Positions 1 through 64,000 of a stretch of 64,000 bases of DNA are shown here, in pieces; the stretch's first letter is position 1; every line of letters starts with the position of its first letter. The translations under genes and the position numbers were made by a program. The notes beneath the pieces were generated by a model. It was not told the origin of the DNA. It did not search any database and saw only the letters and a list, made by a program, of their open reading frames with translations. The DNA lies in the NCBI GenBank assembly GCA_030148805.1, contig JASBSS010000013.1:124001-188000 (forward strand), in the 5' to 3' direction. Source of the DNA: Thiogranum sp. GTDB lineage: Bacteria; Pseudomonadota; Gammaproteobacteria; DSM-19610.

Positions 1-1748
1 TCGTCAATCAGATTGCCGCCGGCGAGGTGGTGGAGCGGCCCGCCTCGGTGCTCAAGGAGCTGCTGGAGAACAGCCTCGACGCCGGTGCCCGCCGGATCGA
101 GATCGATATCGAGGAAGGCGGCAAGCGGCTGCTGCGGATTCGCGACGACGGACAGGGCATTCATCGCGACGACCTGGCCCTGGCCTTGTCGCGGCACGCC
201 ACCAGTAAAATCGCCTCGCTCGAGGATCTGGAAAACGTCGCCAGCCTGGGATTTCGCGGCGAAGCCCTGCCCAGCATCGCCTCGGTATCGCGCCTGCTGC
301 TGCAATCGCGCACCGCGGCCGATGCCAGCGGCTGGCAGGTCCGCGGTGACGGGCGTGAGCAGAGTCCGGCGCCCGAACCGGTGGCGCATCCGTGTGGCAC
401 CACGGTCGAGGTGCGCGATCTGTTCTTCAATGTCCCCGCGCGGCGAAAATTCCTGCGCGCGGAAGCCACCGAGCACAAGCACCTGGAAGGCGTGTACCAG
501 CGCATCGCGCTGAGCCGGCCGGATATCGAGCTGCTGGTGCGGCGCAGCCGCAAGCTGCTGCACCACCTGCGCGCGGCCGAGGATGAGGCCGGGCGCTTGC
601 AGCGCCTGCAGGCGGTGCTGGGCGAGGCCTTCAGCCAACAGGCCGTCGGCCTGGACCGGGACGTCGCCGGCCTGCGTCTGCATGGCTGGATCGCCTTGCC
701 CACCTTCAACCGCAGCCAGCCGGATTTGCAGTATTTTTTCGTCAACGGCCGGATGGTGCGCGACAAGTTGCTCGCTCACGCCGTGCGCCAGGCCTATCAG
801 GACGTGCTCTATCACGGCCGTTTCCCGGCTTTTGTGCTCTATCTCGACATCGATCCCGGCAGTGTCGATGTCAACGCCCACCCGGCCAAGCACGAAGTGC
901 GTTTTCGCGATTCGCGACTGGTGCACGATATGGTGTTTCGCACCGTCCAGCGGGTACTGGCCGACGTGCGCCCGGCCGTCGCCGGCGGTGGCGCCGTCGC
1001 GGCGCCGGCGGCCACGGGCAGCGGCGACTATCCGGTGGCGCCCGCCCGGCAGCAGCCGATGCCCCTGCAGGTGAACGAGCAGCTCACGCAGTACCGCAGC
1101 CTGCATGGCGAGCCCGCGCCGTTGGAGCAACCGGCAGACTCGCTGGCCGTCGAGTCGTCCGAGCCGCCGCCGCTGGGCTTTGCGCGGGCGCAGTTGAAGG
1201 GGGTCTTCATCCTCGCCGAGAACGCCCAGGGATTGGTGTTGGTGGACATGCATGCCGCGCACGAGCGCATCAGCTACGAGCATCTCAAGCGCAGTTACGA
1301 GGCACAGGGCATTCGCTCGCAACCGCTGCTCGTCCCCCTCAATCTGGCGGTCAGCGAGGCCGAGGCCGATGAAGCCGAACAACGCAGGGACTGGTTCGCC
1401 GCCCTGGGATTCGAGCTCGATCGCCTGGGGCCGGAACGTCTGCTGGTGCGCCAGGTGCCGGCGCTGCTGGCCGATGTCGACAGCGCCGCCCTGGTGCGCG
1501 ACGTGCTCGCCGATTGCCGCAATCACGGGCGCAGCCGCCGGATCGAGGAGACCCTCAACCGGTTGCTCTCTACCATGGCCTGTCACGGATCGGTGCGCGC
1601 CAATCGCCAGCTGACGCTGCCGGAGATGAACGCGCTGTTGCGTGACATGGAACGCACCGAACGCTCGGGTCAGTGCAACCATGGCCGGCCGACCTGGGTA
1701 CAGTTGGACATGAAGACGCTCGACGGTTTGTTCCTGCGCGGCCGCTGA
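1..1748 (+). CDS. mutL: DNA mismatch repair protein MutL (5' partial)
   Basis: MutL is the ATP-driven matchmaker of methyl-directed mismatch repair, linking MutS to strand incision. The reading frame is open from base 3, so the first residues lie outside the window; about 581 residues remain. The GHKL ATPase motifs are visible: ENSLDAGA near the start, DDGQGI, and the SLGFRGEAL lid segment. A proline/alanine-rich linker follows at about 960-1170. The C-terminal dimerisation domain carries [12 protein letters not shown] (about 1246-1281), which fits the DQHA(X)2E(X)4E metal-binding signature of MutL proteins with endonuclease activity. That is the form found in bacteria without MutH. miaA starts 17 bases downstream on the same strand, as in many gammaproteobacteria. 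Confidence 0.97.
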
Positions 1749-1765
1749 GTCGGCGTAGCTTGACG

Positions 1766-2707
1766 ATGGACCAGCCGCTGGCGATTCTGCTGATGGGCCC
1801 CACTGCCTCGGGCAAGACCGGGTTGGCGGTCGAGTTGGTGCAGCGCCTGGCGCTGGAAATCGTCAGTGTGGATTCCGCGCTCATCTACCGTGGCATGGAT
1901 ATCGGCACCGCCAAACCCAATGCCGCCACCCTGCAGCGGGCGCCGCACCATCTGATCGACATTCGCGACCCCTCGCAGGTGTACTCGGCGGCGCAATTTC
2001 GCGCCGATGCGCTGCGCGTCATGGCCGAGATCCGCGAACGTGGCAGAATCCCGCTGCTGGTCGGCGGTACCACCTTGTATTTCCGGGCGCTGGAAGCGGG
2101 ATTGTCCGAACTGCCGGCGGCTGATCCCGCGCTGCGCGCGCAACTCGAGGCCGAGGCCGCCCGCCTGGGCTGGGAGGCCATGCACGCTCGCTTGCGGCGG
2201 GTCGATCCGCGGGCCGCCGCGCGCATCCACCCCAACGATCCGCAGCGGATCCAGCGCGCGCTGGAGGTGCACGCGCTCAGCGGCGCGGCCATGAGCGAGT
2301 TGCAGGCGGCCGGACGCGGGCCCGCGCCGGGCTGGCGGTTCCTGAAAATCATCCTCGCGCCCGCCGACCGTAGCCGCCTGCACCGCGCCATCGCAACCCG
2401 TTTTCGTGCCATGGTGGCCGCTGGGCTGCTGGAGGAAGTGCGTGGCTTGCGCGCGCGCGGGGATCTGCACCCGGCGCTGCCGTCGATGCGGGCGGTCGGT
2501 TACCGTCAGGCCTGGGCTCATCTGGAGGGGAACCTGGACGCCGAGGCCTGGGTCGAACGGGGCATTATCGCCACGCGTCAGTACGCCAAGCGCCAACTGA
2601 CCTGGCTGCGGGCCGAGCCGGGGGCGCGGCGACTGGATCCGCAGAGCGTCGATCCGCTGGCGCCCATCATGAATCTGGCTGTCAGGGCTGGCGCAGCAGT
2701 ACGTTGA
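1766..2707 (+). CDS. miaA: tRNA dimethylallyltransferase MiaA
   Basis: MiaA transfers the dimethylallyl group to N6 of A37 in tRNAs that read codons beginning with U. The 313-residue product has the P-loop GPTASGKT at residues 10-17, the [17 protein letters not shown] segment, and [18 protein letters not shown], all typical of the family. The frame is open further upstream into mutL, but ATG 1766 gives a normal N-terminus ([12 protein letters not shown]) and the usual length. It lies between mutL and hfq, its standard gammaproteobacterial position. Confidence 0.97.
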
Positions 2708-2710
2708 CTG

Positions 2711-2719
2711 TGTTATAGT
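2711..2719 (+). promoter_or_regulatory. Candidate extended -10 promoter for hfq
   Basis: TGT followed by TATAGT at 2714-2719 resembles an extended -10 element, and no good -35 is seen at the right distance. It would start transcription near 2726 and give a leader of about 120 bases before hfq. In other gammaproteobacteria hfq has its own promoters inside or after miaA, which agrees with this position. Evidence is the motif alone. Confidence 0.4.
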
Positions 2720-2849
2720 TTTATCCCTAGGGAAAACCTTAACCGCAAGCGGATGCGGCGTTAAATGACTTTGTGCTCGCTTCCCCTGCAAGCAAGTTGC
2801 CGGGTGGGGAAGCGAATTGGTGCACGTTACTAGAAGAAGGAGAAATGAC

Positions 2850-3104
2850 ATGGCCAGAGGTCAGTCACTGCAAGAACCCTTCCTGAATACGCTGAGAAAA
2901 GAGCGTATTCCGGTGGCGATTTATCTGGTAAATGGCATTAAGCTGCAGGGGCAGATCGAGTCGTTCGACCAGTTTGTGGTGCTGTTGAAGAACAGCGTCA
3001 GTCAGATGGTCTACAAGCACGCGATCTCCACGGTGGTTCCGGCGCGCAACGTGCGTCTTGCGAGCGGTGATGACGGTAACGGCGGCGAACCCGGTAACGC
3101 CTGA
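2850..3104 (+). CDS. hfq: RNA chaperone Hfq
   Basis: Hfq forms a hexameric ring that pairs small RNAs with target mRNAs. The 84-residue product begins [18 protein letters not shown]. It contains the Sm1 region ([27 protein letters not shown]) and the Sm2 motif [12 protein letters not shown]. The acidic, glycine-rich tail is short compared with the E. coli protein. ATG 2850 is chosen over an upstream in-frame start because AGAAGGAG lies just before it and the N-terminus matches the family. A GC-rich stem without a T-run (about 3121-3149) separates it from hflX. Confidence 0.98.
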
Positions 3105-3157
3105 TTTCATCCTCCCGGTTCGGGGTCGGCTCGCGGCCGACTCCGAGTCATTGCTCT

Positions 3158-4480
3158 ATGTTTGAACGCCCCCAGAGCAGTGAGCGGGCCGTGCTCGTTC
3201 ACGTCGAGTTCCCCGGTCGGTCGGCGGGCGAGGACCTGCTGGAGTTCGCCGACCTGGCGCGCTCGGCCGGCGCCGAAGTGGTCGCCACGCTCACCGCCAG
3301 TCGCGCCGCGCCCGACCCCCGCTATTACGTCGGTGGCGGCAAGGCCGAGGAGATCCGTGCCGAGGTGGCCGGGTCGCGCGCCGGTCTGGTGATCTTCAAC
3401 CATGAACTCAGTCCGAGTCAGGAGCGTAACCTGGAGAAACTGTTGCAGGCCCGGGTGCTGGATCGTACGGGTCTGATTCTGGACATTTTCGCCCAGCGGG
3501 CACGCTCCTTCGAGGGTAAGTTGCAGGTCGAGCTGGCGCAACTGCAACATCTCTCCACCCGGCTGGTGCGCGGCTGGACTCACCTGGAGCGACAAAAGGG
3601 CGGTATCGGCCTGCGCGGTCCGGGTGAAACCCAGTTGGAGACCGACCGCCGGCTGCTGGCCCAGCGTATCAAGCAGATTCACAAGCGGCTGGAAAAAGTC
3701 CGGGCCCAGCGCGAGCAGGGGCGGCGCGCGCGCCAGCGCGCGGAGGTGCCGACGGTCGCTTTGGTCGGCTATACCAACGCCGGCAAATCGACCTTGTTCA
3801 ACCGTCTGTGCGACGCCCGGGTGTACGCCGCCGACCAATTGTTCGCCACCCTCGATCCGACCCTGCGGCGACTGGAACTGCCCGGTTTCGGCCCCTTGGT
3901 GCTGGCCGACACGGTCGGTTTCGTGCGCCAGCTGCCGCACCAGCTGGTGGCCGCGTTCCGCGCCACCCTGGAAGAGACGCTGCGCGCGGATCTGCTGCTG
4001 CACGTGGTCGATGCGCACGATCCGGAGCGCCATACCCGTATCGAGCAGGTCGACGAGGTCCTGGCGGCGATCGGCGCCGCGGACGTGCCGCAGCTGCTGG
4101 TGTACAACAAGATCGATCTCAGCGGCGAGCCGGCGCAACTGCTCAGAGACGTCGCCGGCCGGGTCACGCGGCTGTGGTGCTCGGCGGCCAGCGGTGTCGG
4201 GCTGGAGTTGCTGGAACAGGCGTTGAGCGAGATCTTTCTCGCCGATCAGGTCGGCGGCTGGCTGTATCTGGCGGCCACCGACGGGCGCCTGCGGGCGCGT
4301 CTCTACCAGACCGGAGAGGTGCTGCGCGAGCAGGCGGACGAAGCCGGCGGCTGGTGGCTGGAAATCCGTATCAGCGAACAGGAGCTGGCGGCCCTGTTTC
4401 GCCACGAAGGGCGCCAATATCGGCTGTTGACCGAGCCTGAACCCCCCTTGCGTGTTGCGGGCGGGGCCCAAGCTCCCTAG
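3158..4480 (+). CDS. hflX: Ribosome-associated GTPase HflX
   Basis: HflX is a GTPase that binds the 50S subunit and helps rescue stalled or stress-damaged ribosomes. The 440-residue product has the N-terminal HflX domain with YYVGGGKAEEI, a glycine-rich linker (GGIGLRGPGETQLETDRR), the G1 motif GYTNAGKST, the G3 region DTVGFVRQLP, and NKID. The family's normal length is kept. It follows hfq and precedes hflKC, the usual order, though a terminator-like hairpin at 4495-4519 separates it from hflK. Confidence 0.96.
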   Translation: MFERPQSSERAVLVHVEFPGRSAGEDLLEFADLARSAGAEVVATLTASRAAPDPRYYVGGGKAEEIRAEVAGSRAGLVIFNHELSPSQERNLEKLLQARVLDRTGLILDIFAQRARSFEGKLQVELAQLQHLSTRLVRGWTHLERQKGGIGLRGPGETQLETDRRLLAQRIKQIHKRLEKVRAQREQGRRARQRAEVPTVALVGYTNAGKSTLFNRLCDARVYAADQLFATLDPTLRRLELPGFGPLVLADTVGFVRQLPHQLVAAFRATLEETLRADLLLHVVDAHDPERHTRIEQVDEVLAAIGAADVPQLLVYNKIDLSGEPAQLLRDVAGRVTRLWCSAASGVGLELLEQALSEIFLADQVGGWLYLAATDGRLRARLYQTGEVLREQADEAGGWWLEIRISEQELAALFRHEGRQYRLLTEPEPPLRVAGGAQAP

Positions 4481-4494
4481 AATTTGCACCCAGC

Positions 4495-4519
4495 CCCCTC
4501 CCGCAAGGAGAGGGGTTTT
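4495..4519 (+). terminator. Intrinsic terminator or attenuator between hflX and hflK
   Basis: CCCCTCCC (4495-4502) pairs with GGAGAGGGG (4507-4515, one bulged A) around a GCAA tetraloop, followed by TTTTATTT. It lies 14 bases after the hflX stop and 24 bases before hflK, so it probably reduces read-through from the hfq-hflX transcript into hflKC. Confidence 0.6.
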
Positions 4520-4542
4520 ATTTGTATAACGCGGAGTGATAC

Positions 4543-5751
4543 ATGGCCTGGAATGAGCCGGGAGGCGGTAACAAGGACCCCTGGGGCGGTCGCGGAGACC
4601 AGGGCCCGCCCGATCTCGACGAAGTCGTCAAGAAAATGCAGGACAAGCTGGGAGGCCTGTTCGGTGGCGCTCGCAAGAGCGGCAACGGGCGTCAAGGCCG
4701 CGGAGGGTCCGGATTCAAGGGGTTCGGGCTGATCGCCGCGCTGGTCGCGTTGGTGTGGATATTCTCGGGCATCTATATCGTCGACGCCGGTAAGCAGGGC
4801 GTGGTGCTGCGTTTCGGTGCCTATGCCGAAACCACCGCGCCGGGGCCTCACTGGCACATTCCCTATCCCATCGAACAGGTCGAGATCGTCGATGTGGAAC
4901 AACGCCGCTTCGTGGAGATCGGCTACCGTTCCGGTAACGCCGGGCAGAGCGTCGTGGCGGTGCCGCGCGAGGCGCTGATGCTCACCCAGGACGAGAACAT
5001 CGTCAATATCCAGCTGGCGGTGCAGTACCAGGTGAGCGATCCGCAGCGCTATCTGTTTGATGTGCGTGATCCCAACGTGGTGCTCAAGCAGGTCGCTGAA
5101 AGCGTGATCCGCGAGGTCATCGGCAAGAACGACATGGACTTCGTGCTCAAGGAAGGCCGCGCCCAGGTGGTGGCCGACATCAAAACCCTGATGCAGAAGA
5201 CCCTGACCTCCTATCAGGCCGGCTTGCTGGTCTCGGACGTCAACCTGCAGGACGCGCAGCCGCCCGAGGAAGTCCAGGCGGCGTTCTCCGACGCCATCAA
5301 GGCCCGCGAGGACAAGGAGCGGTTAAAGAACGAGGCCGAAGCCTACGCCAACGACATCATTCCGAAGTCGCGCGGCGCCGCGGCACGACAGATCCAGGAA
5401 GCCAATGGGTACAAGGAATCCCTGATCGCCAAGGCCGAAGGTGAGGCCAGTCGTTTCACCCAGTTGCTGGGCGAGTTCAAGAAGGCGCCCGAGGTCACCC
5501 GCAAACGCCTGTATCTCGAAACCATGGAGTCCGTGATGGCGCAGACCGGTAAAGTGTTGGTCGACAGCAAGAACGCCAACAACCTGATGTATCTGCCCAT
5601 CGATCAGTTGATGAAGCAGAATTCCGCCATGCGGCAGTTTTCCAACGAAGCGGGCAACGGCTCGGGCGGCTCGACGAGCGATATCTCGACTCCCAGCGCC
5701 AGCGACAGCGGCAGCTTGCGTCCGCCGCGCAGTCAACGGGAGTCACGCTGA
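4543..5751 (+). CDS. hflK: FtsH protease regulator HflK
   Basis: HflK is an SPFH/band-7 membrane protein that assembles with HflC into a large complex around the FtsH protease and controls its access to membrane substrates. The 402-residue product has a long glycine-rich cytoplasmic N-terminus, one transmembrane helix (about residues 62-80), the SPFH domain beginning GKQGVVLRFGAY, and a long helical region rich in Glu, Lys and Ala. The C-terminal tail is Ser/Gly-rich. Its stop overlaps the hflC start by one base (TGATG), implying translational coupling. Confidence 0.96.
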   Translation: MAWNEPGGGNKDPWGGRGDQGPPDLDEVVKKMQDKLGGLFGGARKSGNGRQGRGGSGFKGFGLIAALVALVWIFSGIYIVDAGKQGVVLRFGAYAETTAPGPHWHIPYPIEQVEIVDVEQRRFVEIGYRSGNAGQSVVAVPREALMLTQDENIVNIQLAVQYQVSDPQRYLFDVRDPNVVLKQVAESVIREVIGKNDMDFVLKEGRAQVVADIKTLMQKTLTSYQAGLLVSDVNLQDAQPPEEVQAAFSDAIKAREDKERLKNEAEAYANDIIPKSRGAAARQIQEANGYKESLIAKAEGEASRFTQLLGEFKKAPEVTRKRLYLETMESVMAQTGKVLVDSKNANNLMYLPIDQLMKQNSAMRQFSNEAGNGSGGSTSDISTPSASDSGSLRPPRSQRESR

Positions 5752-6623
5752 TGCCCGCCAACAGCAGAAATTTCGTCGTCGCCTTGTTGTTGCTGGTGAT
5801 CGTGATCGGCGCGTTTTCCATGTATCGCGTGGGACAGTGGGAAAAGGCCCTCCTGTTCCGACTGGGTGAGATCGTGCGCACCGATATCAAGCCCGGGCTG
5901 CACTTCAAGATCCCCTTCGTCAACAATGTGCGTAAATATGACGCGCGCATTCTCACGCTGGATGTCGACCCGGAGCGATTCCTGACCGTCGAGAAGAAAA
6001 ATGTGATCGTCGACTCTTTTGTCATGTGGCGCATCGTCGACGCCGGGCGCTATTACACGACGGTGCTGGGCGACGAGCGGCACGCTTCGCAGCGCCTTGA
6101 GCAGATCATCAAGGACGGCATGCGCGGCCAGTTCAGCAAGCGGACCGTCAACGAGGTGGTCTCCGGCGTGCGCGACGAGATGATGGTCCAGTTGACCGCC
6201 GATGCCAACGTGCAGGCGCGCGCCATCGGTATCGAAATCGTGGATGTGCGGGTCAAGCGTGTCGATCTGCCCGCGGAGGTCAGTAATTCGGTATTCCGTC
6301 GCATGCAGGCCGAGCGCGCGCGGGTGGCCAAGGAGTTCCGCTCCCAGGGCGCGGAAGAGGCCGAGAAGATCCGCGCCGAAGCCGACCGCAAGCGGCAGGT
6401 GATCATCGCCAACGCGTACCGCGACGCGCAGCAGATCCGCGGTCAGGGGGATGCGCGTGCCGCCGAGATCTACGCCGAGGCCTACGGCAAGGACAAGGAT
6501 TTCTACGCCTTTTATCGCAGCCTGCAGGCCTACCAGCAGAGCTTCCAGAAAGGCAATGACGTGATGCTGTTGCAGCCCGACGGCGAGTTTTTCGAGTTTT
6601 TCAACGGCACGAAGGCGAAATAG
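5751..6623 (+). CDS. hflC: FtsH protease regulator HflC
   Basis: HflC is the SPFH partner of HflK. The 290-residue product has an N-terminal transmembrane helix (about residues 8-26), the band-7 core (VGQWEKALLFRLGEIV, GLHFKIPFVNNVRKYDAR), and the helical segment containing RMQAERARVAKEFRSQG. It ends with a Phe-rich stretch (GEFFEFFNGTKAK). A strong intrinsic terminator follows at 6657-6687, so hflC closes this transcript. Confidence 0.96.
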   Translation: MPANSRNFVVALLLLVIVIGAFSMYRVGQWEKALLFRLGEIVRTDIKPGLHFKIPFVNNVRKYDARILTLDVDPERFLTVEKKNVIVDSFVMWRIVDAGRYYTTVLGDERHASQRLEQIIKDGMRGQFSKRTVNEVVSGVRDEMMVQLTADANVQARAIGIEIVDVRVKRVDLPAEVSNSVFRRMQAERARVAKEFRSQGAEEAEKIRAEADRKRQVIIANAYRDAQQIRGQGDARAAEIYAEAYGKDKDFYAFYRSLQAYQQSFQKGNDVMLLQPDGEFFEFFNGTKAK

Positions 6624-6656
6624 ACCCGCCTGCCGATCGGATAGACTCAGCGGAGT

Positions 6657-6687
6657 CCGGGCGACGTGGGTCGCCCGGCTTTTTTTT
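6657..6687 (+). terminator. Intrinsic terminator after hflC
   Basis: A perfect 9-bp stem, CCGGGCGAC (6657-6665) with GTCGCCCGG (6670-6678), encloses the loop GTGG and is followed by C and eight T residues. It ends the hflKC transcript 21 bases before the next small gene. Confidence 0.88.
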
Positions 6688-6707
6688 GCGGTGCCAAGGG
6701 TGTCAGA

Positions 6708-6893
6708 ATGTGGAACGATTTATGGGCGGCGATGGCCTTGATGCTGGTGTTCGAGGGCATCCTGCCCTTTCTCAGTCCGCAGGGCATGCGGCGGTTGCTG
6801 GCGGCCATGGCGGCGGTCGATGATCGCGGTATGCGCCTGTCCGGCCTGATCAGCATGCTGGCGGGCCTGGGACTGCTTTACCTGGTGCGATAG
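6708..6893 (+). CDS. DUF2065 small membrane protein (YjeT-like)
   Basis: This 61-residue protein begins MWNDLWAAMALMLVFEG and has two hydrophobic helices (about 5-22 and 42-60) joined by a short basic loop (SPQGMRRLLAAM). Sequence and position between hflC and hisZ/purA match the DUF2065 (YjeT) family of small inner-membrane proteins, whose function is unknown. ATG 6708 is used because an upstream in-frame ATG falls inside the hflC terminator region. Its stop is five bases before hisZ, so they are probably co-transcribed. Confidence 0.85.
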   Translation: MWNDLWAAMALMLVFEGILPFLSPQGMRRLLAAMAAVDDRGMRLSGLISMLAGLGLLYLVR

Positions 6894-6898
6894 GGGTC

Positions 6899-8086
6899 AT
6901 GATCAAACACACTAACCGCTGGTTATTGCCGGAAGGCATCGAGGAGCTGTTGCCCGCGCAGGCCGGGCCGCTGGAGCAATTGCGGCGCGAAATCCTCGAT
7001 CTCTATCGGGGCTGGGGTTACGAGCTGATCCTGCCCCCGTTTGTCGAGTATCTGGACTCCCTGCTCACCGGCACCGGTCACGACCTGGATCTCAAGACCT
7101 TCAAGCTGATCGACCAGCTTTCCGGACGCTTGCTTGGCTTGCGCGCCGACATGACGCCGCAGGCCGCGCGTATCGATGCGCACCGGCTGCAACGCGAGGC
7201 GCCGACCCGGCTGTGCTATCTGGGCACCGTGTTGCATGCCCTGCCCGACGGCTTCGCCGGCGCGCGCAGCCTGCTCCAGGTCGGGGCGGAGCTGTTCGGT
7301 CATGCCGGGCCGGAAAGCGACGTCGAAATCCTGCAACTGATGGTCGCCACCCTGACGCTGACCGGGATCGAGGACGTCTACATCGATCTGGGTCACGTCG
7401 GCATCTACCGGGGTCTGGCCGAAGATGCCGGTCTCGATGACGAGCAGGAAAGCTTTTTGTTCGATGCCCTGCAACGCAAGGCGATACCGGAGATCGAGAG
7501 TTTTCTGGCGGAACTCGACCTGAGCACGGCCCAACGCGAGCGGCTGGCGGGTCTGGCGACGCTCAATGGCGACGAAGAGGTGCTGCAGCGGGCCGCGGCG
7601 CTGCTCCAGGGCAGTGGCCGCGGCGCGCAGGAGGCCTTGGACAACCTGCGGCGTATCGCCTCCCTGGCGCAGCGACGCATACCCACGGCGGCGTTGCATT
7701 TCGATCTGGCCGAACTGCGCGGTTACCAGTATCAGACCGGCGTGGTGTTCGCCGCCTTCGTCGCCGATTGCGGCCAGGAGGTCGCCCGCGGCGGTCGCTA
7801 TGACGAAATCGGCAAGGTATTCGGGCGCGCCCGTCCGGCCACCGGCTTCAGCGCGGACCTGCGCTGCCTGATCCAACTCGGTAGCCGTGAATGGCCCGCG
7901 CCGGCCGGGGCGATCCTGGCCCCCGACGAGCAGGACGAAGCGTTGGAGACGGCGATCGCGCGACTGCGCGCGCAGGGCGAAGTGGTGATCCGCGGCCTGC
8001 CCGGGCAACAGGGCACGCGCGCGGAAATGAACTGTGACCGCAGTCTGCACTGGGACGGCAGCGACTGGACGGTGAAAAAGACCTAG
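6899..8086 (+). CDS. hisZ: ATP phosphoribosyltransferase regulatory subunit HisZ
   Basis: HisZ is a catalytically inactive paralogue of histidyl-tRNA synthetase that pairs with short-form HisG to make the first enzyme of histidine synthesis. The 395-residue product has class II synthetase-like core motifs (PPFVEYLDSLL; RLLGLRADMTPQAARI; LRGYQYQTGVVFAAF; ARGGRYDEIG) but lacks the HisRS anticodon-binding domain. It sits directly before purA, its common position in gammaproteobacteria. The SD-like GGGG precedes ATG 6899. Confidence 0.94.
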   Translation: MIKHTNRWLLPEGIEELLPAQAGPLEQLRREILDLYRGWGYELILPPFVEYLDSLLTGTGHDLDLKTFKLIDQLSGRLLGLRADMTPQAARIDAHRLQREAPTRLCYLGTVLHALPDGFAGARSLLQVGAELFGHAGPESDVEILQLMVATLTLTGIEDVYIDLGHVGIYRGLAEDAGLDDEQESFLFDALQRKAIPEIESFLAELDLSTAQRERLAGLATLNGDEEVLQRAAALLQGSGRGAQEALDNLRRIASLAQRRIPTAALHFDLAELRGYQYQTGVVFAAFVADCGQEVARGGRYDEIGKVFGRARPATGFSADLRCLIQLGSREWPAPAGAILAPDEQDEALETAIARLRAQGEVVIRGLPGQQGTRAEMNCDRSLHWDGSDWTVKKT

Positions 8087-9412
<1,326 letters not shown>

Positions 9413-9413
9413 G

Positions 9414-9432
9414 GCCGGGCCCGAGGGCCGGC
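9414..9432. terminator. Short hairpin between convergent purA and nrtD
   Basis: GCCGG (9414-9418) pairs with CCGGC (9428-9432), with a possible inner CCC/GGG pairing. There is no T-run on either side, so this may only be a weak or Rho-assisted 3' end for the two converging genes. Confidence 0.3.
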
Positions 9433-10323
9433 TCAGCTGCCTACCACGCGCAAGGCGATATTTTCCGGTTTGACGTCTTCGCGCGGGTCGTCGGTGCCCG
9501 GCGCAGCGGCGTCGTCGGCCTCGCCGCTTTCCTCGGGACGCTTCTGGCGTTCGTAGAGAAACTTCAGCACGTTCGAGCGATAGTGGTTATAGCGCGCGTC
9601 ATCGGCCAGCGCCAGCCGCTCGCGTGGCCGTTCGAGCTGGATGTGCAGGACTTCGCCGATGGTCGCCGCCGGCCCGTTGGTCATCATCACGATGCGGTCG
9701 GAGAGCAATACCGCTTCGTCGACATCGTGGGTGATCATGATCACGGTGTTTCCCAGCGAGGCGTGGATTTCCATTAACGAATCCTGCAGGTGGGCGCGCG
9801 TCAGCGCGTCCAGGGCGCCGAAGGGTTCGTCCATCAGCAGCACTTCCGGTTGCATCGCCAGGGCACGGGCGATGCCGACGCGCTGTTTCATGCCGCCGGA
9901 GATTTCGTCCGGTCGCTTGTCGCGCGCATGGCTCATATGCACCAGCTCCAGATTGTGCTCGATCCAGTCGCGCATCTCGGCGCGCGATTTTTTCCCCTTG
10001 AAAACCTGTTTGACGCCGAGTTCGACATTTTCATAGGTGCTCAGCCAGGGGAGCAGCGAGTGGTTCTGAAAGACGACGGCGCGTTCCGGGCCCGGCTCGA
10101 CCACTTCACGGCCGTTGAGAATCACGCCGCCGGCGGTCGCTCGGTGCAGACCCGCCACGATATTCAGGACGGTGGATTTGCCACAGCCGGAGTGACCGAT
10201 CAGGGTGATGAACTCGCCCTTGTCGATCTTCAGGCTGACATCCTCCAAGGCACGAAACGGTCCCGTGTCGGTGGGGAAATCGATATTGACGTGGGTCAGT
10301 TCAAGATGACATTTGTCGTTCAT
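9433..10323 (-). CDS. nrtD: Nitrate ABC transporter ATP-binding protein (NrtD-like)
   Basis: This is the cytoplasmic ATPase of a nitrate/nitrite-type importer. It has Walker A (GHSGCGKST), the signature ISGGMKQRVGIARAL, Walker B (LLMDEPFGALDALTR) and the switch His (MITHDVDEA). The protein is a lone ATPase without the binding-protein-like C-terminal domain of NrtC, so it is NrtD-like. A 40-residue acidic tail follows the core. ATG 10323 is preferred (296 residues) because GAGAGG lies seven bases upstream; ATG 10329 is the alternative. It follows nrtB by 17 bases. Confidence 0.92.
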   Translation of the reverse strand: MNDKCHLELTHVNIDFPTDTGPFRALEDVSLKIDKGEFITLIGHSGCGKSTVLNIVAGLHRATAGGVILNGREVVEPGPERAVVFQNHSLLPWLSTYENVELGVKQVFKGKKSRAEMRDWIEHNLELVHMSHARDKRPDEISGGMKQRVGIARALAMQPEVLLMDEPFGALDALTRAHLQDSLMEIHASLGNTVIMITHDVDEAVLLSDRIVMMTNGPAATIGEVLHIQLERPRERLALADDARYNHYRSNVLKFLYERQKRPEESGEADDAAAPGTDDPREDVKPENIALRVVGS

Positions 10324-10340
10324 GCTCATACCTCTCAACT

Positions 10341-11366
10341 TCAGCGCGTGATCGCACTCTTGTCCCAGGAGAACTTGCGTTGCAGCAGCAACATGCCGCG
10401 ATCCAGCACGAAGCCGATAAAGCCGATGACCAGCACCGCCACCATGATGCGGGCCAGCGAGTTGGAGCTGCCGTTCTGGAATTCATCCCAGACGAATTTG
10501 CCCAGGCCCGGGTTCTGCGCCAGCATTTCCGCCGCGATCAGTACCATCCAGCCGATGCCCAGCGACAGCCGCAAACCGGTGAACATCATCGGTATCGCCG
10601 AGGGGAGTACGATTTTCATCGTCTTGGTCAGCCAGGGCAGGCGCAGCACGCGTGAAACATTGATGAGATCCTTGTCCACCGTCGAGACGCCCACGGCGGT
10701 GTTGATGATCGTCGGCCACAGGCAGCAAAGGGTCACCGTGATGGCCGAGTTGAGGAAGGATTTGGCGAACAGCGGATCCTTGCTCACGTACACCGCGCTG
10801 ACCACCATGGTGACGATCGGCAACCAGGCCAGCGGAGAGACCGGTTTGAACAACTGGATGATCGGATTGAACGCCGCGTAAAGGGTCTGGCTCATGCCGG
10901 TGACGATGCCGATGGGGATGGCGATCAGCGAGGCGATGAGAAAACCGGTGGCGACGGTGACCAGACTGGTAAGGATCTGATCGAAAAAGGTCGGCGCCCC
11001 GGTATAGGGGCGGATGCGCACTTCGGCGTTCGGGTTGGCGGCGAGCTTCTCGGCGTTGCGTTTCTCCTGCCGCTGGTAGAACGCCGCCTCCTTGGCGCGC
11101 GCGGCCTGGTGCTCGTCGACCAGCACCAGCGCCTGCTCCCATACCTTGGCCGGACCGGGCAGCTGGCCCAGGGATGTCTGCACTTTGGCGGCGAGCACGC
11201 TCCATAGCATGAGAAACAGCGCGACGGCGGCCAAGGGTACGCCGACCGCCTGCACGAGACGCCTGGCGCCGCCACTGCGCTGGTCGCTGGAAAGGAATGT
11301 CAGCAAACGATCCATGAACTTCAGATCGTAGGCCTGGTACTTGTTGAGCGTGGTTTCTGTCTGCAT
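10341..11366 (-). CDS. nrtB: Nitrate ABC transporter permease NrtB
   Basis: Inner-membrane permease of the nitrate importer, 341 residues. A cytoplasmic N-terminus (about 40 residues) leads to the first helix (about 46-65). A long polar loop (about 75-125, rich in Ala, Glu and Lys) precedes the five-helix BPD_transp_1 core with SPLAWLPIVTMVVSAVY and LPSAIPMMFTGLRLSLGIGWMVLIAAEM, the EAA-type coupling loop. The long loop after the first helix is longer than in short cyanobacterial NrtB proteins. It lies 27 bases after nrtA and before nrtD. Confidence 0.92.
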   Translation of the reverse strand: MQTETTLNKYQAYDLKFMDRLLTFLSSDQRSGGARRLVQAVGVPLAAVALFLMLWSVLAAKVQTSLGQLPGPAKVWEQALVLVDEHQAARAKEAAFYQRQEKRNAEKLAANPNAEVRIRPYTGAPTFFDQILTSLVTVATGFLIASLIAIPIGIVTGMSQTLYAAFNPIIQLFKPVSPLAWLPIVTMVVSAVYVSKDPLFAKSFLNSAITVTLCCLWPTIINTAVGVSTVDKDLINVSRVLRLPWLTKTMKIVLPSAIPMMFTGLRLSLGIGWMVLIAAEMLAQNPGLGKFVWDEFQNGSSNSLARIMVAVLVIGFIGFVLDRGMLLLQRKFSWDKSAITR

Positions 11367-11393
11367 CGTCTGAATCCTGCTGGGTGACTGCTA

Positions 11394-12785
11394 TCAAGGG
11401 GTTTCCTTGCCCTTAAGCCCGATAGGGAACTTTTCCAGATAGGCATTGGGCTTGGTGCCGTCGAAGGTGATTCCATCAATGAACTCGGTCTGCGGTTCGC
11501 GGAATCCGTCCTCGGTGGCGAAATCAGGGAAATCCGCGGCGCTCATCTTGCCCTCGTCGATCAGCGCCTTGGCGGCCTTGGCGTAGATGTCGGGTCGATA
11601 GACGCTCTTGGCGGTATCGATATACCAGCTGTCAGGTTTGTACTCGGCGATCTGTCCCCAGCGACGCATTTGCGTCAGGTACCACACGGCGTCCGAATAA
11701 TAGGGGTAAGTGGCGAAATAACGGAAAAAGACATTGAAGTCGGGGACTTCGCGCTTGTCGCCTTTTTCGTATTCGAAGGTACCGGTCATCGAATTGGCGA
11801 TCACCTTGTAGTCGGCGCCGACGTAGTTCGGCTGCGACAGGTACTTCACCGCCTCCGGACGATTCTTATTGTTGTCGGCGTCGAGCCACTTGGCGGCGCG
11901 TAGCAGGGCCTTGACCACCCGCACGGTGGTGTTGGGATATTTCTCGGTAAAGGCTTCGGTCATGCCGAAGACCTTCTCCGGGTTGTCTTTCCAGATTTCG
12001 TAGTCGGTGATCACCGGTACGCCGATGCCCTTGAACACCGCCTGCTGATTCCAGGGCTCGCCCACGCAGTAACCGTAAATGGTGCCGGCTTCCAGCGTGG
12101 CCGGCATCTGCGGCGGCGGGGTGACCGACAGCTGTACGTCGGCTTTCAGCGTACCCGAGATGTCGCCTTTTTGCGGTGCATAGAACCCTGGATTGAGTCC
12201 GCCGGCGGCGAGCCAGTAACGCAATTCGTAATTGTGGGTCGAGACCGGAAAGACCATGCCCATCTTGAAGGGCTTGCCTTCGTCGCGGTACTTGGCGACC
12301 ACCGGTTTGAGATAGTCGGCCTTGATCGGATGCACCGGCCGGCCGTCCTTCTGCTTTGGAATATGGGGTTTCATCTGCTCCCAGACCTGGTTGGAAACGG
12401 TGATGCCGTTGCCGTTCAGGTCCATGGAAAACGGGGTGACGATGTGGGCCTTGGTGCCAAAGCCGATGGTCGCGGCCAGCGGTTGGCCGGCGAGCATGTG
12501 GGCGCCGTCCAGTTGGCCGTCGATGACGCCGTCGAGCAGCACCTTCCAGTTGGCCTGGGCTTCGAGGGTGACATACAGGCCTTCGTCCTCGAAGTAACCC
12601 TTCTCGTAGGCGATGGCCAGGGGCGCCATGTCGGTGAGTTTGATGAAGCCGAATTTCAGGTCTTCTTTCTCAGGGGGGCCGATGTCGGCGCGACTGCCGG
12701 TGGCGACGAACAGCCCGAGGCTGAGCGCGAGCAGGAGGCGTTTTAGGGAGGTGGGTTTCGCGGTGCGCGGATCTCTGTCTAGCAT
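11394..12785 (-). CDS. nrtA: Nitrate-binding protein NrtA, periplasmic
   Basis: Solute-binding protein of the nitrate/nitrite ABC importer, 463 residues. A Sec-type signal ([19 protein letters not shown], about 15-33) is followed by the mature start [30 protein letters not shown]. Segments [19 protein letters not shown] and [13 protein letters not shown] are typical of the NrtA/CmpA family. The clear signal peptide argues against it being the cytoplasmic sensor NasS. The gene has its own sigma54-type promoter and a structured leader with a predicted attenuator (see 12816-12990). Confidence 0.95.
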
Positions 12786-12815
12786 GTGGACTCCGATTTG
12801 TGCAGGCCTGAAACG

Positions 12816-12900
12816 AATAAAGGCGTCTTCGGCCGGGACCGGGCAGGTCCAGGCGCACAGACACCTTTGTCCATAAACAATCCGGCCGCCAGCGGCCAGA
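12816..12900 (-). promoter_or_regulatory. Predicted ANTAR-type attenuator in the nrtA leader
   Basis: Read on the minus strand, hairpin 1 (12900-12881) is TCTGGCC/GGCCGGA with the six-base loop GCTGGC. Hairpin 2 (12872-12859) is GGAC/GTCT with loop AAAGGT, which has A at loop position 1 and G at position 4 as in known ANTAR targets. The 3' part of hairpin 2 is also the 5' strand of a 9-bp terminator stem, AAGGTGTCT (12867-12859) with AGACGCCTT (12828-12820), followed by TATTCGTTT. An inner GGACC/GGTCC hairpin stabilises it. The two folds exclude each other. The T-run is weak, and loop 1 of hairpin 1 is G rather than A. Confidence 0.55.
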
Positions 12901-12974
12901 TGGGATTCAAATTGTGTGTAGTGCTCTCCAATCCCCGGCTGCGCCGTTACAACTGGAGACGTCTACGACCCTCC

Positions 12975-12990
12975 AGCAGAATACGTGCCA
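12975..12990 (-). promoter_or_regulatory. Sigma54-type promoter of nrtABD
   Basis: The minus strand reads TGGCACG, four bases, then CTGCT. GG and GC are exactly ten bases apart, as required for RpoN promoters; one base differs from TTGCT. The expected start near 12964 leaves a leader of about 180 bases. RpoN promoters need an activator such as NtrC, and a matching site lies at 13064-13080. Confidence 0.75.
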
Positions 12991-13063
12991 GCATTTAAGC
13001 TTTTGTAAATCAATCGGAATTATTTCAGAGACCGGCGGAGAGTGCTGTTCCTTGGGGCACGGT

Positions 13064-13080
13064 CGCACCGCCTTGGTGCG
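13064..13080. promoter_or_regulatory. NtrC-like binding site upstream of nrtA
   Basis: GCACC and GGTGC flank a five-base spacer (GCACC-N5-GGTGC, extended by one C/G pair). This fits the known NtrC consensus dyad. It lies about 75-90 bases upstream of the sigma54 element, a normal enhancer distance. Only one clear site was found. Confidence 0.55.
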
Positions 13081-13089
13081 CTTGAAGGC

Positions 13090-13126
13090 AAAAAAACTCC
13101 GGCCGCCATGGCTGGCGACCGGAGTC
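13090..13126 (-). terminator. Intrinsic terminator of the porin gene
   Basis: On the minus strand CTCCGGTCGCC pairs with GGCGGCCGGAG (one G-T pair, otherwise complete) around a short loop, followed by seven T residues. It lies about 30 bases after the porin stop codon. Confidence 0.88.
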
Positions 13127-13157
13127 GGAAGGACTCGGACGAGGCGTTTGCGCTTGC

Positions 13158-14375
13158 CTAGAACGTCACCTCACCCCAGAGCCACAACTTGTCATTGTCG
13201 ACCGAAAAGCCGTCGGCGTCGTAGCTGGCGTATTTGATCCCGGCGGCGTAGTGCTTGGTGAATTTCTTCACTGCCAGCAGGTCGATTTCACTGCCGTAGT
13301 CGGCGCCGCCCTTGTCGGCGCTGAAGTCGTGGTACACGCCGAGCAGTTTTATGCCCATGAGTTTTCCCCCCACTGACACGTAGCGGTCCTGCAGTCCGTC
13401 GGCCGGTGTATTCAGAAACGCGTCCGCCCAGCCATTGAAGGCGTGCTTGGTGGCCAGCGGTGTCTCAAAGCCACTGAAACTGTCGGCGCCGAGCAATTCA
13501 TAGCCGAATTTGACGCTGACTCCCTTTGCCGCCGCTCCCAGGATGAAGTGGTAGTAGTCCGCATCGATTGCGTTGTTGCCATCGGCATAGTCGCTTTGCT
13601 TGGCATACTCGGCCCGGTACAGCAGCGTGACGCCGCTCACACTGTAATCGCCGTCGATATAGCCGCCCAGGGTTCGGTTCGAGTTGGCACGCAGGCCGCT
13701 GCTGGCATTGTATTCGAGCAAATAGCCGTAGAACGCCAGCGTGGCAAAATCCAGACCGCTGAAGGAGGCATGAATCAGGTGGTTGCTCATATCGGTGTCG
13801 CTGCCGAAGATATTGCGCACGTTGTCTATGTAGGCGTAGTCGAGCGTGAGATTCGGGAGGCTGGTGTTGCTGAACGCTACCGCGTCGTAAGTCTGCTCAT
13901 TCTGACGCCAGCCGACATTGCCGAGAAAGCGGGCGTTATCCCATATCATGCGCTGGCGACCGATCTTCAGGTTCGCCTCGGGTATCCCGGTGTAGCTGAT
14001 ATAGGCCTGATTGACTTCCGTATTATCCGGGTCGGCGATCACCGAATACTGGCTCTTCCCGTTGCCCCCGGGGCCGCTGTTGTAATCCTCGATCAGGGCG
14101 CTGGTGTTCTCCATTTCCAGGTACGCGCGCAGCCCGTGGTAATCGGCGCTGCCGTAGCCCAGACGGGTACGCAGCGTGAGTCCGTCAGCATCCTTTAGCG
14201 CATTGTCCTGATCGACTTGTTCGTAGCGCAAGCGCATGTTGAGCTGCACCTCCCCTGAGCCAAGGGCATCGGTGAAGGCGCCGGCTTGTGCGTGGGCACT
14301 GGAGGCCAGCAAGGCGCCCAGGGTGAAGGCCCGCAGGCGGTATGGCTGGTTGGGTTTGGTAATGATTTTGTTCAT
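13158..14375 (-). CDS. Outer-membrane porin, alginate-export-like beta-barrel
   Basis: A 405-residue protein with an N-terminal signal (about residues 14-32, ending AHAQA). The body is made of alternating hydrophobic and polar strands typical of outer-membrane beta-barrels (GEVQLNMRLRYEQVD; GLTLRTRLGYGSADYHGLRAYLEME; ANLKIGRQRMIWDNARFLGNVGW). It ends in phenylalanine (LWLWGEVTF), the usual C-terminal signature for BAM assembly. The GRQ...NARFLGNVGWRQNEQTYD segment resembles alginate-export/porin families. Its position between the redox genes and nrtABD suggests it admits nitrate or nitrite across the outer membrane, which is inference. Confidence 0.85.
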   Translation of the reverse strand: MNKIITKPNQPYRLRAFTLGALLASSAHAQAGAFTDALGSGEVQLNMRLRYEQVDQDNALKDADGLTLRTRLGYGSADYHGLRAYLEMENTSALIEDYNSGPGGNGKSQYSVIADPDNTEVNQAYISYTGIPEANLKIGRQRMIWDNARFLGNVGWRQNEQTYDAVAFSNTSLPNLTLDYAYIDNVRNIFGSDTDMSNHLIHASFSGLDFATLAFYGYLLEYNASSGLRANSNRTLGGYIDGDYSVSGVTLLYRAEYAKQSDYADGNNAIDADYYHFILGAAAKGVSVKFGYELLGADSFSGFETPLATKHAFNGWADAFLNTPADGLQDRYVSVGGKLMGIKLLGVYHDFSADKGGADYGSEIDLLAVKKFTKHYAAGIKYASYDADGFSVDNDKLWLWGEVTF

Positions 14376-14494
14376 GCTCGTGACTGCTCCGGTTGCTGTT
14401 GCTGTTTTTTCGGCCTGTGCCTATAGGCGGCTATGAGCCAGACCGCGCCGTTGCGACAGACTGCCTGTCGGTAAACATCGTCGTTGACGCAAAC

Positions 14495-14512
14495 GGGTAC
14501 CACGCTGTACCC
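14495..14512 (-). promoter_or_regulatory. Six-base-loop hairpin in the porin leader
   Basis: On the minus strand GGGTAC pairs with GTACCC around the loop AGCGTG, which has A at position 1 and G at position 4 as in ANTAR targets. No second six-base-loop hairpin or terminator follows convincingly, so it may be a partial site or chance. Confidence 0.3.
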
Positions 14513-14520
14513 AGGAAGAG

Positions 14521-14550
14521 GGCGCCGGGGCCCTTCTCGGGCCCGGCGCC
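14521..14550 (-). terminator. Very stable hairpin after the globin gene
   Basis: On the minus strand GGCGCCGGGCCC pairs with GGGCCCCGGCGCC, a 12-bp stem with one bulged C, three bases after the globin stop. No T-run follows (CTCTTCCT), so it may act as an mRNA 3'-end stabiliser or partial terminator between the redox genes and the porin gene. Confidence 0.45.
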
Positions 14551-14553
14551 GGA

Positions 14554-14967
14554 TCAGGCGGCCTCAGCCGCCGCGGCTTTCATGGTGTCGGCAAGAAGTC
14601 CATAGACCTCGCTCCAGGCTTCGCGGGTGGCTTCGGTGAACGCATCCCCGAGGCCGGTCTTCAGCGTCCACAACAACGCCGCGCCGACGGTATCGTAGTG
14701 CTCGTCCTTGACGCCGTAGGCGACATGCCGCACGCCGAGTTCCTGGACCGCCGGAACGATGTCCGGCAGTCGATCGAGACCGTTGACGGCCACGCCGATC
14801 ATGCGCATGAGTTTTTGCCCCTGGACTTCCATGTCGCCGTTGAACAACGGGCGCAGCGATGGGTCGAGTTCGAACAGTCGGGTGTAGAACAGTTCGGCGG
14901 CCTGGGCGGAAATGGGGGCGACCTGGGCCCAGGAGTTCTTGATCAGTACGATTTGGTCAGGTGTCAT
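14554..14967 (-). CDS. Single-domain bacterial globin (Vitreoscilla-type)
   Basis: A 137-residue globin without a reductase domain. It has the helix start TPDQIVLIKNSWAQVAPI, the CD region FYTRLFELDPSLRPLFNGDM with the conserved Phe, and a candidate proximal His in the F helix (ELGVRHVAYGV). Relatives bind oxygen and can detoxify nitric oxide when given electrons by a reductase. ATG 14967 is used; the upstream in-frame frame overlaps the preceding cytochrome gene, whose stop is 10 bases away. Membership in this operon suggests protection from NO made during nitrate or nitrite metabolism. Confidence 0.9.
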   Translation of the reverse strand: MTPDQIVLIKNSWAQVAPISAQAAELFYTRLFELDPSLRPLFNGDMEVQGQKLMRMIGVAVNGLDRLPDIVPAVQELGVRHVAYGVKDEHYDTVGAALLWTLKTGLGDAFTEATREAWSEVYGLLADTMKAAAAEAA

Positions 14968-14977
14968 GACGGGCTCC

Positions 14978-15583
14978 TCAGCTGTCGAGCGGAATACGAA
15001 TGACCACACCGCCCATCACGTCGCCGAGCTTGAAATCCCGGCGCGGAGAGTCCTTGTGGCCGTTGTGGCAGGAGACGCAGACCGGCGCCACCGCCGTATC
15101 GGCGTAGACGGCGGTGAAATAGTTGACGCCGCCGAGCTTCTCTTCGCCGTAGTAGTTCTTGCCTTTGTTCTCGGCGACGAACTTCAAGCCGGCTTTTTCC
15201 ACGTCGGTCTTCGGCGCATTCTGCCGGTTCACCGGCCATAGCGACTGCAGTGAATAACTGAAATTCACCTCGGGCATGGACTCGGCACGTTGCGCGACCA
15301 GCTCCGAGCCGAAGCGGAACATCTGCGCCGGCAGAACCAGCGCCTTGTCATCCTCGAAGTGTTCGCTGGCGGTGATGACCTTGTCTTTTTTCACCAGGCG
15401 GTTGACGATCTTGCGGGTATAGATGGTGCGATCGGAATCCATCACCAGATGCAGCGCATCGGCCATGGCTTTTGGGGTGATGCTGGGCTGGTCCATGGCG
15501 CTGTCGGTGGCGATGACGCCGCTCAGTCCGGCCATGGACGCGAAGATGCCCAGCGCGATAAGACTTTTCTGCAAAGTGTGCAT
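14978..15583 (-). CDS. Periplasmic monoheme c-type cytochrome with DUF3365 (Tll0287-like) domain
   Basis: A 201-residue exported protein: a hydrophobic signal (about residues 6-25, LIALGIFASMAGLSGVIA), then a DUF3365-type domain ending with one heme-c site, CVSCH (in VCVSCHNGHKDSP). DUF3365 domains occur alone and as sensor modules, and Tll0287-like proteins bind heme. A frame open far upstream overlaps the multiheme gene, but ATG 15583 has a good site (AGGAGA, seven bases before). It could be a small electron shuttle or a heme-based redox/NO sensor; the sequence does not decide. Confidence 0.83.
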   Translation of the reverse strand: MHTLQKSLIALGIFASMAGLSGVIATDSAMDQPSITPKAMADALHLVMDSDRTIYTRKIVNRLVKKDKVITASEHFEDDKALVLPAQMFRFGSELVAQRAESMPEVNFSYSLQSLWPVNRQNAPKTDVEKAGLKFVAENKGKNYYGEEKLGGVNYFTAVYADTAVAPVCVSCHNGHKDSPRRDFKLGDVMGGVVIRIPLDS

Positions 15584-15636
15584 TTGACTGTCTCCTGTTG
15601 TGGGTAGCGATAATCCCGTAGCGGGTCGATGAGTGG

Positions 15637-17046
15637 TTAGCGCGCGCTCGCCGCCTCCTGCGAGGCTCGTTTGAGGTCTGTCTCCGCCATCTCCATGCTC
15701 CTGACGTCCACGCGCGGTGTGCCGTCGAAGTTGCGCTCGATCAGGTCGCGGTCGGCCAGCGCGTTGAGGGAGAACCCCAGTCCGTGGCAGTGCAGGCAGA
15801 CCGGTCGGAGCATTTTCTCGTTCGGTGAAAGGGTGGCGTTCTGATTGTGCTCGACCATGATCCGGCTGCTCCATTCGTTGATGTCGTGCTCCACCCGCGG
15901 CATATGACAGCCGGCGCAGGACACGCCACTGCCGCTGGCGGCCTCGCCGGCCAGCTCCCGCCGCCACGCCCGGTAGTGCGCTGATTGCTTGTAGGCCAGG
16001 CTGTGACGATCGGTGTGGCAACCAAGGCAGGCCTCCACCGCGGCGTGGCGGACATCGAAGCGATGCGCCGTATGGCAGCTGGTGCAGGTCAGTTGCAGGT
16101 GGTCGGCGTTCTCGCGCATCGGCAGGCGTGCCTGCGCGGGTGTCATCGGCGTCAGTCCCGCCGCCAGGCGCATCCCATGTTTTCCTCGCTCGAAGCGCGT
16201 GAGCTCGAGCTGGTGGCAGCCGGCACAGGCCTGAACGCCGGGGTGGTCGTTCCAGGCGGACTTTTCACCCTGGTCGTCCGGGGCTGCGTGGCAGCCGCTG
16301 CAATTGACGCCCGAGCGGGCGTGCGCGGTTTGCGCCCAATCGGCGAGCGCACCGGCGTCCAGGGAAGGTTGCCGGTCGTTGTCGGCATCAGCGGCGCTCA
16401 ATTGCCGGCGTGGATGGTCGGACAAGGGATAGTCCGGCAATTCCTCGAGCATGCTGGCGAACTCCCGCGCCGGCAGCGTGCGGCGTTCGAGCAGATCGGG
16501 TTCATGCAGATGTTTGAGCAGGAAGTCGGTGTACAGGGCGCGATTGTTGTGAAAGTTGTGACAGCCGGCGTCCGCGCAGCTGGCGAAGTCCATGCCGCGA
16601 TGGCTTGGGCGATCCGTGCCGATATCCGCGTGACAGTGAACGCAGAAGTCGACCGGTTGGGTGAGGCCGTTGGCGCCGGTGATCTCGGGCTGGTGCTCGA
16701 CATGGCAGGTAGTGCATTCCAGCGCATTGATGCTCTCCAGTCGATCGGCATTGCGTGGGTCGCGGAACTTGCTGCGGGGGTGCGAATCGAAGGGTTTCCT
16801 GCGCTCCTCGCCGTGACAGTCGATACAGGCTTGCTGCAATACCGTTCGACCTGCGAGCGGGTCGCGGTGACAGCTCTCGCAGGCGATCCCGATCTGGTGG
16901 TGACCATCGCTCATGGGCCCTGGCATGAAGAATTGTTTGTTCTCGCCTTCTGTCATCAAGTACACCAATGCGCCGATCAGCGCGATGGAGGTCGTCGTCC
17001 ACAGCAGCCACAGTTTGCGTTGGCGGCGTCCCTTGTCGCTCGGCAT
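15637..17046 (-). CDS. Membrane-anchored undecaheme cytochrome c
   Basis: A 469-residue protein with an uncleaved-looking N-terminal helix (about 12-31) after a basic stretch, so it should face the periplasm. Eleven heme-c sites are visible: ten CXXCH starting at Cys 56, 74, 111, 135, 249, 274, 321, 340, 377 and 417, and one CX4CH at Cys 157 (CADAGCH). There is no CXXCK, the catalytic-heme motif of many NrfA and octaheme nitrite or tetrathionate reductases. The C-terminal half (CLGCHTDRHSLAYKQSAHY) loosely recalls octaheme/HAO-type cytochromes. It starts three bases after the fusion gene stop, implying a joint function. Catalytic activity is unknown. Confidence 0.88.
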   Translation of the reverse strand: MPSDKGRRQRKLWLLWTTTSIALIGALVYLMTEGENKQFFMPGPMSDGHHQIGIACESCHRDPLAGRTVLQQACIDCHGEERRKPFDSHPRSKFRDPRNADRLESINALECTTCHVEHQPEITGANGLTQPVDFCVHCHADIGTDRPSHRGMDFASCADAGCHNFHNNRALYTDFLLKHLHEPDLLERRTLPAREFASMLEELPDYPLSDHPRRQLSAADADNDRQPSLDAGALADWAQTAHARSGVNCSGCHAAPDDQGEKSAWNDHPGVQACAGCHQLELTRFERGKHGMRLAAGLTPMTPAQARLPMRENADHLQLTCTSCHTAHRFDVRHAAVEACLGCHTDRHSLAYKQSAHYRAWRRELAGEAASGSGVSCAGCHMPRVEHDINEWSSRIMVEHNQNATLSPNEKMLRPVCLHCHGLGFSLNALADRDLIERNFDGTPRVDVRSMEMAETDLKRASQEAASAR

Positions 17047-17049
17047 GTC

Positions 17050-19035
17050 TCAGAACCAATAGGTCTTGAGGACGTGAAAACCCAGTAACACCGGCAGTGG
17101 CCAGAGCAGCAGTAGGTGCAGCCACACGGACCAGCCGCGTAGCCGGCTGACGATCGTAGCGGGCAGTCGGTGTTGCATGCCGATGGCGCCGGCGGCCAGG
17201 GCGCCGCTGAGGAGCAGGGCGCTGAAGCAGAGCATCAGGTAGAAATTGAGATGATGACCCAGGCGCAGCCCCGTGTGGGCGATCAGAATCGCGACGGCCA
17301 GCGCGCCCAGTGCCACGTGCACCACCCGCCAGCCGCTGAATCGCCCCAAGCTTATGCGTTTGCCGCGTTTGCGCAGCGTCAGGGTCGCCGCCAGCGCCGC
17401 GAGCGCCAACAGGCTGAAGCCGCTGACCTGTTTCAACAGGCTCTCACGCCAAAGCAGATCCCAGCGCACCGGGGCCTGGACGCTGGCGGGATAGGGGATG
17501 GCCGGTGCCAGCAACACGGCGATAGCGCCGAGCAACGACACCAGCGCCGTCAGCATCAAAACGCGGCTGCCGCGCTCGGCGCTCGGGCGCGTGGCGCCGG
17601 CCAGTTGGGCCAACAGCGGGCGGCAACTGCCGCAGACGCCGCCGGCTCCCGTGGTGGCCGTCAATTGCTCGGCGCTCGCGCAACCGCCGCGCTGGGCCGC
17701 GCCCAGCGCGCCGCGGGTGACCCCGGTGCACTGACACACGACCGCTTTGTCCGGCCAGTCTGTCACCGCCACCGCGTCCTGTTGCGGCCATAACCGGCCC
17801 TGGCGCAGGAAGCGGCGGACCTGCCAGGGCCAGACGAGACGGGCGTGCAGGATGCTTTCCTGGATGCGCGCGCTCTCGTCCCAGTCGCCACAGGCAATGG
17901 CGCCGACCAGTCGCTGGCGGTGCAACAACAGTTTGCGATAACAACGGCTGTCGTAGCTGCGCCAGCTGGGCGTGGCGAGCTGACTCAGGGTCTCGCCTTC
18001 GCCGGTACGCCCGGCGCTGAATAGTTTGACCCCCATCACTTTCAGCCGGGTCGCGGCCTGGGAGCCGCGATAGGTGGATTTTCCGCCGCTGATGTGATGG
18101 GCGGCGACGGCCGCCTGTTCGAGACCCGGCGCGACCAGTCCGTAGATTTGATCGCGGTGTTCGGCGCATTCGCCGACGGCGTAGATGCGGCTATCGCTGG
18201 TCTGCATCTGGTCGTTGACGCGGATGCCGCGGCCGACGGCGATTCCGGCGGCGCGCGCCAGGGCGATGTTCGGGCGTATTCCGGTGGCGATCACCAGGGT
18301 GTCGCAGTCGAGGCGACGGCCCGACAACAGTTCGACGCCGTCGACGCGCTCATCGCCCAGGATGCGCTTGACCGAGTCCCCCAGCGAGATGCGCATACCC
18401 AGCGCCAGCAGCTGCTCGCGCAGCAGCTCCGCGGCTTCGTCGTCGAGCTGCCTGGCCATCAACCGGCTGGCGTGCTCGACCACGGTGACCTGGGTGTGAT
18501 GTTTCTGCAGCCCGCGCGCGGCTTCCAGCCCGAGCAGGCCGCCGCCGAGAACCAGGGCGTGGCGGCTGCGTACGCCCCGGGCGAGGAGTGTCTGCGCGTC
18601 CTCGAGGTTGCGGAAGGTGTAGACGCCGGGTTTCCCGGTGCCTTCGATATGGGGGATATGGGGATGCGAGCCCATGGCCAGAACCAGATGGCTGTAGGGC
18701 TGAAAGGCGCCCTGAGAGTCGAAGACCTGTTGTCGCTCGCGGTCGATGCGCAGGATTTTACAGTTGTGGCGCTGTTCCACGCGGTGCGGCTGCGGCAATC
18801 GCAACGGCGTTTGAATCTCACTGAAGCTGACTTCGCCGGTCAGCAAGCCGGCCAGGCGGACGCGGTTGTAGGGCTCCCAGGGTTCGTCGCCGAAAACGAC
18901 GATCGGCCGCTCGGGCGCGTGTTGCACCAGCCGCTCGACGCAGCGGCTTCCGCTCGGGCCGGTTCCGACCACCACGATGGGCGCTTGCTCAGCCCGCGGG
19001 GGACTGAAGCTGTTGTGTTCCAAGACGGCTGACAT
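17050..19035 (-). CDS. NirB-type FAD/[2Fe-2S] oxidoreductase fused to a membrane cytochrome b-like domain
   Basis: A 661-residue fusion. Residues 19-310 are an FAD/NAD(P) disulfide-type reductase with GTGPSG (24-29), the second nucleotide fold LVLGGGLLGLEAA (161-173) and an AVGECAE FAD segment. Residues 432-475 are a BFD-like [2Fe-2S] domain with Cys 434, 436, 468 and 471. Instead of the siroheme half of NirB, residues 489-657 form about five membrane helices. Two of them carry His pairs 14 residues apart (573/587 and 640/654), as in proteins that hold two b hemes across the membrane. ATG 19035 is chosen because the earlier ATG at 19065 directly follows a terminator T-run. Predicted to pass NAD(P)H electrons outward. 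Confidence 0.85.
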   Translation of the reverse strand: MSAVLEHNSFSPPRAEQAPIVVVGTGPSGSRCVERLVQHAPERPIVVFGDEPWEPYNRVRLAGLLTGEVSFSEIQTPLRLPQPHRVEQRHNCKILRIDRERQQVFDSQGAFQPYSHLVLAMGSHPHIPHIEGTGKPGVYTFRNLEDAQTLLARGVRSRHALVLGGGLLGLEAARGLQKHHTQVTVVEHASRLMARQLDDEAAELLREQLLALGMRISLGDSVKRILGDERVDGVELLSGRRLDCDTLVIATGIRPNIALARAAGIAVGRGIRVNDQMQTSDSRIYAVGECAEHRDQIYGLVAPGLEQAAVAAHHISGGKSTYRGSQAATRLKVMGVKLFSAGRTGEGETLSQLATPSWRSYDSRCYRKLLLHRQRLVGAIACGDWDESARIQESILHARLVWPWQVRRFLRQGRLWPQQDAVAVTDWPDKAVVCQCTGVTRGALGAAQRGGCASAEQLTATTGAGGVCGSCRPLLAQLAGATRPSAERGSRVLMLTALVSLLGAIAVLLAPAIPYPASVQAPVRWDLLWRESLLKQVSGFSLLALAALAATLTLRKRGKRISLGRFSGWRVVHVALGALAVAILIAHTGLRLGHHLNFYLMLCFSALLLSGALAAGAIGMQHRLPATIVSRLRGWSVWLHLLLLWPLPVLLGFHVLKTYWF

Positions 19036-19065
19036 AACCTTCCCGATCGAATTGTGATAGCGCAT

Positions 19066-19143
19066 AAAAAAGCGCCCAGCCCGCCGACCCATCGGTCGCG
19101 GAGTGGACGCCTTCGTCCCCGTCACCACCGTCTTTGGCGGTGA
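19066..19143 (-). promoter_or_regulatory. Predicted ANTAR-type attenuator between nasT and the redox operon
   Basis: Minus-strand reading: hairpin 1 (19143-19122) is TCACCGCC/GGTGGTGA, eight pairs, with the six-base loop AAAGAC (A1, G4). After three bases comes hairpin 2 (19118-19105), GGAC/GTCC around GAAGGC. Its 3' strand is shared with the terminator 5' arm GCGTCCA (19110-19104), which pairs with TGGGCGC (19078-19072) and is followed by six T residues (19071-19066). An inner CCGCGACC/GGTCGGCGG stem strengthens the terminator. Hairpin 2 and the terminator exclude each other. Loop 2 begins with G, not the consensus A. Confidence 0.68.
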
Positions 19144-19153
19144 GCGGTCTGTT

Positions 19154-19729
19154 TCAGTTCAGCAGATCGGCGACGGCGATGACGTTCTCCGCCACTTCGC
19201 CGATGCGCAGATTCTTGTCCATGGCCATCTTTCTCAGCGCGTGGTAGGCCCTGGGTTCATCGTAACCGCGCTGTTTCATCAAAATGCCCTTGGCACGCTC
19301 GACGGCCTTGCGTTCCAGGAGATTGGCGCGGGTGTCTTTCAGTTCGCGCCGCAATTGCTCATAGGCGGCGAACCTCGCGACAGCCACGTTCAGGATGCTG
19401 TCGATACGACCGGCCTCCAGCCCGTCGACGATATACGCACTGACCCCGGCGTGCACCGCACGCTGGATGATCTGCGGATCGCTTTCATCGGTGAACAGCA
19501 CCACCGGCAGCGCGATTTCCGCCAACAGCTCTTTGAGCTTCGCCAACAGACCCGCCGGCCGGCTGCAGTAGACCACCAGAATATCCGGTGTGTGGGTGCC
19601 GACCTGGGCTAGCAGGTTGGCGTCCTCGCTACATTCGGCCACTACCTCGTGACCCAAACCCGGTAGCGATTGTCGCAGCAACTCGCCGCCCGTCGGGTCG
19701 CCGTTGACCAACAATGCTTTCAACTGCAT
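19154..19729 (-). CDS. nasT: ANTAR-domain antitermination regulator, NasT-like
   Basis: A 191-residue protein with an N-terminal receiver-like domain (about 3-120) and a C-terminal ANTAR RNA-binding domain (about 130-190, with LLERKAVERAKGILMKQRGYDEPRAYHALRKMAMDKN). NasT-type proteins bind paired six-base-loop hairpins in leader RNA and stop termination when nitrate is present. The phosphoacceptor position appears to be Tyr 54 (PDILVVYCSRP) instead of Asp, so control by phosphorylation is unlikely. No nasS sensor gene is adjacent. A sigma54-type promoter lies 24 bases upstream of the expected start point, and a predicted target RNA follows directly. Confidence 0.88.
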   Translation of the reverse strand: MQLKALLVNGDPTGGELLRQSLPGLGHEVVAECSEDANLLAQVGTHTPDILVVYCSRPAGLLAKLKELLAEIALPVVLFTDESDPQIIQRAVHAGVSAYIVDGLEAGRIDSILNVAVARFAAYEQLRRELKDTRANLLERKAVERAKGILMKQRGYDEPRAYHALRKMAMDKNLRIGEVAENVIAVADLLN

Positions 19730-19763
19730 GGAGCATCCACGTGAAACGGTTGGGTTTCGCCAC

Positions 19764-19779
19764 AGCAAAGGCCGTGCCA
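19764..19779 (-). promoter_or_regulatory. Sigma54-type promoter of nasT and the redox operon
   Basis: The minus strand reads TGGCACGGCCTTTGCT, matching the RpoN consensus with GG and GC ten bases apart. The expected start near 19753 is 24 bases before the nasT ATG. No perfect NtrC dyad was found upstream; a half-matching GCACC...GGCAC lies near 19957-19971. Confidence 0.82.
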
Positions 19780-20025
19780 GCGGACGTAAACGACTGAAAC
19801 TGTGACACTGTGATGTAAGGCGGCGGATCGCGGGCCGGAAGTTTGCACAACAATGAGCCAGCGTGCCTCCGGGTTTCCCGGTTTCGGTGCGCATTCAAGC
19901 CTCCCGATGAGTTCGCACCACAAGCGTTCCTTGCCGCGCGGCCTTTTAGCGCGGGCGCACCGAGGCGGCACAGGCATTGCTTGCAGTGCGGCTTTCAGGG
20001 GAAATCAACATACAAGGACTCAGTC

Positions 20026-21246
20026 ATGCTGGACAAAACACTGGCCATTATTCTTGCCGGCGGCGTCGGCTCCCGCCTGCATCCGCTGACGGCCGATCGC
20101 GCCAAGCCCGCCGTGCCTTTTGGCGGCAAATACCGCATCATCGATTTCAGCCTCGCCAATTGCGTGCATTCGGACATCAGGCGTATTTTGGTGTTGACCC
20201 AATATAAATCGCATTCGCTACAGAAACATCTGCGCGATGCATGGTCCATTTTCAACCCCGAGTTGGGGGAATACATCACGCCGGTGCCGCCGCAGATGCG
20301 GGTCGACGGCAGCTGGTATTCCGGTACCGCCAACGCCATCTATCAGAACCTCTACATGATCGAGCGCAGCGATGCCGATTGGGTGTTGATTCTCTCGGGC
20401 GATCATATCTATCGCATGGACTACGCGGAGATGATTCGCGCGCACATCCAACGCCAGGCCGACGTCAGCGTGGCCTGTATGGAGGTCGACACCGCCGAGG
20501 CGGGCGCTTTCGGCGTGATGCAGGTAGACGAGCGCGGGACGATTGTCGGTTTCGAGGAGAAACCGCAAACGCCCAGGGCGCTGCCCGACAATCCGCAGCG
20601 GGCCCTTGTGTCCATGGGCATCTATGTGTTTGGCAAGCAGTGGCTGCTCGAGGTGTTACGGCGCGACCAGCAGGACCCGACTTCCAGCCACGACTTCGGT
20701 CACGATATCCTTCCCGCGCTGATCGCCCAGGGCCGTGCCTGCGCCTACCGCTTCGGCGGGCACAGCGGGCGCGTATCACCCGATCGCTATTGGCGCGACG
20801 TAGGCACGCTGGACGCCTACTACGCCGCCAACATGAGCCTGTTGGACCCGGTACCGCCGCTCGACCTGTATCAGTCCGACTGGAACATCCGCACCTACCA
20901 GGAGCAGACGCCACCGGCGCGCACGGTGCCGGGCGAGTCGGGAACCGAGGGGGTGTTCGTCAACTCCATCGTTTCCGGCGGCACGGTAATCGCCGGCGGT
21001 GGGGTCAATCATTCGATCCTGTTTTCCAACGTGCGCGTGGGCGATGAAGCCATTGTCGAAGACGCCATTCTGTTCACTGGGGTGGTGGTCGGTGACGGCG
21101 CCCACTTGAAGCGCTGTATTATCGAAAAGAACGTCCGGATACCGCCAGGGGAGCGCATTGGCGTGGAGCCCGAGCGGGATCGGCAACGCTTTCACCTCTC
21201 AGCGCAGGGTATCGTCGTCGTCCCCAAGCGATTCGTCTTCGACTAG
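20026..21246 (+). CDS. glgC: Glucose-1-phosphate adenylyltransferase
   Basis: GlgC makes ADP-glucose from ATP and glucose-1-phosphate, the committed step of glycogen synthesis. The 406-residue product opens with the nucleotidyltransferase signature ([30 protein letters not shown]). It continues with [24 protein letters not shown] and the C-terminal left-handed beta-helix region ([15 protein letters not shown]). ATG 20026 is used; the open frame upstream lacks family similarity. Its last 48 bases overlap the 3' end of the opposing TIGR03790 gene. It is divergent from nasT, with about 296 bases between. Confidence 0.96.
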
Positions 21247-22542
21247 AGGCGCCGGCTGCCCGGCGCCGGCCGGCGCGCTGGGCGGGAGCGGGCGCAGCCG
21301 ATAATAGCCGCCCCCGGCCCAGGGCAGGAGGAAACTGCGCTGGTGGTGGCGGGCGCTGACCCACCCCAGAGCACGCCAAGGGCCGATGGGATAGTCGGCG
21401 TAGCGCAGGGAGTAGGCGCCGGGAAGCAAGCTGCGCGTGCGCAGGCGTAAACCGCCGCGCTCTCGGGTCACGCGCAAGCCCGCGTAAGGGGCGGCCAGCG
21501 GTTCGCCGATGAAGATGCCCTCGCCGGGCTGCTGCACACTCGCCCAGTAGGCCTGGAGCAGGGTACGTCCACTGCCGTAAAGTTCCATCAGCAAGGCGGG
21601 ATTGGGGAACTTGCCGGGGAGGTTGCATGGCTCGATCACCGTGCCGAAGCTGCCGGTGGCGCCGGCTTGCAGCCAGCGCAGCGCGCTCATCTGAGCGCTG
21701 TCGGTCAAGCGCCCGCCGCTGGAGGTCAGATGATCGGCGACGGCGCCGGGCATGAACCTCAGGGTGTCGAGGTGATCGACCCGTGCGATTCCGGTGAAAT
21801 AGAACATGACATCGTCGCGACCGCGCAAGGCATTGGTCTGCACGACCCGGGTGTCGATCCAGCCGCGCATATCGCGCTGCAGTCGCGGGTAAATGCCGGC
21901 GCGGACGTTGCGCGCCCGATCGCTGGTGCTGACCAGATAAGCCGTGCCTTTCGGGCGGGTGCCGTCGGCGGCCACGCCACGATCGATCAGGGCGCGCGCG
22001 TCGGCGAAATTCTCCGCCGCGATACTCATGGTCGGTCGGACGCCCAGATCGGTCCAGGGGCTTGCCCCGGAATAGCCATAATAAGGGCTTTGACGGGTCG
22101 GGGCGCACTGATGGGCGGAGCACCAGCCGCGGTCGAAACCGAAGCTCAAGGCCGAAGTGATCGACATGCAGTCGACGCGGTAGGGTTTCGCCCAAGTGAT
22201 GGCATAGGCCTGGACGCGCGCCGGGGTGGCCTGTTCAATCGCGGTTCTCAGGCGCTGAAATGCCGTCGCCGGCAGATGGGTCGGCTGGGGGTCGAAACGC
22301 ACGTGAACGACGTTGTCCGCCGGCAGCTTGCGCGCGCGTCGGTAATAGTCGCCGATGCGCACGCTGAGCGGATCGGCGTCGTTTACGATCACCGCCACTT
22401 CCTCCGGCCCCAGGCGTGACCCGGGGAGGAGGAAATGGGCGGGAGCGGCCGCCGGACAGACACCGGGCAGCAGCGTCAGACAGACGAGCAGGATGCGAGG
22501 GGCAAACAGCGGGGGCAAGGCAAAAACCGGCATACAGCACAT
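21199..22542 (-). CDS. TIGR03790 family exported protein of unknown function
   Basis: A roughly 447-residue protein with a signal-like N-terminus (PPLFAPRILLVCLTLLPGVCPAAA). The mature part contains GPEEVAVIVNDADPLSVRIGDYY, ARKLPADNVVHVRF, YAITWAKPYRVDCMSITSA and GATGSFGTVIEPCN, which I recognise as the TIGR03790 family; its function is not known. The start is uncertain: ATG 22542 and ATG 22533 are both possible and neither has a strong ribosome site. It starts downstream of the HD-GYP gene on the same strand, and its end runs 48 bases into glgC. Confidence 0.75.
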   Translation of the reverse strand: MCCMPVFALPPLFAPRILLVCLTLLPGVCPAAAPAHFLLPGSRLGPEEVAVIVNDADPLSVRIGDYYRRARKLPADNVVHVRFDPQPTHLPATAFQRLRTAIEQATPARVQAYAITWAKPYRVDCMSITSALSFGFDRGWCSAHQCAPTRQSPYYGYSGASPWTDLGVRPTMSIAAENFADARALIDRGVAADGTRPKGTAYLVSTSDRARNVRAGIYPRLQRDMRGWIDTRVVQTNALRGRDDVMFYFTGIARVDHLDTLRFMPGAVADHLTSSGGRLTDSAQMSALRWLQAGATGSFGTVIEPCNLPGKFPNPALLMELYGSGRTLLQAYWASVQQPGEGIFIGEPLAAPYAGLRVTRERGGLRLRTRSLLPGAYSLRYADYPIGPWRALGWVSARHHQRSFLLPWAGGGYYRLRPLPPSAPAGAGQPAPLVEDESLGDDDDTLR

Positions 22543-22585
22543 AGCCTGGCATGCTACCCAGCCAGGCGGGCAATGCAAGGCGGTG

Positions 22586-23644
22586 TCAACGTTGCTGCGC
22601 TTGCGGGTGCTCGCTGAGCGTGTCGCGAATGCGCTCCACGCGTTCGAGTTCGGCGAAGAAGGCATCCAGGCAGGCGGGGTCGAAGAACTTGCCGCGCTGA
22701 CTGTCGAGATACGCCAAGGCTTTGTCCGTCGGCCAGGGCGCCTTGTAGGGCCGCGCCGAGGTCAGGGCGTCGTAGGCGTCGGCGACGCTGACGATACGTG
22801 CCGGCAGGGGGATGTCCTCTTTGCCCAGGCGCCTGGGATAGCCGGTGCCGTTGTATTTTTCATGATGGTTGAGGGCGATGACCGCGCCCATTTGCAGGTA
22901 TTGGGACGGGCTGTCTTTGAGGATCTCGTAGCCGATGAGGGTGTGGGTCTTCATGATTTCGAATTCGCCGTGACTGAGTCGGGCGGGTTTGCGCAGGATC
23001 TGATCGGGGATGCCGATCTTGCCGATGTCGTGCAGCGGGGCGGCCAGCTCGAGGGCCTCGCATTGTTCGCCTGACAACCCGAGTCGCTCGGCGATCAGGC
23101 GGGTGTACTTGGCCATGCGAATCACGTGATTGCCGGTCTCTTCGTCGCGGTACTCGCCGGCTTTCGCCAGTCGCAGCAGGGTTTCGTGTTCGCGCCGATG
23201 CACCTCTCCGGTAGCCTCGGCGACGCGCTGCTCCAGCCAGCGGGCGCGCTCCTGGATCAGCTTCCGCTGACGGTATTGCGTCAGCAGATTGCTGCAGCGG
23301 GCGTGGAATTCCAGATCGTCCACCGGGTCGGTCAGCAGGTCGGTGGCGCCGGCGTCCAGAACCTGGCGGCGCAGTGCATCTTCTCCCCAGGGTGTGACCA
23401 TGAGCAATGGCAGATGCTCGCCGCGGGCGGTTTGCCGCACCCGTCGAATCAGTCGCTCGGCCGAATGGCCCGGGAAGCGGGTGTCGGCGATAACCAGATC
23501 CGCGTAATGCCAGTGAAGCCAGGAAATCGCCGTCTCGGGCTGATAGAAAACCTCCAGGTGGACGGTCGATTGCAGCCGCCGGGCGAGACCGGCCAAACGC
23601 TGACCGCGGGCGACGTCCCAGTCCATGATAACTATCGTCGACAT
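22586..23644 (-). CDS. Receiver-HD-GYP protein, predicted cyclic-di-GMP phosphodiesterase
   Basis: A 352-residue protein. Residues 1-125 are receiver-like (STIVIMDWD, VIADTRFPG), but the conserved Lys near the end appears replaced (GATDLLTDPVDD), so phosphorylation switching may be altered. Residues about 165-335 are an HD-GYP domain with HDIGKIGIPD, the THTLIGYEIL segment, and HH...YNGTGYP. Such proteins hydrolyse c-di-GMP. ATG 23644 gives a standard receiver start. No sensor kinase gene is adjacent. Confidence 0.87.
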   Translation of the reverse strand: MSTIVIMDWDVARGQRLAGLARRLQSTVHLEVFYQPETAISWLHWHYADLVIADTRFPGHSAERLIRRVRQTARGEHLPLLMVTPWGEDALRRQVLDAGATDLLTDPVDDLEFHARCSNLLTQYRQRKLIQERARWLEQRVAEATGEVHRREHETLLRLAKAGEYRDEETGNHVIRMAKYTRLIAERLGLSGEQCEALELAAPLHDIGKIGIPDQILRKPARLSHGEFEIMKTHTLIGYEILKDSPSQYLQMGAVIALNHHEKYNGTGYPRRLGKEDIPLPARIVSVADAYDALTSARPYKAPWPTDKALAYLDSQRGKFFDPACLDAFFAELERVERIRDTLSEHPQAQQR

Positions 23645-23878
23645 AAAGGCCCCATTCACCTTTTTGTGCATCGTTGTGACTATGACGGGCAGGCGTCCTT
23701 GCCGAGGATGTGGCCGCGTTGATTTCAACCGGTTGAAAATCAGTGAAAAGTTGTGTCCGATCGAACGCAGCAAGAGGCTAACGGCAACGCAGACATAAAC
23801 TTAAGCGGGAAGCCTCAGCGTCTGGCCGCGATCTATGCTCTAATTGCCTGAACTCAGGCACAATCGGGGAATGTCGGG

Positions 23879-24103
23879 ATGAAACAGGAGAAGCCATCCG
23901 AGCAGCGGCGCCAGTCGCTTGGCCGCGTGGTGGGCAGCGTCTTCGCGTCCATGTTCGGGGTGCAAAGCCGTAAGAAGCACCAGGACGACTTTGAGCGGGG
24001 CAATCCCACCCTTTATATCGTGGTGGGCCTGATCGCCACCGCGCTGTTCGTCGTGGCGGTGTGGGCGGTGGTGCGGCTGGTGATTGCCGCCGCGGCCGCA
24101 TAG
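23879..24103 (+). CDS. DUF2970 small membrane protein
   Basis: A 74-residue protein with a basic N-terminal half (SEQRRQSLGRVVGSVFASMFGVQSRKKHQDDFERG) and one membrane helix (about 47-70). The pattern GVQS...DF..G.P..YIVVGLIAT is that of the DUF2970 family. Function is unknown. It is convergent with the DUF3465 gene, seven bases away. Confidence 0.75.
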   Translation: MKQEKPSEQRRQSLGRVVGSVFASMFGVQSRKKHQDDFERGNPTLYIVVGLIATALFVVAVWAVVRLVIAAAAA

Positions 24104-24110
24104 CGGGGCT

Positions 24111-24560
24111 TTATTGGTAGACGCGGCCTTGGTGTTTCAGCCAACCGTCGACATGCCGCCGGGCCGGGTCGTGGTGCGTCCAGTGCACGATTCCGCCCTG
24201 GGCGTTCCATTCGTATTCGCCGTAGAACGACACCTGGTCGCCTTCGCGCAACGCATTGATTCGAGGCGCCAGATCGATGTTGTGGACCATCAGGACGGTC
24301 TGTCCGTCGGGCAAGCGCAGGACAAAACGCTGGTGGCGGCTGCCTTCGCGGTCGTCCGGCAGGATGCGCTTGACCATCCCCTGGCCTTCGACCTGGACAT
24401 CGCTTTGCCGGTTTCTGAAGGCCTCGGCAAGGGCGACGGTCGGTGGCGGCACCACCTGCCTGGCCGGTTCCAGACCCGGGAGCCCGTGACTGTCCAGGTA
24501 GGAATAGCCGCCGGCGGCCAGCACGGCCAGCAAGGCAATGACTTTGCCAGTATTTTTCAT
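24111..24560 (-). CDS. DUF3465 domain exported protein
   Basis: A 149-residue protein with a hydrophobic N-terminus (KVIALLAVLAAGGYSYL) that could be a signal or anchor. The domain contains VEGQGMVKRILPDD, HQRFVLRLPDGQTVLMVHNIDLAPRI and GDQVSFYGEYEWNAQGGIVHWTHHDP, typical of DUF3465, which looks like a small OB-type beta-barrel. Function is unknown. It is 228 bases downstream of the ECF sigma gene on the same strand. Confidence 0.78.
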   Translation of the reverse strand: MKNTGKVIALLAVLAAGGYSYLDSHGLPGLEPARQVVPPPTVALAEAFRNRQSDVQVEGQGMVKRILPDDREGSRHQRFVLRLPDGQTVLMVHNIDLAPRINALREGDQVSFYGEYEWNAQGGIVHWTHHDPARRHVDGWLKHQGRVYQ

Positions 24561-24788
24561 AATGGCGGCAGTTTACCCAGGGCGGCCGCGAGTGAAAAGG
24601 CCCGCTCGGCAGATAAGCCGACAGTCAGGCGTCGCGCGGGTTGTCCGCGACCGGTAGCCCGCCGGCGACCGGGTCAGCGACCGACTCCGGGGCGTATTTC
24701 CGGTGGGCGCGGCGGCTGGCGACCGCGGCCGGGCCGCACGCCGCGGGTGCGGGTGGAAACCAGCGCCCGGCCGGCCGTCAGGCGAAGC

Positions 24789-25628
24789 TCAGTCCTGACC
24801 GCAATCGGATTGCGGAATCGGGCTGCCCTGGCCGCTGTGTTCCAGGGCCGCCGTGTGTCGCCAGAACAGATCGTGCAGCGCCTGGCTGACACCGCTGTCG
24901 ATATCGGCTTCCCGCGCCAGCTGGCAGCGTGCGTCGAAATCCGCAATGGCGGGTATGGCTTCGCCGCGGCGGGATTGCGCCGTGGCCTCGCGCAGGCCTT
25001 TGCACTGGTAACACACGCCTTGTTTGCTGACCAGGGAACACAGTCCATCGAAGCTCGCTTGCATGTGTTTGCGGGCACTGCTCAGGCGATGTCGCAGCAC
25101 CGATTCGCTGGTCTGCAACGCCTTGGCCGCCTCGCGGCCGGTCATGCCCATCAGTTCGCGCAGAATCAGCGCGGCCTGCTGCTCGGGCGGTAGCGATCGC
25201 CCGACGCAGCAGAAGCAGTAAGCGATGTGCTCGCGCGCGTCGTAGACGAACGCGGGGTCGGACAATACCGCCATCACTTCGTCCTGGAGTGCAAGAGTCT
25301 TGGCACATTCGTTGGAATAGACGATCTGGGCCTCGGCGCGCCAGGGCTTTTGCTGGCGCAGATGGTCGAGGGCCTGCCGGACACCGATGGCGCACAACCA
25401 GGTGCCGAACGCGGATTCGCCGCGGAAGCCGGAGAGTCCCTGCCAGGCGCGGATCATTGTCTCCTGCATCACATCCTCGGTCTCCTCCGGATGGCCGACC
25501 AACCGACGCACAAGCGCGCGTAAGCGGCCGCGATGGGCAAGCATGAGGGCCTCGAAGGCGCTAGCGTCCCCGGCCACGGCGCGCAGCACGAGATCCTGCT
25601 GCGTGTCGCCTGGGTCGTCAGCGCTCAT
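24789..25628 (-). CDS. ECF-type RNA polymerase sigma factor with cysteine-rich C-terminal extension
   Basis: A 279-residue sigma70-family protein. Region 2 spans about residues 24-93 (ETEDVMQETMIRAWQGL, GTWLCAIGVRQALDHLR) and region 4 about 145-190 (LPPEQQAALILRELMGMTGREAA). Most ECF factors end near here, but about 85 residues follow. Cysteines cluster as YCFCC (138-141) and CYQC (206-209), plus Cys 197, suggesting a metal- or redox-sensitive part. No anti-sigma factor is adjacent. Its start overlaps the stop of the GST-like gene (ATGA), so the two are translationally coupled. Confidence 0.82.
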   Translation of the reverse strand: MSADDPGDTQQDLVLRAVAGDASAFEALMLAHRGRLRALVRRLVGHPEETEDVMQETMIRAWQGLSGFRGESAFGTWLCAIGVRQALDHLRQQKPWRAEAQIVYSNECAKTLALQDEVMAVLSDPAFVYDAREHIAYCFCCVGRSLPPEQQAALILRELMGMTGREAAKALQTSESVLRHRLSSARKHMQASFDGLCSLVSKQGVCYQCKGLREATAQSRRGEAIPAIADFDARCQLAREADIDSGVSQALHDLFWRHTAALEHSGQGSPIPQSDCGQD

Positions 25629-26206
25629 GCCTGGGTGGCCGCGAAGCTGGCTCGCGACCAGAGGCGATCCCGCCACGCCGCCAGCGCGTCGAGTTCGCCC
25701 AGCAGTGCAGGTCCCGTCGCCTGTTGTTCGACGAAGGCGACGATCGGCGCCAGGAACAGATCGCAAAGATAGATTTCGTCGCCAAGCAGAAAGGGTCCGT
25801 TAAGCAGTTGTCGGTTGACGATTTCAAGGTCGCGCCGGCCACTGGCCAGAGTGTCGTCCGGGAGATCATCCGCCGCCAGCAGCGCTTTGACAAGATCGCC
25901 GTACAAGTAGTCGTTGCAGGTGCTGACCCACTGCAGCATGCGCGCCCGCGTAGCCGCGTCTGCGGGTACCAGCTGCTGGCGATTGAAGACTTCATCCAGA
26001 TACATCGTGATCGCCAACGTCTCATAGAGCAACATCTCACCGACCCGGACCACGGGCATGCGCATGAACGGATGCAGGGCGCGGTGGGAATCCTGGCCGA
26101 ATTCCAGCGCTAGCAGCTGATAGTCGATGCGCTTTTCTTCGCACACCATTCTCGCGGTACGCACGTAGGTGCTGGCGGCAAAACCGAAAATTTCCACGTG
26201 TTTCAT
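25625..26206 (-). CDS. Glutathione S-transferase family protein
   Basis: A 193-residue GST-fold protein. The N-terminal thioredoxin-like domain (MKHVEIFGFAASTYVRTARMVCEEK) keeps Ser/Thr-Tyr near the glutathione position, and FMRMPVVRVGEMLLYETLAITMYLDE contains the cis-Pro and the E-[TS] glutathione-binding turn. The C-terminal helical domain includes the NGPFLLGDEIYLCDLFLAPIV segment with the conserved capping-box Asp. It is upstream of, and overlaps by four bases with, the sigma-factor gene, suggesting a shared stress response. Confidence 0.87.
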   Translation of the reverse strand: MKHVEIFGFAASTYVRTARMVCEEKRIDYQLLALEFGQDSHRALHPFMRMPVVRVGEMLLYETLAITMYLDEVFNRQQLVPADAATRARMLQWVSTCNDYLYGDLVKALLAADDLPDDTLASGRRDLEIVNRQLLNGPFLLGDEIYLCDLFLAPIVAFVEQQATGPALLGELDALAAWRDRLWSRASFAATQA

Positions 26207-26277
26207 GTTCGTCTCCTCGCAGCGGGCCGACAAGGCCCGTACGAGTTAGACGCAACGGGCGAGAAAAAACGCCAACT

Positions 26278-26622
26278 CTATGTTTTCGATTTATTTTTCA
26301 ATGAATGCCCGCGCCAGGCCGCGGTGAAGGCCAGGCGCGCCCAATAAACCGCCGTATCGGGGTCGTCGAAGATTTCCTCCGGCGCCGAATAGTAGGACAG
26401 CTGTACCCATTTGCCGCCCTTTCGATACTGAAAGGGTTCCATATCCCGGGCCAGGAACTGTTCCAGCGTGCTGTCGTCGCACTTCAGATAGAGTCGCTCG
26501 CCGGCGACCAGCGCGAACATGACATCCTGGTGATAGAGGCCGTAACCGCCGAACATGCGGCGCGCGCGCACGCGGCCGAACGGTTCGAGGACTTCAAGCA
26601 GATAGTCGACGAATTCACTCAC
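26278..26622 (-). CDS. TfoX N-terminal domain protein
   Basis: A 114-residue protein starting at GTG 26622 (VSEFVDYLLEVLEPFG). The motif RARRMFGGYGLYHQDVMFALV and YLKCDD are those of the TfoX/Sxy N-terminal domain; the C-terminal domain of full-length Sxy is absent. Sxy/TfoX promotes competence in some gammaproteobacteria, but the many short TfoX_N proteins have unknown roles. The start has no strong ribosome site, and an upstream open frame contains only a 9-base repeat. Confidence 0.8.
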   Translation of the reverse strand: MSEFVDYLLEVLEPFGRVRARRMFGGYGLYHQDVMFALVAGERLYLKCDDSTLEQFLARDMEPFQYRKGGKWVQLSYYSAPEEIFDDPDTAVYWARLAFTAAWRGHSLKNKSKT

Positions 26623-26633
26623 GGTTGGTCCGC

Positions 26634-26660
26634 TCTGCCAAGTCTGCCAAGTCTGCCAAG
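26634..26660. repeat. Three tandem copies of a 9-base unit
   Basis: TCTGCCAAG is repeated three times without mismatch, between the valS stop and the TfoX-like gene. In the TfoX direction it lies just upstream of the GTG start. It is a multiple of three, so copy-number change would not shift a reading frame. Confidence 0.9.
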
Positions 26661-26744
26661 CATAGCACCGGCCGGTTTCCGGGTGGCCAGGACGCTTCGA
26701 GCGGCGAGCCGCTTCGATCGGCCGCGGTTGTCGCTGCCGGCCGT

Positions 26745-29567
26745 CTATGCCAGACGGGCGAGTTTTTCCAGTTGCGCGCGCAGCTGGGCGATGCTCGCGC
26801 GCAGATCGTCGGCGCGCTTTCTTTCCTTGTCGATGACCGCCGCCGGGGCCTTGTCGACGAACTTCGGATTGCCCAGTTTGGTTTCGCTGCGCTGCAACTC
26901 GCCCTGCTTCCTGTCCAGGTCCTTGCGTAGCCGCGATTGCTCGGCGTCCTTGTCGATGAGGCCGGCCATCGGGATCAGCAGCTTCATTTCGCCGACCAGA
27001 GCGGTGGCCGACTCCGGCGCCTCGGCGTCGTCGAGCCATTCGAGCGAAGCGATGCGGCCCAGCGACACGAGGTAGTGCTGGTTGCGTTGCAGCCGCTCCC
27101 GGTCCTGTGGGCCGCCGTTTTGTAACAGCACGGGCAGTGCCTTGCGCGGGTCGATATTCATGCCGCTGCGAATCTGTCGCACGCCGAGCACAAGCTGTTT
27201 GACCCAATCGATTTCGGCAACCGCCTCCTCGTCGATGGTATCGGTCGCGCCAGCGGGATAGGGTTGGCGCATGATGGTCTCGCCCTGGATGCCGAGCAGC
27301 GGCGCGACCCGCTGCCAGATTTCCTCGCTGATATAGGGAATCAGCGGGTGGGCCAGTCGCAGCACGCGCTCGAGGACCTGTAAGAGGGTGCGACGGGTGC
27401 CGCGCTGGGCGGCCGCGTCCGCCCGGGGATCGTTCAGCACCGGTTTGGAAAGCTCCAGGTACCAGTCGCAATACTCATCCCAGATGAAGCTGTAGATGGC
27501 CTGAGCGGCGAGATCCAGCCGATAGACGCTGATGTGGCCGTTGACCTGTTGGGCGGTGCGCTCCAGCAGCGAAAGGATCCAGCGGTCGGCGGCCGAGAGG
27601 ATCGCCGCGCCGCCTTCAACCCCGCAGTCCTTGCCCTCGGTGTTCATCAGAACATAGCGCGCCGCGTTCCAGAGTTTGTTGCAGAAATTGCGATAGCCCT
27701 CGATGCGCGCGAGATCGAAATTGATATCGCGCCCGGTCGAGGCCATGGCAGCAAAGGTGAAGCGCAGCGCGTCGGTGCCGAAGGCGGGGATGCCCGAGGG
27801 GAAATCCTTGCGTGTCTGTTTGGCGATCTTCTCGGCCAGGTGCGGTTGCATCAGGCTGGCGGTGCGCTTTTCCACCAGCGCCTCCAGTTCAATGCCGTCG
27901 ATCAGATCGATCGGATCCAGCACGTTGCCTTTGGACTTGGACATTTTGTTGCCGTGGGCATCGCGCACCAGCCCGTGGATGTAGATTTCCCGGAACGGCA
28001 CGTCGTGCATGAACTTCAACCCCAGCATGATCATGCGTGCCACCCAGAAAAAGATGATGTCAAAGCCGGTGACCAGCACGCTGGTGGGATAGAAGGTGCG
28101 CAGGCGTTCGCTCTGCTGTGGCCAGCCCAGGGTGGAGAACGGCCACAGCGCGGAACTGAACCAGGTGTCGAGCACGTCTTCGTCCTGGCGCAGCGCGAAA
28201 TCCGCCGCCAGCTTGTGGCGTGCGCGGACTTCGGCTTCCGAACGCCCGACATAGACATTGCCCTGGTCGTCGTACCAGGCCGGGATGCGGTGTCCCCACC
28301 AGATCTGACGCGAGATGCACCAGTCCTGGATGTTGCGCATCCAGTCGAAATAGGTGTTTTTCCAGTTGTCGGGCACGAAGCGGATGTCGCCGTCTTCCAC
28401 CGCCTTTATCGCCGGTTCGGCGAGCGGCCCGATCTTCACGTACCATTGATTGGTGAGCAGCGGTTCGATCACCGCGCCGGAACGATCGCCGCGCGGCACC
28501 ATGAGTTTGTGCGCGGCGGTCCTGGCAAGCAGGCCGCGCGCCTCGAGATCGGTCACCACCTGTTTGCGCGCCTGGTAGCGGTCCAATCCGATATAGTCGG
28601 CGGGAATCAGATGGCCTTCGTCGTCCTCGTTATGCCGGATGGCCGCATCGACGGTGAACAGGTTGATCAGACCGCCGTGGGGCTGCTCGGCGATAGCCAG
28701 TTCGTCGCGGTGTCGCTGCCAGACGGCGTAGTCGTTGAAGTCGTGGGCGGGAGTGATTTTCACACACCCGGTACCAAATTCGGGATCCACGTAATCGTCG
28801 GCGATAATCGGGATGCGGCGCCCGGTGAGCGGCAGCTCGACTAGTTCCCCCAGCAGGTGGCGGTAACGTTCATCGCCCGGGTGTACGGCGACCGCGCAAT
28901 CGCCCAGCAGCGTTTCCGGGCGGGTGGTGGCCACGATCAGATCTCCGCTGCCGTTGGCCAGGGGATAGCGCAGGTGCCAAAGGCTGCCGTCCTCTTCCTG
29001 CGAGAGCACTTCCAGGTCGGAGATGGCGGTATGCAGGACCGGATCCCAGTTCACCAGGCGCTTGCCGCGATAAATCAGCCCTTCTTCGTGCAGCCGGACG
29101 AAGACTTCCCGTACCGCCTCGGACAGGCCCTCGTCCATGGTGAAACGCTCGTGACTCCAGTCCAGCGACGCGCCCATGCGGCGCAGCTGACGGGTGATGC
29201 GCCCGCCCGAGGTGTTCTTCCACTGCCAGACGCGCTCAATGAAGGCGTCGCGGCCGAGATCGTGCCGGCTTTTGCCTTCGGCCTCCAGCTGGCGCTCGAC
29301 CACCATCTGGGTGGCGATGCCGGCATGATCGCTGCCGGCCTGCCAGAGCGTGTTGTAGCCGCGCATGCGATGATACCGCGTCAGCGCGTCCATCAGCGTG
29401 TCCTGGAAGGCGTGCCCCATGTGCAGGCTGCCGGTGACGTTCGGCGGCGGGATCATGATGCAGTAGGGGGGCTGTTGCGAATCGGTCGTCGGGGTGAAGT
29501 AGCCGCGCTCTTCCCAGATCTGGTACCAGCGTTGTTCGATACTATGGGGATTGTAGGTTTTTTCCAT
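26745..29567 (-). CDS. valS: Valyl-tRNA synthetase
   Basis: ValS charges tRNA-Val and edits threonine. The 940-residue product has the class I HIGH motif ([15 protein letters not shown]), the editing CP1 domain ([21 protein letters not shown]), the KMSKS motif ([13 protein letters not shown]), and the C-terminal coiled-coil arm. Length is normal. A TATAAT-type -10 element at 29610-29615 lies upstream, so it can be transcribed apart from pepA-holC. Confidence 0.98.
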
Positions 29568-29878
29568 GCAGACTCGGTCCGGCGCGTGGGGCTTTTCAAA
29601 TGAGCGGGGATTATACCGCAGACCGCGAGGGATTCACGGCATGCGGCGGATCGACTCACATGCCGCTGCGGTCCGGTGAAATGGAGGCGGGTGAAACAGG
29701 TCCCGCCGGTCACAGGCAGCGTCGCAATGGGGTTCCCGGGCGGGCACAGCCGCTGGAGACGGTCACTCGCTGGCTTGCGGGAGCGAAGCGGGTCGAGGTA
29801 CGGACGAGCTCCTCAGTGCCCGACCTCACCGGGGCCCGTGGCCCGTTTCGGCGCGCCTGGCGGATAATGTCGCAAGCC
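29568..29878 (-). other. Gene-free stretch upstream of valS
   Basis: These 311 bases between the small unknown gene and valS hold the valS promoter near their valS end and nothing else that I can name. Open frames that cross it run antisense through holC and show no protein-like features. No T-box structure was recognised. Confidence 0.5.
29610..29615 (-). promoter_or_regulatory. valS promoter -10 element
   Basis: The minus strand reads TATAAT in an otherwise GC-rich stretch. A poor -35 (GTGAAT) lies 17 bases upstream. The start would be near 29603, about 36 bases before the valS ATG. Confidence 0.55.
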
Positions 29879-30235
29879 TCAATCCCGGCGCGCGCCCGCC
29901 CGCTGGTCGAGGTCGCGCAACAGTTCCGGCAGATTCGACCGCAGTCGGGCGAGTACGACGTCGACCAACTGCGGCGCGGCCTGTTCGGCCGCCTGGCGGA
30001 TTTGCGGCGCCAGGCGCTGCTGCAACTGTCGCTCCAGTTCTCCGATCACGAGCTGGTGCAGGTCCTGCGCCATATCGGCCAGCAGCTGTTGCGCCCGCGG
30101 GCCTCGCAACAGCTCGGCCATGGCCTGCGGATCGCTCCCGTCGAGGCCCGGGCGGGGCAACGCCTCGGCCGGCAGCGGATTTTCCAGCAGGGGTATGCCG
30201 TCGGTTCCATCGGTGGGTTCCTGGGGATCGGTCAT
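29879..30235 (-). CDS. Conserved hypothetical small protein next to holC
   Basis: I do not recognise a named family in this 118-residue protein. The first 45 residues are Pro/Asp-rich (DPQEPTDGTDGIPLLENPLP). The rest is predicted helical, Leu/Gln-rich (LLADMAQDLHQLVIGELERQLQQRLAPQIRQAAEQ) and may form a coiled coil. Its start overlaps the holC stop (ATGA), so it is translated from the same mRNA as holC. That coupling is the main support for it being real. Confidence 0.65.
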   Translation of the reverse strand: MTDPQEPTDGTDGIPLLENPLPAEALPRPGLDGSDPQAMAELLRGPRAQQLLADMAQDLHQLVIGELERQLQQRLAPQIRQAAEQAAPQLVDVVLARLRSNLPELLRDLDQRAGARRD

Positions 30236-30663
30236 TTGTCGAGTTCGTGCGTGCGCAGTGGATAGCCGCGCGCCTTGTAGAAACTGTAACGCTCGCGACT
30301 GTGACGGCGCACGCTCTGCTCGGCGTTGACCAGCTCGGCGACCCGTTCGAAACGCGAAAAGAACAACGGCACCTCGGCGGCGAGGTTGATCAATACCTGG
30401 TGACTCGCGTCCGGCTCGCCGTCGTGACCGAGCTGCACCGGAACCGGGTGGTCGGGCGTTTCGGCAAAGACGGCGTGGGGAACGAAACTGTTCTGTTGGA
30501 AGGTCCACAGCAGGTCGTCGAGATGGCGGGTCTGGGCGGCCGATTCGGTGTGGATGTAGACGCGGTGGCCGAGGCGATAGGCTTTGTCGACGAGACGGCA
30601 GGCGAAATGCAGGAGTTGCGGGCGCTGATCACCAGGGAGAAGATAAAAGTCGACCTGGGTCAT
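30232..30663 (-). CDS. holC: DNA polymerase III chi subunit
   Basis: HolC is the chi subunit of the clamp-loader complex; it contacts single-stranded DNA-binding protein. The 143-residue product has the family opening (MTQVDFYLLPGD), RLVDKAYRLGHRVYIHTES, LDDLLWTFQQNSFVPHA, and the C-terminal RHSRERYSFYKARGYPLRTHEL. It lies between pepA and valS, the conserved gammaproteobacterial order. Confidence 0.95.
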   Translation of the reverse strand: MTQVDFYLLPGDQRPQLLHFACRLVDKAYRLGHRVYIHTESAAQTRHLDDLLWTFQQNSFVPHAVFAETPDHPVPVQLGHDGEPDASHQVLINLAAEVPLFFSRFERVAELVNAEQSVRRHSRERYSFYKARGYPLRTHELDK

Positions 30664-30682
30664 GGGTATGGGTCCTGCCCTT

Positions 30683-32188
30683 TCAGCTGTCGCTCTTGCC
30701 GCTACGCGCCAGCAGATATTGCATCACCAGCGGTACCGGCCGGCCGGTGGCGCCTTTCTCCGCGCCGCTTTTCCAGGCCACGCCGGCGATATCCAGGTGC
30801 GCCCAGCGATAATCGCGGGTGAAGCGGCCCAGAAAGCTGGCGGCGGTGATGGTGCCGGCGCCCCCGTTGCCGATATTGGCCATGTCGGCGAAATTACTCG
30901 CCAGCTGCTCGTCATATTCTTCCCATAAGGGCAGCTGCCAGGCCCGGTCGCAGGCGCTCTCGCCGGCCTCGAGCAGGGCGTCGACCAGCGGCTGGTGGTT
31001 GCCCAACAGGCCAGCGGCTTCGTGACCCAGGGCGACAATGCAGGCGCCCGTGAGGGTGGCAAGATCGATGACCACATCCGGATTGAATTTCTTCACATAG
31101 GTCAGGGCGTCACAGAGAATCAGCCGACCTTCGGCGTCGGTGTTGAGGACCTCGATGGTCTGTCCGCTCATGCTGGTGACGATGTCGCCGGGCTTGCTGG
31201 CGTCCCCGTCGGGCAGATTCTCCGTGGCCGGCACCACGCCGACCAGGTTGATCGGCAGCTTCAGCTCCGCCACCGCCTCCATGCAGCCGAAGACGGTCGC
31301 CGCGCCGCACATGTCGAACTTCATTTCGTCCATGGCCTTGCCGGGTTTGAGGGAAATGCCGCCGGCGTCGAAAGTGACGCCCTTGCCAACCAGTACCACC
31401 GGTTTGGCCGTCTTCTTGCCGCCGCGGTATTCCATGACGATCAGCTTGGGCGGTTGGCGGCTGCCGCGGGCGACCGACAACAGGGCGCCCATGCCGAGCT
31501 TCTCCATCGCCTTCTGGTCGAGAACCTCCACTTTGAGGCTGCCGTGGGTTTTTTTCAGCGTCCTGGCCTGCTCGGCCAGATCGCCCGGCGTGCAGCGATT
31601 GCCCGGACGGTTGCCCAGGGTGCGCGCCAGGTCCATCCCATTGGCGATCGCCAGCCCCCTGGCCACGGCCGCTTTGGCGGCGTTGAGCTGGCTGCGGCCG
31701 GTGACCGCCAGCGTCAAACGCTTCAGGCGCGGTTTGGGCGCTTTGTCGTGGCTTTTGAATTCGTCGAAGCGGTAGCGGCTGGCGCGCGCGGCGAGAACGA
31801 TCTGGCGGGTTTTCCACCCCAGCCCGCGCCCGTCGACGTCCAGCTCCGCGAGGTAGACCAGGGCGTCGGCCGCGCCCGTGTTTTGCACCGCCTGGGCCGC
31901 CGCGCCGGCCAGGGTCACGAATTGCCTGGCGCTGAGGTGCTTGTTCTTGCCGCAACCCACCACCAGGATGCGGCTGACGGGCGCGGATTCGCCGGGGCAG
32001 TGCAACACCGTGGTCTTGCCCAACTCGGTGGCGATGTCGCCGCTTTTCAGCAACGCACTGATGCGACCGCCGCTGACTTTGTCCAGGCGCGACGCGGCTG
32101 GCGACAGGCGCCGCGGGGCGGCGACCCCGACAATCGCGCAGGCGCCGCGCAGCGTATCCGCTTCGCCGCTCTTGACAGTGAAATCCAT
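30683..32188 (-). CDS. pepA: Leucyl aminopeptidase (cytosol aminopeptidase)
   Basis: PepA removes N-terminal residues from peptides with two metal ions; in E. coli it also binds DNA. The 501-residue product has the M17 signatures GKGVTFDAGGISLKPG (metal and Lys), MKFDMCGAA and NTDAEGRLILCDAL. ATG 32188 gives the usual start MDFTVKSG. It is divergent from lptF with 97 bases between, the standard arrangement. Confidence 0.96.
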   Translation of the reverse strand: MDFTVKSGEADTLRGACAIVGVAAPRRLSPAASRLDKVSGGRISALLKSGDIATELGKTTVLHCPGESAPVSRILVVGCGKNKHLSARQFVTLAGAAAQAVQNTGAADALVYLAELDVDGRGLGWKTRQIVLAARASRYRFDEFKSHDKAPKPRLKRLTLAVTGRSQLNAAKAAVARGLAIANGMDLARTLGNRPGNRCTPGDLAEQARTLKKTHGSLKVEVLDQKAMEKLGMGALLSVARGSRQPPKLIVMEYRGGKKTAKPVVLVGKGVTFDAGGISLKPGKAMDEMKFDMCGAATVFGCMEAVAELKLPINLVGVVPATENLPDGDASKPGDIVTSMSGQTIEVLNTDAEGRLILCDALTYVKKFNPDVVIDLATLTGACIVALGHEAAGLLGNHQPLVDALLEAGESACDRAWQLPLWEEYDEQLASNFADMANIGNGGAGTITAASFLGRFTRDYRWAHLDIAGVAWKSGAEKGATGRPVPLVMQYLLARSGKSDS

Positions 32189-32214
32189 GGTCTGTTCCTC
32201 GCTAGCTGGTATGC

Positions 32215-32243
32215 TTGACAGCTGATAATCAGCCCAGTGTACC
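32215..32243 (+). promoter_or_regulatory. Candidate lptFG promoter
   Basis: A perfect -35 TTGACA (32215-32220) is followed after 17 bases by TGTACC (32238-32243), a weak -10. It would start about 35 bases before lptF. The -10 match is only three of six. Confidence 0.4.
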
Positions 32244-32285
32244 GGATGCACCGGGGGCGTCTCAAAAACTTTTTGCCGGGTACGC

Positions 32286-33353
32286 ATGCCATCGGTCTTA
32301 CGTCGCTATCTCAGCCAGGAATTACTGCAATACTGGCTGGTTTTCACCCTGGTGCTATGGCTGATCCTGGTCACGGCGCGCTTTTCGCTATACCTCGGGC
32401 AAGCGGCCGAAGGTCAATTGCCGGCGGCCACGATAGTGACGCTGCTGGCGCTCAAGTCGGTCGGCTTCTTTGTTTTTCTGCTGCCGGTCAGCTTGTATCT
32501 GGCGCTGCTGTGGTTGCTCGGAAGACTCAACCGCGATCACGAGGCGCTGGCGCTCGGTGCCAGCGGCGTCGGCGCCTGGCAGCTCTACGCCGCCCTGGCC
32601 CGGCCGGTCATCCTGGTGACGCTGTTGGTGGCGCTGCTGAGTTTTTATCTGGTGCCCCACACCGCCGGGCAGGGCTATCGGGTGCGCGCCGAGGCGCAAC
32701 GGCAGTTGGATGCCGCGAACCTGGCGCCCGGCGTTTTCCATAGCCTGGCCGACGGTAGCTGGCAGCTCTATGCCCAACGCGCGGGGGAGTCGGCGGACCA
32801 GTTGCGGGATCTGTTCCTCTATCACCGCCAGGACGATGGCGAACAGATCCTGGTGGCGCAGGCCGCGCACTTTGAAACCGACGACCACGGAGGTCGTATT
32901 CTGGTGCTTCGCCACGGTCATCGCTACGATGGCGTGCCGGGCGCGGCGGATTATCGCGTGCTGGACTATCAACGCTACGCCGTCCGGCTGAGCCGGCCGG
33001 CGCGGCCGGCTTTCAAATGGGACGCGGTGACGACGCCGCAGCTGTGGCGCGACCCCCGGCCCGCGGCGCGCGCGCAGTTGCACCAGCGCCTTGCGCGCCC
33101 GCTGAGCGTGCTGGTGCTGACGCTGCTGGCGGTGCCCCTGGCGCGCTTCCGCCCGGCCACCAGCCGTTTCTACCCCTTGTGGTCGGGCGTCTTGATCTTC
33201 ACCCTGTATTTCAATTTGCTCGCCACCGGTGAGCTGTGGCTGGCGCGCGAGCAGATACCCGCCTGGGCGGGTTTGTGGTGGGTACACCTGCTGTTGGCGC
33301 TCCCGGCGCTGCTCTGGCTCAGGCCCTGGCGCGCGAGGAGGTCCCCGGCATGA
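32286..33353 (+). CDS. lptF: LPS export permease LptF
   Basis: LptF is one of two permeases of the LptB2FG complex that lifts lipopolysaccharide from the inner membrane to the Lpt bridge. The 355-residue product has three N-terminal helices (about 13-120), a periplasmic beta-jellyroll region (about 125-255), and three C-terminal helices with RPLSVLVLTLLAVPLARFRP. Its stop overlaps the lptG start (ATGA). Confidence 0.94.
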   Translation: MPSVLRRYLSQELLQYWLVFTLVLWLILVTARFSLYLGQAAEGQLPAATIVTLLALKSVGFFVFLLPVSLYLALLWLLGRLNRDHEALALGASGVGAWQLYAALARPVILVTLLVALLSFYLVPHTAGQGYRVRAEAQRQLDAANLAPGVFHSLADGSWQLYAQRAGESADQLRDLFLYHRQDDGEQILVAQAAHFETDDHGGRILVLRHGHRYDGVPGAADYRVLDYQRYAVRLSRPARPAFKWDAVTTPQLWRDPRPAARAQLHQRLARPLSVLVLTLLAVPLARFRPATSRFYPLWSGVLIFTLYFNLLATGELWLAREQIPAWAGLWWVHLLLALPALLWLRPWRARRSPA

Positions 33354-34411
33354 GCCGACTCGACCGCTATATCGGCCGCTCGGTCATCAGCGCCACGCTG
33401 CTGGCCTGGCTGGTGGTGATGGCTCTCGACGCTTTGTTCGCATTGCTGGGACAGCTGGGCGATATCGGGCGTGGCGATTACGGTCTGGGCGACGCGCTGG
33501 CCTACGTGGCGCTGGGAGCGCCCACCCGTGCCTGGCAGGTCTTTCCCATGGCGGCGCTGATCGGTGTGCTGCTGGGTCTGGGCAATCTCGCGGAACAACG
33601 TGAACTCGATGCCTTTCGTCTCGCGGGGGCCTCGCCGCGGCGGTTGCTGTGGGCGGTGGTGCAAAGCGGCTCGTTGCTGCTGCTTGGCGGACTGCTGCTC
33701 GGCGAGGTGCTCGCGCCTCAGGCGCAGCAGCGGGCGGAACTTTGGCGGACCGGGTCCATCCATGGCGAGCCGGGCGCGCAAGCCGAGACCGGGTTCTGGG
33801 TGCGCGCGGCAAACCGCTTCATCCGCGTCGGCCACAGTCGCTCCGATGGCAGCCTGGAGGCGCTGGTGGTGTACGAACTCGGGCCGGGTCCGCGTCTGGA
33901 GCGGATCGTGAGCGCGGCGCGCGCGCGGCCCTTGGACGGTCGCTGGCGTCTGGAGGACCTCAGCGTGACGCGCTTCGAAACGCGGCGGATTCGGGTCGAG
34001 CGGCGGGCGCAGGCGTGGTGGCCGACGCTGATGGACCGGGGGCTGGCGGCTTTGCTGACACGTGACAGCGACACCTTGAGTTTGCCGCAGTTGGCCCGTT
34101 ACATCGATTATCGGGAGCGCAATGGCAACCGGATCGGGCTCTGGCGGTTGAGCTTCTGGCAGCGGCTGGGCGCGCCGCTCAACGCGTTGGCCATGTTGGC
34201 GCTCGCCGGGGCAATGGTGCTGGGTGCTCTCGGCCGTCGCCCGCTCGGTCAGCGGTTGCTGGCGGCGGTAGCCACAGGGCTGGTGTTTCAACTGCTCAGC
34301 GGCGTGTTCTCCCACGCCGGCGTGGTCTACGGTCTGAACGCGGCGCTGAGCGCGCTGTTGCCGGCGGTGGCGCTGCTGCTGGCGGTTCCGTTTATTCTGC
34401 GCCGGAGATGA
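33350..34411 (+). CDS. lptG: LPS export permease LptG
   Basis: LptG is the second permease of LptB2FG. The 353-residue product begins MSRLDRYIGRSVISATLLAWL and has the same layout as LptF: helices, jellyroll (about 130-260), then helices with WQRLGAPLNALAMLALAGAMVLG. ATG 33350 is in the ATGA overlap with lptF, so upstream in-frame starts inside lptF are not needed. Confidence 0.95.
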   Translation: MSRLDRYIGRSVISATLLAWLVVMALDALFALLGQLGDIGRGDYGLGDALAYVALGAPTRAWQVFPMAALIGVLLGLGNLAEQRELDAFRLAGASPRRLLWAVVQSGSLLLLGGLLLGEVLAPQAQQRAELWRTGSIHGEPGAQAETGFWVRAANRFIRVGHSRSDGSLEALVVYELGPGPRLERIVSAARARPLDGRWRLEDLSVTRFETRRIRVERRAQAWWPTLMDRGLAALLTRDSDTLSLPQLARYIDYRERNGNRIGLWRLSFWQRLGAPLNALAMLALAGAMVLGALGRRPLGQRLLAAVATGLVFQLLSGVFSHAGVVYGLNAALSALLPAVALLLAVPFILRRR

Positions 34412-34428
34412 TCCGGCGCGTAACCCGC

Positions 34429-34887
34429 TCAGTTTTTGCGTCGATAGCGCAACGGATTGTGTCGCAGCTGAACGATGGTGGTTTCGGAGTAACGGTCGTG
34501 CCAGCTCAAGTGTCTGCGGTCGACCAGAATCCAGAGATAACCCAGACCGAAAAGCAGGGCCGAGGGGATCGCCACCAGAAAGCGCAGCATCAACTGCCAT
34601 AGACTGGGCGGGCCGGGCCGCAGATTGCGCAACTGCAGCTTCCACGCGCGCATACCCAGCGTCTGCCCGCCGTGCATCCAGAACCAGCCGTAAAACAGGA
34701 AGGCGATGAAAAACAGATAGCTCGTCAGCAGGGGATTGTGCGGCGCGAACGCCTGTCCATGATTGAGCGGCAGGATGAGCGCCACCGCGACGAACCACAA
34801 TGCCAGCAGCAGCAAGGTATCGTAGAATAAGGCGGCGAGGCGTTTCAGCAGGCTTGCGGGTTTGGGTGTGGAATCCGATTCTGACAT
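34429..34887 (-). CDS. RDD family membrane protein
   Basis: A 152-residue membrane protein. KRLAALFYDTLLLLALWF opens the RDD domain with the conserved Arg-Asp pattern in variant form (R...D). Three helices follow (about 19-40, 52-72, 100-125), with MHGGQTLGMRAWKLQL and DRRHLSWHDRYSETTIV, the usual RDD features. Function is unknown; some relatives affect ion transport. It is convergent with lptG and often found beside lptFG in this class. Confidence 0.85.
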   Translation of the reverse strand: MSESDSTPKPASLLKRLAALFYDTLLLLALWFVAVALILPLNHGQAFAPHNPLLTSYLFFIAFLFYGWFWMHGGQTLGMRAWKLQLRNLRPGPPSLWQLMLRFLVAIPSALLFGLGYLWILVDRRHLSWHDRYSETTIVQLRHNPLRYRRKN

Positions 34888-34945
34888 GCCGCCATCCTCT
34901 CGACAGTAGCGCCACTGTAGCGCTATTGTCGCCATGCGGGCAACG

Positions 34946-34974
34946 GTGACAAGGCCGCCGTCCTGTGCTATGTA
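34946..34974 (+). promoter_or_regulatory. Promoter of the DUF2173 gene cluster
   Basis: GTGACA (34946-34951) lies 17 bases before TATGTA (34969-34974), which is preceded by TGC as an extended -10. The expected start near 34981 gives a short leader containing AAGGAG eight bases before ATG 35015. The strong ribosome site suggests high expression. Confidence 0.55.
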
Positions 34975-35014
34975 CTCTAAGTGAACGAGAAAAACAGCTA
35001 GAAGGAGCCGTTGC

Positions 35015-35374
35015 ATGAGTGTCTACGCCGATTTGGCACTGATGGAGGGAGTGATCGCGGCGGGCGAATACGCCTGGCGTGGGGATCGTTACAACTACAA
35101 GGGTCAGCTGAGCGACGAGATGGCGCGCATGGCCTCAATCATGTGTCGTGCCACCACCTTGAGCACGCATATGCAGGCCGATATCCTCTGTACCAATATC
35201 GACAGCAAGGATTGCCCGTTCAGCGAATCGCACGGTTGGATGGTGCGGGGGCCGCAGTTCACGGTATGTGTGATGGCCAACACCTTTTGCTTCGTCGTCA
35301 ATCAGCCGGGCGTTCTCAATGCCGTGTTCGCGCGCATGCGCCGTAGCCTGATGAATGTGCGAGAAATGGTTTGA
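35015..35374 (+). CDS. DUF2173-like small protein, first of three
   Basis: A 119-residue protein that shares an overall plan with the next two genes: helix, strand, then a hydrophobic C-terminal half with GPQFTVCVMANTFCFVVNQ, comparable to GWIVHGASTSVCSVGNLVCFID in the third. I place them in the DUF2173 group, thought to have a roadblock/profilin-like fold. It has five cysteines. No catalytic motif is visible. The excellent SD and nearby promoter make it the likely lead gene of a three-gene operon. Confidence 0.68.
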   Translation: MSVYADLALMEGVIAAGEYAWRGDRYNYKGQLSDEMARMASIMCRATTLSTHMQADILCTNIDSKDCPFSESHGWMVRGPQFTVCVMANTFCFVVNQPGVLNAVFARMRRSLMNVREMV

Positions 35375-35405
35375 GTCGTTCTTTAGAGCAGTTCAAGAGG
35401 ATGTC

Positions 35406-35744
35406 ATGAGCAGTCTGGAAAATCTGATGAAACTCGAGGGCGCCGACGCGGCGTTCAGCTTCAACGCCACCGGCGAACTCACCGATCATCGCCTGGCCGA
35501 GAGCTCCAAGCTGGAGCCCGCGTCGCTGGATCTGCTGGCGCACACCTTTGTCGCCAACATCGCCATCGCCACCTTGCAGGCGCGCGGCTGGGAAAGTGTC
35601 ACCGGACAGGGTGGCTTTTACCCGGTAAAGGGCTTCACCCTGATCGGCCTGGAATACACCACGGTGGGCAACGGCAGCTGCGGCGTGGTGCTGAACAACG
35701 AAACGGCGGATTTCGAGGCCGCCTATGCGGCGCTGGACGCCTGA
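35406..35744 (+). CDS. DUF2173-like small protein, second of three
   Basis: A 112-residue protein starting at ATG 35406 after AGAGGA. It opens SSLENLMKLEGADAAFSFNATGELTDHRL, closely parallel to MIKRLLALDGVLGICQFRDDGELVEGYG in the third copy, showing shared ancestry. The C-terminal half is GGFYPVKGFTLIGLEYTTVGNGSCGVVLNN. No membrane segment or signal peptide is seen, so it should be cytoplasmic. Function is unknown. Confidence 0.72.
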   Translation: MSSLENLMKLEGADAAFSFNATGELTDHRLAESSKLEPASLDLLAHTFVANIAIATLQARGWESVTGQGGFYPVKGFTLIGLEYTTVGNGSCGVVLNNETADFEAAYAALDA

Positions 35745-35753
35745 GGTCGCGCC

Positions 35754-36086
35754 ATGATCAAACGATTGCTCGCGCTCGACGGCGTGCTCGGTATCTGCCA
35801 ATTTCGCGACGACGGTGAGTTGGTGGAAGGTTACGGGATGCTCGACGAGCCATTGATGCGGCGCATGGCCAAGTTCGCGCACGATTACAAGCGTATGGTG
35901 CAGGGCAATACCGACCAGTTTTCCATGTTCACCCAGCTCACGGGATGGGCGCCACCGGGTGGTTGGATCGTGCATGGCGCCAGCACCAGTGTATGCAGCG
36001 TGGGTAATCTGGTGTGTTTCATCGATAACGCCACGGCTTCATTGAACGAAGTGATGCGGGATATGACCGAAGCGGCCCACTATTGA
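35754..36086 (+). CDS. DUF2173-like small protein, third of three
   Basis: A 110-residue protein, the clearest DUF2173 match of the three (MIKRLLALDGVLGICQFRDD; MAKFAHDYKRMVQGNTDQFSMF; GWAPPGGWIVHGASTSVCSVGN). Roadblock-like proteins often act as dimerising regulators of small GTPases or other enzymes, but no such partner is next door. It begins nine bases after the second copy, supporting one transcript. Confidence 0.75.
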   Translation: MIKRLLALDGVLGICQFRDDGELVEGYGMLDEPLMRRMAKFAHDYKRMVQGNTDQFSMFTQLTGWAPPGGWIVHGASTSVCSVGNLVCFIDNATASLNEVMRDMTEAAHY

Positions 36087-36142
36087 TACCGCGCTGTAGC
36101 CGGAAAGGGCCTCGGCCCGCGAGGCGACACGGCCGGCGCTGG

Positions 36143-37375
36143 CTAGCGCGGCCGCTGCGCGCTCTGGTGTAGCGATGGGGGCCGGGTGGCCGCGCTTAGG
36201 GGCTTTGCCGGTGGCTCGCAACCGGGCTGCGCCGTGCGGTGATAAAAGTCCGCCATGCGCCGGGCCATGATCTCGCTGCTCCAGTCGCGCGCGCAGACGC
36301 GCGCTTCCTGCGACAATCGCTGACGCAACCGGGGTTGGCGCAGCAACTGCAGGATTTTTTCGCTGAAATCGTCGACGTCCGGGCGGGCGATCAAAGCGCC
36401 TTTGCCGGCGGCAAGGATGTCACGGGTGCCGAGCACGGCGGTCGAGATCACGGGGGTGCCCAGGGCCAGGGCTTCGAGCAACACCAGACCCTGGGTTTCC
36501 GTGGCCGAGGCGAACACGAAGGCGTCGCCACTGGCATAGCAGTCCCATAATTCCGGTCCGCGCTCGAAATAGCCCAGGAACAGACAATTCCCGGCCAGGC
36601 CCAAGCGTTCGGCGCGTTGCTGGAGGCTGCGGCGCGCCGGCCCTTCGCCGGCGATGATCAGCAGAACATCGGCCAGGCTGGTACGCACCCGTGCCAGTAC
36701 ATCCAGCAGGAAACCGATGTTCTTTTCGTGCGCCACCCGCCCGATGTGGACCAGTCTGGGGCGCTTGGGATCGATGCCGTGGCGTTGGCAGAAGGCGTTG
36801 CCGTCGCCGGTGCTGAGTTCCGCGAAATCAATCCCGGTGGGGATGACCTCGGCGTGCGCGCGCGCGCCATAATCGGCCAGCACGCCGAGCATGGCGCTGG
36901 AGGGCACCACCAGCGCGTCCAGTTGCCGTGCCTGGTGACGTGTCAGCCAGCGCGCGCCGTAGCGCGTCAGCCAGCCGGGGAGAAGCGGCAGATAATGATG
37001 GAAATACTCCTCGAAATAGGTGTGATAGGTCTCCACCACCGGCACCCGCAGGCGTTGGGCCAGGCGGATACCGGCATAGTGGGCGGCAAACGGCGTATGG
37101 ATATGCACCAGGTCGTAGTGCTGTCGCCGCAATGACTCCGTGTCCGCCAATATCGCCGAAACGCGCATCAAACGGTCTTCCGGATCCAGCGGCAGATAGC
37201 GGGCCGCCACCCGCTGGATGTTTTCCTCGTCACCACACCCGCCCTGCGGATAGCGCGGCGCGATGAGGGTGCTCTCGTGTCCCAGCCGGCGCAGCGACCG
37301 ACGGAAGGTGGCGATGGAGGTGGAAACGCCGTTTACCCGTGGAAAGTAAACGTCGGAGATCATGAGAATGTTCAC
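36143..37375 (-). CDS. Glycosyltransferase family 4 protein
   Basis: A 410-residue GT-B glycosyltransferase. The N-terminal acceptor domain has MNILMISDVYFPRVNGVSTSI and DLVHIHTPFAAHYAG. The C-terminal donor domain has VIPTGIDF, HIGRVAHEKNIGFLLDVL, IAGEGPARRSLQQ and TETQGLVLLEALALGTPVIS with the conserved E-x7-E pattern. The pattern resembles enzymes that mannosylate or glucosylate lipids. No lipid or polysaccharide operon is adjacent, so the substrate is unknown. Confidence 0.9.
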   Translation of the reverse strand: MNILMISDVYFPRVNGVSTSIATFRRSLRRLGHESTLIAPRYPQGGCGDEENIQRVAARYLPLDPEDRLMRVSAILADTESLRRQHYDLVHIHTPFAAHYAGIRLAQRLRVPVVETYHTYFEEYFHHYLPLLPGWLTRYGARWLTRHQARQLDALVVPSSAMLGVLADYGARAHAEVIPTGIDFAELSTGDGNAFCQRHGIDPKRPRLVHIGRVAHEKNIGFLLDVLARVRTSLADVLLIIAGEGPARRSLQQRAERLGLAGNCLFLGYFERGPELWDCYASGDAFVFASATETQGLVLLEALALGTPVISTAVLGTRDILAAGKGALIARPDVDDFSEKILQLLRQPRLRQRLSQEARVCARDWSSEIMARRMADFYHRTAQPGCEPPAKPLSAATRPPSLHQSAQRPR

Positions 37376-37437
37376 ACGCGGGCCTCCGGCCAGGTGTTTG
37401 CCCAGCCGGAGTATTACCGCGCAATGTTACCGCAAGA

Positions 37438-37513
37438 TGGCGCTCCGTAGGGGACTCGAACCCCTGTGGCCGCCGTGAGAGGGCGGAATCCTGGGCCACT
37501 AGATGAACGGAGC
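37438..37513 (-). tRNA. tRNA-Glu (anticodon CTC)
   Basis: The minus strand folds into a 76-base cloverleaf: acceptor GCTCCGT/ACGGAGC, discriminator G, encoded CCA (37440-37438), anticodon stem CCGCC/GGCGG with loop CTCTCAC, and T arm AGGGG/CCCCT with loop TTCGAGT. The anticodon CTC reads GAG. The D-arm sequence matches known bacterial tRNA-Glu. Confidence 0.95.
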
Positions 37514-37550
37514 GGGGTGGCGGGCGCTGATTGCTGCCCGACGGGGTGGT

Positions 37551-37578
37551 ATTATACCCGTCTGTGAACCAGGAACAA
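37551..37578 (-). promoter_or_regulatory. tRNA-Glu promoter
   Basis: The minus strand has TTGTTC (37578-37573), 16 bases, then TATAAT (37556-37551), followed by a GC-rich discriminator as in stable-RNA promoters. The start near 37544 is about 30 bases before the tRNA. It overlaps the leader of divergently transcribed pcnB. Confidence 0.55.
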
Positions 37579-37589
37579 GTGAAAATAAT

Positions 37590-38915
37590 GTGACCAATCA
37601 AGGCGATATCGAGACCGGTAGCGTCCAGCCCGTCACCATCCCCCGGCCCGAGCACGCCATTTCACGGGCCAACATCAGCTCCAGCGCGCTCAAGGTGCTG
37701 TACCGCCTGAAAGAGGCCGGTTTCCAGAGCTTTCTGGTCGGCGGGGGAGTGCGTGATCTGTTGCTCGGACGCGAACCCAAGGATTTCGACGTCGGCACCG
37801 ACGCCACCCCCGACGAGGTCAAGGAGCTGTTTCGCAACTGCCGCCTGATCGGGCGTCGTTTTCGTCTGGCGCACGTGCGCTTCGGTCAGGATGTGATCGA
37901 GGTGGCCACCTTTCGTGCGCGCCACGATAGTGAAGGTGAAGACGACAGCGCCGTGCGCGCGCACACCGAGGACGGCCGCATCCTGCGCGACAACGTCTAT
38001 GGCAGCCTGGAAGACGACGTCTGGCGGCGCGATTTCACCGTCAATGCGCTCTACTACGACATCAACGACTTTTCCGTGGTGGATTACGTCGGCGGACTGG
38101 ACGATCTCAAGGCCGGCACCTTGCGTCTCATCGGCGACCCCCAGCAGCGCTATCGCGAGGATCCGGTGCGCATGCTGCGCGCCGTGCGCTTTGCCGCCAA
38201 GCTGGGCTTTCGTATCCACCCGGACAGCGAAGCGGCCATGTTCGAGTTGGGGCATCTGCTCAGCGATATTCCGCCGGCGCGCTTGTTCGAGGAGATCCTG
38301 AAGCTGTTCCTGGGTGGCTGCGCCGTCAGCACCTTTGAATTGCTGCGCCACTACAATCTGTTCAAATACCTGTTTCCTCTCACCGAGGACGCGCTTGGCT
38401 GGGAGGAGCACGCCTTTCCGCTGACTTTCGTGTTGCGGGCGCTGGAGAACACCGACCAGCGCCTGGCCGAGGACAAACCGGTGACACCGGCTTTTCTCTA
38501 TGCCGCGCTGCTGTGGGAGCCCATGCGCCTGCGCGCGCGCGAGTTGCGCGACCAGGGGGCCTCGCCGCTGGAGGCCGCGCAAGTGGCGGGCAATCAGGTC
38601 AGCGCCGAGCAGGTGCAGGTCAGTTCGTTGCCCAAGCGTTTCAGTCTGCCGATGCGCGAGATCTGGAACCTGCAGGTGCGCCTGGAGCGACGCCGCGGCA
38701 AGGCGCCCTATCGCCTGCTGGAACATCCGCGCTTTCGCGCCGCCTATGATTTTCTGCTGTTGCGCGCGGAGGTGGGCGAGGCGGAGCAAGAGCTGGCCGA
38801 CTGGTGGACCCACTTCCAGACGCTCAATGTCGAGGAGCGCGACCAGATGGTCGCGCCCGCGCGCAACAAACCTCGGCGGCGCCGGCGGCGCCGGCGCAAG
38901 CCGGTCGATGGCTGA
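37590..38915 (+). CDS. pcnB: Poly(A) polymerase I
   Basis: PcnB adds poly(A) tails that mark RNA for decay. The 441-residue product has the nucleotidyltransferase core GGGVRDLLLGREPKDFDVGTD with catalytic Asp pair, RRDFTVNALYYD, and REDPVRMLRAVRFAAKLGF, then a basic Arg-rich tail (about 430-438). The start is uncertain: ATG 37503 is inside the tRNA, so GTG 37590 is used. The gene overlaps folK by eight bases. Confidence 0.92.
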   Translation: MTNQGDIETGSVQPVTIPRPEHAISRANISSSALKVLYRLKEAGFQSFLVGGGVRDLLLGREPKDFDVGTDATPDEVKELFRNCRLIGRRFRLAHVRFGQDVIEVATFRARHDSEGEDDSAVRAHTEDGRILRDNVYGSLEDDVWRRDFTVNALYYDINDFSVVDYVGGLDDLKAGTLRLIGDPQQRYREDPVRMLRAVRFAAKLGFRIHPDSEAAMFELGHLLSDIPPARLFEEILKLFLGGCAVSTFELLRHYNLFKYLFPLTEDALGWEEHAFPLTFVLRALENTDQRLAEDKPVTPAFLYAALLWEPMRLRARELRDQGASPLEAAQVAGNQVSAEQVQVSSLPKRFSLPMREIWNLQVRLERRRGKAPYRLLEHPRFRAAYDFLLLRAEVGEAEQELADWWTHFQTLNVEERDQMVAPARNKPRRRRRRRRKPVDG

Positions 38916-39399
38916 GATCGATGCCTGGATCGGTCTTGGCAGCAATCTCGACGATCCGGTCAAACAGATAAAGCGCGCGCTCGGGGAACTCGCGGGCCTG
39001 GAGCAATCGCGCCTGCACGCCGCCTCTTCGCTGTATGCCAACCCGCCCATGGGACCGGCCGACCAGCCCGATTACGTCAACGCCGTGGCGTGGCTCAAGA
39101 CGAGCCTGCCGGCGCTGACGCTGCTCGATGCACTGCAGCAGATCGAGCGAGAGCATGCGCGCCTGCGCGGCCGTCACTGGGGGCCGCGCACGCTGGATCT
39201 GGACCTGCTGCTGTATGCGCAGGATGTCATCGATAGCGCGCGCCTGAAAGTGCCGCATCCGGGAATCGCAGAGCGTAATTTCGTGCTCTATCCGCTGGCC
39301 GAACTCGACGGCGAGCTGAGGATACCCGGCATGGGCAGCGTCGCCGATTTGTGCGCCCATTGCCCGGCGACAGGATTGAAGAAACTAGAGGTGGATTGA
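38908..39399 (+). CDS. folK: HPPK, 2-amino-4-hydroxy-6-hydroxymethyldihydropteridine pyrophosphokinase
   Basis: FolK transfers pyrophosphate from ATP to the pterin in folate synthesis. The 163-residue product has IGLGSNLDDP at the start, YVNAVAWLKT and the signature RGRHWGPRTLDLDLLLY with the metal-binding Asp pair. ATG 38908 lies in the end of pcnB. pcnB-folK-kinase-panB-panC form a tight operon. Confidence 0.96.
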   Translation: MAEIDAWIGLGSNLDDPVKQIKRALGELAGLEQSRLHAASSLYANPPMGPADQPDYVNAVAWLKTSLPALTLLDALQQIEREHARLRGRHWGPRTLDLDLLLYAQDVIDSARLKVPHPGIAERNFVLYPLAELDGELRIPGMGSVADLCAHCPATGLKKLEVD

Positions 39400-39406
39400 A
39401 GACGTT

Positions 39407-40078
39407 ATGCACAACCCCGGATACATTGTCGTCGAAGGACCCATCGGTGTCGGTAAGACCAGCCTGGCGCGCCGCCTGGCGGAATCCTTCGGCTGCGAAC
39501 TGCTGCTGGAGGGCGCGGCTGACAACCCTTTTCTGGAGCGTTTCTACCGTTCGCCGCGGGCCGCCGCCATGCAGACGCAACTGTTCTTTCTGCTGCAACG
39601 CGCCCAGCAGATGCAGGAGTTGCGTCAGGGCGATATGTTCGAACCGGTGCGGGTGGCCGATTTTCTCATGGACAAGGACCGTCTGTTTGCCAAGTTGACG
39701 CTCGATCATGAGGAATACAAACTCTACGAACAGGTGTATTCGCACCTGACCATCGACGTGCCGCAGCCGGATCTGGTGATCTATCTGCAGGCGCCGGTCG
39801 ATGTGCTGTTGAAGCGGATTGTCAAACGCGGTATCGCCAGCGAGCGCGCGATGGAGCCGGCCTACCTGCGTTCGCTTTGCGATGCGTACACGCGTTTCTT
39901 CCATTATTATGACGATTCACCCCTCTTGATCGTCAATGCCGCCGAAATCAACTTGGTGGAAAGCGAGGGGGATTACCAGGCGTTGCTGGAGCAGATCGGG
40001 CGGGTGAAAAGCGGGCGTTATTACTTCAACCCGGTTCCGGAGGCTTTGCGCGTGGCGCAGGCGGGAGAAAAACCATGA
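39407..40078 (+). CDS. Deoxynucleoside kinase
   Basis: A 223-residue kinase of the deoxyguanosine/deoxyadenosine kinase family, which phosphorylates salvaged deoxynucleosides. It has the P-loop EGPIGVGKTSLARRL (residues about 10-24), the DFLMDKDRLFAKLTL segment, and the LID Arg region KRIVKRGIASERAMEPAYLR. Its place between folK and panB is common in gammaproteobacteria. It overlaps panB by four bases. Which deoxynucleoside is preferred cannot be read from the sequence. Confidence 0.9.
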   Translation: MHNPGYIVVEGPIGVGKTSLARRLAESFGCELLLEGAADNPFLERFYRSPRAAAMQTQLFFLLQRAQQMQELRQGDMFEPVRVADFLMDKDRLFAKLTLDHEEYKLYEQVYSHLTIDVPQPDLVIYLQAPVDVLLKRIVKRGIASERAMEPAYLRSLCDAYTRFFHYYDDSPLLIVNAAEINLVESEGDYQALLEQIGRVKSGRYYFNPVPEALRVAQAGEKP

Positions 40079-40875
40079 ATGCCGCAGTGACTTTGACGAC
40101 CTTGCGCCGCTTCAAGCAGCAGGGCGAGAAGATTGCCTGCGTGACCAGCTATGATGCCAGTTTCACCCGCCTGCTGGAGCAGGCCGGCGTCGATATCGTG
40201 CTGGTGGGCGATTCGTTGGGCAATGTGATCCAGGGGCACGACACCACGCTGCCGGTCACCATGGCGGATATGATCTATCACGCCGCCTGCGTCGCCCGCG
40301 GCGGTACGCAGGCGCTGCGTATTGTCGACATGCCGTTCATGAGTTACGCCAGTGTGTCACAGGCGCTGGCCAACGCCGGGCGCCTGATGCGTCGCGGCGG
40401 AGCGCACATGGTCAAGCTCGAGGGCGGCGAACCGGTGCTCGAGGCCGTGCAGGCCCTGGTCGCTCACGGCATACCGGTGTGTGCCCATCTCGGCCTGACA
40501 CCCCAGTCGGTGCATCAGCTCGGCGGCTACCGGGTGCAGGGCAGGGAGCCCGCCGCCGCGGCGCGTCTGCTCGAGGACGCGCAGCGCCTGGAGCAGGCTG
40601 GCGCCGCCGCGCTGGTGCTGGAGTGCGTGCCGGTGGATCTGGCCCAGCGCATCACCGCCGCGGTGTCCATGCCCACCATCGGCATCGGCGCCGGGCCCTA
40701 CTGCGACGGCCAGGTGCTGGTGCTTTACGACCTGCTGGGAATCACACCGGGTAAGCGGCCGCTGTTCTCGCACAACTTCCTGCAGGAGGCCGAAGACATA
40801 CCGGCGGCGCTCGCCGCCTATGTCAGGGCGGTCAAAGACGGAAGATTTCCCGACGTGGAACACAGTTTCGAGTAA
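40075..40875 (+). CDS. panB: 3-methyl-2-oxobutanoate hydroxymethyltransferase
   Basis: PanB makes ketopantoate from ketoisovalerate and methylene-tetrahydrofolate, the first step of pantothenate synthesis. The 266-residue product has VTSYDASFTRLLEQAGVDI, LVGDSLGNVIQGHDTTLPVT with the metal-binding Asp, and MVKLEGGEP. The stop shares one base with the panC start. Confidence 0.97.
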   Translation: MNAAVTLTTLRRFKQQGEKIACVTSYDASFTRLLEQAGVDIVLVGDSLGNVIQGHDTTLPVTMADMIYHAACVARGGTQALRIVDMPFMSYASVSQALANAGRLMRRGGAHMVKLEGGEPVLEAVQALVAHGIPVCAHLGLTPQSVHQLGGYRVQGREPAAAARLLEDAQRLEQAGAAALVLECVPVDLAQRITAAVSMPTIGIGAGPYCDGQVLVLYDLLGITPGKRPLFSHNFLQEAEDIPAALAAYVRAVKDGRFPDVEHSFE

Positions 40876-41717
40876 TGTGGGCTGTCACCGGGCCTGGCGA
40901 TCTGGGCGCGCGCATCGCGAGTTGGCGGGCGGGCGGACGGCGGATCGCCTTTGTGCCCACGATGGGCAATCTGCACGCCGGCCATCTGGCCCTGGTGCAA
41001 CGCGCGCGCGCGCTCGCCGAGCGCGTGGTGGTGAGTGTGTTCGTCAATCCCACCCAGTTCGCCCCCGGCGAAGACTACGACAGCTACCCACGCACCCTCG
41101 AAGCGGACCGGCGACGGCTCGAGGCCGCGGGTGTCGACCTGCTGTTTGCACCCGAGGTGCGGGCCATCTATCCGCACGCGGTGCAGATCGACGCCAGCTA
41201 TCCGGTGCCGACGGTCGGCCAGGGGTTGGAGGACGCGTTTCGGCCGGGATTCTTTTCCGGCGTGATCACCGTGGTCAAGCGCCTTTTCGATCTGGTGGCG
41301 CCGGATGTGGCGGTGTTTGGCGAGAAGGACTATCAGCAGCTGTGCGTGGTGCGCGCCATGGTGCGGGAACTGGGGCTGCCGATCGACATCGCCAGCGTGG
41401 AGACGGTGCGCGAAGCCGACGGTCTGGCGTTGAGTTCGCGCAATCAGTATCTCTCCGCGCACGAGCGCGAGATCGCGCCGCAGCTGCAACGCACGCTGCG
41501 CGAAGTCGCCGCCGCGGTCGGCGCGGGCGAAACGGCCTTTGCGCGGCTCGAGAGCCAGGCCATGGAGCGCTTGCGTGGCGTCGGTTTCGTGCCTGACTAT
41601 GTGTGTCTGCGCGCGGTCGAGACGTTGCGGCCCCTGGCCGTCGGCGCCCGCGCCGGCGTGGTGCTGGCGGCCGCGCGCCTGGGACGGGCCCGGCTGATCG
41701 ACAACGTGATCTTCTAG
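40875..41717 (+). CDS. panC: Pantothenate synthetase
   Basis: PanC condenses pantoate and beta-alanine using ATP. The 280-residue product has the HIGH-like motif PTMGNLHAGHLALV, VFVNPTQFAPGEDYDSYPR, GEKDYQQL and the KMSKS-like LSSRNQYLS. It ends one base before the opposing mltF stop, with no recognisable terminator between. Confidence 0.97.
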   Translation: MWAVTGPGDLGARIASWRAGGRRIAFVPTMGNLHAGHLALVQRARALAERVVVSVFVNPTQFAPGEDYDSYPRTLEADRRRLEAAGVDLLFAPEVRAIYPHAVQIDASYPVPTVGQGLEDAFRPGFFSGVITVVKRLFDLVAPDVAVFGEKDYQQLCVVRAMVRELGLPIDIASVETVREADGLALSSRNQYLSAHEREIAPQLQRTLREVAAAVGAGETAFARLESQAMERLRGVGFVPDYVCLRAVETLRPLAVGARAGVVLAAARLGRARLIDNVIF

Positions 41718-41718
41718 C

Positions 41719-43110
41719 CTAGAGCGCGGGCGATTCGATGTTCAGCGCCGGCGAGGGCGGCTTTGGCGGGTGCTCGCGGTCGGTTACCCAGACCAGAATG
41801 TCGTAATAGCTGCGGATGTTTTCGACGTAACGCACCGGCTCCTGCCCGCGCGCATAACCATGGCGGGTTTGCTGGTACCATTTTTTCTGACTCAGGAGCG
41901 GCAGATATTGCTTCACGTCGATCCATTTGTCGGGGTCGTCGCCACCGCGCTGGGTGAGCACGCGGGCATCCTCCAGATGGCCGAAACCGACATTGTACGC
42001 CGCCAGGGCCATCCAGGTGCGTGCCGGTTCCTGAATGCGTTTGGGCAACCGCCGTTTCACCCTGGCGATATAGCGCGCCCCTCCCTCGATACTCGCCTGG
42101 GGGTCGTGACGGCTCTTGTCGATGCCAAGCTGCTTCATCGTACCCTGGGTGAGCATCATCAGGCCGCGTACGCCGGTCGGAGAAACCGCTTTTGGGTTCC
42201 AGTGGGATTCCTGATAGCCGATGGCGGCCAGCAGGCGCCAGTCGATACTGACCTTCTTGCCGGCTTTTTCGAACCAGGCGCGAAATTCCGGCAGCCGGCT
42301 TTCGATATGCTGCATGTAGCGGCGGGTGCCGACATAGTCGAAATCCGAGACGTAGCCATAATATTTGTCCAGTATCCGCTGCAGCTGGCCGCTGTTGCGC
42401 AGCGCCTGAAGATAGTCGTTGGCTTTCTCGAGCAGGCTGTGGTCGTCACCCGGGGGGAAAGCCCAGGCCAGTGATTGCGCCGCGCCGACATCGAAGGCCA
42501 CGCGCAGTTCGGGATAGAAGCGCCGGCTCACGGCCACTTCGTTGGAATCGGCCACGGTATAGTCAATGACCTGCTCCCAGACCAGATTGAGCAGTTGCTC
42601 GCTCTCCAAGGAATCGTTCTCGATGAACGAAAGGTCGGGATACTCTTCCTCCAGGGAGCGCAGGCGTTCGGCGTGGCTGCTGTGGGCCACGACCTCCAGG
42701 GTGCCCCTCAGGTCGTCCAGATCCTGCGGCGCGGGGGTGCCGCTGCGGTACACCAGCTGGGGCGTGATCTGCTGATAGGCGAGACTGAAATTCAGTCGCT
42801 GACGGCGTGAATCGGTGACGGTGAGTCCGGCGGCGGCCAGGTCGGCCCGGCCGCTGCGGGTGTCGGTGAGAATCTGCGCCAGCGTGTCGGGCACGCGCAA
42901 GTCGAGCTTGACGCCCAGATAGCGGGCGAAACCCGATACCAGATCGTACTCGACCCCGGTAGGACCATAGGGACCTTCGTAGTAGGTGGTGCCGCTGTTG
43001 CGTGTCAACACCCGCAGCACCCCTTCGTCCTGCACCCGTTCGAGCTGTGTCTGCGGGCGCAGGTCGCAGGCGGCCAGCAGCAGGCAGACAAGAACTGGCA
43101 GAAATTTCAT
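41719..43110 (-). CDS. mltF: Membrane-bound lytic murein transglycosylase F
   Basis: MltF cuts peptidoglycan glycan strands to 1,6-anhydro ends. The 463-residue product has a signal with a lipobox-like end (VCLLLAAC, Cys about residue 15), a substrate-binding-protein-like domain (about 25-260; VLRVLTRNSGTTYYEGPYG), and a lysozyme-like SLT domain (about 285-430) with catalytic Glu in AAIGYQESHWNPKAVSPTG. Lipoprotein anchoring is typical of the family. It is upstream of, and opposite to, the tRNA-Ser gene. Confidence 0.94.
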   Translation of the reverse strand: MKFLPVLVCLLLAACDLRPQTQLERVQDEGVLRVLTRNSGTTYYEGPYGPTGVEYDLVSGFARYLGVKLDLRVPDTLAQILTDTRSGRADLAAAGLTVTDSRRQRLNFSLAYQQITPQLVYRSGTPAPQDLDDLRGTLEVVAHSSHAERLRSLEEEYPDLSFIENDSLESEQLLNLVWEQVIDYTVADSNEVAVSRRFYPELRVAFDVGAAQSLAWAFPPGDDHSLLEKANDYLQALRNSGQLQRILDKYYGYVSDFDYVGTRRYMQHIESRLPEFRAWFEKAGKKVSIDWRLLAAIGYQESHWNPKAVSPTGVRGLMMLTQGTMKQLGIDKSRHDPQASIEGGARYIARVKRRLPKRIQEPARTWMALAAYNVGFGHLEDARVLTQRGGDDPDKWIDVKQYLPLLSQKKWYQQTRHGYARGQEPVRYVENIRSYYDILVWVTDREHPPKPPSPALNIESPAL

Positions 43111-43276
43111 GGAACCCGGTAAATCCGCTGATGCCGTCTGATCATAAACAGAAATAGCGGCCGTCGGGGCGAAATTTTAGCCATTGTCGAATCCCTGGGG
43201 TACAATAGCCCCGCGCCGCCGTCAGGGCGGTAGCATGTGCGACCGCCCCTTGATTATCAAGCTGAAATCTGTTTCT

Positions 43277-43367
43277 GGAGAGGTGCCGGAGCTGGCCGAA
43301 CGGGCTTGACTCGAAATCAAGTGATCCCTCGCGGGATCCGAGGGTTCGAATCCCTCCCTCTCCGCCA
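43277..43367 (+). tRNA. tRNA-Ser (anticodon CGA)
   Basis: A 91-base class II tRNA: acceptor GGAGAGG/CCTCTCC, discriminator G, encoded CCA (43365-43367), anticodon stem CTTGA/TCAAG with loop CTCGAAA, a long variable arm (TCCCTCGCGGGA region), and T loop TTCGAAT. Anticodon CGA reads UCG. A TACAAT -10-like element at 43201-43206 lies upstream. Confidence 0.96.
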
Positions 43368-43743
43368 AACTGCAATCGGGTTGCCCGCACCCACGTCCTG
43401 TTTTTTCGCTTCCACCCGGTTATCGGTTTACAAGGTCCCTGCCGCTTGCGTTCCTCGGCGGCGGCGCGTCGTTTCCCTGCCCCCTGTCCAGTCATTCGTG
43501 CCGTCGCCGGTCTCCCTCACGGCGGACCGGGGTGGCGCCGATCAGCGGTAAAATAAAGATAAAACAACAAGTTGTTTCCGATGAAATCGGCGTGCCTGCA
43601 ACCTGCCCCATACGCGCTGCCGGGGGGTATTCATTTGTAAACGACAACCGCCGGCCGCCTCCTGATACTCGTAGCCAAGGGATGGCGCGCGCGACCCGAC
43701 GCCGCCATTGTCGTCCATCGCCGTTGACACGAGGGGGTAGACC
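43368..43743 (+). other. Gene-free region before the sulfotransferase-like gene
   Basis: These 376 bases contain no convincing gene. An AT-rich patch at about 43546-43580 stands out in the GC-rich surroundings and contains the inverted repeat AAACAAC-AA-GTTGTTT (43562-43577), which could be an operator or a weak 3' hairpin. GAGGGGGT before ATG 43744 is a possible ribosome site. Confidence 0.5.
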
Positions 43744-44667
43744 ATGACGCTGAAGCGGGATCTGGTCGACGCGGCCTGTAAACGCAGCTACGCGCTTTCA
43801 AAACTACGTTTCACCAAGCGGCTGCGCCGCAACTGGAACGCCTGCCCAAAGGCACCGGTGGTCGTCCATACGATGGGGAAGGTTGGATCGACCAGCGTGT
43901 GCAACGCGATCGCGAAGGCCCAGCGCGAGCGGCTGGTCTTCCATACGCATTTCATGTCGGATTACATCATCACCCGCCTCGAGGCGGACTCGAAGGCGTT
44001 GTTTCGCGCTCACCAGGAGCAGCTCTCGTTGCCGCTGCTGTGGCGGTCCGAATTTCTGCACCAGCGGATCAAAGCGGCGAGCGACACCGGCGAATGGAAA
44101 TTCGTGACCTTGACCCGGGACCCGGTGGCGCGGAACGTTTCGGCGTTTTTTGAAAACATCTATGTCACGCCGGGCCGGTCGCGGGGGACGGTTCAGGTCG
44201 CCGCGCCCCTGTATGACATCGACACCGAAATCGGCATCGACGATACCGACGTTCTGGTCGAGCTGTTCCTGACCCAATGGTCGGATCATTCGGGTCCCGC
44301 GCAATTCTACCAGCGTGAGTTCGCCCAGGTGTTGGGGTTGGATGTCTATGCCCAACCCTTCGACCACCACCGCGGCTATCAGATCTACACCAAGAACGGC
44401 ATCAACGCGCTGCTGATCCGACTGGAGGACATGGACCGGGCGACCAGCCGGGTGCTGGAGGCCTTTCTCGAACTGCCGGGGATCGATCTGAGCCATGAAA
44501 ACACCAGCGCCGACAAACCCTACGGGGATCTCTATAAAAAACTCATCGCACGCTTGAAACTCAACGACGCGTATCTCGACGAGATGTACGGGTCGCGATA
44601 CGCGCGACACTTCTACACCGCCGATGAACTCGACGCCTTCAGGGCGCGCTGGGCCCGGGTGGTCTGA
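43744..44667 (+). CDS. Sulfotransferase-like protein, putative capsular polysaccharide synthesis family
   Basis: A 307-residue cytoplasmic protein. VVVHTMGKVGSTSVCNAI resembles the PAPS 5'-phosphosulfate-binding loop and TLTRDPVARNVSAFFEN resembles the 3'-phosphate-binding segment (RDP...S). The overall pattern matches the putative capsular polysaccharide synthesis family. It stands alone, with no polysaccharide genes nearby; the next gene is convergent, 14 bases away. It may modify a surface glycan, which is inference. Confidence 0.72.
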   Translation: MTLKRDLVDAACKRSYALSKLRFTKRLRRNWNACPKAPVVVHTMGKVGSTSVCNAIAKAQRERLVFHTHFMSDYIITRLEADSKALFRAHQEQLSLPLLWRSEFLHQRIKAASDTGEWKFVTLTRDPVARNVSAFFENIYVTPGRSRGTVQVAAPLYDIDTEIGIDDTDVLVELFLTQWSDHSGPAQFYQREFAQVLGLDVYAQPFDHHRGYQIYTKNGINALLIRLEDMDRATSRVLEAFLELPGIDLSHENTSADKPYGDLYKKLIARLKLNDAYLDEMYGSRYARHFYTADELDAFRARWARVV

Positions 44668-44681
44668 CGGCGTGCCTGCCC

Positions 44682-46202
44682 TCAGCGCGCTTTCTGCGCC
44701 GGCTCCCGCAACGGGCGGGGCAGCAGGCCGCGTTCGATCACCTCGAACAGGCCCTGCACCAGCAGCGCCATGAGCGCCGCCGGGACGGCCCCTTGCAGAA
44801 TCAGGCCGACGTCGTCCAGGCGGATACCGGTCAGTATCGGTTCGCCATAGCCGCCGGCGCCGATCAGCGCCCCGAGGGTGGCGGCGCCGACGTTGATGAC
44901 CGCGGAGGTCTTGATACCGGCCAGAATGCTGCGCGTGGCCAGGGGCAACTCCACCAGCCGCAGCCGCGCTCCAGGCGGCAGTCCCAGGGCCTCGGCCGAC
45001 TCCACGATCTCGTGCCCGATGTCCCGCAATCCGGTGTGGGTGCCGCGCACAATGGGTAGCAGGCTGTAGAGAAACAGCGCGGCCAGGGTGGGTAAGGCGC
45101 CGATCCCCAACAGCGGGATCATGAAGACGAACAGCGCCAGGGTCGGAACGGTCTGAATCACGCCTGTCAGGCCCAGTATCCACTGACCGGCGCGCCGGTT
45201 GCGCGCCGCCAGGATCCCCAGCGGGATGGCAAGCCCAATGGCTGCGGCCAAGGAGGCGCCGACGAGAACGATGTGTTCGCGCGTATGGCGCCAGAGGCGC
45301 TGCGCGGCTGTGGGCGGGTGTGAATCCACCTGCAAATCGAACGCATGTTCCAGGAAATCCGCGGCGACCGACGTCTCCGAACGGCCTTCCAGTTTGACTT
45401 GCGCATTCATGCTGCGCATGGCGCGGGCGTCGATGCGCTGGGTGAGTCGCCTGAAACCGGCCACCACCTGGGGGGCGCGCTGTTCCAGCTCCGCACGGTA
45501 AAGAACGATCGCGTTGTAGTCGGGGAAATAGTGCAGGTCGTCTTCGAGCACCCGCAAGTCGTAATAGGCGATTTCCGCGTCGGTGGCGTAGACGTCGGTC
45601 ACCTGCAGGGTGCCGGCGGCAATCCCGCGGTAAGCCAGGTCATGGTCCAGGCCACGCACGTTCTGTTGCGGCAGACGATAACGCTCACGCAGCCCCGGCC
45701 AGCCGTCGGCCCGGTCCATGAACTCATTGCCGAACCCCAGCGCCAGGGCTGGCTGAGCGCGCAGATCGGAAATGCGGCGCAGGCGCAGCTTGCGCGCCAG
45801 CGGCTCGGGCACCGCGATCGCATAGGTGTTGTTGAAACCCAGCGGGCCTGTCATCCGCAGCCCCCGCTGCGCCAAGGCCTGGCGCAGTTGTGCCGTGGTA
45901 TGCAGCTGGTCGCTGACCAGAATTTCCCGCAACAAAGTGCCGGTGTACTCGGGATAAGCATCGATGGCACCGCTCAGGAGGGCGTTCCAGAGGATCCGCG
46001 TGCCGCCCAATTGGCGTTTATGCGTGACCGGATAGCCCGTGCGCTCGGCCAGCCGGGACAGAATCTCGCCCAGCACCACCGATTCGGTGAAAGCCTTGGA
46101 GCCGATGGTGACGGTGGGAGCCGGCGACGGTTGCGCGCCCACCGATTCCAGCATCGTCAGGCACAAAAGTGCCGCCAGCCGGATTGGCCAGGGGGCGTTC
46201 AC
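44682..46202 (-). CDS. Osmoprotectant-type ABC importer, binding protein fused to permease
   Basis: A 506-residue fusion. After a signal-like helix (about 5-23), residues 28-285 form an OpuAC-type binding domain (TVTIGSKAFTESVVLGEIL, LLSGAIDAYPEYTGTLL). Residues 305-495 form a permease with about five helices and the LPLATRSILAGIKTSAVINVG coupling region. The family imports quaternary amines such as betaine, choline or ergothioneine. Here the binding domain precedes the permease, the reverse of EgtU/OpuF-type fusions as I know them. The start overlaps the upstream ATPase gene by four bases. Confidence 0.88.
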   Translation of the reverse strand: MNAPWPIRLAALLCLTMLESVGAQPSPAPTVTIGSKAFTESVVLGEILSRLAERTGYPVTHKRQLGGTRILWNALLSGAIDAYPEYTGTLLREILVSDQLHTTAQLRQALAQRGLRMTGPLGFNNTYAIAVPEPLARKLRLRRISDLRAQPALALGFGNEFMDRADGWPGLRERYRLPQQNVRGLDHDLAYRGIAAGTLQVTDVYATDAEIAYYDLRVLEDDLHYFPDYNAIVLYRAELEQRAPQVVAGFRRLTQRIDARAMRSMNAQVKLEGRSETSVAADFLEHAFDLQVDSHPPTAAQRLWRHTREHIVLVGASLAAAIGLAIPLGILAARNRRAGQWILGLTGVIQTVPTLALFVFMIPLLGIGALPTLAALFLYSLLPIVRGTHTGLRDIGHEIVESAEALGLPPGARLRLVELPLATRSILAGIKTSAVINVGAATLGALIGAGGYGEPILTGIRLDDVGLILQGAVPAALMALLVQGLFEVIERGLLPRPLREPAQKAR

Positions 46203-46951
46203 GTCCCGCCGCCGGTCAGCGCTTCCAGCGGTCCGCGCTGGGCATGGATGAATTCCTCGACAAAAGCTTCGGCGGGTTGTCGCGAGAGTGCTTCGAAAGG
46301 GCCGCTCTGTACAATTCTTCCGTCCTTGATCAGGACCAGTGTATGCCCCAGGTACGCCGCCTCGGCGAGATCGTGGGTGACCAGGATCACCGTCTTTCCC
46401 AGTTGCGCGAAAATCAGTTTCAACTCCTTTTGCAACTGATAGCGAATCATCGGGTCCAGTGCCCCGAGGGGTTCATCCAACAGCAGCAACTCCGGATCGA
46501 GCATCAGCGCGCGCATCAGGCTGACGCGCTGGCGTTGACCGCCCGAGAGTTGCGCGGGAAAACTTTCCAACAGGTCCGCCGGCAACTGCACCAGCTCCCT
46601 GAGCTGGCTCAGGCGCGCGTCAATCCACTGCGGATCGCGCCGCAGATAGCGCGCCATGAGGGTGACGTTGGCGCGCGCGCTCAGGTGGGGAAACAGGCCG
46701 CCTTCCTGAATGACGTATCCCATACGCTGGCGCAGCTGACGAATCGTGGCCGCCTCGACAGGGGTGCCGTCGAAATGGATGCTGCCGCTATCGGCTGTGA
46801 TCAGGCCGGCGATCAGGCGCAGCAGGGTCGATTTGCCGCAGCCGCTGGGTCCGATCAGCACCACCGTGGTGGCGCGCTCGACCCGCAGGTCCGTGGGCAA
46901 CAAGGCCGCATTGTCGCCGTAATGCTTGGAGATCTGGGTCAGTTCGAGCAC
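46199..46951 (-). CDS. Osmoprotectant-type ABC transporter ATP-binding protein
   Basis: A 250-residue ATPase with Walker A (GPSGCGKSTLLR), signature LSGGQRQRVSLMRAL, Walker B (LLLLDEPLGALDP) and VTHDLAEA. It lacks the C-terminal CBS domains of OpuCA and ProV, so it is of the short type. It is the first gene of a two-gene operon with the fused permease and would power the same importer. Confidence 0.9.
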   Translation of the reverse strand: MLELTQISKHYGDNAALLPTDLRVERATTVVLIGPSGCGKSTLLRLIAGLITADSGSIHFDGTPVEAATIRQLRQRMGYVIQEGGLFPHLSARANVTLMARYLRRDPQWIDARLSQLRELVQLPADLLESFPAQLSGGQRQRVSLMRALMLDPELLLLDEPLGALDPMIRYQLQKELKLIFAQLGKTVILVTHDLAEAAYLGHTLVLIKDGRIVQSGPFEALSRQPAEAFVEEFIHAQRGPLEALTGGGT

Positions 46952-47345
46952 AGCCTAAGTGTGTTGTATTTTTAGCAGCCACTCAAGCCGCAAAGGCCTT
47001 GCGCAAGGCACATTGACCGAGACCGGGCGAATGCCGGTCAAGTGCCGCTGCGGCTGGGGTGTCGCGCGTCGACAGGCCGCGTCTCCGGGGAAGGGTTTGA
47101 GTGGCGCTCGCCGGGGCGTTCCGTTGCACTTGCGCTTGGCTTGTACAGCCGCTTGGTATTCCTACATACTGTCGGTATGCTGTCTCGCCGCGCGGGAAGG
47201 GCAAGCGGCCTTGCTTTTCCGGAAGGCGAACGCTGTCGCAGAGCAAGGGTAGGCCGCTGGAATAGCCTATAGCGATCGGGTGCGGGAGGGACACCGTTGG
47301 GGATCATGGGGATCCGCACTGACGGCCAGAGGATTCGAGCCTATC
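46952..47345. other. Gene-free region between the ABC operon and fumC
   Basis: These 394 bases separate two divergent units. Weak signals only: TTGTAC, 16 bases, TACATA near 47140-47167 could be a fumC promoter, and GACCGG/CCGGTC forms a small stem near 47019-47037. No convincing small gene was seen. Confidence 0.4.
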
Positions 47346-48725
47346 ATGACAGAGCAGTTTCGTATCGAAAAAGACAGTCTTGGCGAGTTGCGGGTACCGG
47401 CCGCGGCTCATTACGGGGCGCAGACGCAGCGCGCGGTAGAGAACTTCGCCATCAGCGGGCAGCCGATGCCGGCGGCGTTTTTGCGCGCCTTGGGGCTGAT
47501 CAAGTCGGCGTGCGCGGCGGTCAACGCCGAACTGGACCTGCTGCCTGGCGCGGTGGCCACGGCCATCCAGGAGGTGGCCGACGAGATCGCCGCGGGCGAG
47601 CATCTGGATCAGTTTCCCGTCGACCGGTTCCAGACCGGCTCGGGCACCAGCACCAACATGAACGCCAACGAGGTGATCGCCCGGCTGGCCGGCGCGCGCA
47701 GCGCTCTGGAGATCCACCCCAACGACCACGTCAACTGCGGCCAGAGTTCCAATGATGTCATCCCCGCGACGATCCACCTCAGCGCCGCGCTGCAGATCGA
47801 GAAACGGCTATCGCCGGCGTTGGCCTCGCTGATCGCCACCATCGAACGGCGGGCGCGGGAGTCGGCCGATATTGTCAAAACGGGTCGCACACACCTCATG
47901 GACGCGATGCCGTTGCGGCTCGATCAGGAATTGGGTGCCTGGGCCGCCCAGATCCGTCACGCCAGCCAGGGCATACAAGCGCTGATGCCCGCGTTGCAAC
48001 GTCTGGCCCTCGGGGCCACCGCGGTCGGTACCGGGGTCAACGCCCACCCGCAGGCGGGCGCCAGAGTGGCGGCCCGGCTTGCGCAGCGGACCGGCCTGGC
48101 CTTTTCGCCCAGCGACAATTACTTCGCCGCGCTGGCCACGCAGGATGCGGCGGTGGCCATGAGCGGTCAGCTCAAGACCCTGGCCGTGACGCTGATGAAA
48201 ATCAGCAACGACCTTCGCTGGATGAACTCCGGGCCGCTGGCCGGCCTGGGAGAGATCAGCTTGCCGGCGCTGCAGCCCGGCAGCAGTATCATGCCCGGCA
48301 AGGTCAATCCGGTAATTCCCGAGGCGGTGGCGATGGTCTGCGCGCAGGTCATGGGCAACGATGTGGCCATCGCGGTCGGCGGCCAGTCGGGCAATTTTCA
48401 GCTCAACGTCATGCTGCCCCTGATCGCCTCCAATTTGTTGCACAGCATCGAGTTGCTCGCCGCCGCGGTAACGGCTCTGGACGAGAAGGCGATCGCGGGG
48501 TTTCAGGTGCAGCGGGAAAACATCGAGGCGCCGCTGCGACGCAATCCGGTGCTGGTTACCGCGCTGAACCGGGTCATCGGCTATGAACGCGGTGCCGAGA
48601 TCGCCAAGCGCGCCTATGCCGAGGCCCGGCCGGTGCTGGAGGTCGCCCTGGAGATGACCGATCTGGATCGGCCGACGCTGGAACGGCTGCTGGACCCCGC
48701 CGGACTGACTGCTCCCGAAGCGTGA
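47346..48725 (+). CDS. fumC: Class II fumarate hydratase FumC
   Basis: FumC interconverts fumarate and malate in the TCA cycle without an iron-sulfur cluster. The 459-residue product has TGSGTSTNMNANEVIA, the NDHVNCGQSSND substrate segment, TGRTHLMDA, and the fumarase/aspartase signature GSSIMPGKVNP. ATG 47346 gives the expected MTEQFRIEKDSLGE start. Confidence 0.97.
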   Translation: MTEQFRIEKDSLGELRVPAAAHYGAQTQRAVENFAISGQPMPAAFLRALGLIKSACAAVNAELDLLPGAVATAIQEVADEIAAGEHLDQFPVDRFQTGSGTSTNMNANEVIARLAGARSALEIHPNDHVNCGQSSNDVIPATIHLSAALQIEKRLSPALASLIATIERRARESADIVKTGRTHLMDAMPLRLDQELGAWAAQIRHASQGIQALMPALQRLALGATAVGTGVNAHPQAGARVAARLAQRTGLAFSPSDNYFAALATQDAAVAMSGQLKTLAVTLMKISNDLRWMNSGPLAGLGEISLPALQPGSSIMPGKVNPVIPEAVAMVCAQVMGNDVAIAVGGQSGNFQLNVMLPLIASNLLHSIELLAAAVTALDEKAIAGFQVQRENIEAPLRRNPVLVTALNRVIGYERGAEIAKRAYAEARPVLEVALEMTDLDRPTLERLLDPAGLTAPEA

Positions 48726-48732
48726 ATCCTTG

Positions 48733-49461
48733 ATGCCCGAGGCGCGTCAACGCCTGCTTCTGGTCGATGCCGCAAGAGGCGTGGCTATTGCCATGATGGT
48801 GGCGTTTCATTTTTGTTTTGACCTGGCCTATTTCCGTCTCGCCGACTTCGATTTCTATCAGGACCGCTTCTGGCTCAACGCGCGCACGCTGATCCTCAGT
48901 TGCTTTCTGTTGCTGGTGGGTATCAGTCTGGTGTTGGCAAACCGCCGCGGTGTCAATTGGCGCCACACTCTCGCCCGCCTGGGTAGGCTGGTGGCCGCGG
49001 CACTGCTGGTCAGTGCGGGGACCTGGTGGATGTTCGCCGATCGCTTCGTGTTTTTCGGCGTGCTGCATTTCATCGCCCTGGCCAGCGTGCTCGGCTTGTT
49101 GTTTCTCGACAGACCCTGGATGAGCCTGGTGTTGGGGGTGGCGCTGATCGGGGTGGGCAACCATTTCCAGTTCCCCTGGTTTGACCAGCCCGGATGGCGC
49201 TGGATCGGTCTGATGACCCATAAACCGCTGACCGAGGATTACGTGCCGTTGTTGCCCTGGTTCGGCGTGGTTCTGTTTGGGATGTCTCTCGGGCCGGCGG
49301 TGCGGTGCCTGGCACAGCGGCTGCAACCGCAGGTGGACCGGGTTCCCTTCCGTTGGCTGGCGGCAGCCGGTCGGCACAGTCTCATCATCTACCTGCTGCA
49401 CCAACCGTTGTTGATAGGGCTGTTGGCGGCCTATGTGAAGCTGCGGCCTTTACTCGGGTGA
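48733..49461 (+). CDS. DUF1624 / HGSNAT-like membrane protein
   Basis: A 242-residue protein with about seven membrane helices. It begins LLLVDAARGVAIAMMVAFHFCFDL, the first helix pattern of the DUF1624 / heparan-alpha-glucosaminide acetyltransferase group, and has LHFIALASVLGLLFL and AGRHSLIIYLLHQP, the acyltransferase-like His helix. Such proteins may move acetyl groups across the membrane to a sugar. It follows fumC by seven bases, so is likely co-transcribed, but no metabolic link is evident. Confidence 0.82.
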   Translation: MPEARQRLLLVDAARGVAIAMMVAFHFCFDLAYFRLADFDFYQDRFWLNARTLILSCFLLLVGISLVLANRRGVNWRHTLARLGRLVAAALLVSAGTWWMFADRFVFFGVLHFIALASVLGLLFLDRPWMSLVLGVALIGVGNHFQFPWFDQPGWRWIGLMTHKPLTEDYVPLLPWFGVVLFGMSLGPAVRCLAQRLQPQVDRVPFRWLAAAGRHSLIIYLLHQPLLIGLLAAYVKLRPLLG

Positions 49462-49503
49462 GCGCGGGTGCGACCGTGCGGAGACGCGCGGTTGCAACAT
49501 TGC

Positions 49504-49527
49504 GGTGTCCGCACTGTCTCGGACACC
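49504..49527. terminator. Perfect hairpin between convergent genes
   Basis: GGTGTCCG (49504-49511) and CGGACACC (49520-49527) pair perfectly around an eight-base loop. It sits between the converging DUF1624 and lipoprotein genes. No T-run flanks it, so termination is likely but not certain. Confidence 0.4.
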
Positions 49528-49544
49528 CTAGTATGTCCAGCGAC

Positions 49545-50231
49545 TTACTTCGCTGCGATCGCAGCCGTCGCGCCGCTCATCTCGGCGGTGAACTGGCGGA
49601 TGCACTCCTGCGCGGCCTGCTCCAGTTTCTGTTTCAGCAGAGAGCCGTTGTCGGCCATCAGCTGATCGTAGGTCGGCGCCTGGGGCGAGTATTTCTCGTC
49701 GATAATGCAACGTTCGGTGCTGATCAGACGCCCTTGCCGGGCGTTGATCAGACGGGCCTGGGCGAAGTAGTTGACTTTGTATTGCGTTTTGAAGGGGTAG
49801 TACAGGGTGCCCCAGCCAAAGGTGCGTACGTCGAGGACAAAACCCTGATGGTTGGCCATGCCGCTGACGACCTTGGGATCGCTTTCGTAATCCTTGACCT
49901 GCGGGATCACCGCGAGTTCGTGCATCGAGTAGTGATCGGCCAGGCTGCGGCCCAGAGCGGTCTTGATGGTGCTTGCGGGGTCGACGAGCTGCATTTCGCT
50001 GACGAGTTTCTTCCCTTCACCTACCGCCGCTGCCACACCGACCACGGCGAACATGCCCTTGGTGTTCGTCATGGGCAGAAAGGGGTCGGGTTTATACTGC
50101 ACCACGGTAAGTTTCCCGCCTGTCAGCGAAGCCGAATCTTTTTCGCTCAAGGTCATAGGCGCTGTCGCGCAGCCCCCGAGGAGAAGGGTGAAAACGCCGA
50201 TAAGCGACAATTTGCGCGCAGTGGTGGCCAT
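49545..50231 (-). CDS. Putative lipoprotein of unknown function
   Basis: A 228-residue protein with a lipoprotein signal: basic start, hydrophobic core, and lipobox LLGGC with Cys about 21. I do not recognise the mature domain, which has GKLTVVQYKPDPFLPM, IKTALGRSLADHYSMHEL and TERCIIDEKYSPQAPTYDQL. One extra Cys pair (C182 region and C211 region) could form a disulfide. It is monocistronic between two other minus- and plus-strand genes. Confidence 0.72.
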   Translation of the reverse strand: MATTARKLSLIGVFTLLLGGCATAPMTLSEKDSASLTGGKLTVVQYKPDPFLPMTNTKGMFAVVGVAAAVGEGKKLVSEMQLVDPASTIKTALGRSLADHYSMHELAVIPQVKDYESDPKVVSGMANHQGFVLDVRTFGWGTLYYPFKTQYKVNYFAQARLINARQGRLISTERCIIDEKYSPQAPTYDQLMADNGSLLKQKLEQAAQECIRQFTAEMSGATAAIAAK

Positions 50232-50396
50232 CGTTGTACTCCTTAGTGCCGTCTCAGCCGGATACCGATGCCGACTTCGGGTTGAACCGTGTCGCCGTGC
50301 CCGCCCGCGGTGGGGCCTGCTCCCGGGCGTAGGCTACATGCCCAGGGCGTAGCGGCCGGAAATGACCGGCATTTAGCCCGGGGTTGAGGTTCCAGC

Positions 50397-52697
50397 TCAG
50401 CGTTTCTGATACTCCTTGAGCGCCTGGCCGACCGCGCGGTCCATCAACGGGGCGCGGTTCAACAGGCGCACGCGCGCGCGCCGGAGCAGGCCGGCAAGTT
50501 CCTCGTGGGTGTAGTTGCCGGCTTTCAGACCCTGCCGGTCGGTCAGCAGATAGGTGCCGGTGATGGGGCTCTTCCAGCTCAGCTTGGCGCGCATGATGCT
50601 GCCGTCGTCGTTGATCACCTCCAGCCAGTCGCCGGTTCGCAGCGCCTGCACCTTCTTGCTGCAGGCGTCCTCCGCCGCCGGCGGCGTGTCGGTGGCGGGT
50701 GGGCGTATTTCCTGGGAGGCGGACAAGGTGGGCACGACCGGCGCCACCGCCTCGGCCGTTGGGCTTGCAGCAGGTGGTGTGGGCGCCGTCGGCGGCGCCT
50801 GCGCGGGGGCGGGCGCCTGCTCCTGAGGGGGCGTTTTGGCTGTCGTGCGCCCGTGCGCGCGCACCAGCTGGGCGATGAAGTCATCGCGTTCGTTGCCGGG
50901 AACCGAGAGTCGTTCCATCCCCTGGCGCAACGCGTCCAGCAGCGCCGGCTGCATGGCGATGAGTTTCTGGCGTTCCTCCAGGCTGTGTTTGGGTTTCACG
51001 CTCCATATCAGGTCGTCCATGGTGGCGACCGCCTGGCGCCAGGCGGCACTGTCCTTGCCTTCGCGGGTACAGATGAGAAACAACAGGTTCTTCCAGTGAC
51101 CGGTGACGAATGCGCGGATGAAGTCCAGGCTGACTTGTTCGCCGACGCGCGGTTCGATCTCCTCCCGGGTGGTGGCCTCGGCCACCGCCAGGCGTTCGCG
51201 ACCCTGCATGACCCGCACGGAACGTTCGGTGCGCACCTGGGCCCGTTCTTCTTCCTGGGCAAGAAAGCGGTCGAGCTCTTCGAGCAGGGTCACGAACAGA
51301 CGGGTGTCGTCCTCGAATTTGTCGACAATGGTCTGTACGGTCGACTCGATCTTGCGATACAGCGGGTCGTCGCTGCCCAGGCTTTCGTCCCAGCTCACCG
51401 CGTTTGCCGCCAGCCGGTTCAGCAGTTGCCGTGCGGGGTGGGATTTGCGGGTAAAGAACTCCCGTTCCATCAGCGCCACTTTCAGTACCGGAATCTGCAG
51501 CCGCCCGATCAAGGCGCGCATGGCATCCGGGATGCTGGGTTCGTCGAGAATGTAATCGAACAGCATGGCGACGATATCGATGGTCATGTCGCCGGCCTTG
51601 CCCAGCTCCTGGGCCAGCGGCGAGCCCTTGATGCCGTGCAGGATGTTGACCTGACCGGAAGCGATGACCGAGCTGTCCAGGCCGAAGTGCTCGGCCTGTT
51701 CCTGGGGGCTGCCACCCGCGCCGCCGTGCTGGAGGAAGGTCAGCGCGGCCAGCGAACTGTGGATGCCGCCAACGGCGGGGTTCGCGTGGGCGCCTGCGGC
51801 ATAGGTGGCGACGGGTGGGTCGCCGGCCGCGCCGGCGGGCGGGCCACCCAGGCCCAGCGCAGGGCCTGACATCACATAGCCAGCCGGCGCCTCGCCGTAC
51901 CCGGCCGGCGGCCCGGTGGGGTCGGCCTGGCTGCCGGCCGCCGGGGGCGTGCCCGGGTGGGTGCCGGGCGGCAGCGCCGACTTGCGCAAGGTGGCGCGGA
52001 TTTCCGGCAGCACCCCCATTCGGACCAGGGACTGGTTGATTTCCTTATACAATTCATCCAGATGACAGATCACGTGCTGGTCGAACAGTTTGAATATCAC
52101 CAGCCGGATCTCCAGCCCGGTCTCGATGCGCCCGGCCGCTTCGCGGAACGCGTCACAGATGGCCTCGGGCCCCAGTGGGTTCTGCCACTGTTCGAGATCG
52201 GGGTCGCGAATCAGAAAGCCGATGCGTTTATCCAGCGAATACAGCGATTGGGTGCAGGTGCCGCGGGTTTTGGTGACCATGTTGGCGACCGCCAGGTCCT
52301 CTTCCATATCGTCCTTGCCGACCAGACCGATCGAGGCGTCGTCTTCAAAGCTCAGGCTCAAGCTTTGATCGCTGCCTTTTTTACGGGGTACACCCTGGTT
52401 GAAGCGGACATTGAAACCGGCGATGAAATCCTCTTCGATGTCCTCGCGGATAATGCGCATTTCGCGCATGGCGTCGAAATAAGTGGTCTGCGCCATGTTG
52501 TTTTCGGCCTTTTCGGCCCGGGCGAACAGGGCATCGTCGACCTTCTCCATCATGCGGCCCACCTGCTGTTTCAGGCGCGTGCTGGCGAGCTCGCGCACTT
52601 CGCGCAACGCCTGGGTCCCCGGGCCGTTGCCCAGCCCGCGCCGCATCTGCCCGTAATCGTCTAGGCTGACCACTTTCTCGTTGGCGGTATCTGGCAT
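50397..52697 (-). CDS. DUF1631 family protein
   Basis: A 766-residue cytoplasmic protein. The N-terminal half is helical (RVRELASTRLKQQVGR-like repeats, DDALFARAEKAENNMAQ), followed by a Pro/Gly/Ala-rich linker (about 270-345). A second helical region contains KVALMEREFFTRKSHPARQLLNRLA, a segment typical of DUF1631. A Pro/Ala-rich linker (about 640-700) leads to a C-terminal beta-rich domain (TGDWLEVINDDGSIMRAKLSWKSPITGTYLLTDRQG) resembling PilZ-like modules. Function is unknown. ATG 52697 is used over an upstream in-frame start. Confidence 0.82.
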   Translation of the reverse strand: MPDTANEKVVSLDDYGQMRRGLGNGPGTQALREVRELASTRLKQQVGRMMEKVDDALFARAEKAENNMAQTTYFDAMREMRIIREDIEEDFIAGFNVRFNQGVPRKKGSDQSLSLSFEDDASIGLVGKDDMEEDLAVANMVTKTRGTCTQSLYSLDKRIGFLIRDPDLEQWQNPLGPEAICDAFREAAGRIETGLEIRLVIFKLFDQHVICHLDELYKEINQSLVRMGVLPEIRATLRKSALPPGTHPGTPPAAGSQADPTGPPAGYGEAPAGYVMSGPALGLGGPPAGAAGDPPVATYAAGAHANPAVGGIHSSLAALTFLQHGGAGGSPQEQAEHFGLDSSVIASGQVNILHGIKGSPLAQELGKAGDMTIDIVAMLFDYILDEPSIPDAMRALIGRLQIPVLKVALMEREFFTRKSHPARQLLNRLAANAVSWDESLGSDDPLYRKIESTVQTIVDKFEDDTRLFVTLLEELDRFLAQEEERAQVRTERSVRVMQGRERLAVAEATTREEIEPRVGEQVSLDFIRAFVTGHWKNLLFLICTREGKDSAAWRQAVATMDDLIWSVKPKHSLEERQKLIAMQPALLDALRQGMERLSVPGNERDDFIAQLVRAHGRTTAKTPPQEQAPAPAQAPPTAPTPPAASPTAEAVAPVVPTLSASQEIRPPATDTPPAAEDACSKKVQALRTGDWLEVINDDGSIMRAKLSWKSPITGTYLLTDRQGLKAGNYTHEELAGLLRRARVRLLNRAPLMDRAVGQALKEYQKR

Positions 52698-52869
52698 GGC
52701 TGCACCACTCCGGTCTGGTTGATTGACTGGGTTAACGTCAGGGCTCCATTGATAGCACAGCGGCAAGCTGCGCGGATGTGATCGAGTCGCCAAAACCTCC
52801 CGGTACCAGTCTCCAGTTTTGCCAACTGCTGTCGTTAACGGCTGTAACCACTACCCGGAATAAGGCCCT

Positions 52870-53754
52870 ATGAACAGCCCCAACACCCTCCTGATCAGCG
52901 AGTCGGCGCAGCGTTCGGTCCGCGCGCTGCTCAGCGATGTCGAAGGCCTGGTCTCGCCCCCGGACGTGTGCATGCGACTGTTCGAGCTGATCCATCTGCC
53001 GAGCACGGGGGCGGCCGATATCGCCAAGGTGATCGCGGTCGACCCCAATCTGACGGCGCGTCTGCTGCGCATGGCCAACAGTTCGTTCTACAACTTCAGC
53101 CGCAAGATCGATACCATCAGCCGGGCGGTTACCGTCATCGGCACCACCGAGTTGTACCAGCTGGTACTGTCGATCTCTGCAGTGAAGACCTTTGCCGGTG
53201 TTCCCAACGAGCTGGTGGACATGGAGACCTTCTGGCGCCACAGCGTCTACACCGGTCTGCTGGCGCGCACCCTGGCCGTGCGCGCCAATATCCTGCATCC
53301 GGAGCGCCTGTTCGTCGCCGGCCTGATGCACGACCTGGGCAGTCTGGTGCTGTATCACCAACGTCCGCAGGAGATGCGCGATCTGTTGCTGCTGGCCAAT
53401 GGCGACGAAGAGTTGTTGTATCACGCCGAGATGGAGAGCCTCGGCTTCAGTCACGCCAGCGTGGCGGCGAAGCTGATGGAGCAGTGGCAGCTGCCGGTCT
53501 CGCTGGTCGAGGCCATCCACTGTCACCACCAGCCGGAACAGGCCGTGGCCGCCCACATTGAGGCGCATCTGCTTTATCTGGCCAATCAGCTGGTCAACGA
53601 ATCGGAGCAGGGCAATTTCATGGCGGCTCCGCGCGCCGACGTCCAGCTGCGCCAGGCGTTGCTCGACACCGTGGGGCTGAGCGAAGACGAGCTGTTTTTC
53701 GCCTTCGAGGAAGCGGCCGAGCAGTTCCCGGCCACCCTCCAGGCCCTGATCTAG
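52870..53754 (+). CDS. HDOD domain protein
   Basis: A 294-residue protein made almost entirely of an HDOD domain (about 20-220): LVSPPDVCMRLFELIHLPSTGAADIAKVIAVDP, LTARLLRMANSSFY, and GLMHDLGSLVLYHQ, where the HD pair is kept. HDOD proteins act in signalling, often linked to c-di-GMP or stress, usually without proven hydrolase activity. It precedes an HDOD-phosphatase gene by about 100 bases on the same strand. Confidence 0.88.
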   Translation: MNSPNTLLISESAQRSVRALLSDVEGLVSPPDVCMRLFELIHLPSTGAADIAKVIAVDPNLTARLLRMANSSFYNFSRKIDTISRAVTVIGTTELYQLVLSISAVKTFAGVPNELVDMETFWRHSVYTGLLARTLAVRANILHPERLFVAGLMHDLGSLVLYHQRPQEMRDLLLLANGDEELLYHAEMESLGFSHASVAAKLMEQWQLPVSLVEAIHCHHQPEQAVAAHIEAHLLYLANQLVNESEQGNFMAAPRADVQLRQALLDTVGLSEDELFFAFEEAAEQFPATLQALI

Positions 53755-53858
53755 CCCGCGGCCAGCCCGATCTCCTGAAAGTCTTTCAAAATCTGCGCTG
53801 TAGATGACGCGGGATCGGCCGCTATGGTGGGCGTATGGAAAGCTGAGCGCGCACCAGG

Positions 53859-55571
53859 ATGCCCTATCAACCGCTTATGGAAGATGCCGTCACCACCCAA
53901 GGACTTCGGCCATCGGATCTGCCGGCGCCGCCCAAGGATGCGATTCGCGTCGTCCAGGCGTGTTCCCGCTCCGATACCGGCAGCCGCGATCTGGCGGCCA
54001 TCGTGGCCAATGATCCGTTGCTCACCGCGGAATTGCTGCGGGTCGCCAATTCGGCCTTTTTCGGGCTGGCCAGTCAGGTCCGCTCGGTGGCGCGCGCCGT
54101 CACCGTCCTGGGGGATCGGGCGCTGCGCAATCTGGTGCTGTGCATTGCCATGCGCGATGCCTTGCGCGCCGAAGCCATTCCCGGCTTCGACATCGACGCC
54201 TTCTGGGAGGATGCGCTGCTGCGCGCGGTCAGCGCCCGCGGCCTCGCGGCGCTGGCCCGGCTCGATGCCGACGAGTGCTTTACCGTCGGCCTGCTGCAGG
54301 ACTTCGGCCTGCTGGTGATGTTCTATCTGCAACCGCGGCACGTCGGTGAGTGGGAGCGACTGCGCCGCAGCGCGCCGGACGCGCGCCGCGAGCTGGAGTT
54401 GGCGCTGTTTCGCACCACCCACGACGAGGTGGGGCTGGCGCTGGCAACCAGTTGGGGGCTGCCGCAGGATCTCACCACCGCGATGGGGCAGCATCACACC
54501 TACCCACCGGAGTCGGCCGCGCCGGAGGATATCGCGCTGTGCCGCCTGGCGCTGTGTGCCGACTGGATGGCAGCGGTCTATCGCTGCGAGGACAGGCGCG
54601 AAACCATCCAGCGCACCCGTTCCCTGCTGTACGAGCATTTTGCCGCGACGGAAGAAGGCTGCGACCGACTCTTGAAGCAGGTCACCGAGTCACTGGCCGA
54701 GGCGGCCAGCGCGCTGGGTCTGAGCATCGGCGCGCAGGTCCCGTTTGAACAAGTGTTGCGCGAGGCCAACTTGCGGCTGGTCGAGGATAACCTCAGCTAT
54801 CAGGAACTCACCTGGCGACTCGAGCAGACGCTGGTGGAGCGCGACAGGATTGCCGCGGAACTGCAAAAAGAGCTGGAGTTGGCGCGCGAAGTCCAGAAAA
54901 GCCTGCTGCCGTCCGCGCCCTTGCCGGGGATTGCCGGAATCAATCTTTCGGCGCGGGCCGTGTCGGGGGATTTGTATGACTATTTCCCCCTTGCCGACGG
55001 GCGTATCGCTTTCTGTCTGGCCGATGTATCCGGTAAGGGAATGTACGCCGCACTGTTGATGGCAAAGACGGCGAGCCTGTTTCGCTGTCTGGGCAAGGGG
55101 GTAAACGACCCCGGAAAGCTGCTGGGTATGCTCAACCGGGAGATTTCCGAAACCTCGGTGCGCGGCATGTTCGTCACGATGCAGGCGGGGATTTTCGACC
55201 CCGCGCGCGGCCAGGTCCTGCTGTCCAGCGCCGGGCATCCGCCGGCGTTGCTCGTGCGCGGGGCGCAACCGGTGTGCGAATTCCCCGCCCAGGCGCCACC
55301 GCTGGGAGTCAGTCCCGAGAGCGTTTTCGCCAACGAAACCGTGCGGCTCGAGGGCGGGTGCCTGTATCTGTACAGCGACGGTTTGCTGGAGGCGCAAATC
55401 GAGACGCGACGATTGCAGGGTGACGGGCTGGTCAAACTGTTGCGTGAGCATGCCCAGATGCCACCCGAGGCTCGTGCCCAGGCGATTGCCGGTGCCGTGG
55501 TGGCTGGCAGCGGCGGGGTGGAGGACGACCTGAGTTTGTTGATCATCGAGGACCAGCGTTCTCATGTCTGA
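53859..55571 (+). CDS. HDOD-PP2C (SpoIIE-type) serine phosphatase
   Basis: A 570-residue fusion. Residues about 15-225 are an HDOD domain in which the HD pair is replaced (GLLQDFGLL), so it is probably a binding module. Residues about 275-340 are coiled coil (EANLRLVEDNLSYQELTWRLEQ). Residues about 360-565 are a PP2C/SpoIIE phosphatase with VSGDLYDYF, LADVSGKGM, LYLYSDGLLEAQ and VEDDLSLLII, the metal-binding Asp residues. Such phosphatases reactivate phosphorylated STAS antagonists. Its stop overlaps the kinase gene start by eight bases. Confidence 0.9.
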   Translation: MPYQPLMEDAVTTQGLRPSDLPAPPKDAIRVVQACSRSDTGSRDLAAIVANDPLLTAELLRVANSAFFGLASQVRSVARAVTVLGDRALRNLVLCIAMRDALRAEAIPGFDIDAFWEDALLRAVSARGLAALARLDADECFTVGLLQDFGLLVMFYLQPRHVGEWERLRRSAPDARRELELALFRTTHDEVGLALATSWGLPQDLTTAMGQHHTYPPESAAPEDIALCRLALCADWMAAVYRCEDRRETIQRTRSLLYEHFAATEEGCDRLLKQVTESLAEAASALGLSIGAQVPFEQVLREANLRLVEDNLSYQELTWRLEQTLVERDRIAAELQKELELAREVQKSLLPSAPLPGIAGINLSARAVSGDLYDYFPLADGRIAFCLADVSGKGMYAALLMAKTASLFRCLGKGVNDPGKLLGMLNREISETSVRGMFVTMQAGIFDPARGQVLLSSAGHPPALLVRGAQPVCEFPAQAPPLGVSPESVFANETVRLEGGCLYLYSDGLLEAQIETRRLQGDGLVKLLREHAQMPPEARAQAIAGAVVAGSGGVEDDLSLLIIEDQRSHV

Positions 55572-55983
55572 TGGCGAGGAATTGGTTTTCATGCGCTTCC
55601 CCTCGCAGCCGAGCCGCCTGAAGCTGTTGCGCTGCGCGATCCGCGAGGCGGCGTATCTCGCCGGCCTGGATGAGGATGCGGCCCAGGCGTTGATTCTGGC
55701 GGCCAACGAGGCGTGTATGAATATCATTCAACACGCCTATGCCATGGATCCGCGCGGGCGGATCGAGGTCCGAGCGTTGCGCGAGCGCGCTGCGATGGTG
55801 CTGCAATTGCGTGATTACGCGCCTCACGTCGACAGTGATGACGTGCGTTCGCGCGACTTGAATGAGATACGTCCGGGTGGACTGGGGATCCACCTGATCG
55901 GCAGCCTGATGGATGAATATGGTTTTCTCGAACCTCCGGCGGACGGAGGCAACTTGTATCAGATGAAAAAATATATTGCGTGA
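55564..55983 (+). CDS. Anti-sigma-factor-type serine kinase (RsbW/SpoIIAB-like)
   Basis: A 139-residue GHKL ATPase with the N box (ILAANEACMNIIQHAYAMDPRG), the G1 region (LRDYAPHVDS) and the G2 region (RPGGLGIHLIGSLMDEYGF). These kinases bind a sigma factor or another target and phosphorylate a STAS partner. It lies between the PP2C phosphatase and the STAS gene, making a complete partner-switch set. No dedicated sigma factor is adjacent. Confidence 0.9.
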   Translation: MSDGEELVFMRFPSQPSRLKLLRCAIREAAYLAGLDEDAAQALILAANEACMNIIQHAYAMDPRGRIEVRALRERAAMVLQLRDYAPHVDSDDVRSRDLNEIRPGGLGIHLIGSLMDEYGFLEPPADGGNLYQMKKYIA

Positions 55984-55994
55984 AAGGGGGTGGC

Positions 55995-56327
55995 ATGGCG
56001 TTCTCGGTGGAGAAAAAACAGGGATTTTCAGTGGTGGTGCTAAACGGCGACGTCGATCTGAGCCGCTCGCCCGAGGCGCGTCGTGCCATCATGAAGTCGC
56101 TGAAGAAAATGCATAACGTATTGGTGGATATGTCGGCGGTCGACTATATCGACAGCTCCGGCATTGCCAGTCTGGTGGAAGGGTTTCAATACGCCCGTGC
56201 CAACAGCCTCGAATTCGCGCTGACCGGTGTCAGCGAGGCGGCCATGAACGTACTGCGCCTGGCGCGGCTGGATCAGGTTTTTCCCATCTACGCCTCGCTC
56301 GACGAGCGGATCACGAGCGGAGCTTAG
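55995..56327 (+). CDS. STAS domain protein, anti-sigma antagonist or MlaB-like
   Basis: A 110-residue STAS protein. VVLNGDVDLSRSPEARRAI and VLVDMSAVDYIDSSGIASLVEGF contain the phosphorylatable Ser (DSSG) used by SpoIIAA/RsbV. STAS proteins also form the MlaB subunit of Mla transporters, and the mlaE-like gene starts one base after this stop. Either role, or both, fits. ATG 55995 is preferred to GTG 55980 because GGGGGTGG lies before it. Confidence 0.88.
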   Translation: MAFSVEKKQGFSVVVLNGDVDLSRSPEARRAIMKSLKKMHNVLVDMSAVDYIDSSGIASLVEGFQYARANSLEFALTGVSEAAMNVLRLARLDQVFPIYASLDERITSGA

Positions 56328-56328
56328 G

Positions 56329-57132
56329 ATGCACGCCATGGGTTTGCGTGGCTTCACCGAGCGCTTGGGGCGGCGGTTTGCCGGTGGGGTCGAGGACTTT
56401 GGTCACGGGGCGATGTTGCTGGGCGAGAGCCTGTTCTGGATCCTTCTGGGACGCTGGTGGCAACAGCCGGTGCGCGTGCGGGCGATGGTTGCCGAGATGA
56501 TGCAGGTTGGCGTGCTCGCCATACCGGTGATCGCCATTCTGGCTTTCGCCAACGGCGCCATGATGGCCATGCAGGGGATTTATACGCTACGCGATTTTGG
56601 CGCCGAATCCCAGCTCGTGGCCGGAGTCGCCACGGCTGTCACCCGTGAGTTCGGCGCGCTTATCACTGGCATCGTCGTTGCCGCGCGTTCGGGTTCGGCG
56701 ATCGCCGCCCGCATCGGGACGATGCAGATGACGCAGGAAGTCGACGCACTGCGGGTGATGGGTATCTCGCCGGTCCGCTATCTGGTGGCGCCGATTCTGG
56801 CGGCCCTGATGCTGATGATGCCGCTGCTTACCGTATTGGCTGACAGCATGGCCATGGTCGGTATGGCCGTGATCAGCGCGCTCCAGTTGAATATGGGGTT
56901 CGCGACATTTGTGGACCAAGTGTGGCGGGCGCTCACGCCCGGCGATGTTTGGCAGGGCCTGGCGAAGAGCTTTATTTTCGGCGTGATGATCGCCCTGATT
57001 GCCGCCAGCAACGGCTTCAACGCTCAGCACGGGGCCCAGGGGCTGGGCCGCGCGACCACGCGCTCGGTCGTGCTCTGCATTTGCGCCATTGTGGTGACCG
57101 ATATGATATTCACCTTCTTCCTTATCCTGTGA
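56329..57132 (+). CDS. mlaE: MCE-type lipid ABC transporter permease (MlaE-like)
   Basis: A 267-residue MlaE-family permease with about five helices. It has the family segments LAFANGAMMAMQGIYTLRDFGA, VTREFGALITGIVVAARSGSAIAARIGTMQMTQEVDALRVMGI, and SNGFNAQHGAQGLGRATTRSVV. It moves phospholipid between membranes with the ATPase and MCE protein encoded next. The stop overlaps the mlaF-like start by one base. Confidence 0.92.
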   Translation: MHAMGLRGFTERLGRRFAGGVEDFGHGAMLLGESLFWILLGRWWQQPVRVRAMVAEMMQVGVLAIPVIAILAFANGAMMAMQGIYTLRDFGAESQLVAGVATAVTREFGALITGIVVAARSGSAIAARIGTMQMTQEVDALRVMGISPVRYLVAPILAALMLMMPLLTVLADSMAMVGMAVISALQLNMGFATFVDQVWRALTPGDVWQGLAKSFIFGVMIALIAASNGFNAQHGAQGLGRATTRSVVLCICAIVVTDMIFTFFLIL

Positions 57133-57956
57133 TGGCGAGCATGAGTGCATCCAAGGTGCTTATGGGCGAGCCGGTGGTGGAGGTCGAAAGCCTCGGGGCG
57201 ACCTATACCGGTATACCGGTGCTTGATGATATCTCCTTGCGGGTCTATCCGGGCGAGATCATGGTCATCATGGGCGGCAGCGGGTCGGGCAAGTCGACAC
57301 TGCTGCGCTGCCTGTTGGGTCTGCACCGCCCGAGCGCCGGCAGAGTGCGTCTGTTCGGACAGGATATCAGCGGACTCGGTGTCCGCCAGTGGGTCGTGTT
57401 GAGGAAGAAGATGGGCGTCGCCTTCCAGGGTGGCGCGCTATTCAATTCCATGAGCGTGGGGGAGAACGTTTGTTTGCCATTACGCGAACACACCCGGCTG
57501 GATCCCAACACCATGCGGATCATGAGCCGCATGAAACTGGAGATGGTCAATCTCGCCGGCTTCGAGCACCTGATGCCCGCACAGCTTTCCGGGGGCATGC
57601 TCAAACGCGCGGCGCTGGCGCGGGCCTTGGTGATGGACCCCGCGCTGGTGTTTTTCGACGAGCCGTCGGCCGGACTCGATCCGGTGGTGGCCGCGGATCT
57701 CGACGAGCTTATCTTGCGTATCCGCCGGGCCATGCAGATTTCTGTGGTGGTGGTGACCCACGAGCTGGAAAGCGCGTTCAAGATCGCCGACCGGATCACC
57801 GTGCTCGACCAGGGGCGCATCCTGATGACCGGTTCGGTCGAAGAGCTGCGAAACTCCGACATCCCCCGCGTGCAGCGGCTGTTGACGCGAACCTTCGAGG
57901 AGCAACCAGTCGATCCCGAGGCATATTTGCGACGGCTCACTGGCGGCGCGGATTGA
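57132..57956 (+). CDS. mlaF: MCE-type lipid ABC transporter ATPase (MlaF-like)
   Basis: A 274-residue ATPase with Walker A (GGSGSGKSTLLR), GALFNSMSVGENV, signature LSGGMLKRAALARAL, Walker B (VFFDEPSAGLDPVVA) and VTHELESAFKIADRI, all close to the Mla/Mkl ATPase family. ATG 57132 or 57141 may be used. It belongs to the operon with mlaE- and mlaD-like genes. Confidence 0.92.
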   Translation: MASMSASKVLMGEPVVEVESLGATYTGIPVLDDISLRVYPGEIMVIMGGSGSGKSTLLRCLLGLHRPSAGRVRLFGQDISGLGVRQWVVLRKKMGVAFQGGALFNSMSVGENVCLPLREHTRLDPNTMRIMSRMKLEMVNLAGFEHLMPAQLSGGMLKRAALARALVMDPALVFFDEPSAGLDPVVAADLDELILRIRRAMQISVVVVTHELESAFKIADRITVLDQGRILMTGSVEELRNSDIPRVQRLLTRTFEEQPVDPEAYLRRLTGGAD

Positions 57957-57962
57957 GTACAG

Positions 57963-58910
57963 ATGAAGCACGATAGCGTCAATTACTTTGCCGTCGGCCT
58001 GTTTGTACTGGCCGGTCTTGGCGTGCTGCTGTATGCCCTGTATCACCTGGTCGGCGGTGCCGGCGCTTACGATGTGTACTACACCCGCTATGCCAACGTG
58101 GCCGGATTGTCGCGGGGAACCCAGGTCACCTACGAAGGCTACGGCATCGGCAGCGTCAGCGCGATCGAGCCGCAGCGCGACACCGAGGGTCTGAGGTACC
58201 GGGTGGAGATGCGGGTACCCAAGGGCTGGCGTATACCCGCAGACAGCGTAACCCAGATCTACGCCGAGAGTTTGTTGGCCGACTACGTACTAGACATCAA
58301 GGACGGCCAGGCGCAGCAGTTTCTGCGACCGGGTGCGACCCTGGCCAGTCGTCCGGGCGGCGATCTGTTCGCCGTGCTCGGCGCGCTGGCCGGCGAGCTG
58401 GAGGAGATCAGCGCGAGCCAGCTACGTCCCCTGTTGCAGTCCCTGAACCAGACGGTCCAGGGAGTCGGTGGCGACTTGCAGACGCGTCTTCCGGTTCTGC
58501 TGGCTACCCTGCAGAGCCTGGTCGACAAGTTGGACGACGGCGCCAGTCACTTGTCCACGGTCCTCAACGCGCAGACCGCCTCGCAGGCCCGGCGGGTATT
58601 GAACAACGTGGATGGCGCGACGGCGGATCTGCAAACCCTGGGGGCCAGTTTGCTGGGGCTGGGTGCACAGGCACGGGAGCTGATGGCCAAGGTCGATGCG
58701 CTGGTCGACACCACGAAACCCGATCTGGCGCAGGCCGCGGGTGACCTGCGTCGGGCCCTGCAGGCGCTGGCGCACTACAGCGACAGTATCGTGCAGAACA
58801 TCGACGAGACGGCCCGCAATGCCAGCGAATTCAGTCGCCAGATTCGGGAAAACCCCCGCCGGCTGTTGAGTGCGCCGCTCCCCACGGATCCCGGAGGTCG
58901 ACGTGAATAG
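57963..58910 (+). CDS. mlaD: MCE-domain lipid-binding protein (MlaD-like)
   Basis: A 315-residue protein with an N-terminal helix (about 9-28, FAVGLFVLAGLGVLLYALYHLV), one MCE domain (about 35-130, VYYTRYANVAGLSRGTQVTYEGYGIGSVSAI), then a long helical region (about 155-300) rich in Leu, Gln and Ala. MCE rings form the periplasmic lipid channel. The extended helical tail is longer than in E. coli MlaD and recalls proteins with a needle-like extension. The next gene overlaps its end. Confidence 0.9.
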   Translation: MKHDSVNYFAVGLFVLAGLGVLLYALYHLVGGAGAYDVYYTRYANVAGLSRGTQVTYEGYGIGSVSAIEPQRDTEGLRYRVEMRVPKGWRIPADSVTQIYAESLLADYVLDIKDGQAQQFLRPGATLASRPGGDLFAVLGALAGELEEISASQLRPLLQSLNQTVQGVGGDLQTRLPVLLATLQSLVDKLDDGASHLSTVLNAQTASQARRVLNNVDGATADLQTLGASLLGLGAQARELMAKVDALVDTTKPDLAQAAGDLRRALQALAHYSDSIVQNIDETARNASEFSRQIRENPRRLLSAPLPTDPGGRRE

Positions 58911-59502
58911 GCTCATTGTCAGTCTGCTGTTTCTTCTGTTGGCCGGTTGTCTCTCGGCGCCGCCGCTGCCCGAGGACCGTTTCTATCGTCTGCAACCCGA
59001 GCCGGTAGGGGAGGTTTTACCACGACCCCGATTGACCGGGGGGCTGGCACTCGAGGACGTCGACGCCGACCCGTTGCATCGGGGACGGGCGATGCTCTAC
59101 TGTGAGCCGGATCGACCCTTGCAGTTGCGCCGTTATCACTATGAGTTCTGGGAAGATCAGCCGCCACGGATGGTGCAACGCTCGTTGACGGCCTGGCTAC
59201 GCCAGGCGGGTGTGGCCGACCAGGTCCTGGAGTCTCGGGCCGGGGACCCGGCCTGGCGCTTGCGGGCGCGGTTGCTGCGCTTCGAGGAGGTTCGCCAGGC
59301 CGGCGGGGCGGCCCGGGTGGAAGTGGCGCTGAGCGTCAGCCTGTATTCAGGGGCCGCCAGGCGTCCGGTGTGGGCCCGGGACTACGCGCGGCAAGAGCCC
59401 GTCGACGGCACATCGATGTATGCCGTGGCCCAGGCGATGCAAACGGCACTGGCATCCCTGTACACGCAGCTACAGGCGGATCTGGTGGCACCGGCGCGGT
59501 AA
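58903..59502 (+). CDS. ABC-transport auxiliary lipoprotein (PqiC/MCE-associated)
   Basis: A 199-residue lipoprotein starting at GTG 58903 (GGAGG five bases before). The signal ends in the lipobox LLAGC (Cys about 14). The mature domain has FYRLQPEP, YEFWEDQPPRMVQRSLTAWLRQAG and ARDYARQEPVDGTSMYAVAQAMQTAL, typical of the ABC-type auxiliary component family that docks MCE systems to the outer membrane. It overlaps mlaD by eight bases. No mlaC or mlaA gene is present here. Confidence 0.88.
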   Translation: MNRLIVSLLFLLLAGCLSAPPLPEDRFYRLQPEPVGEVLPRPRLTGGLALEDVDADPLHRGRAMLYCEPDRPLQLRRYHYEFWEDQPPRMVQRSLTAWLRQAGVADQVLESRAGDPAWRLRARLLRFEEVRQAGGAARVEVALSVSLYSGAARRPVWARDYARQEPVDGTSMYAVAQAMQTALASLYTQLQADLVAPAR

Positions 59503-59542
59503 AGCCGTAGCCCGGCGGACGGCCGGCGGCTAAACTGTTGGT

Positions 59543-61747
59543 ATGGTCGCACGCGCTGATACACATACTGCCGAGGGAGAGGCACCGGATCCAGAGATCT
59601 GGTTGCGCCTGGTGACCCAGGAACGCGAACCGGCCGCTGCCGAACTCATCGCGCGCGCCCTGGCACGCGCGCGCCAGGCCCATCACGGCCAGGCCCGGGC
59701 CTCCGGCGAGCCTTATCTGGTGCACTGCCTGGCCGTGGCCGAAATCGTCCATCATCTCAAACTCGACGCCGAATCGGTGGCCGCGGCCTTGCTGCACGAT
59801 GTGGTCGAGGACACGGCCGTTTCGCTGGAGACGGTGCGCGGCGAATTCGGCGACACGGTTGCCGCCCTGGTCGACGGGGTCACCAAGATGGGGCATATCG
59901 GCGAAATGCGCGAACCGGCGATGGCCAGGGCGGGCGGTTCTTCCCACCAGGCCGAAAGTGTCCGCAAGCTGCTGCTGGCCATGGCCGAGGACGTCCGCGT
60001 GGTGCTGATCAAGCTCTCCGACCGTCTGCACAACATGCGTACGTTGCGACATCTCGATGAAAAGCGGCAACGGCGCATCGCCCGGGAGACGCTCGAGATC
60101 TACGCGCCGCTGGCCAACCGTCTGGGTATCTGGCAGGTCAAGTGGGAGTTGGAGGACCTGGCCTTGCGCTATCTGGATCCCGATGCCTACCATCGCATCG
60201 CCGCGTTGCTCGACGGGCGGCGCATCGATCGCGAGCGGCATATCGAACTGGTCAAACAGCGGCTGCGCGAGGCTTTCGCTCAGGCCGGTATCGAAGCCGA
60301 GATCACCGGCAGGCCGAAACACATCTACAGCATCTGGCGTAAAATGCGCCGCAAGAACGTCGACTTTCATGAAATCTTCGACGTGCAGGCGGTGCGCGTG
60401 CTGGTGGAGAAAACCGCCGACTGCTATCTGGTGCTGGGCATCGTCCACAGCCTGTGGCATCACGTGCAGCACGAGTTCGACGACTATATCGCCAACCCCA
60501 AGGCCAACAACTATCGTTCGTTGCACACCGCGGTGATCGGGCCGGAAGGCCGGGCGATCGAAGTGCAGATACGCACCCGGGAGATGCACGAGCACGCCGA
60601 GCTGGGCATCGCCGCCCACTGGCGCTACAAGGAGGGCGGGCGCTACGACGCCGGCTTCGAGCAGAAAATCGCCTGGCTGCGTCAGCTGCTGGAATGGCGC
60701 GACGAGGAGCCGTCGGCCGACGAGTTCGTCGACCGGTTCAAGTCCGAGTCGGTGGAGGAGCGGGTCTACGTCCTCACTCCGCAGGGCAACGTGGTGGACC
60801 TGCCTGCGGGGGCGACGGCACTGGATTTCGCCTATCATATCCACACCGACGTGGGCCATCGCTGTCGCGGCGTAAAGGTCAACGGTCGCATTGTCCCGCT
60901 ATCCTACGAGCTAGCCACCGGCCAGCAGGTCGAGGTGCTGACCGGACGCCAGGCCTCACCGAGCCGCGACTGGTTGAATCCGCATCTGGGATACCTGCGC
61001 ACCTCGCGTGCCCGCGCCAAGGTCCGCCACTGGTTCAAACAACAGGATCGCGATATCAACGTCAGCGCCGGCCGGCACACCCTGGAGCGCGAACTGCATC
61101 GCCTGGGGCTGAAGGAGATCCCGCTCGATCAGGTCACGCAGAAGCTCAACTTCAGCGATGTGGACAGCATGATGGCGGCGCTCGGGCGGGGCGATCTGCA
61201 GACCGCGCAAGTGGTCGGCGCGGTGCTCAGTCTCAGCGAAAGCGACCCGCGCGAGAGTCCCGCGCTACCCAGTCGGCGCCCGCGCACGGCCGGCGAGAGC
61301 AAGGATTTCAGCGTGCTCGGCGTGGGCAATCTGTTGACCCACGCGGCGCGCTGCTGCCGTCCGGTGCCCAACGACCCCATCGTCGGCTACATCACCCGCG
61401 GACGCGGCGTCACCATCCATCGGCGCGATTGCGCCAACGTGCTGCGACTGAAGCAGGACGACCGCGACCGCCTGATCGAGGTCGAATGGGGCCCGCTGCC
61501 CGAGCGCGTGTTCCCGGTGGAGATCCAGTTGCAGGCCTACGATCGTCCGGGTCTGCTGCGCGACGTCTCGGCGTTGCTGGCCAATGACCGGGTGAACGTG
61601 CTCGGCGTCAACACCTACACCGACCGCGCCGAGCTGATCGCCCGCATGGAGCTTCACATCGAGGTGACCGACATCGGACAACTCAGTCGTATCCTCAGCC
61701 GCATCGGCCAGTTGCCCAACATCATCGAAGTGAAGCGCAAGACCTGA
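59543..61747 (+). CDS. relA: (p)ppGpp synthetase RelA with an intact HD hydrolase motif
   Basis: A 734-residue long RSH enzyme that makes (p)ppGpp in the stringent response. The HD domain (about 40-190) keeps H61, HD at 85-86 (LLHDVVEDT) and D160/N164 (KLSDRLHNMRT), residues lost in E. coli RelA. The synthetase domain (about 240-360) has GRPKHIYSIWRKM and the acidic EFDD (311-314), the RelA-type signature, where bifunctional enzymes have RFKD. A TGS domain (LTPQGNVVDLPAGATALDFAYHI), conserved linkers and a C-terminal ACT domain follow. ATG 59543 is used, 40 bases after the lipoprotein gene. Confidence 0.93.
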   Translation: MVARADTHTAEGEAPDPEIWLRLVTQEREPAAAELIARALARARQAHHGQARASGEPYLVHCLAVAEIVHHLKLDAESVAAALLHDVVEDTAVSLETVRGEFGDTVAALVDGVTKMGHIGEMREPAMARAGGSSHQAESVRKLLLAMAEDVRVVLIKLSDRLHNMRTLRHLDEKRQRRIARETLEIYAPLANRLGIWQVKWELEDLALRYLDPDAYHRIAALLDGRRIDRERHIELVKQRLREAFAQAGIEAEITGRPKHIYSIWRKMRRKNVDFHEIFDVQAVRVLVEKTADCYLVLGIVHSLWHHVQHEFDDYIANPKANNYRSLHTAVIGPEGRAIEVQIRTREMHEHAELGIAAHWRYKEGGRYDAGFEQKIAWLRQLLEWRDEEPSADEFVDRFKSESVEERVYVLTPQGNVVDLPAGATALDFAYHIHTDVGHRCRGVKVNGRIVPLSYELATGQQVEVLTGRQASPSRDWLNPHLGYLRTSRARAKVRHWFKQQDRDINVSAGRHTLERELHRLGLKEIPLDQVTQKLNFSDVDSMMAALGRGDLQTAQVVGAVLSLSESDPRESPALPSRRPRTAGESKDFSVLGVGNLLTHAARCCRPVPNDPIVGYITRGRGVTIHRRDCANVLRLKQDDRDRLIEVEWGPLPERVFPVEIQLQAYDRPGLLRDVSALLANDRVNVLGVNTYTDRAELIARMELHIEVTDIGQLSRILSRIGQLPNIIEVKRKT

Positions 61748-61754
61748 TTGGCGT

Positions 61755-61831
61755 TGGTGTCCCGGAGAGGAGTCGAACCTCCGACCTAGCGCTTAGGAGG
61801 CGCTTGCTCTATCCAGCTGAGCTACCGGGAC
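61755..61831 (-). tRNA. tRNA-Arg (anticodon CCT)
   Basis: The minus strand folds as a 77-base tRNA: acceptor GTCCCGG/CCGGGAC, discriminator A, encoded CCA (61757-61755), anticodon stem AGCGC/GCGCT with loop CTCCTAA. Anticodon CCT reads AGG. It begins eight bases after relA on the opposite strand. A weak -10 (TAGAGT) lies upstream near 61850. Confidence 0.95.
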
Positions 61832-61903
61832 AGGCGGGCTGAGCGCGTGCCTACTCTAACAGAGCCGGCAGCGATGAACCACTCGCCTTCCCGGTAGCGA
61901 CGC

Positions 61904-64000
61904 TCAGGCCGCAGGAGATGCGCTCGGCGGTCGTTCACCTCTGAGCTGCCGGGCCGCCTGAACCATGTTGGCGAGCGCCGCCTCCACCTCGGGCCAGGCA
62001 CGGGTTTTCAGGCCGCAGTCGGGATTGACCCAGAGCCGTTGCGGGTCGATCACCTGTGCGGCCTTCCTCAGCAGGCCGAGCATTTGTTCGGTCTGCGGAA
62101 CGTTGGGTGAGTGGATGTCATAGACGCCCGGTCCGATTTCGTTGGGATAGGCGAAGTGGCGGAACGCCTCGAGCAGTTCCATGTTCGAGCGCGCGGTTTC
62201 GATGGTGATGACATCGGCGTCCATGGCCGCGATGGCCTCCATGATGTCGTTGAATTCGGAGTAGCACATATGGGTGTGGATCTGGGTGCGGTCGGCCACG
62301 CCGGCGGCGGTGAGGCGGAACGCGCTCACCGCCCAGTCGAGATAGGCGCGCCAGTCCGCCCGCCGTAGGGGTAGACCCTCGCGCAGCGCCGCCTCGTCGA
62401 TCTGGATAGCGCCGATGCCGGCGGCTTCCAGGTCGAGCACCTCCTGGCGCAACGCGCGCGCGATCTGCAGACAGGTCTGCGAGCGCGGCTGATCGTCGCG
62501 CACGAAGGACCAGTTGAGCAACGTCACCGGTCCGGTCAGCATCCCCTTGACCGGTTTTTCGGTGAGTGACTGGGCATAGCGGGTCCACTCCAGGGTCATG
62601 GCCTGCGGCCGGCTGACATCCCCATAGAGCAGCGGCGGTTTCACGCAGCGCGAGCCATAGGATTGCACCCAGCCGTTGCGGGTCACCGCAAAGCCCGCGA
62701 GTTGGCTGCCGAAATATTCCACCATGTCGTTGCGCTCGGCCTCGCCGTGTACCAGCAGATCGAGCCCCAGCGCTTCCTGGGTGCGAATCGCTTTGCGTAT
62801 TTCGGCCTCGACGGTGGCCCGATACGTGGCTTCGTCGAGCCGGCCCTGTTTGTAGTCGCGACGGGCACGACGAATCTGCGCCGTCTGCGGGAAAGAACCG
62901 ATAGTGGTGGTGGGGAAAGGCGGCAGATTCAGCGTGCGCTGTTGTGCGGCAGCGCGCTGCGGGTAGGCGCTGGTGCGCTGGGTGGGGGTTGTCTCAAGCG
63001 TTTGCTCGGGTTGCCCGGCGAGAGGCCGGGTGAGCGCCGAGTTGCGCCGTGCAGCGATCGCGCGACGCGCGCTTTGCAGATCTGCAGCGGCGGCCTCGGC
63101 GCCGGCCTCGAGTGCTTGTTTTAATATCCCCAGCTCTTCGAGTTTCTGCACGGCGAACGCCAACCAGGACCTGACTTCGGGATCGAGACTGTTCTCGCCG
63201 GCCAGATCCACCGGCACGTGCAGCAGGGAGCACGACGGTGCCAGCCACAGTCGTTCGCCCAGGCGTTCGTGCAGAGGGCTAAGTAACTCCAGCGCTTTGT
63301 CGAGATCGCTGCGCCAGATATTGCGCCCGTCGACAATGCCGACAGAGAGCACCTGGTAGGGAGAGAGCCGGTCCAGCGCGCGTTCGATCTCATCTGCGGC
63401 GCGTACGGCGTCCAGGTGCAGGCCGGCCACCGGCAACTCACAGGCGAGACTGAGATTGTCCTGCAAAGGGCCGAAGTACGTGGCCAGTAAGATATTCAGG
63501 CCGGGGGTGCGCAGCGCGTGGTAGCTCGCCTCGAAGGCCTGTTTCCAGGCCGGCGGCAAATCCAGCACCAGCGCCGGTTCATCGATCTGCACCCATTCGA
63601 CACCTTGCGCCTGCAGACCCTGCAACAGCTCGCCATACACCGCTAGCAGCGCCTCGAGCAGCTCCAGCTTGTCGAACTCGGCGCTGCGGCTTTTGCCCAG
63701 CCACAGCCAAGTCAACGGACCGGGCAGGGTCGGCTTGACGTTGTAGCCGAGCTGTTGTGCTTCCCTAACTTGCTCGAAGAGATGCTTGGAGGCCAGAGAA
63801 AACGTTTGTTGCGGCTCCAGCTCCGGCACGATGTAGTGGTAGTTGGTATCGAACCACTTGGTCATTTCGCAGGCCGCCACCGGCTCACCGTGCGGAGCCC
63901 GGCCGCGCGCCATGCGAAAGTACGTGTCGCGGTCCACCTCGCCGCCACTCCAGCCGAAACGCTCCGGCACCACGCCCAACGTGACGCTCAGATCCAACAG
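61904..64000 (-). CDS. metE: Cobalamin-independent methionine synthase MetE (5' partial)
   Basis: MetE methylates homocysteine from methyltetrahydrofolate triglutamate, independent of vitamin B12. About 697 residues are in the window; the first few dozen lie beyond base 64000. The linker (about 62970-63110) is followed by the catalytic half with [24 protein letters not shown], and zinc ligands in [10 protein letters not shown] (His, Cys) and [11 protein letters not shown] (Cys). The N-terminal half has [16 protein letters not shown]. Its regulation lies outside the window. Confidence 0.97.

Follow-up and report, generated by a model that had tools for sequence, protein, structure and literature searches.

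A NirB-derived membrane fusion protein and an 11-heme cytochrome c as a candidate NADH-to-periplasm conduit in the nitrate-assimilation regulon

The stretch of DNA analysed here (the window: 64,000 nucleotides from Thiogranum sp.) carries three adjacent genes predicted to form an inner-membrane module that passes electrons from cytosolic NADH to a periplasmic multiheme cytochrome. We put at about 0.6 the probability that this conduit is accessory to nitrate assimilation, induced by nitrate through a NasT-type regulator and at work beside NasA/NirBD. The features of the locus, all on the reverse strand, are as follows.

19154..19894 (-): NasT-type regulator, response-regulator-like receiver plus ANTAR RNA-binding domain (PF03861, 68.4 bits, cut-off 27.3); coordinates are those of the ORF as listed and the true start may lie further in
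19122..19143 (-): ANTAR-target hairpin P1, UCACCGCC-AAAGAC-GGUGGUGA, a hexaloop with A1 and G4 (hairpin search and fold)
19105..19118 (-): likely second hairpin P2, GGAC-GAAGGC-GUCC, overlapping the terminator stem (sequence)
19067..19114 (-): terminator-like hairpin ending in a T run, alternative to P2 (fold)
17050..19035 (-): fusion protein of NirB-type FAD/NADH domain, Rubredoxin_C, BFD [2Fe-2S] and five-helix membrane domain (ORF, Pfam, TIGR02374, alignments)
17053..17598 (-): membrane domain of the fusion, residues 480-661, five predicted helices (topology prediction, alignments)
15637..17046 (-): inner-membrane-anchored 11-heme cytochrome c, 10 CXXCH and one CX4CH (motifs, Pfam, topology, alignments)
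14978..15583 (-): Tll0287-type (sCache_heme) monoheme c protein with signal-peptide-like N-terminus (PF11845, 65.8 bits, cut-off 24.1)
14554..14967 (-): single-domain globin with flavohaemoglobin-type heme pocket, Y28, Q49 and H81 conserved (PF00042)
13158..14375 (-): outer-membrane porin (Alginate_exp/Opr type), probably for small anions (PF13372; NF033923 below cut-off)
13095..13126 (-): strong terminator-like hairpin after the porin gene (folding)
11394..12785 (-): NrtA-type nitrate/nitrite ABC transporter binding protein with signal peptide (PF13379, 331 bits)
10341..11366 (-): NrtB-type permease (TIGR01183, 164.6 bits, cut-off 209)
9433..10338 (-): NrtC/NrtD-type ATPase (TIGR01184, 344.6 bits, above cut-off)

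The fusion gene opens with an ATG at 19035 and encodes 661 amino acids, in which Pfam recognises Pyr_redox_2 (residues 20-311), Rubredoxin_C (328-395) and Fer2_BFD (432-477) and no NIR_SIR domain. The NirB model TIGR02374 matches over profile positions 1-468 of 794 only and scores 394 bits (cut-off 578); the siroheme half is therefore missing. The BFD cysteines (434, 436, 468 and 471) are unchanged across the first 18 homologues, as are histidines 573, 587, 640 and 654, and these histidines are invariant in 43/43 relatives. At NAD-strand position 187, 15 of the 17 sequences having that residue carry E or D, and this acidic side chain points to NADH as the donor.

Topology prediction places a positive RKR loop of the membrane domain in the cytosol, His573 and His587 on helix 3, and His640 and His654 on helix 5. 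Ferric reductases and NADPH oxidases follow just such a pattern: two bis-His b hemes, with the histidines 14 residues apart on helices 3 and 5. The domain is read as a putative two-b-heme type, the hemes themselves being predicted from the ligands. The domain reaches no Pfam cut-off and found no match in a PDB profile search. The ferric reductase family PF01794 gave no match in the fusion, 20.6 bits for its best homologue (cut-off 28) and 8.6% probability in profile comparison; membership of PF01794 or DUF4405 was set aside, the hints being sub-threshold. Independent support for an order of cytosolic redox protein, cytochrome b and multiheme cytochrome c comes from a different quarter: the domain is homologous (hhalign 98%) to membrane proteins that adjoin 10-heme cytochromes in unrelated operons, most of which also adjoin cytosolic 4Fe-4S or FAD/4Fe-4S proteins.

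The cytochrome gene starts at 17046, three bases beyond the fusion stop codon (17050-17052), and its product has a single predicted transmembrane segment (residues 12-30) at the N-terminus. Across 42 relatives none of the 11 heme motifs varies, and besides the motif histidines exactly 11 others are likewise invariant. The CX4CH motif (C157-x4-C162-H163) is very probably a true heme site, since it never varies and a plain CXXCH stands at the same place in a distant relative (L131). Eleven extra histidines for 11 hemes suggest bis-His coordination throughout with no open heme, that is, a wire, and none of the aligned sequences contains CXXCK. Short stretches of NrfA, of the eight-heme nitrite reductase and of NrfB align with the cytochrome profile (E 4e-9 to 5e-4), a CHMP-type motif included; the NrfA family PF02335 does not match, and the DmsE/MtrA decaheme model TIGR03508 matches partially (43.7 bits, cut-off 192). 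A search of PLSDB plasmids returned no homologue spanning most of the query.

A first-pass annotation had described the FAD/NAD(P) and BFD half of NirB joined to a membrane domain with two His pairs, followed after three bases by an anchored 11-heme cytochrome c, and in this the domains, cysteines, histidines and heme motifs bear it out. Its further suggestion that the cytochrome might reduce nitrite, hydroxylamine or NO is unsupported, given the apparently complete bis-His coordination and the lack of CXXCK. Structure prediction, which it had proposed as a check, gave AlphaFold models of low-to-moderate confidence (pLDDT 74.8 for the membrane domain and a low 59.6 for the cytochrome), and fold searches with them yielded no usable relative.

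It had also missed the Tll0287-type gene, which is a near-obligate third member of the module: of about 45 loci, nearly all have it side by side with the fusion and cytochrome genes, which excludes a chance arrangement. The CXXCH of the Tll0287-type protein is invariant in 42 sequences. The family keeps only these two cysteines, with no third conserved one, which rules out the Cys/His axial ligation of Tll0287 for the window protein. The distance matrices of the three proteins correlate (r = 0.75-0.82, 41 loci, P = 0.001). Many module loci further contain a single-domain globin, a small cytochrome c, a porin or nrtABC. Globin distances follow the module less closely (r = 0.59-0.60), and the globin is missing from a large share of loci in which the other three remain together; where present and aligned (24 module-adjacent sequences) its Tyr, Gln and His are conserved. 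The small cytochrome c (PF13442/PF00034) lies between the Tll0287-type gene and the globin in many loci and is absent from the window's operon.

The region between NasT and the fusion holds a leader (19067-19143) not remarked on before. ANTAR-target hairpins are defined by a hexaloop with A at position 1 and G at position 4 (PMC3369931). P1 has both; P2 has G at loop position 1, and related leaders show a similar GGAC-AACGGC-GUCC. Several homologous leaders have two good hexaloops each. Folding of 19040-19150 gave -52.5 kcal/mol (z = -3.74), and an Rfam search of the window returned tRNAs only. Hexaloop hairpins occur in 23 of 38 related leaders, against 0.85 expected, and NasT homologues adjoin the module in many loci. 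The window has the ANTAR protein next door and the A1..G4 hexaloop hairpin upstream of a terminator that are expected of an ANTAR regulon; the recurrence of the hairpin makes nitrate-responsive, NasT-type antitermination of the module likely.

Among 369 sampled Gammaproteobacteria the module is present in 27 (about 7%), and it also occurs in marine Rhodobacteraceae (cultured carriers in this family include Thalassococcus halodurans, Tritonibacter litoralis and Epibacterium ulvae); many carriers are Chromatiaceae or Ectothiorhodospiraceae MAGs. NasA is found in 18/27 module genomes versus 100/342 others (Fisher P = 1.5e-4), with no match in the remaining nine at the threshold used. Together with nasT, the ANTAR-type leader and nrtABC, this association supports membership of the module in the nitrate-assimilation regulon, and the nitrogen-assimilation setting given in the first-pass annotation holds. 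The nine module genomes with no NasA match, three of which lack a NirB match as well (one of them a 72% complete genome), count against the preferred reading. In one locus (L118) the module sits inside a full nas operon, nasT-globin-module-nrtABC-NirB-NirD-NasA. Periplasmic Nap shows no association (5/27 versus 64/342, P = 1); in one genome (L148), a nap cluster follows closely downstream of the module and nrtABC. NrfA occurs in none of the 27 module genomes, and no conserved periplasmic catalytic enzyme was found beside the module across loci.

Of the 27 module genomes, 22 encode full siroheme NirB, and the genome of the window has intact NirB, NirD and NasA elsewhere, a fact that the first-pass annotation lacked. 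Its implication that the pair stands in for a missing siroheme half consequently fails. As to the homologue survey it proposed, a complete reductase does usually co-occur with the pair, but the pair is clearly linked to nitrogen genes. What survives of its route from NAD(P)H through FAD, [2Fe-2S] and b hemes to a periplasmic cytochrome is the domain and ligand architecture and the nitrogen regulon, without the direct reduction of nitrite, hydroxylamine or NO.

We propose that electrons would move outward through three inner-membrane module proteins: from NADH to FAD and the BFD [2Fe-2S] cluster in the NirB-derived half, through a stacked pair of b hemes, one held by His573-His640 towards the cytosol and one held by His587-His654 towards the periplasm, to the anchored cytochrome, and on to the Tll0287-type c-heme protein, with a further step to a small cytochrome c in many species. 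Once nitrate is sensed, NasT-type antitermination would have the module made with nitrate/nitrite uptake and the globin, and it would operate alongside the normal NasA/NirBD pathway, not instead of it. Our best guess at its purpose, plausible in light of the Bjgb-Flp precedent considered below, is that it deals by redox chemistry with reactive by-products of nitrogen use (nitrite, NO) in the periplasm, in parallel to the cytosolic globin. A bolder version is tentative: electrons from NADH would cross the membrane on a line dedicated to nitrate assimilation, from the flavo-iron-sulfur cytochrome b derived from NirB to the 11-heme cytochrome and the c-heme Cache protein, and these two would reduce or detoxify periplasmic nitrite/NO, a previously undescribed arm of nitrogen assimilation. 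The open-access PMC literature yielded no description of the module, which does not in itself prove that none exists.

Other readings fit parts of these data. The cytochrome or the Tll0287-type protein could itself be the periplasmic terminal reductase of nitrite, hydroxylamine or NO, as the matches to NrfA, NrfB and the eight-heme enzyme, the absence of NrfA and the want of any other conserved catalytic partner would suggest; yet the lack of CXXCK and the 11 proximal and 11 further invariant histidines speak against an open heme, and in P. putida the stand-alone Tll0287-type protein is a weak NO binder (PMC12889525); we think this reading unlikely. We give equally little credence to a non-pumping NADH:cytochrome c bypass, in which the Tll0287-type protein and a small class I cytochrome c would feed the general pool, and with it oxidases or denitrification enzymes, for redox balance in growth on nitrate. 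The small cytochrome c of many loci and the lack of a dedicated terminal enzyme agree with it, but that cytochrome is not in the window's operon and the sequence gives no reason for a tie to nitrate uptake. Somewhat less probable still is that the FAD/[2Fe-2S] half mainly reduces the co-encoded globin for NO dioxygenation, the membrane and periplasmic parts being a second outlet: the conserved globin pocket and the Bjgb/Flp pair (PMC4724949) favour it, whereas the globin is missing at many loci and its distances track the module less closely.

Inward flow, from low-potential periplasmic electrons (e.g. of sulfur oxidation) to cytosolic FAD/[2Fe-2S] in aid of nitrate/nitrite assimilation in autotrophs, would suit the many Chromatiaceae and Ectothiorhodospiraceae carriers, for which NADH is costly; such flow would have to work against the membrane potential, and the module is also found in marine Rhodobacteraceae; we regard this reading as improbable. 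Replacement of siroheme NirBD in genomes without it draws on the retained NirB N-half and on four adequately complete module genomes with no NirB match at E<=1e-150. Co-occurrence with NirB nonetheless rules out the module as a general NirBD substitute, and we consider this reading very improbable.

Nitrate assimilation is usually viewed as a cytosolic process for which NADH or ferredoxin supplies the electrons. If the preferred reading of an outward, accessory conduit is right, NADH electrons also reach periplasmic hemes through a conserved module under the same nitrate switch, and cells using nitrate would have a redox task in the periplasm that has gone unrecognised. The building block of flavin/Fe-S protein, cytochrome b and multiheme c appears to be reusable: it recurs in unrelated operons, and one profile of the membrane domain could find it.

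Comparison with known systems places each part. The fusion shares with NirB the FAD/NAD domain, Rubredoxin_C and BFD [2Fe-2S], but has five membrane helices in place of the siroheme/4Fe-4S half. It would work like the PF01794 flavocytochromes (FRD, including MsrQ), with a cytosolic NAD(P)H flavin domain and correctly spaced His pairs, although without a Pfam match to them. With DmsE/MtrA, NrfA, NrfB and TvNiR the cytochrome has local heme-packing similarity in common, and differs in its 11 hemes, N-terminal anchor and lack of CXXCK. Stand-alone sCache_heme proteins, for which redox rather than sensor roles have been proposed (PMC12889525), share the PF11845 domain with CXXCH, but the window protein is encoded beside an electron-transfer chain and lacks the Cys/His ligation of Tll0287. 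The operons with decaheme cytochromes (L156-L159) have a homologous membrane domain, usually with a cytosolic redox protein; there a YpdA-like FAD, cNMP-binding and 4Fe-4S protein (or cNMP and 4Fe-4S alone) replaces the NirB half, in separate genes, their surroundings match none of the window's nitrogen genes, and the open-access PMC literature searched gave no description of them. Closest in setting is narK-bjgb-flp-nasC of Bradyrhizobium japonicum, a NasT-controlled nitrate-assimilation operon linked to NO defence, which encodes a single-domain haemoglobin together with Flp, an NAD(P)H flavoprotein proposed to serve cytoplasmic NasC and Bjgb (PMC4724949). Both loci combine a single-domain globin with an NAD(P)H flavoprotein under NasT (a control predicted here from sequence only); in Thiogranum sp., however, NasA is encoded elsewhere in the genome, the flavoprotein has a membrane domain, and the genes that come next encode an 11-heme periplasmic cytochrome and a Tll0287-type protein.

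The module comprises three genes:

17050-19035, minus strand: fusion, 661 aa, with Pyr_redox_2, Rubredoxin_C and Fer2_BFD domains
15637-17046, minus strand: anchored 11-heme cytochrome
14978-15583, minus strand: Tll0287-type monoheme protein

The NirB model matched the fusion only over the first 468 of its 794 positions; the remainder of the protein is a membrane domain without Pfam assignment. The cytochrome gene starts three bases after the fusion gene, and its product has an N-terminal anchor, ten CXXCH motifs and one CX4CH. The count of eleven hemes given in the first-pass annotation holds, since the CX4CH does not vary in the alignment, and in a distant relative its place is taken by a CXXCH. 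This relative (L131:9962-11281) is an orphan cytochrome in another genome, with neither fusion nor Tll0287-type gene. A fusion variant (L155:19-1695) has an extra FNR-type FAD/NAD reductase domain between the BFD and membrane domains; the cytochrome and Tll0287-type genes come after it as in the other loci.

A search of genome contigs found full-length relatives in Chromatiaceae, Ectothiorhodospiraceae, other Gammaproteobacteria, Burkholderiales and Rhodobacteraceae. The cytochrome is carried by 27 of an even sample of 369 Gammaproteobacteria, and in 25 of the 27 it adjoins the fusion's membrane domain; the exceptions are the L131 orphan and L132, where the contig breaks off within the cytochrome. 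The Tll0287-type gene comes next in nearly all loci, and pairwise distances correlate among membrane domain, cytochrome and Tll0287-type protein (r 0.75-0.82). In the window's own genus, 4 of 17 genomes have the module, a patchy distribution. One genome has two copies (L125 and L126): the first, showing only the membrane domain of the fusion, appears disrupted, and the cytochrome of the second has a stop; either decay of the copies or errors in the assembly may account for this.

Aligning 42-43 sequences showed no variation at the four His of the membrane domain or at any heme Cys or His. Beyond its 11 proximal His the cytochrome has exactly 11 that are fully invariant, and a twelfth, His179, is kept in 90%. 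There is thus a candidate distal His for each of the eleven hemes, which speaks for a wire and against an enzyme. The cytochrome is locally similar to NrfA and the eight-heme nitrite reductase; the catalytic motif CXXCK is absent from it and NrfA models give no match. With no CXXCK and a full set of distal His candidates, the earlier suggestion that it might directly reduce nitrite, hydroxylamine or NO is not supported.

The membrane domain has five predicted helices. The positive-inside rule places the RKR-rich loop that joins helices 2 and 3 on the cytosolic side, which brings His573 and His640 close to the cytosol and His587 and His654 close to the periplasm. NADPH-oxidase/ferric-reductase proteins and similar cytochromes b have the same His geometry. 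No Pfam family was reached: ferric reductase and DUF4405 gave sub-threshold hints only, and were weak in profile comparison. The latter gave a strong match (98%) to membrane proteins that share the four His and that adjoin a ten-heme cytochrome in all four loci examined (L156-L159). In three of these a 4Fe-4S protein with a cNMP-binding domain is also adjacent, joined in L157 and L158 to a YpdA-like FAD domain:

L157:5083-10422: operon with membrane-domain homologue
L158:4805-10004: operon with membrane-domain homologue

The ten-heme cytochromes of these two carry an FHA-like domain. The four operons are unrelated to that of the window, and the 4Fe-4S protein found in three of them is cytosolic. 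Apparently they and the module belong to a broader class of conduits that carry electrons across the membrane.

In 15 of 17 sequences the last residue of the fusion's NAD strand is Glu or Asp, a pattern that favours NADH as donor. The proposed path leads electrons from NADH via FAD, [2Fe-2S] and two predicted b hemes to the 11-heme cytochrome; the Tll0287-type protein and, in many cases, a small class I cytochrome c would follow. According to a 2026 preprint, stand-alone Tll0287-type proteins are redox-like and weak in NO binding (PMC12889525).

An ANTAR regulator gene lies upstream of the fusion. The leader between them is predicted to fold into a hairpin with hexaloop AAAGAC and, after it, a terminator-like hairpin ending in a U run; ANTAR targets have been described with this layout (PMC3369931). 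Hairpins with an AAxG hexaloop occur in 23 of 38 related leaders, against 0.85 expected from dinucleotide shuffling. The module is followed downstream by genes for a globin and a porin and by nrtABC; a further ANTAR-like loop, GGAC-AAAGGT-GTCT, was spotted by eye before nrtA:

12780-13126, minus strand: terminator after the porin gene and ANTAR-like hexaloop before nrtA

This pair of elements suggests that nrtABC forms a second transcription unit, controlled in the same way.

NasA is present in 18/27 module genomes versus 100/342 others (P = 1.5e-4, indicative since related genomes are not independent); Nap is no more frequent in module genomes than in others. At L118 the module sits inside a complete cluster of nasT, globin, nrtABC, NirB, NirD and NasA. 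The first-pass annotation can be read as implying that the module stands in for the missing siroheme half of NirB. This is not borne out, and a substitute for nitrite reductase is rejected, since NirB, NirD and NasA are all present on another contig of the window's genome. The NasA association, the L118 cluster and these retained genes together point to the module as an accessory of nitrate assimilation. In one genome without a NasA match, a nap cluster (L148:3049-8414) lies downstream of the module and nrtABC, and also of the gene for a conserved ~312-aa protein with no Pfam match; NapA scores over both its curated cut-offs and the NapC-type cytochrome just under its own.

Proteins of both kinds, NAD(P)H flavocytochromes b and multiheme cytochromes, are already known; searches of the open-access literature gave no description of this gene combination or of its nitrate-linked control. 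In function, the closest precedent is the narK-bjgb-flp-nasC operon of Bradyrhizobium, which is under NasT control and whose globin and NAD(P)H flavoprotein give protection from the NO that arises in nitrate assimilation (PMC4724949). By analogy with that operon we favor, with low confidence, the handling of nitrite or NO by-products as the module's purpose.
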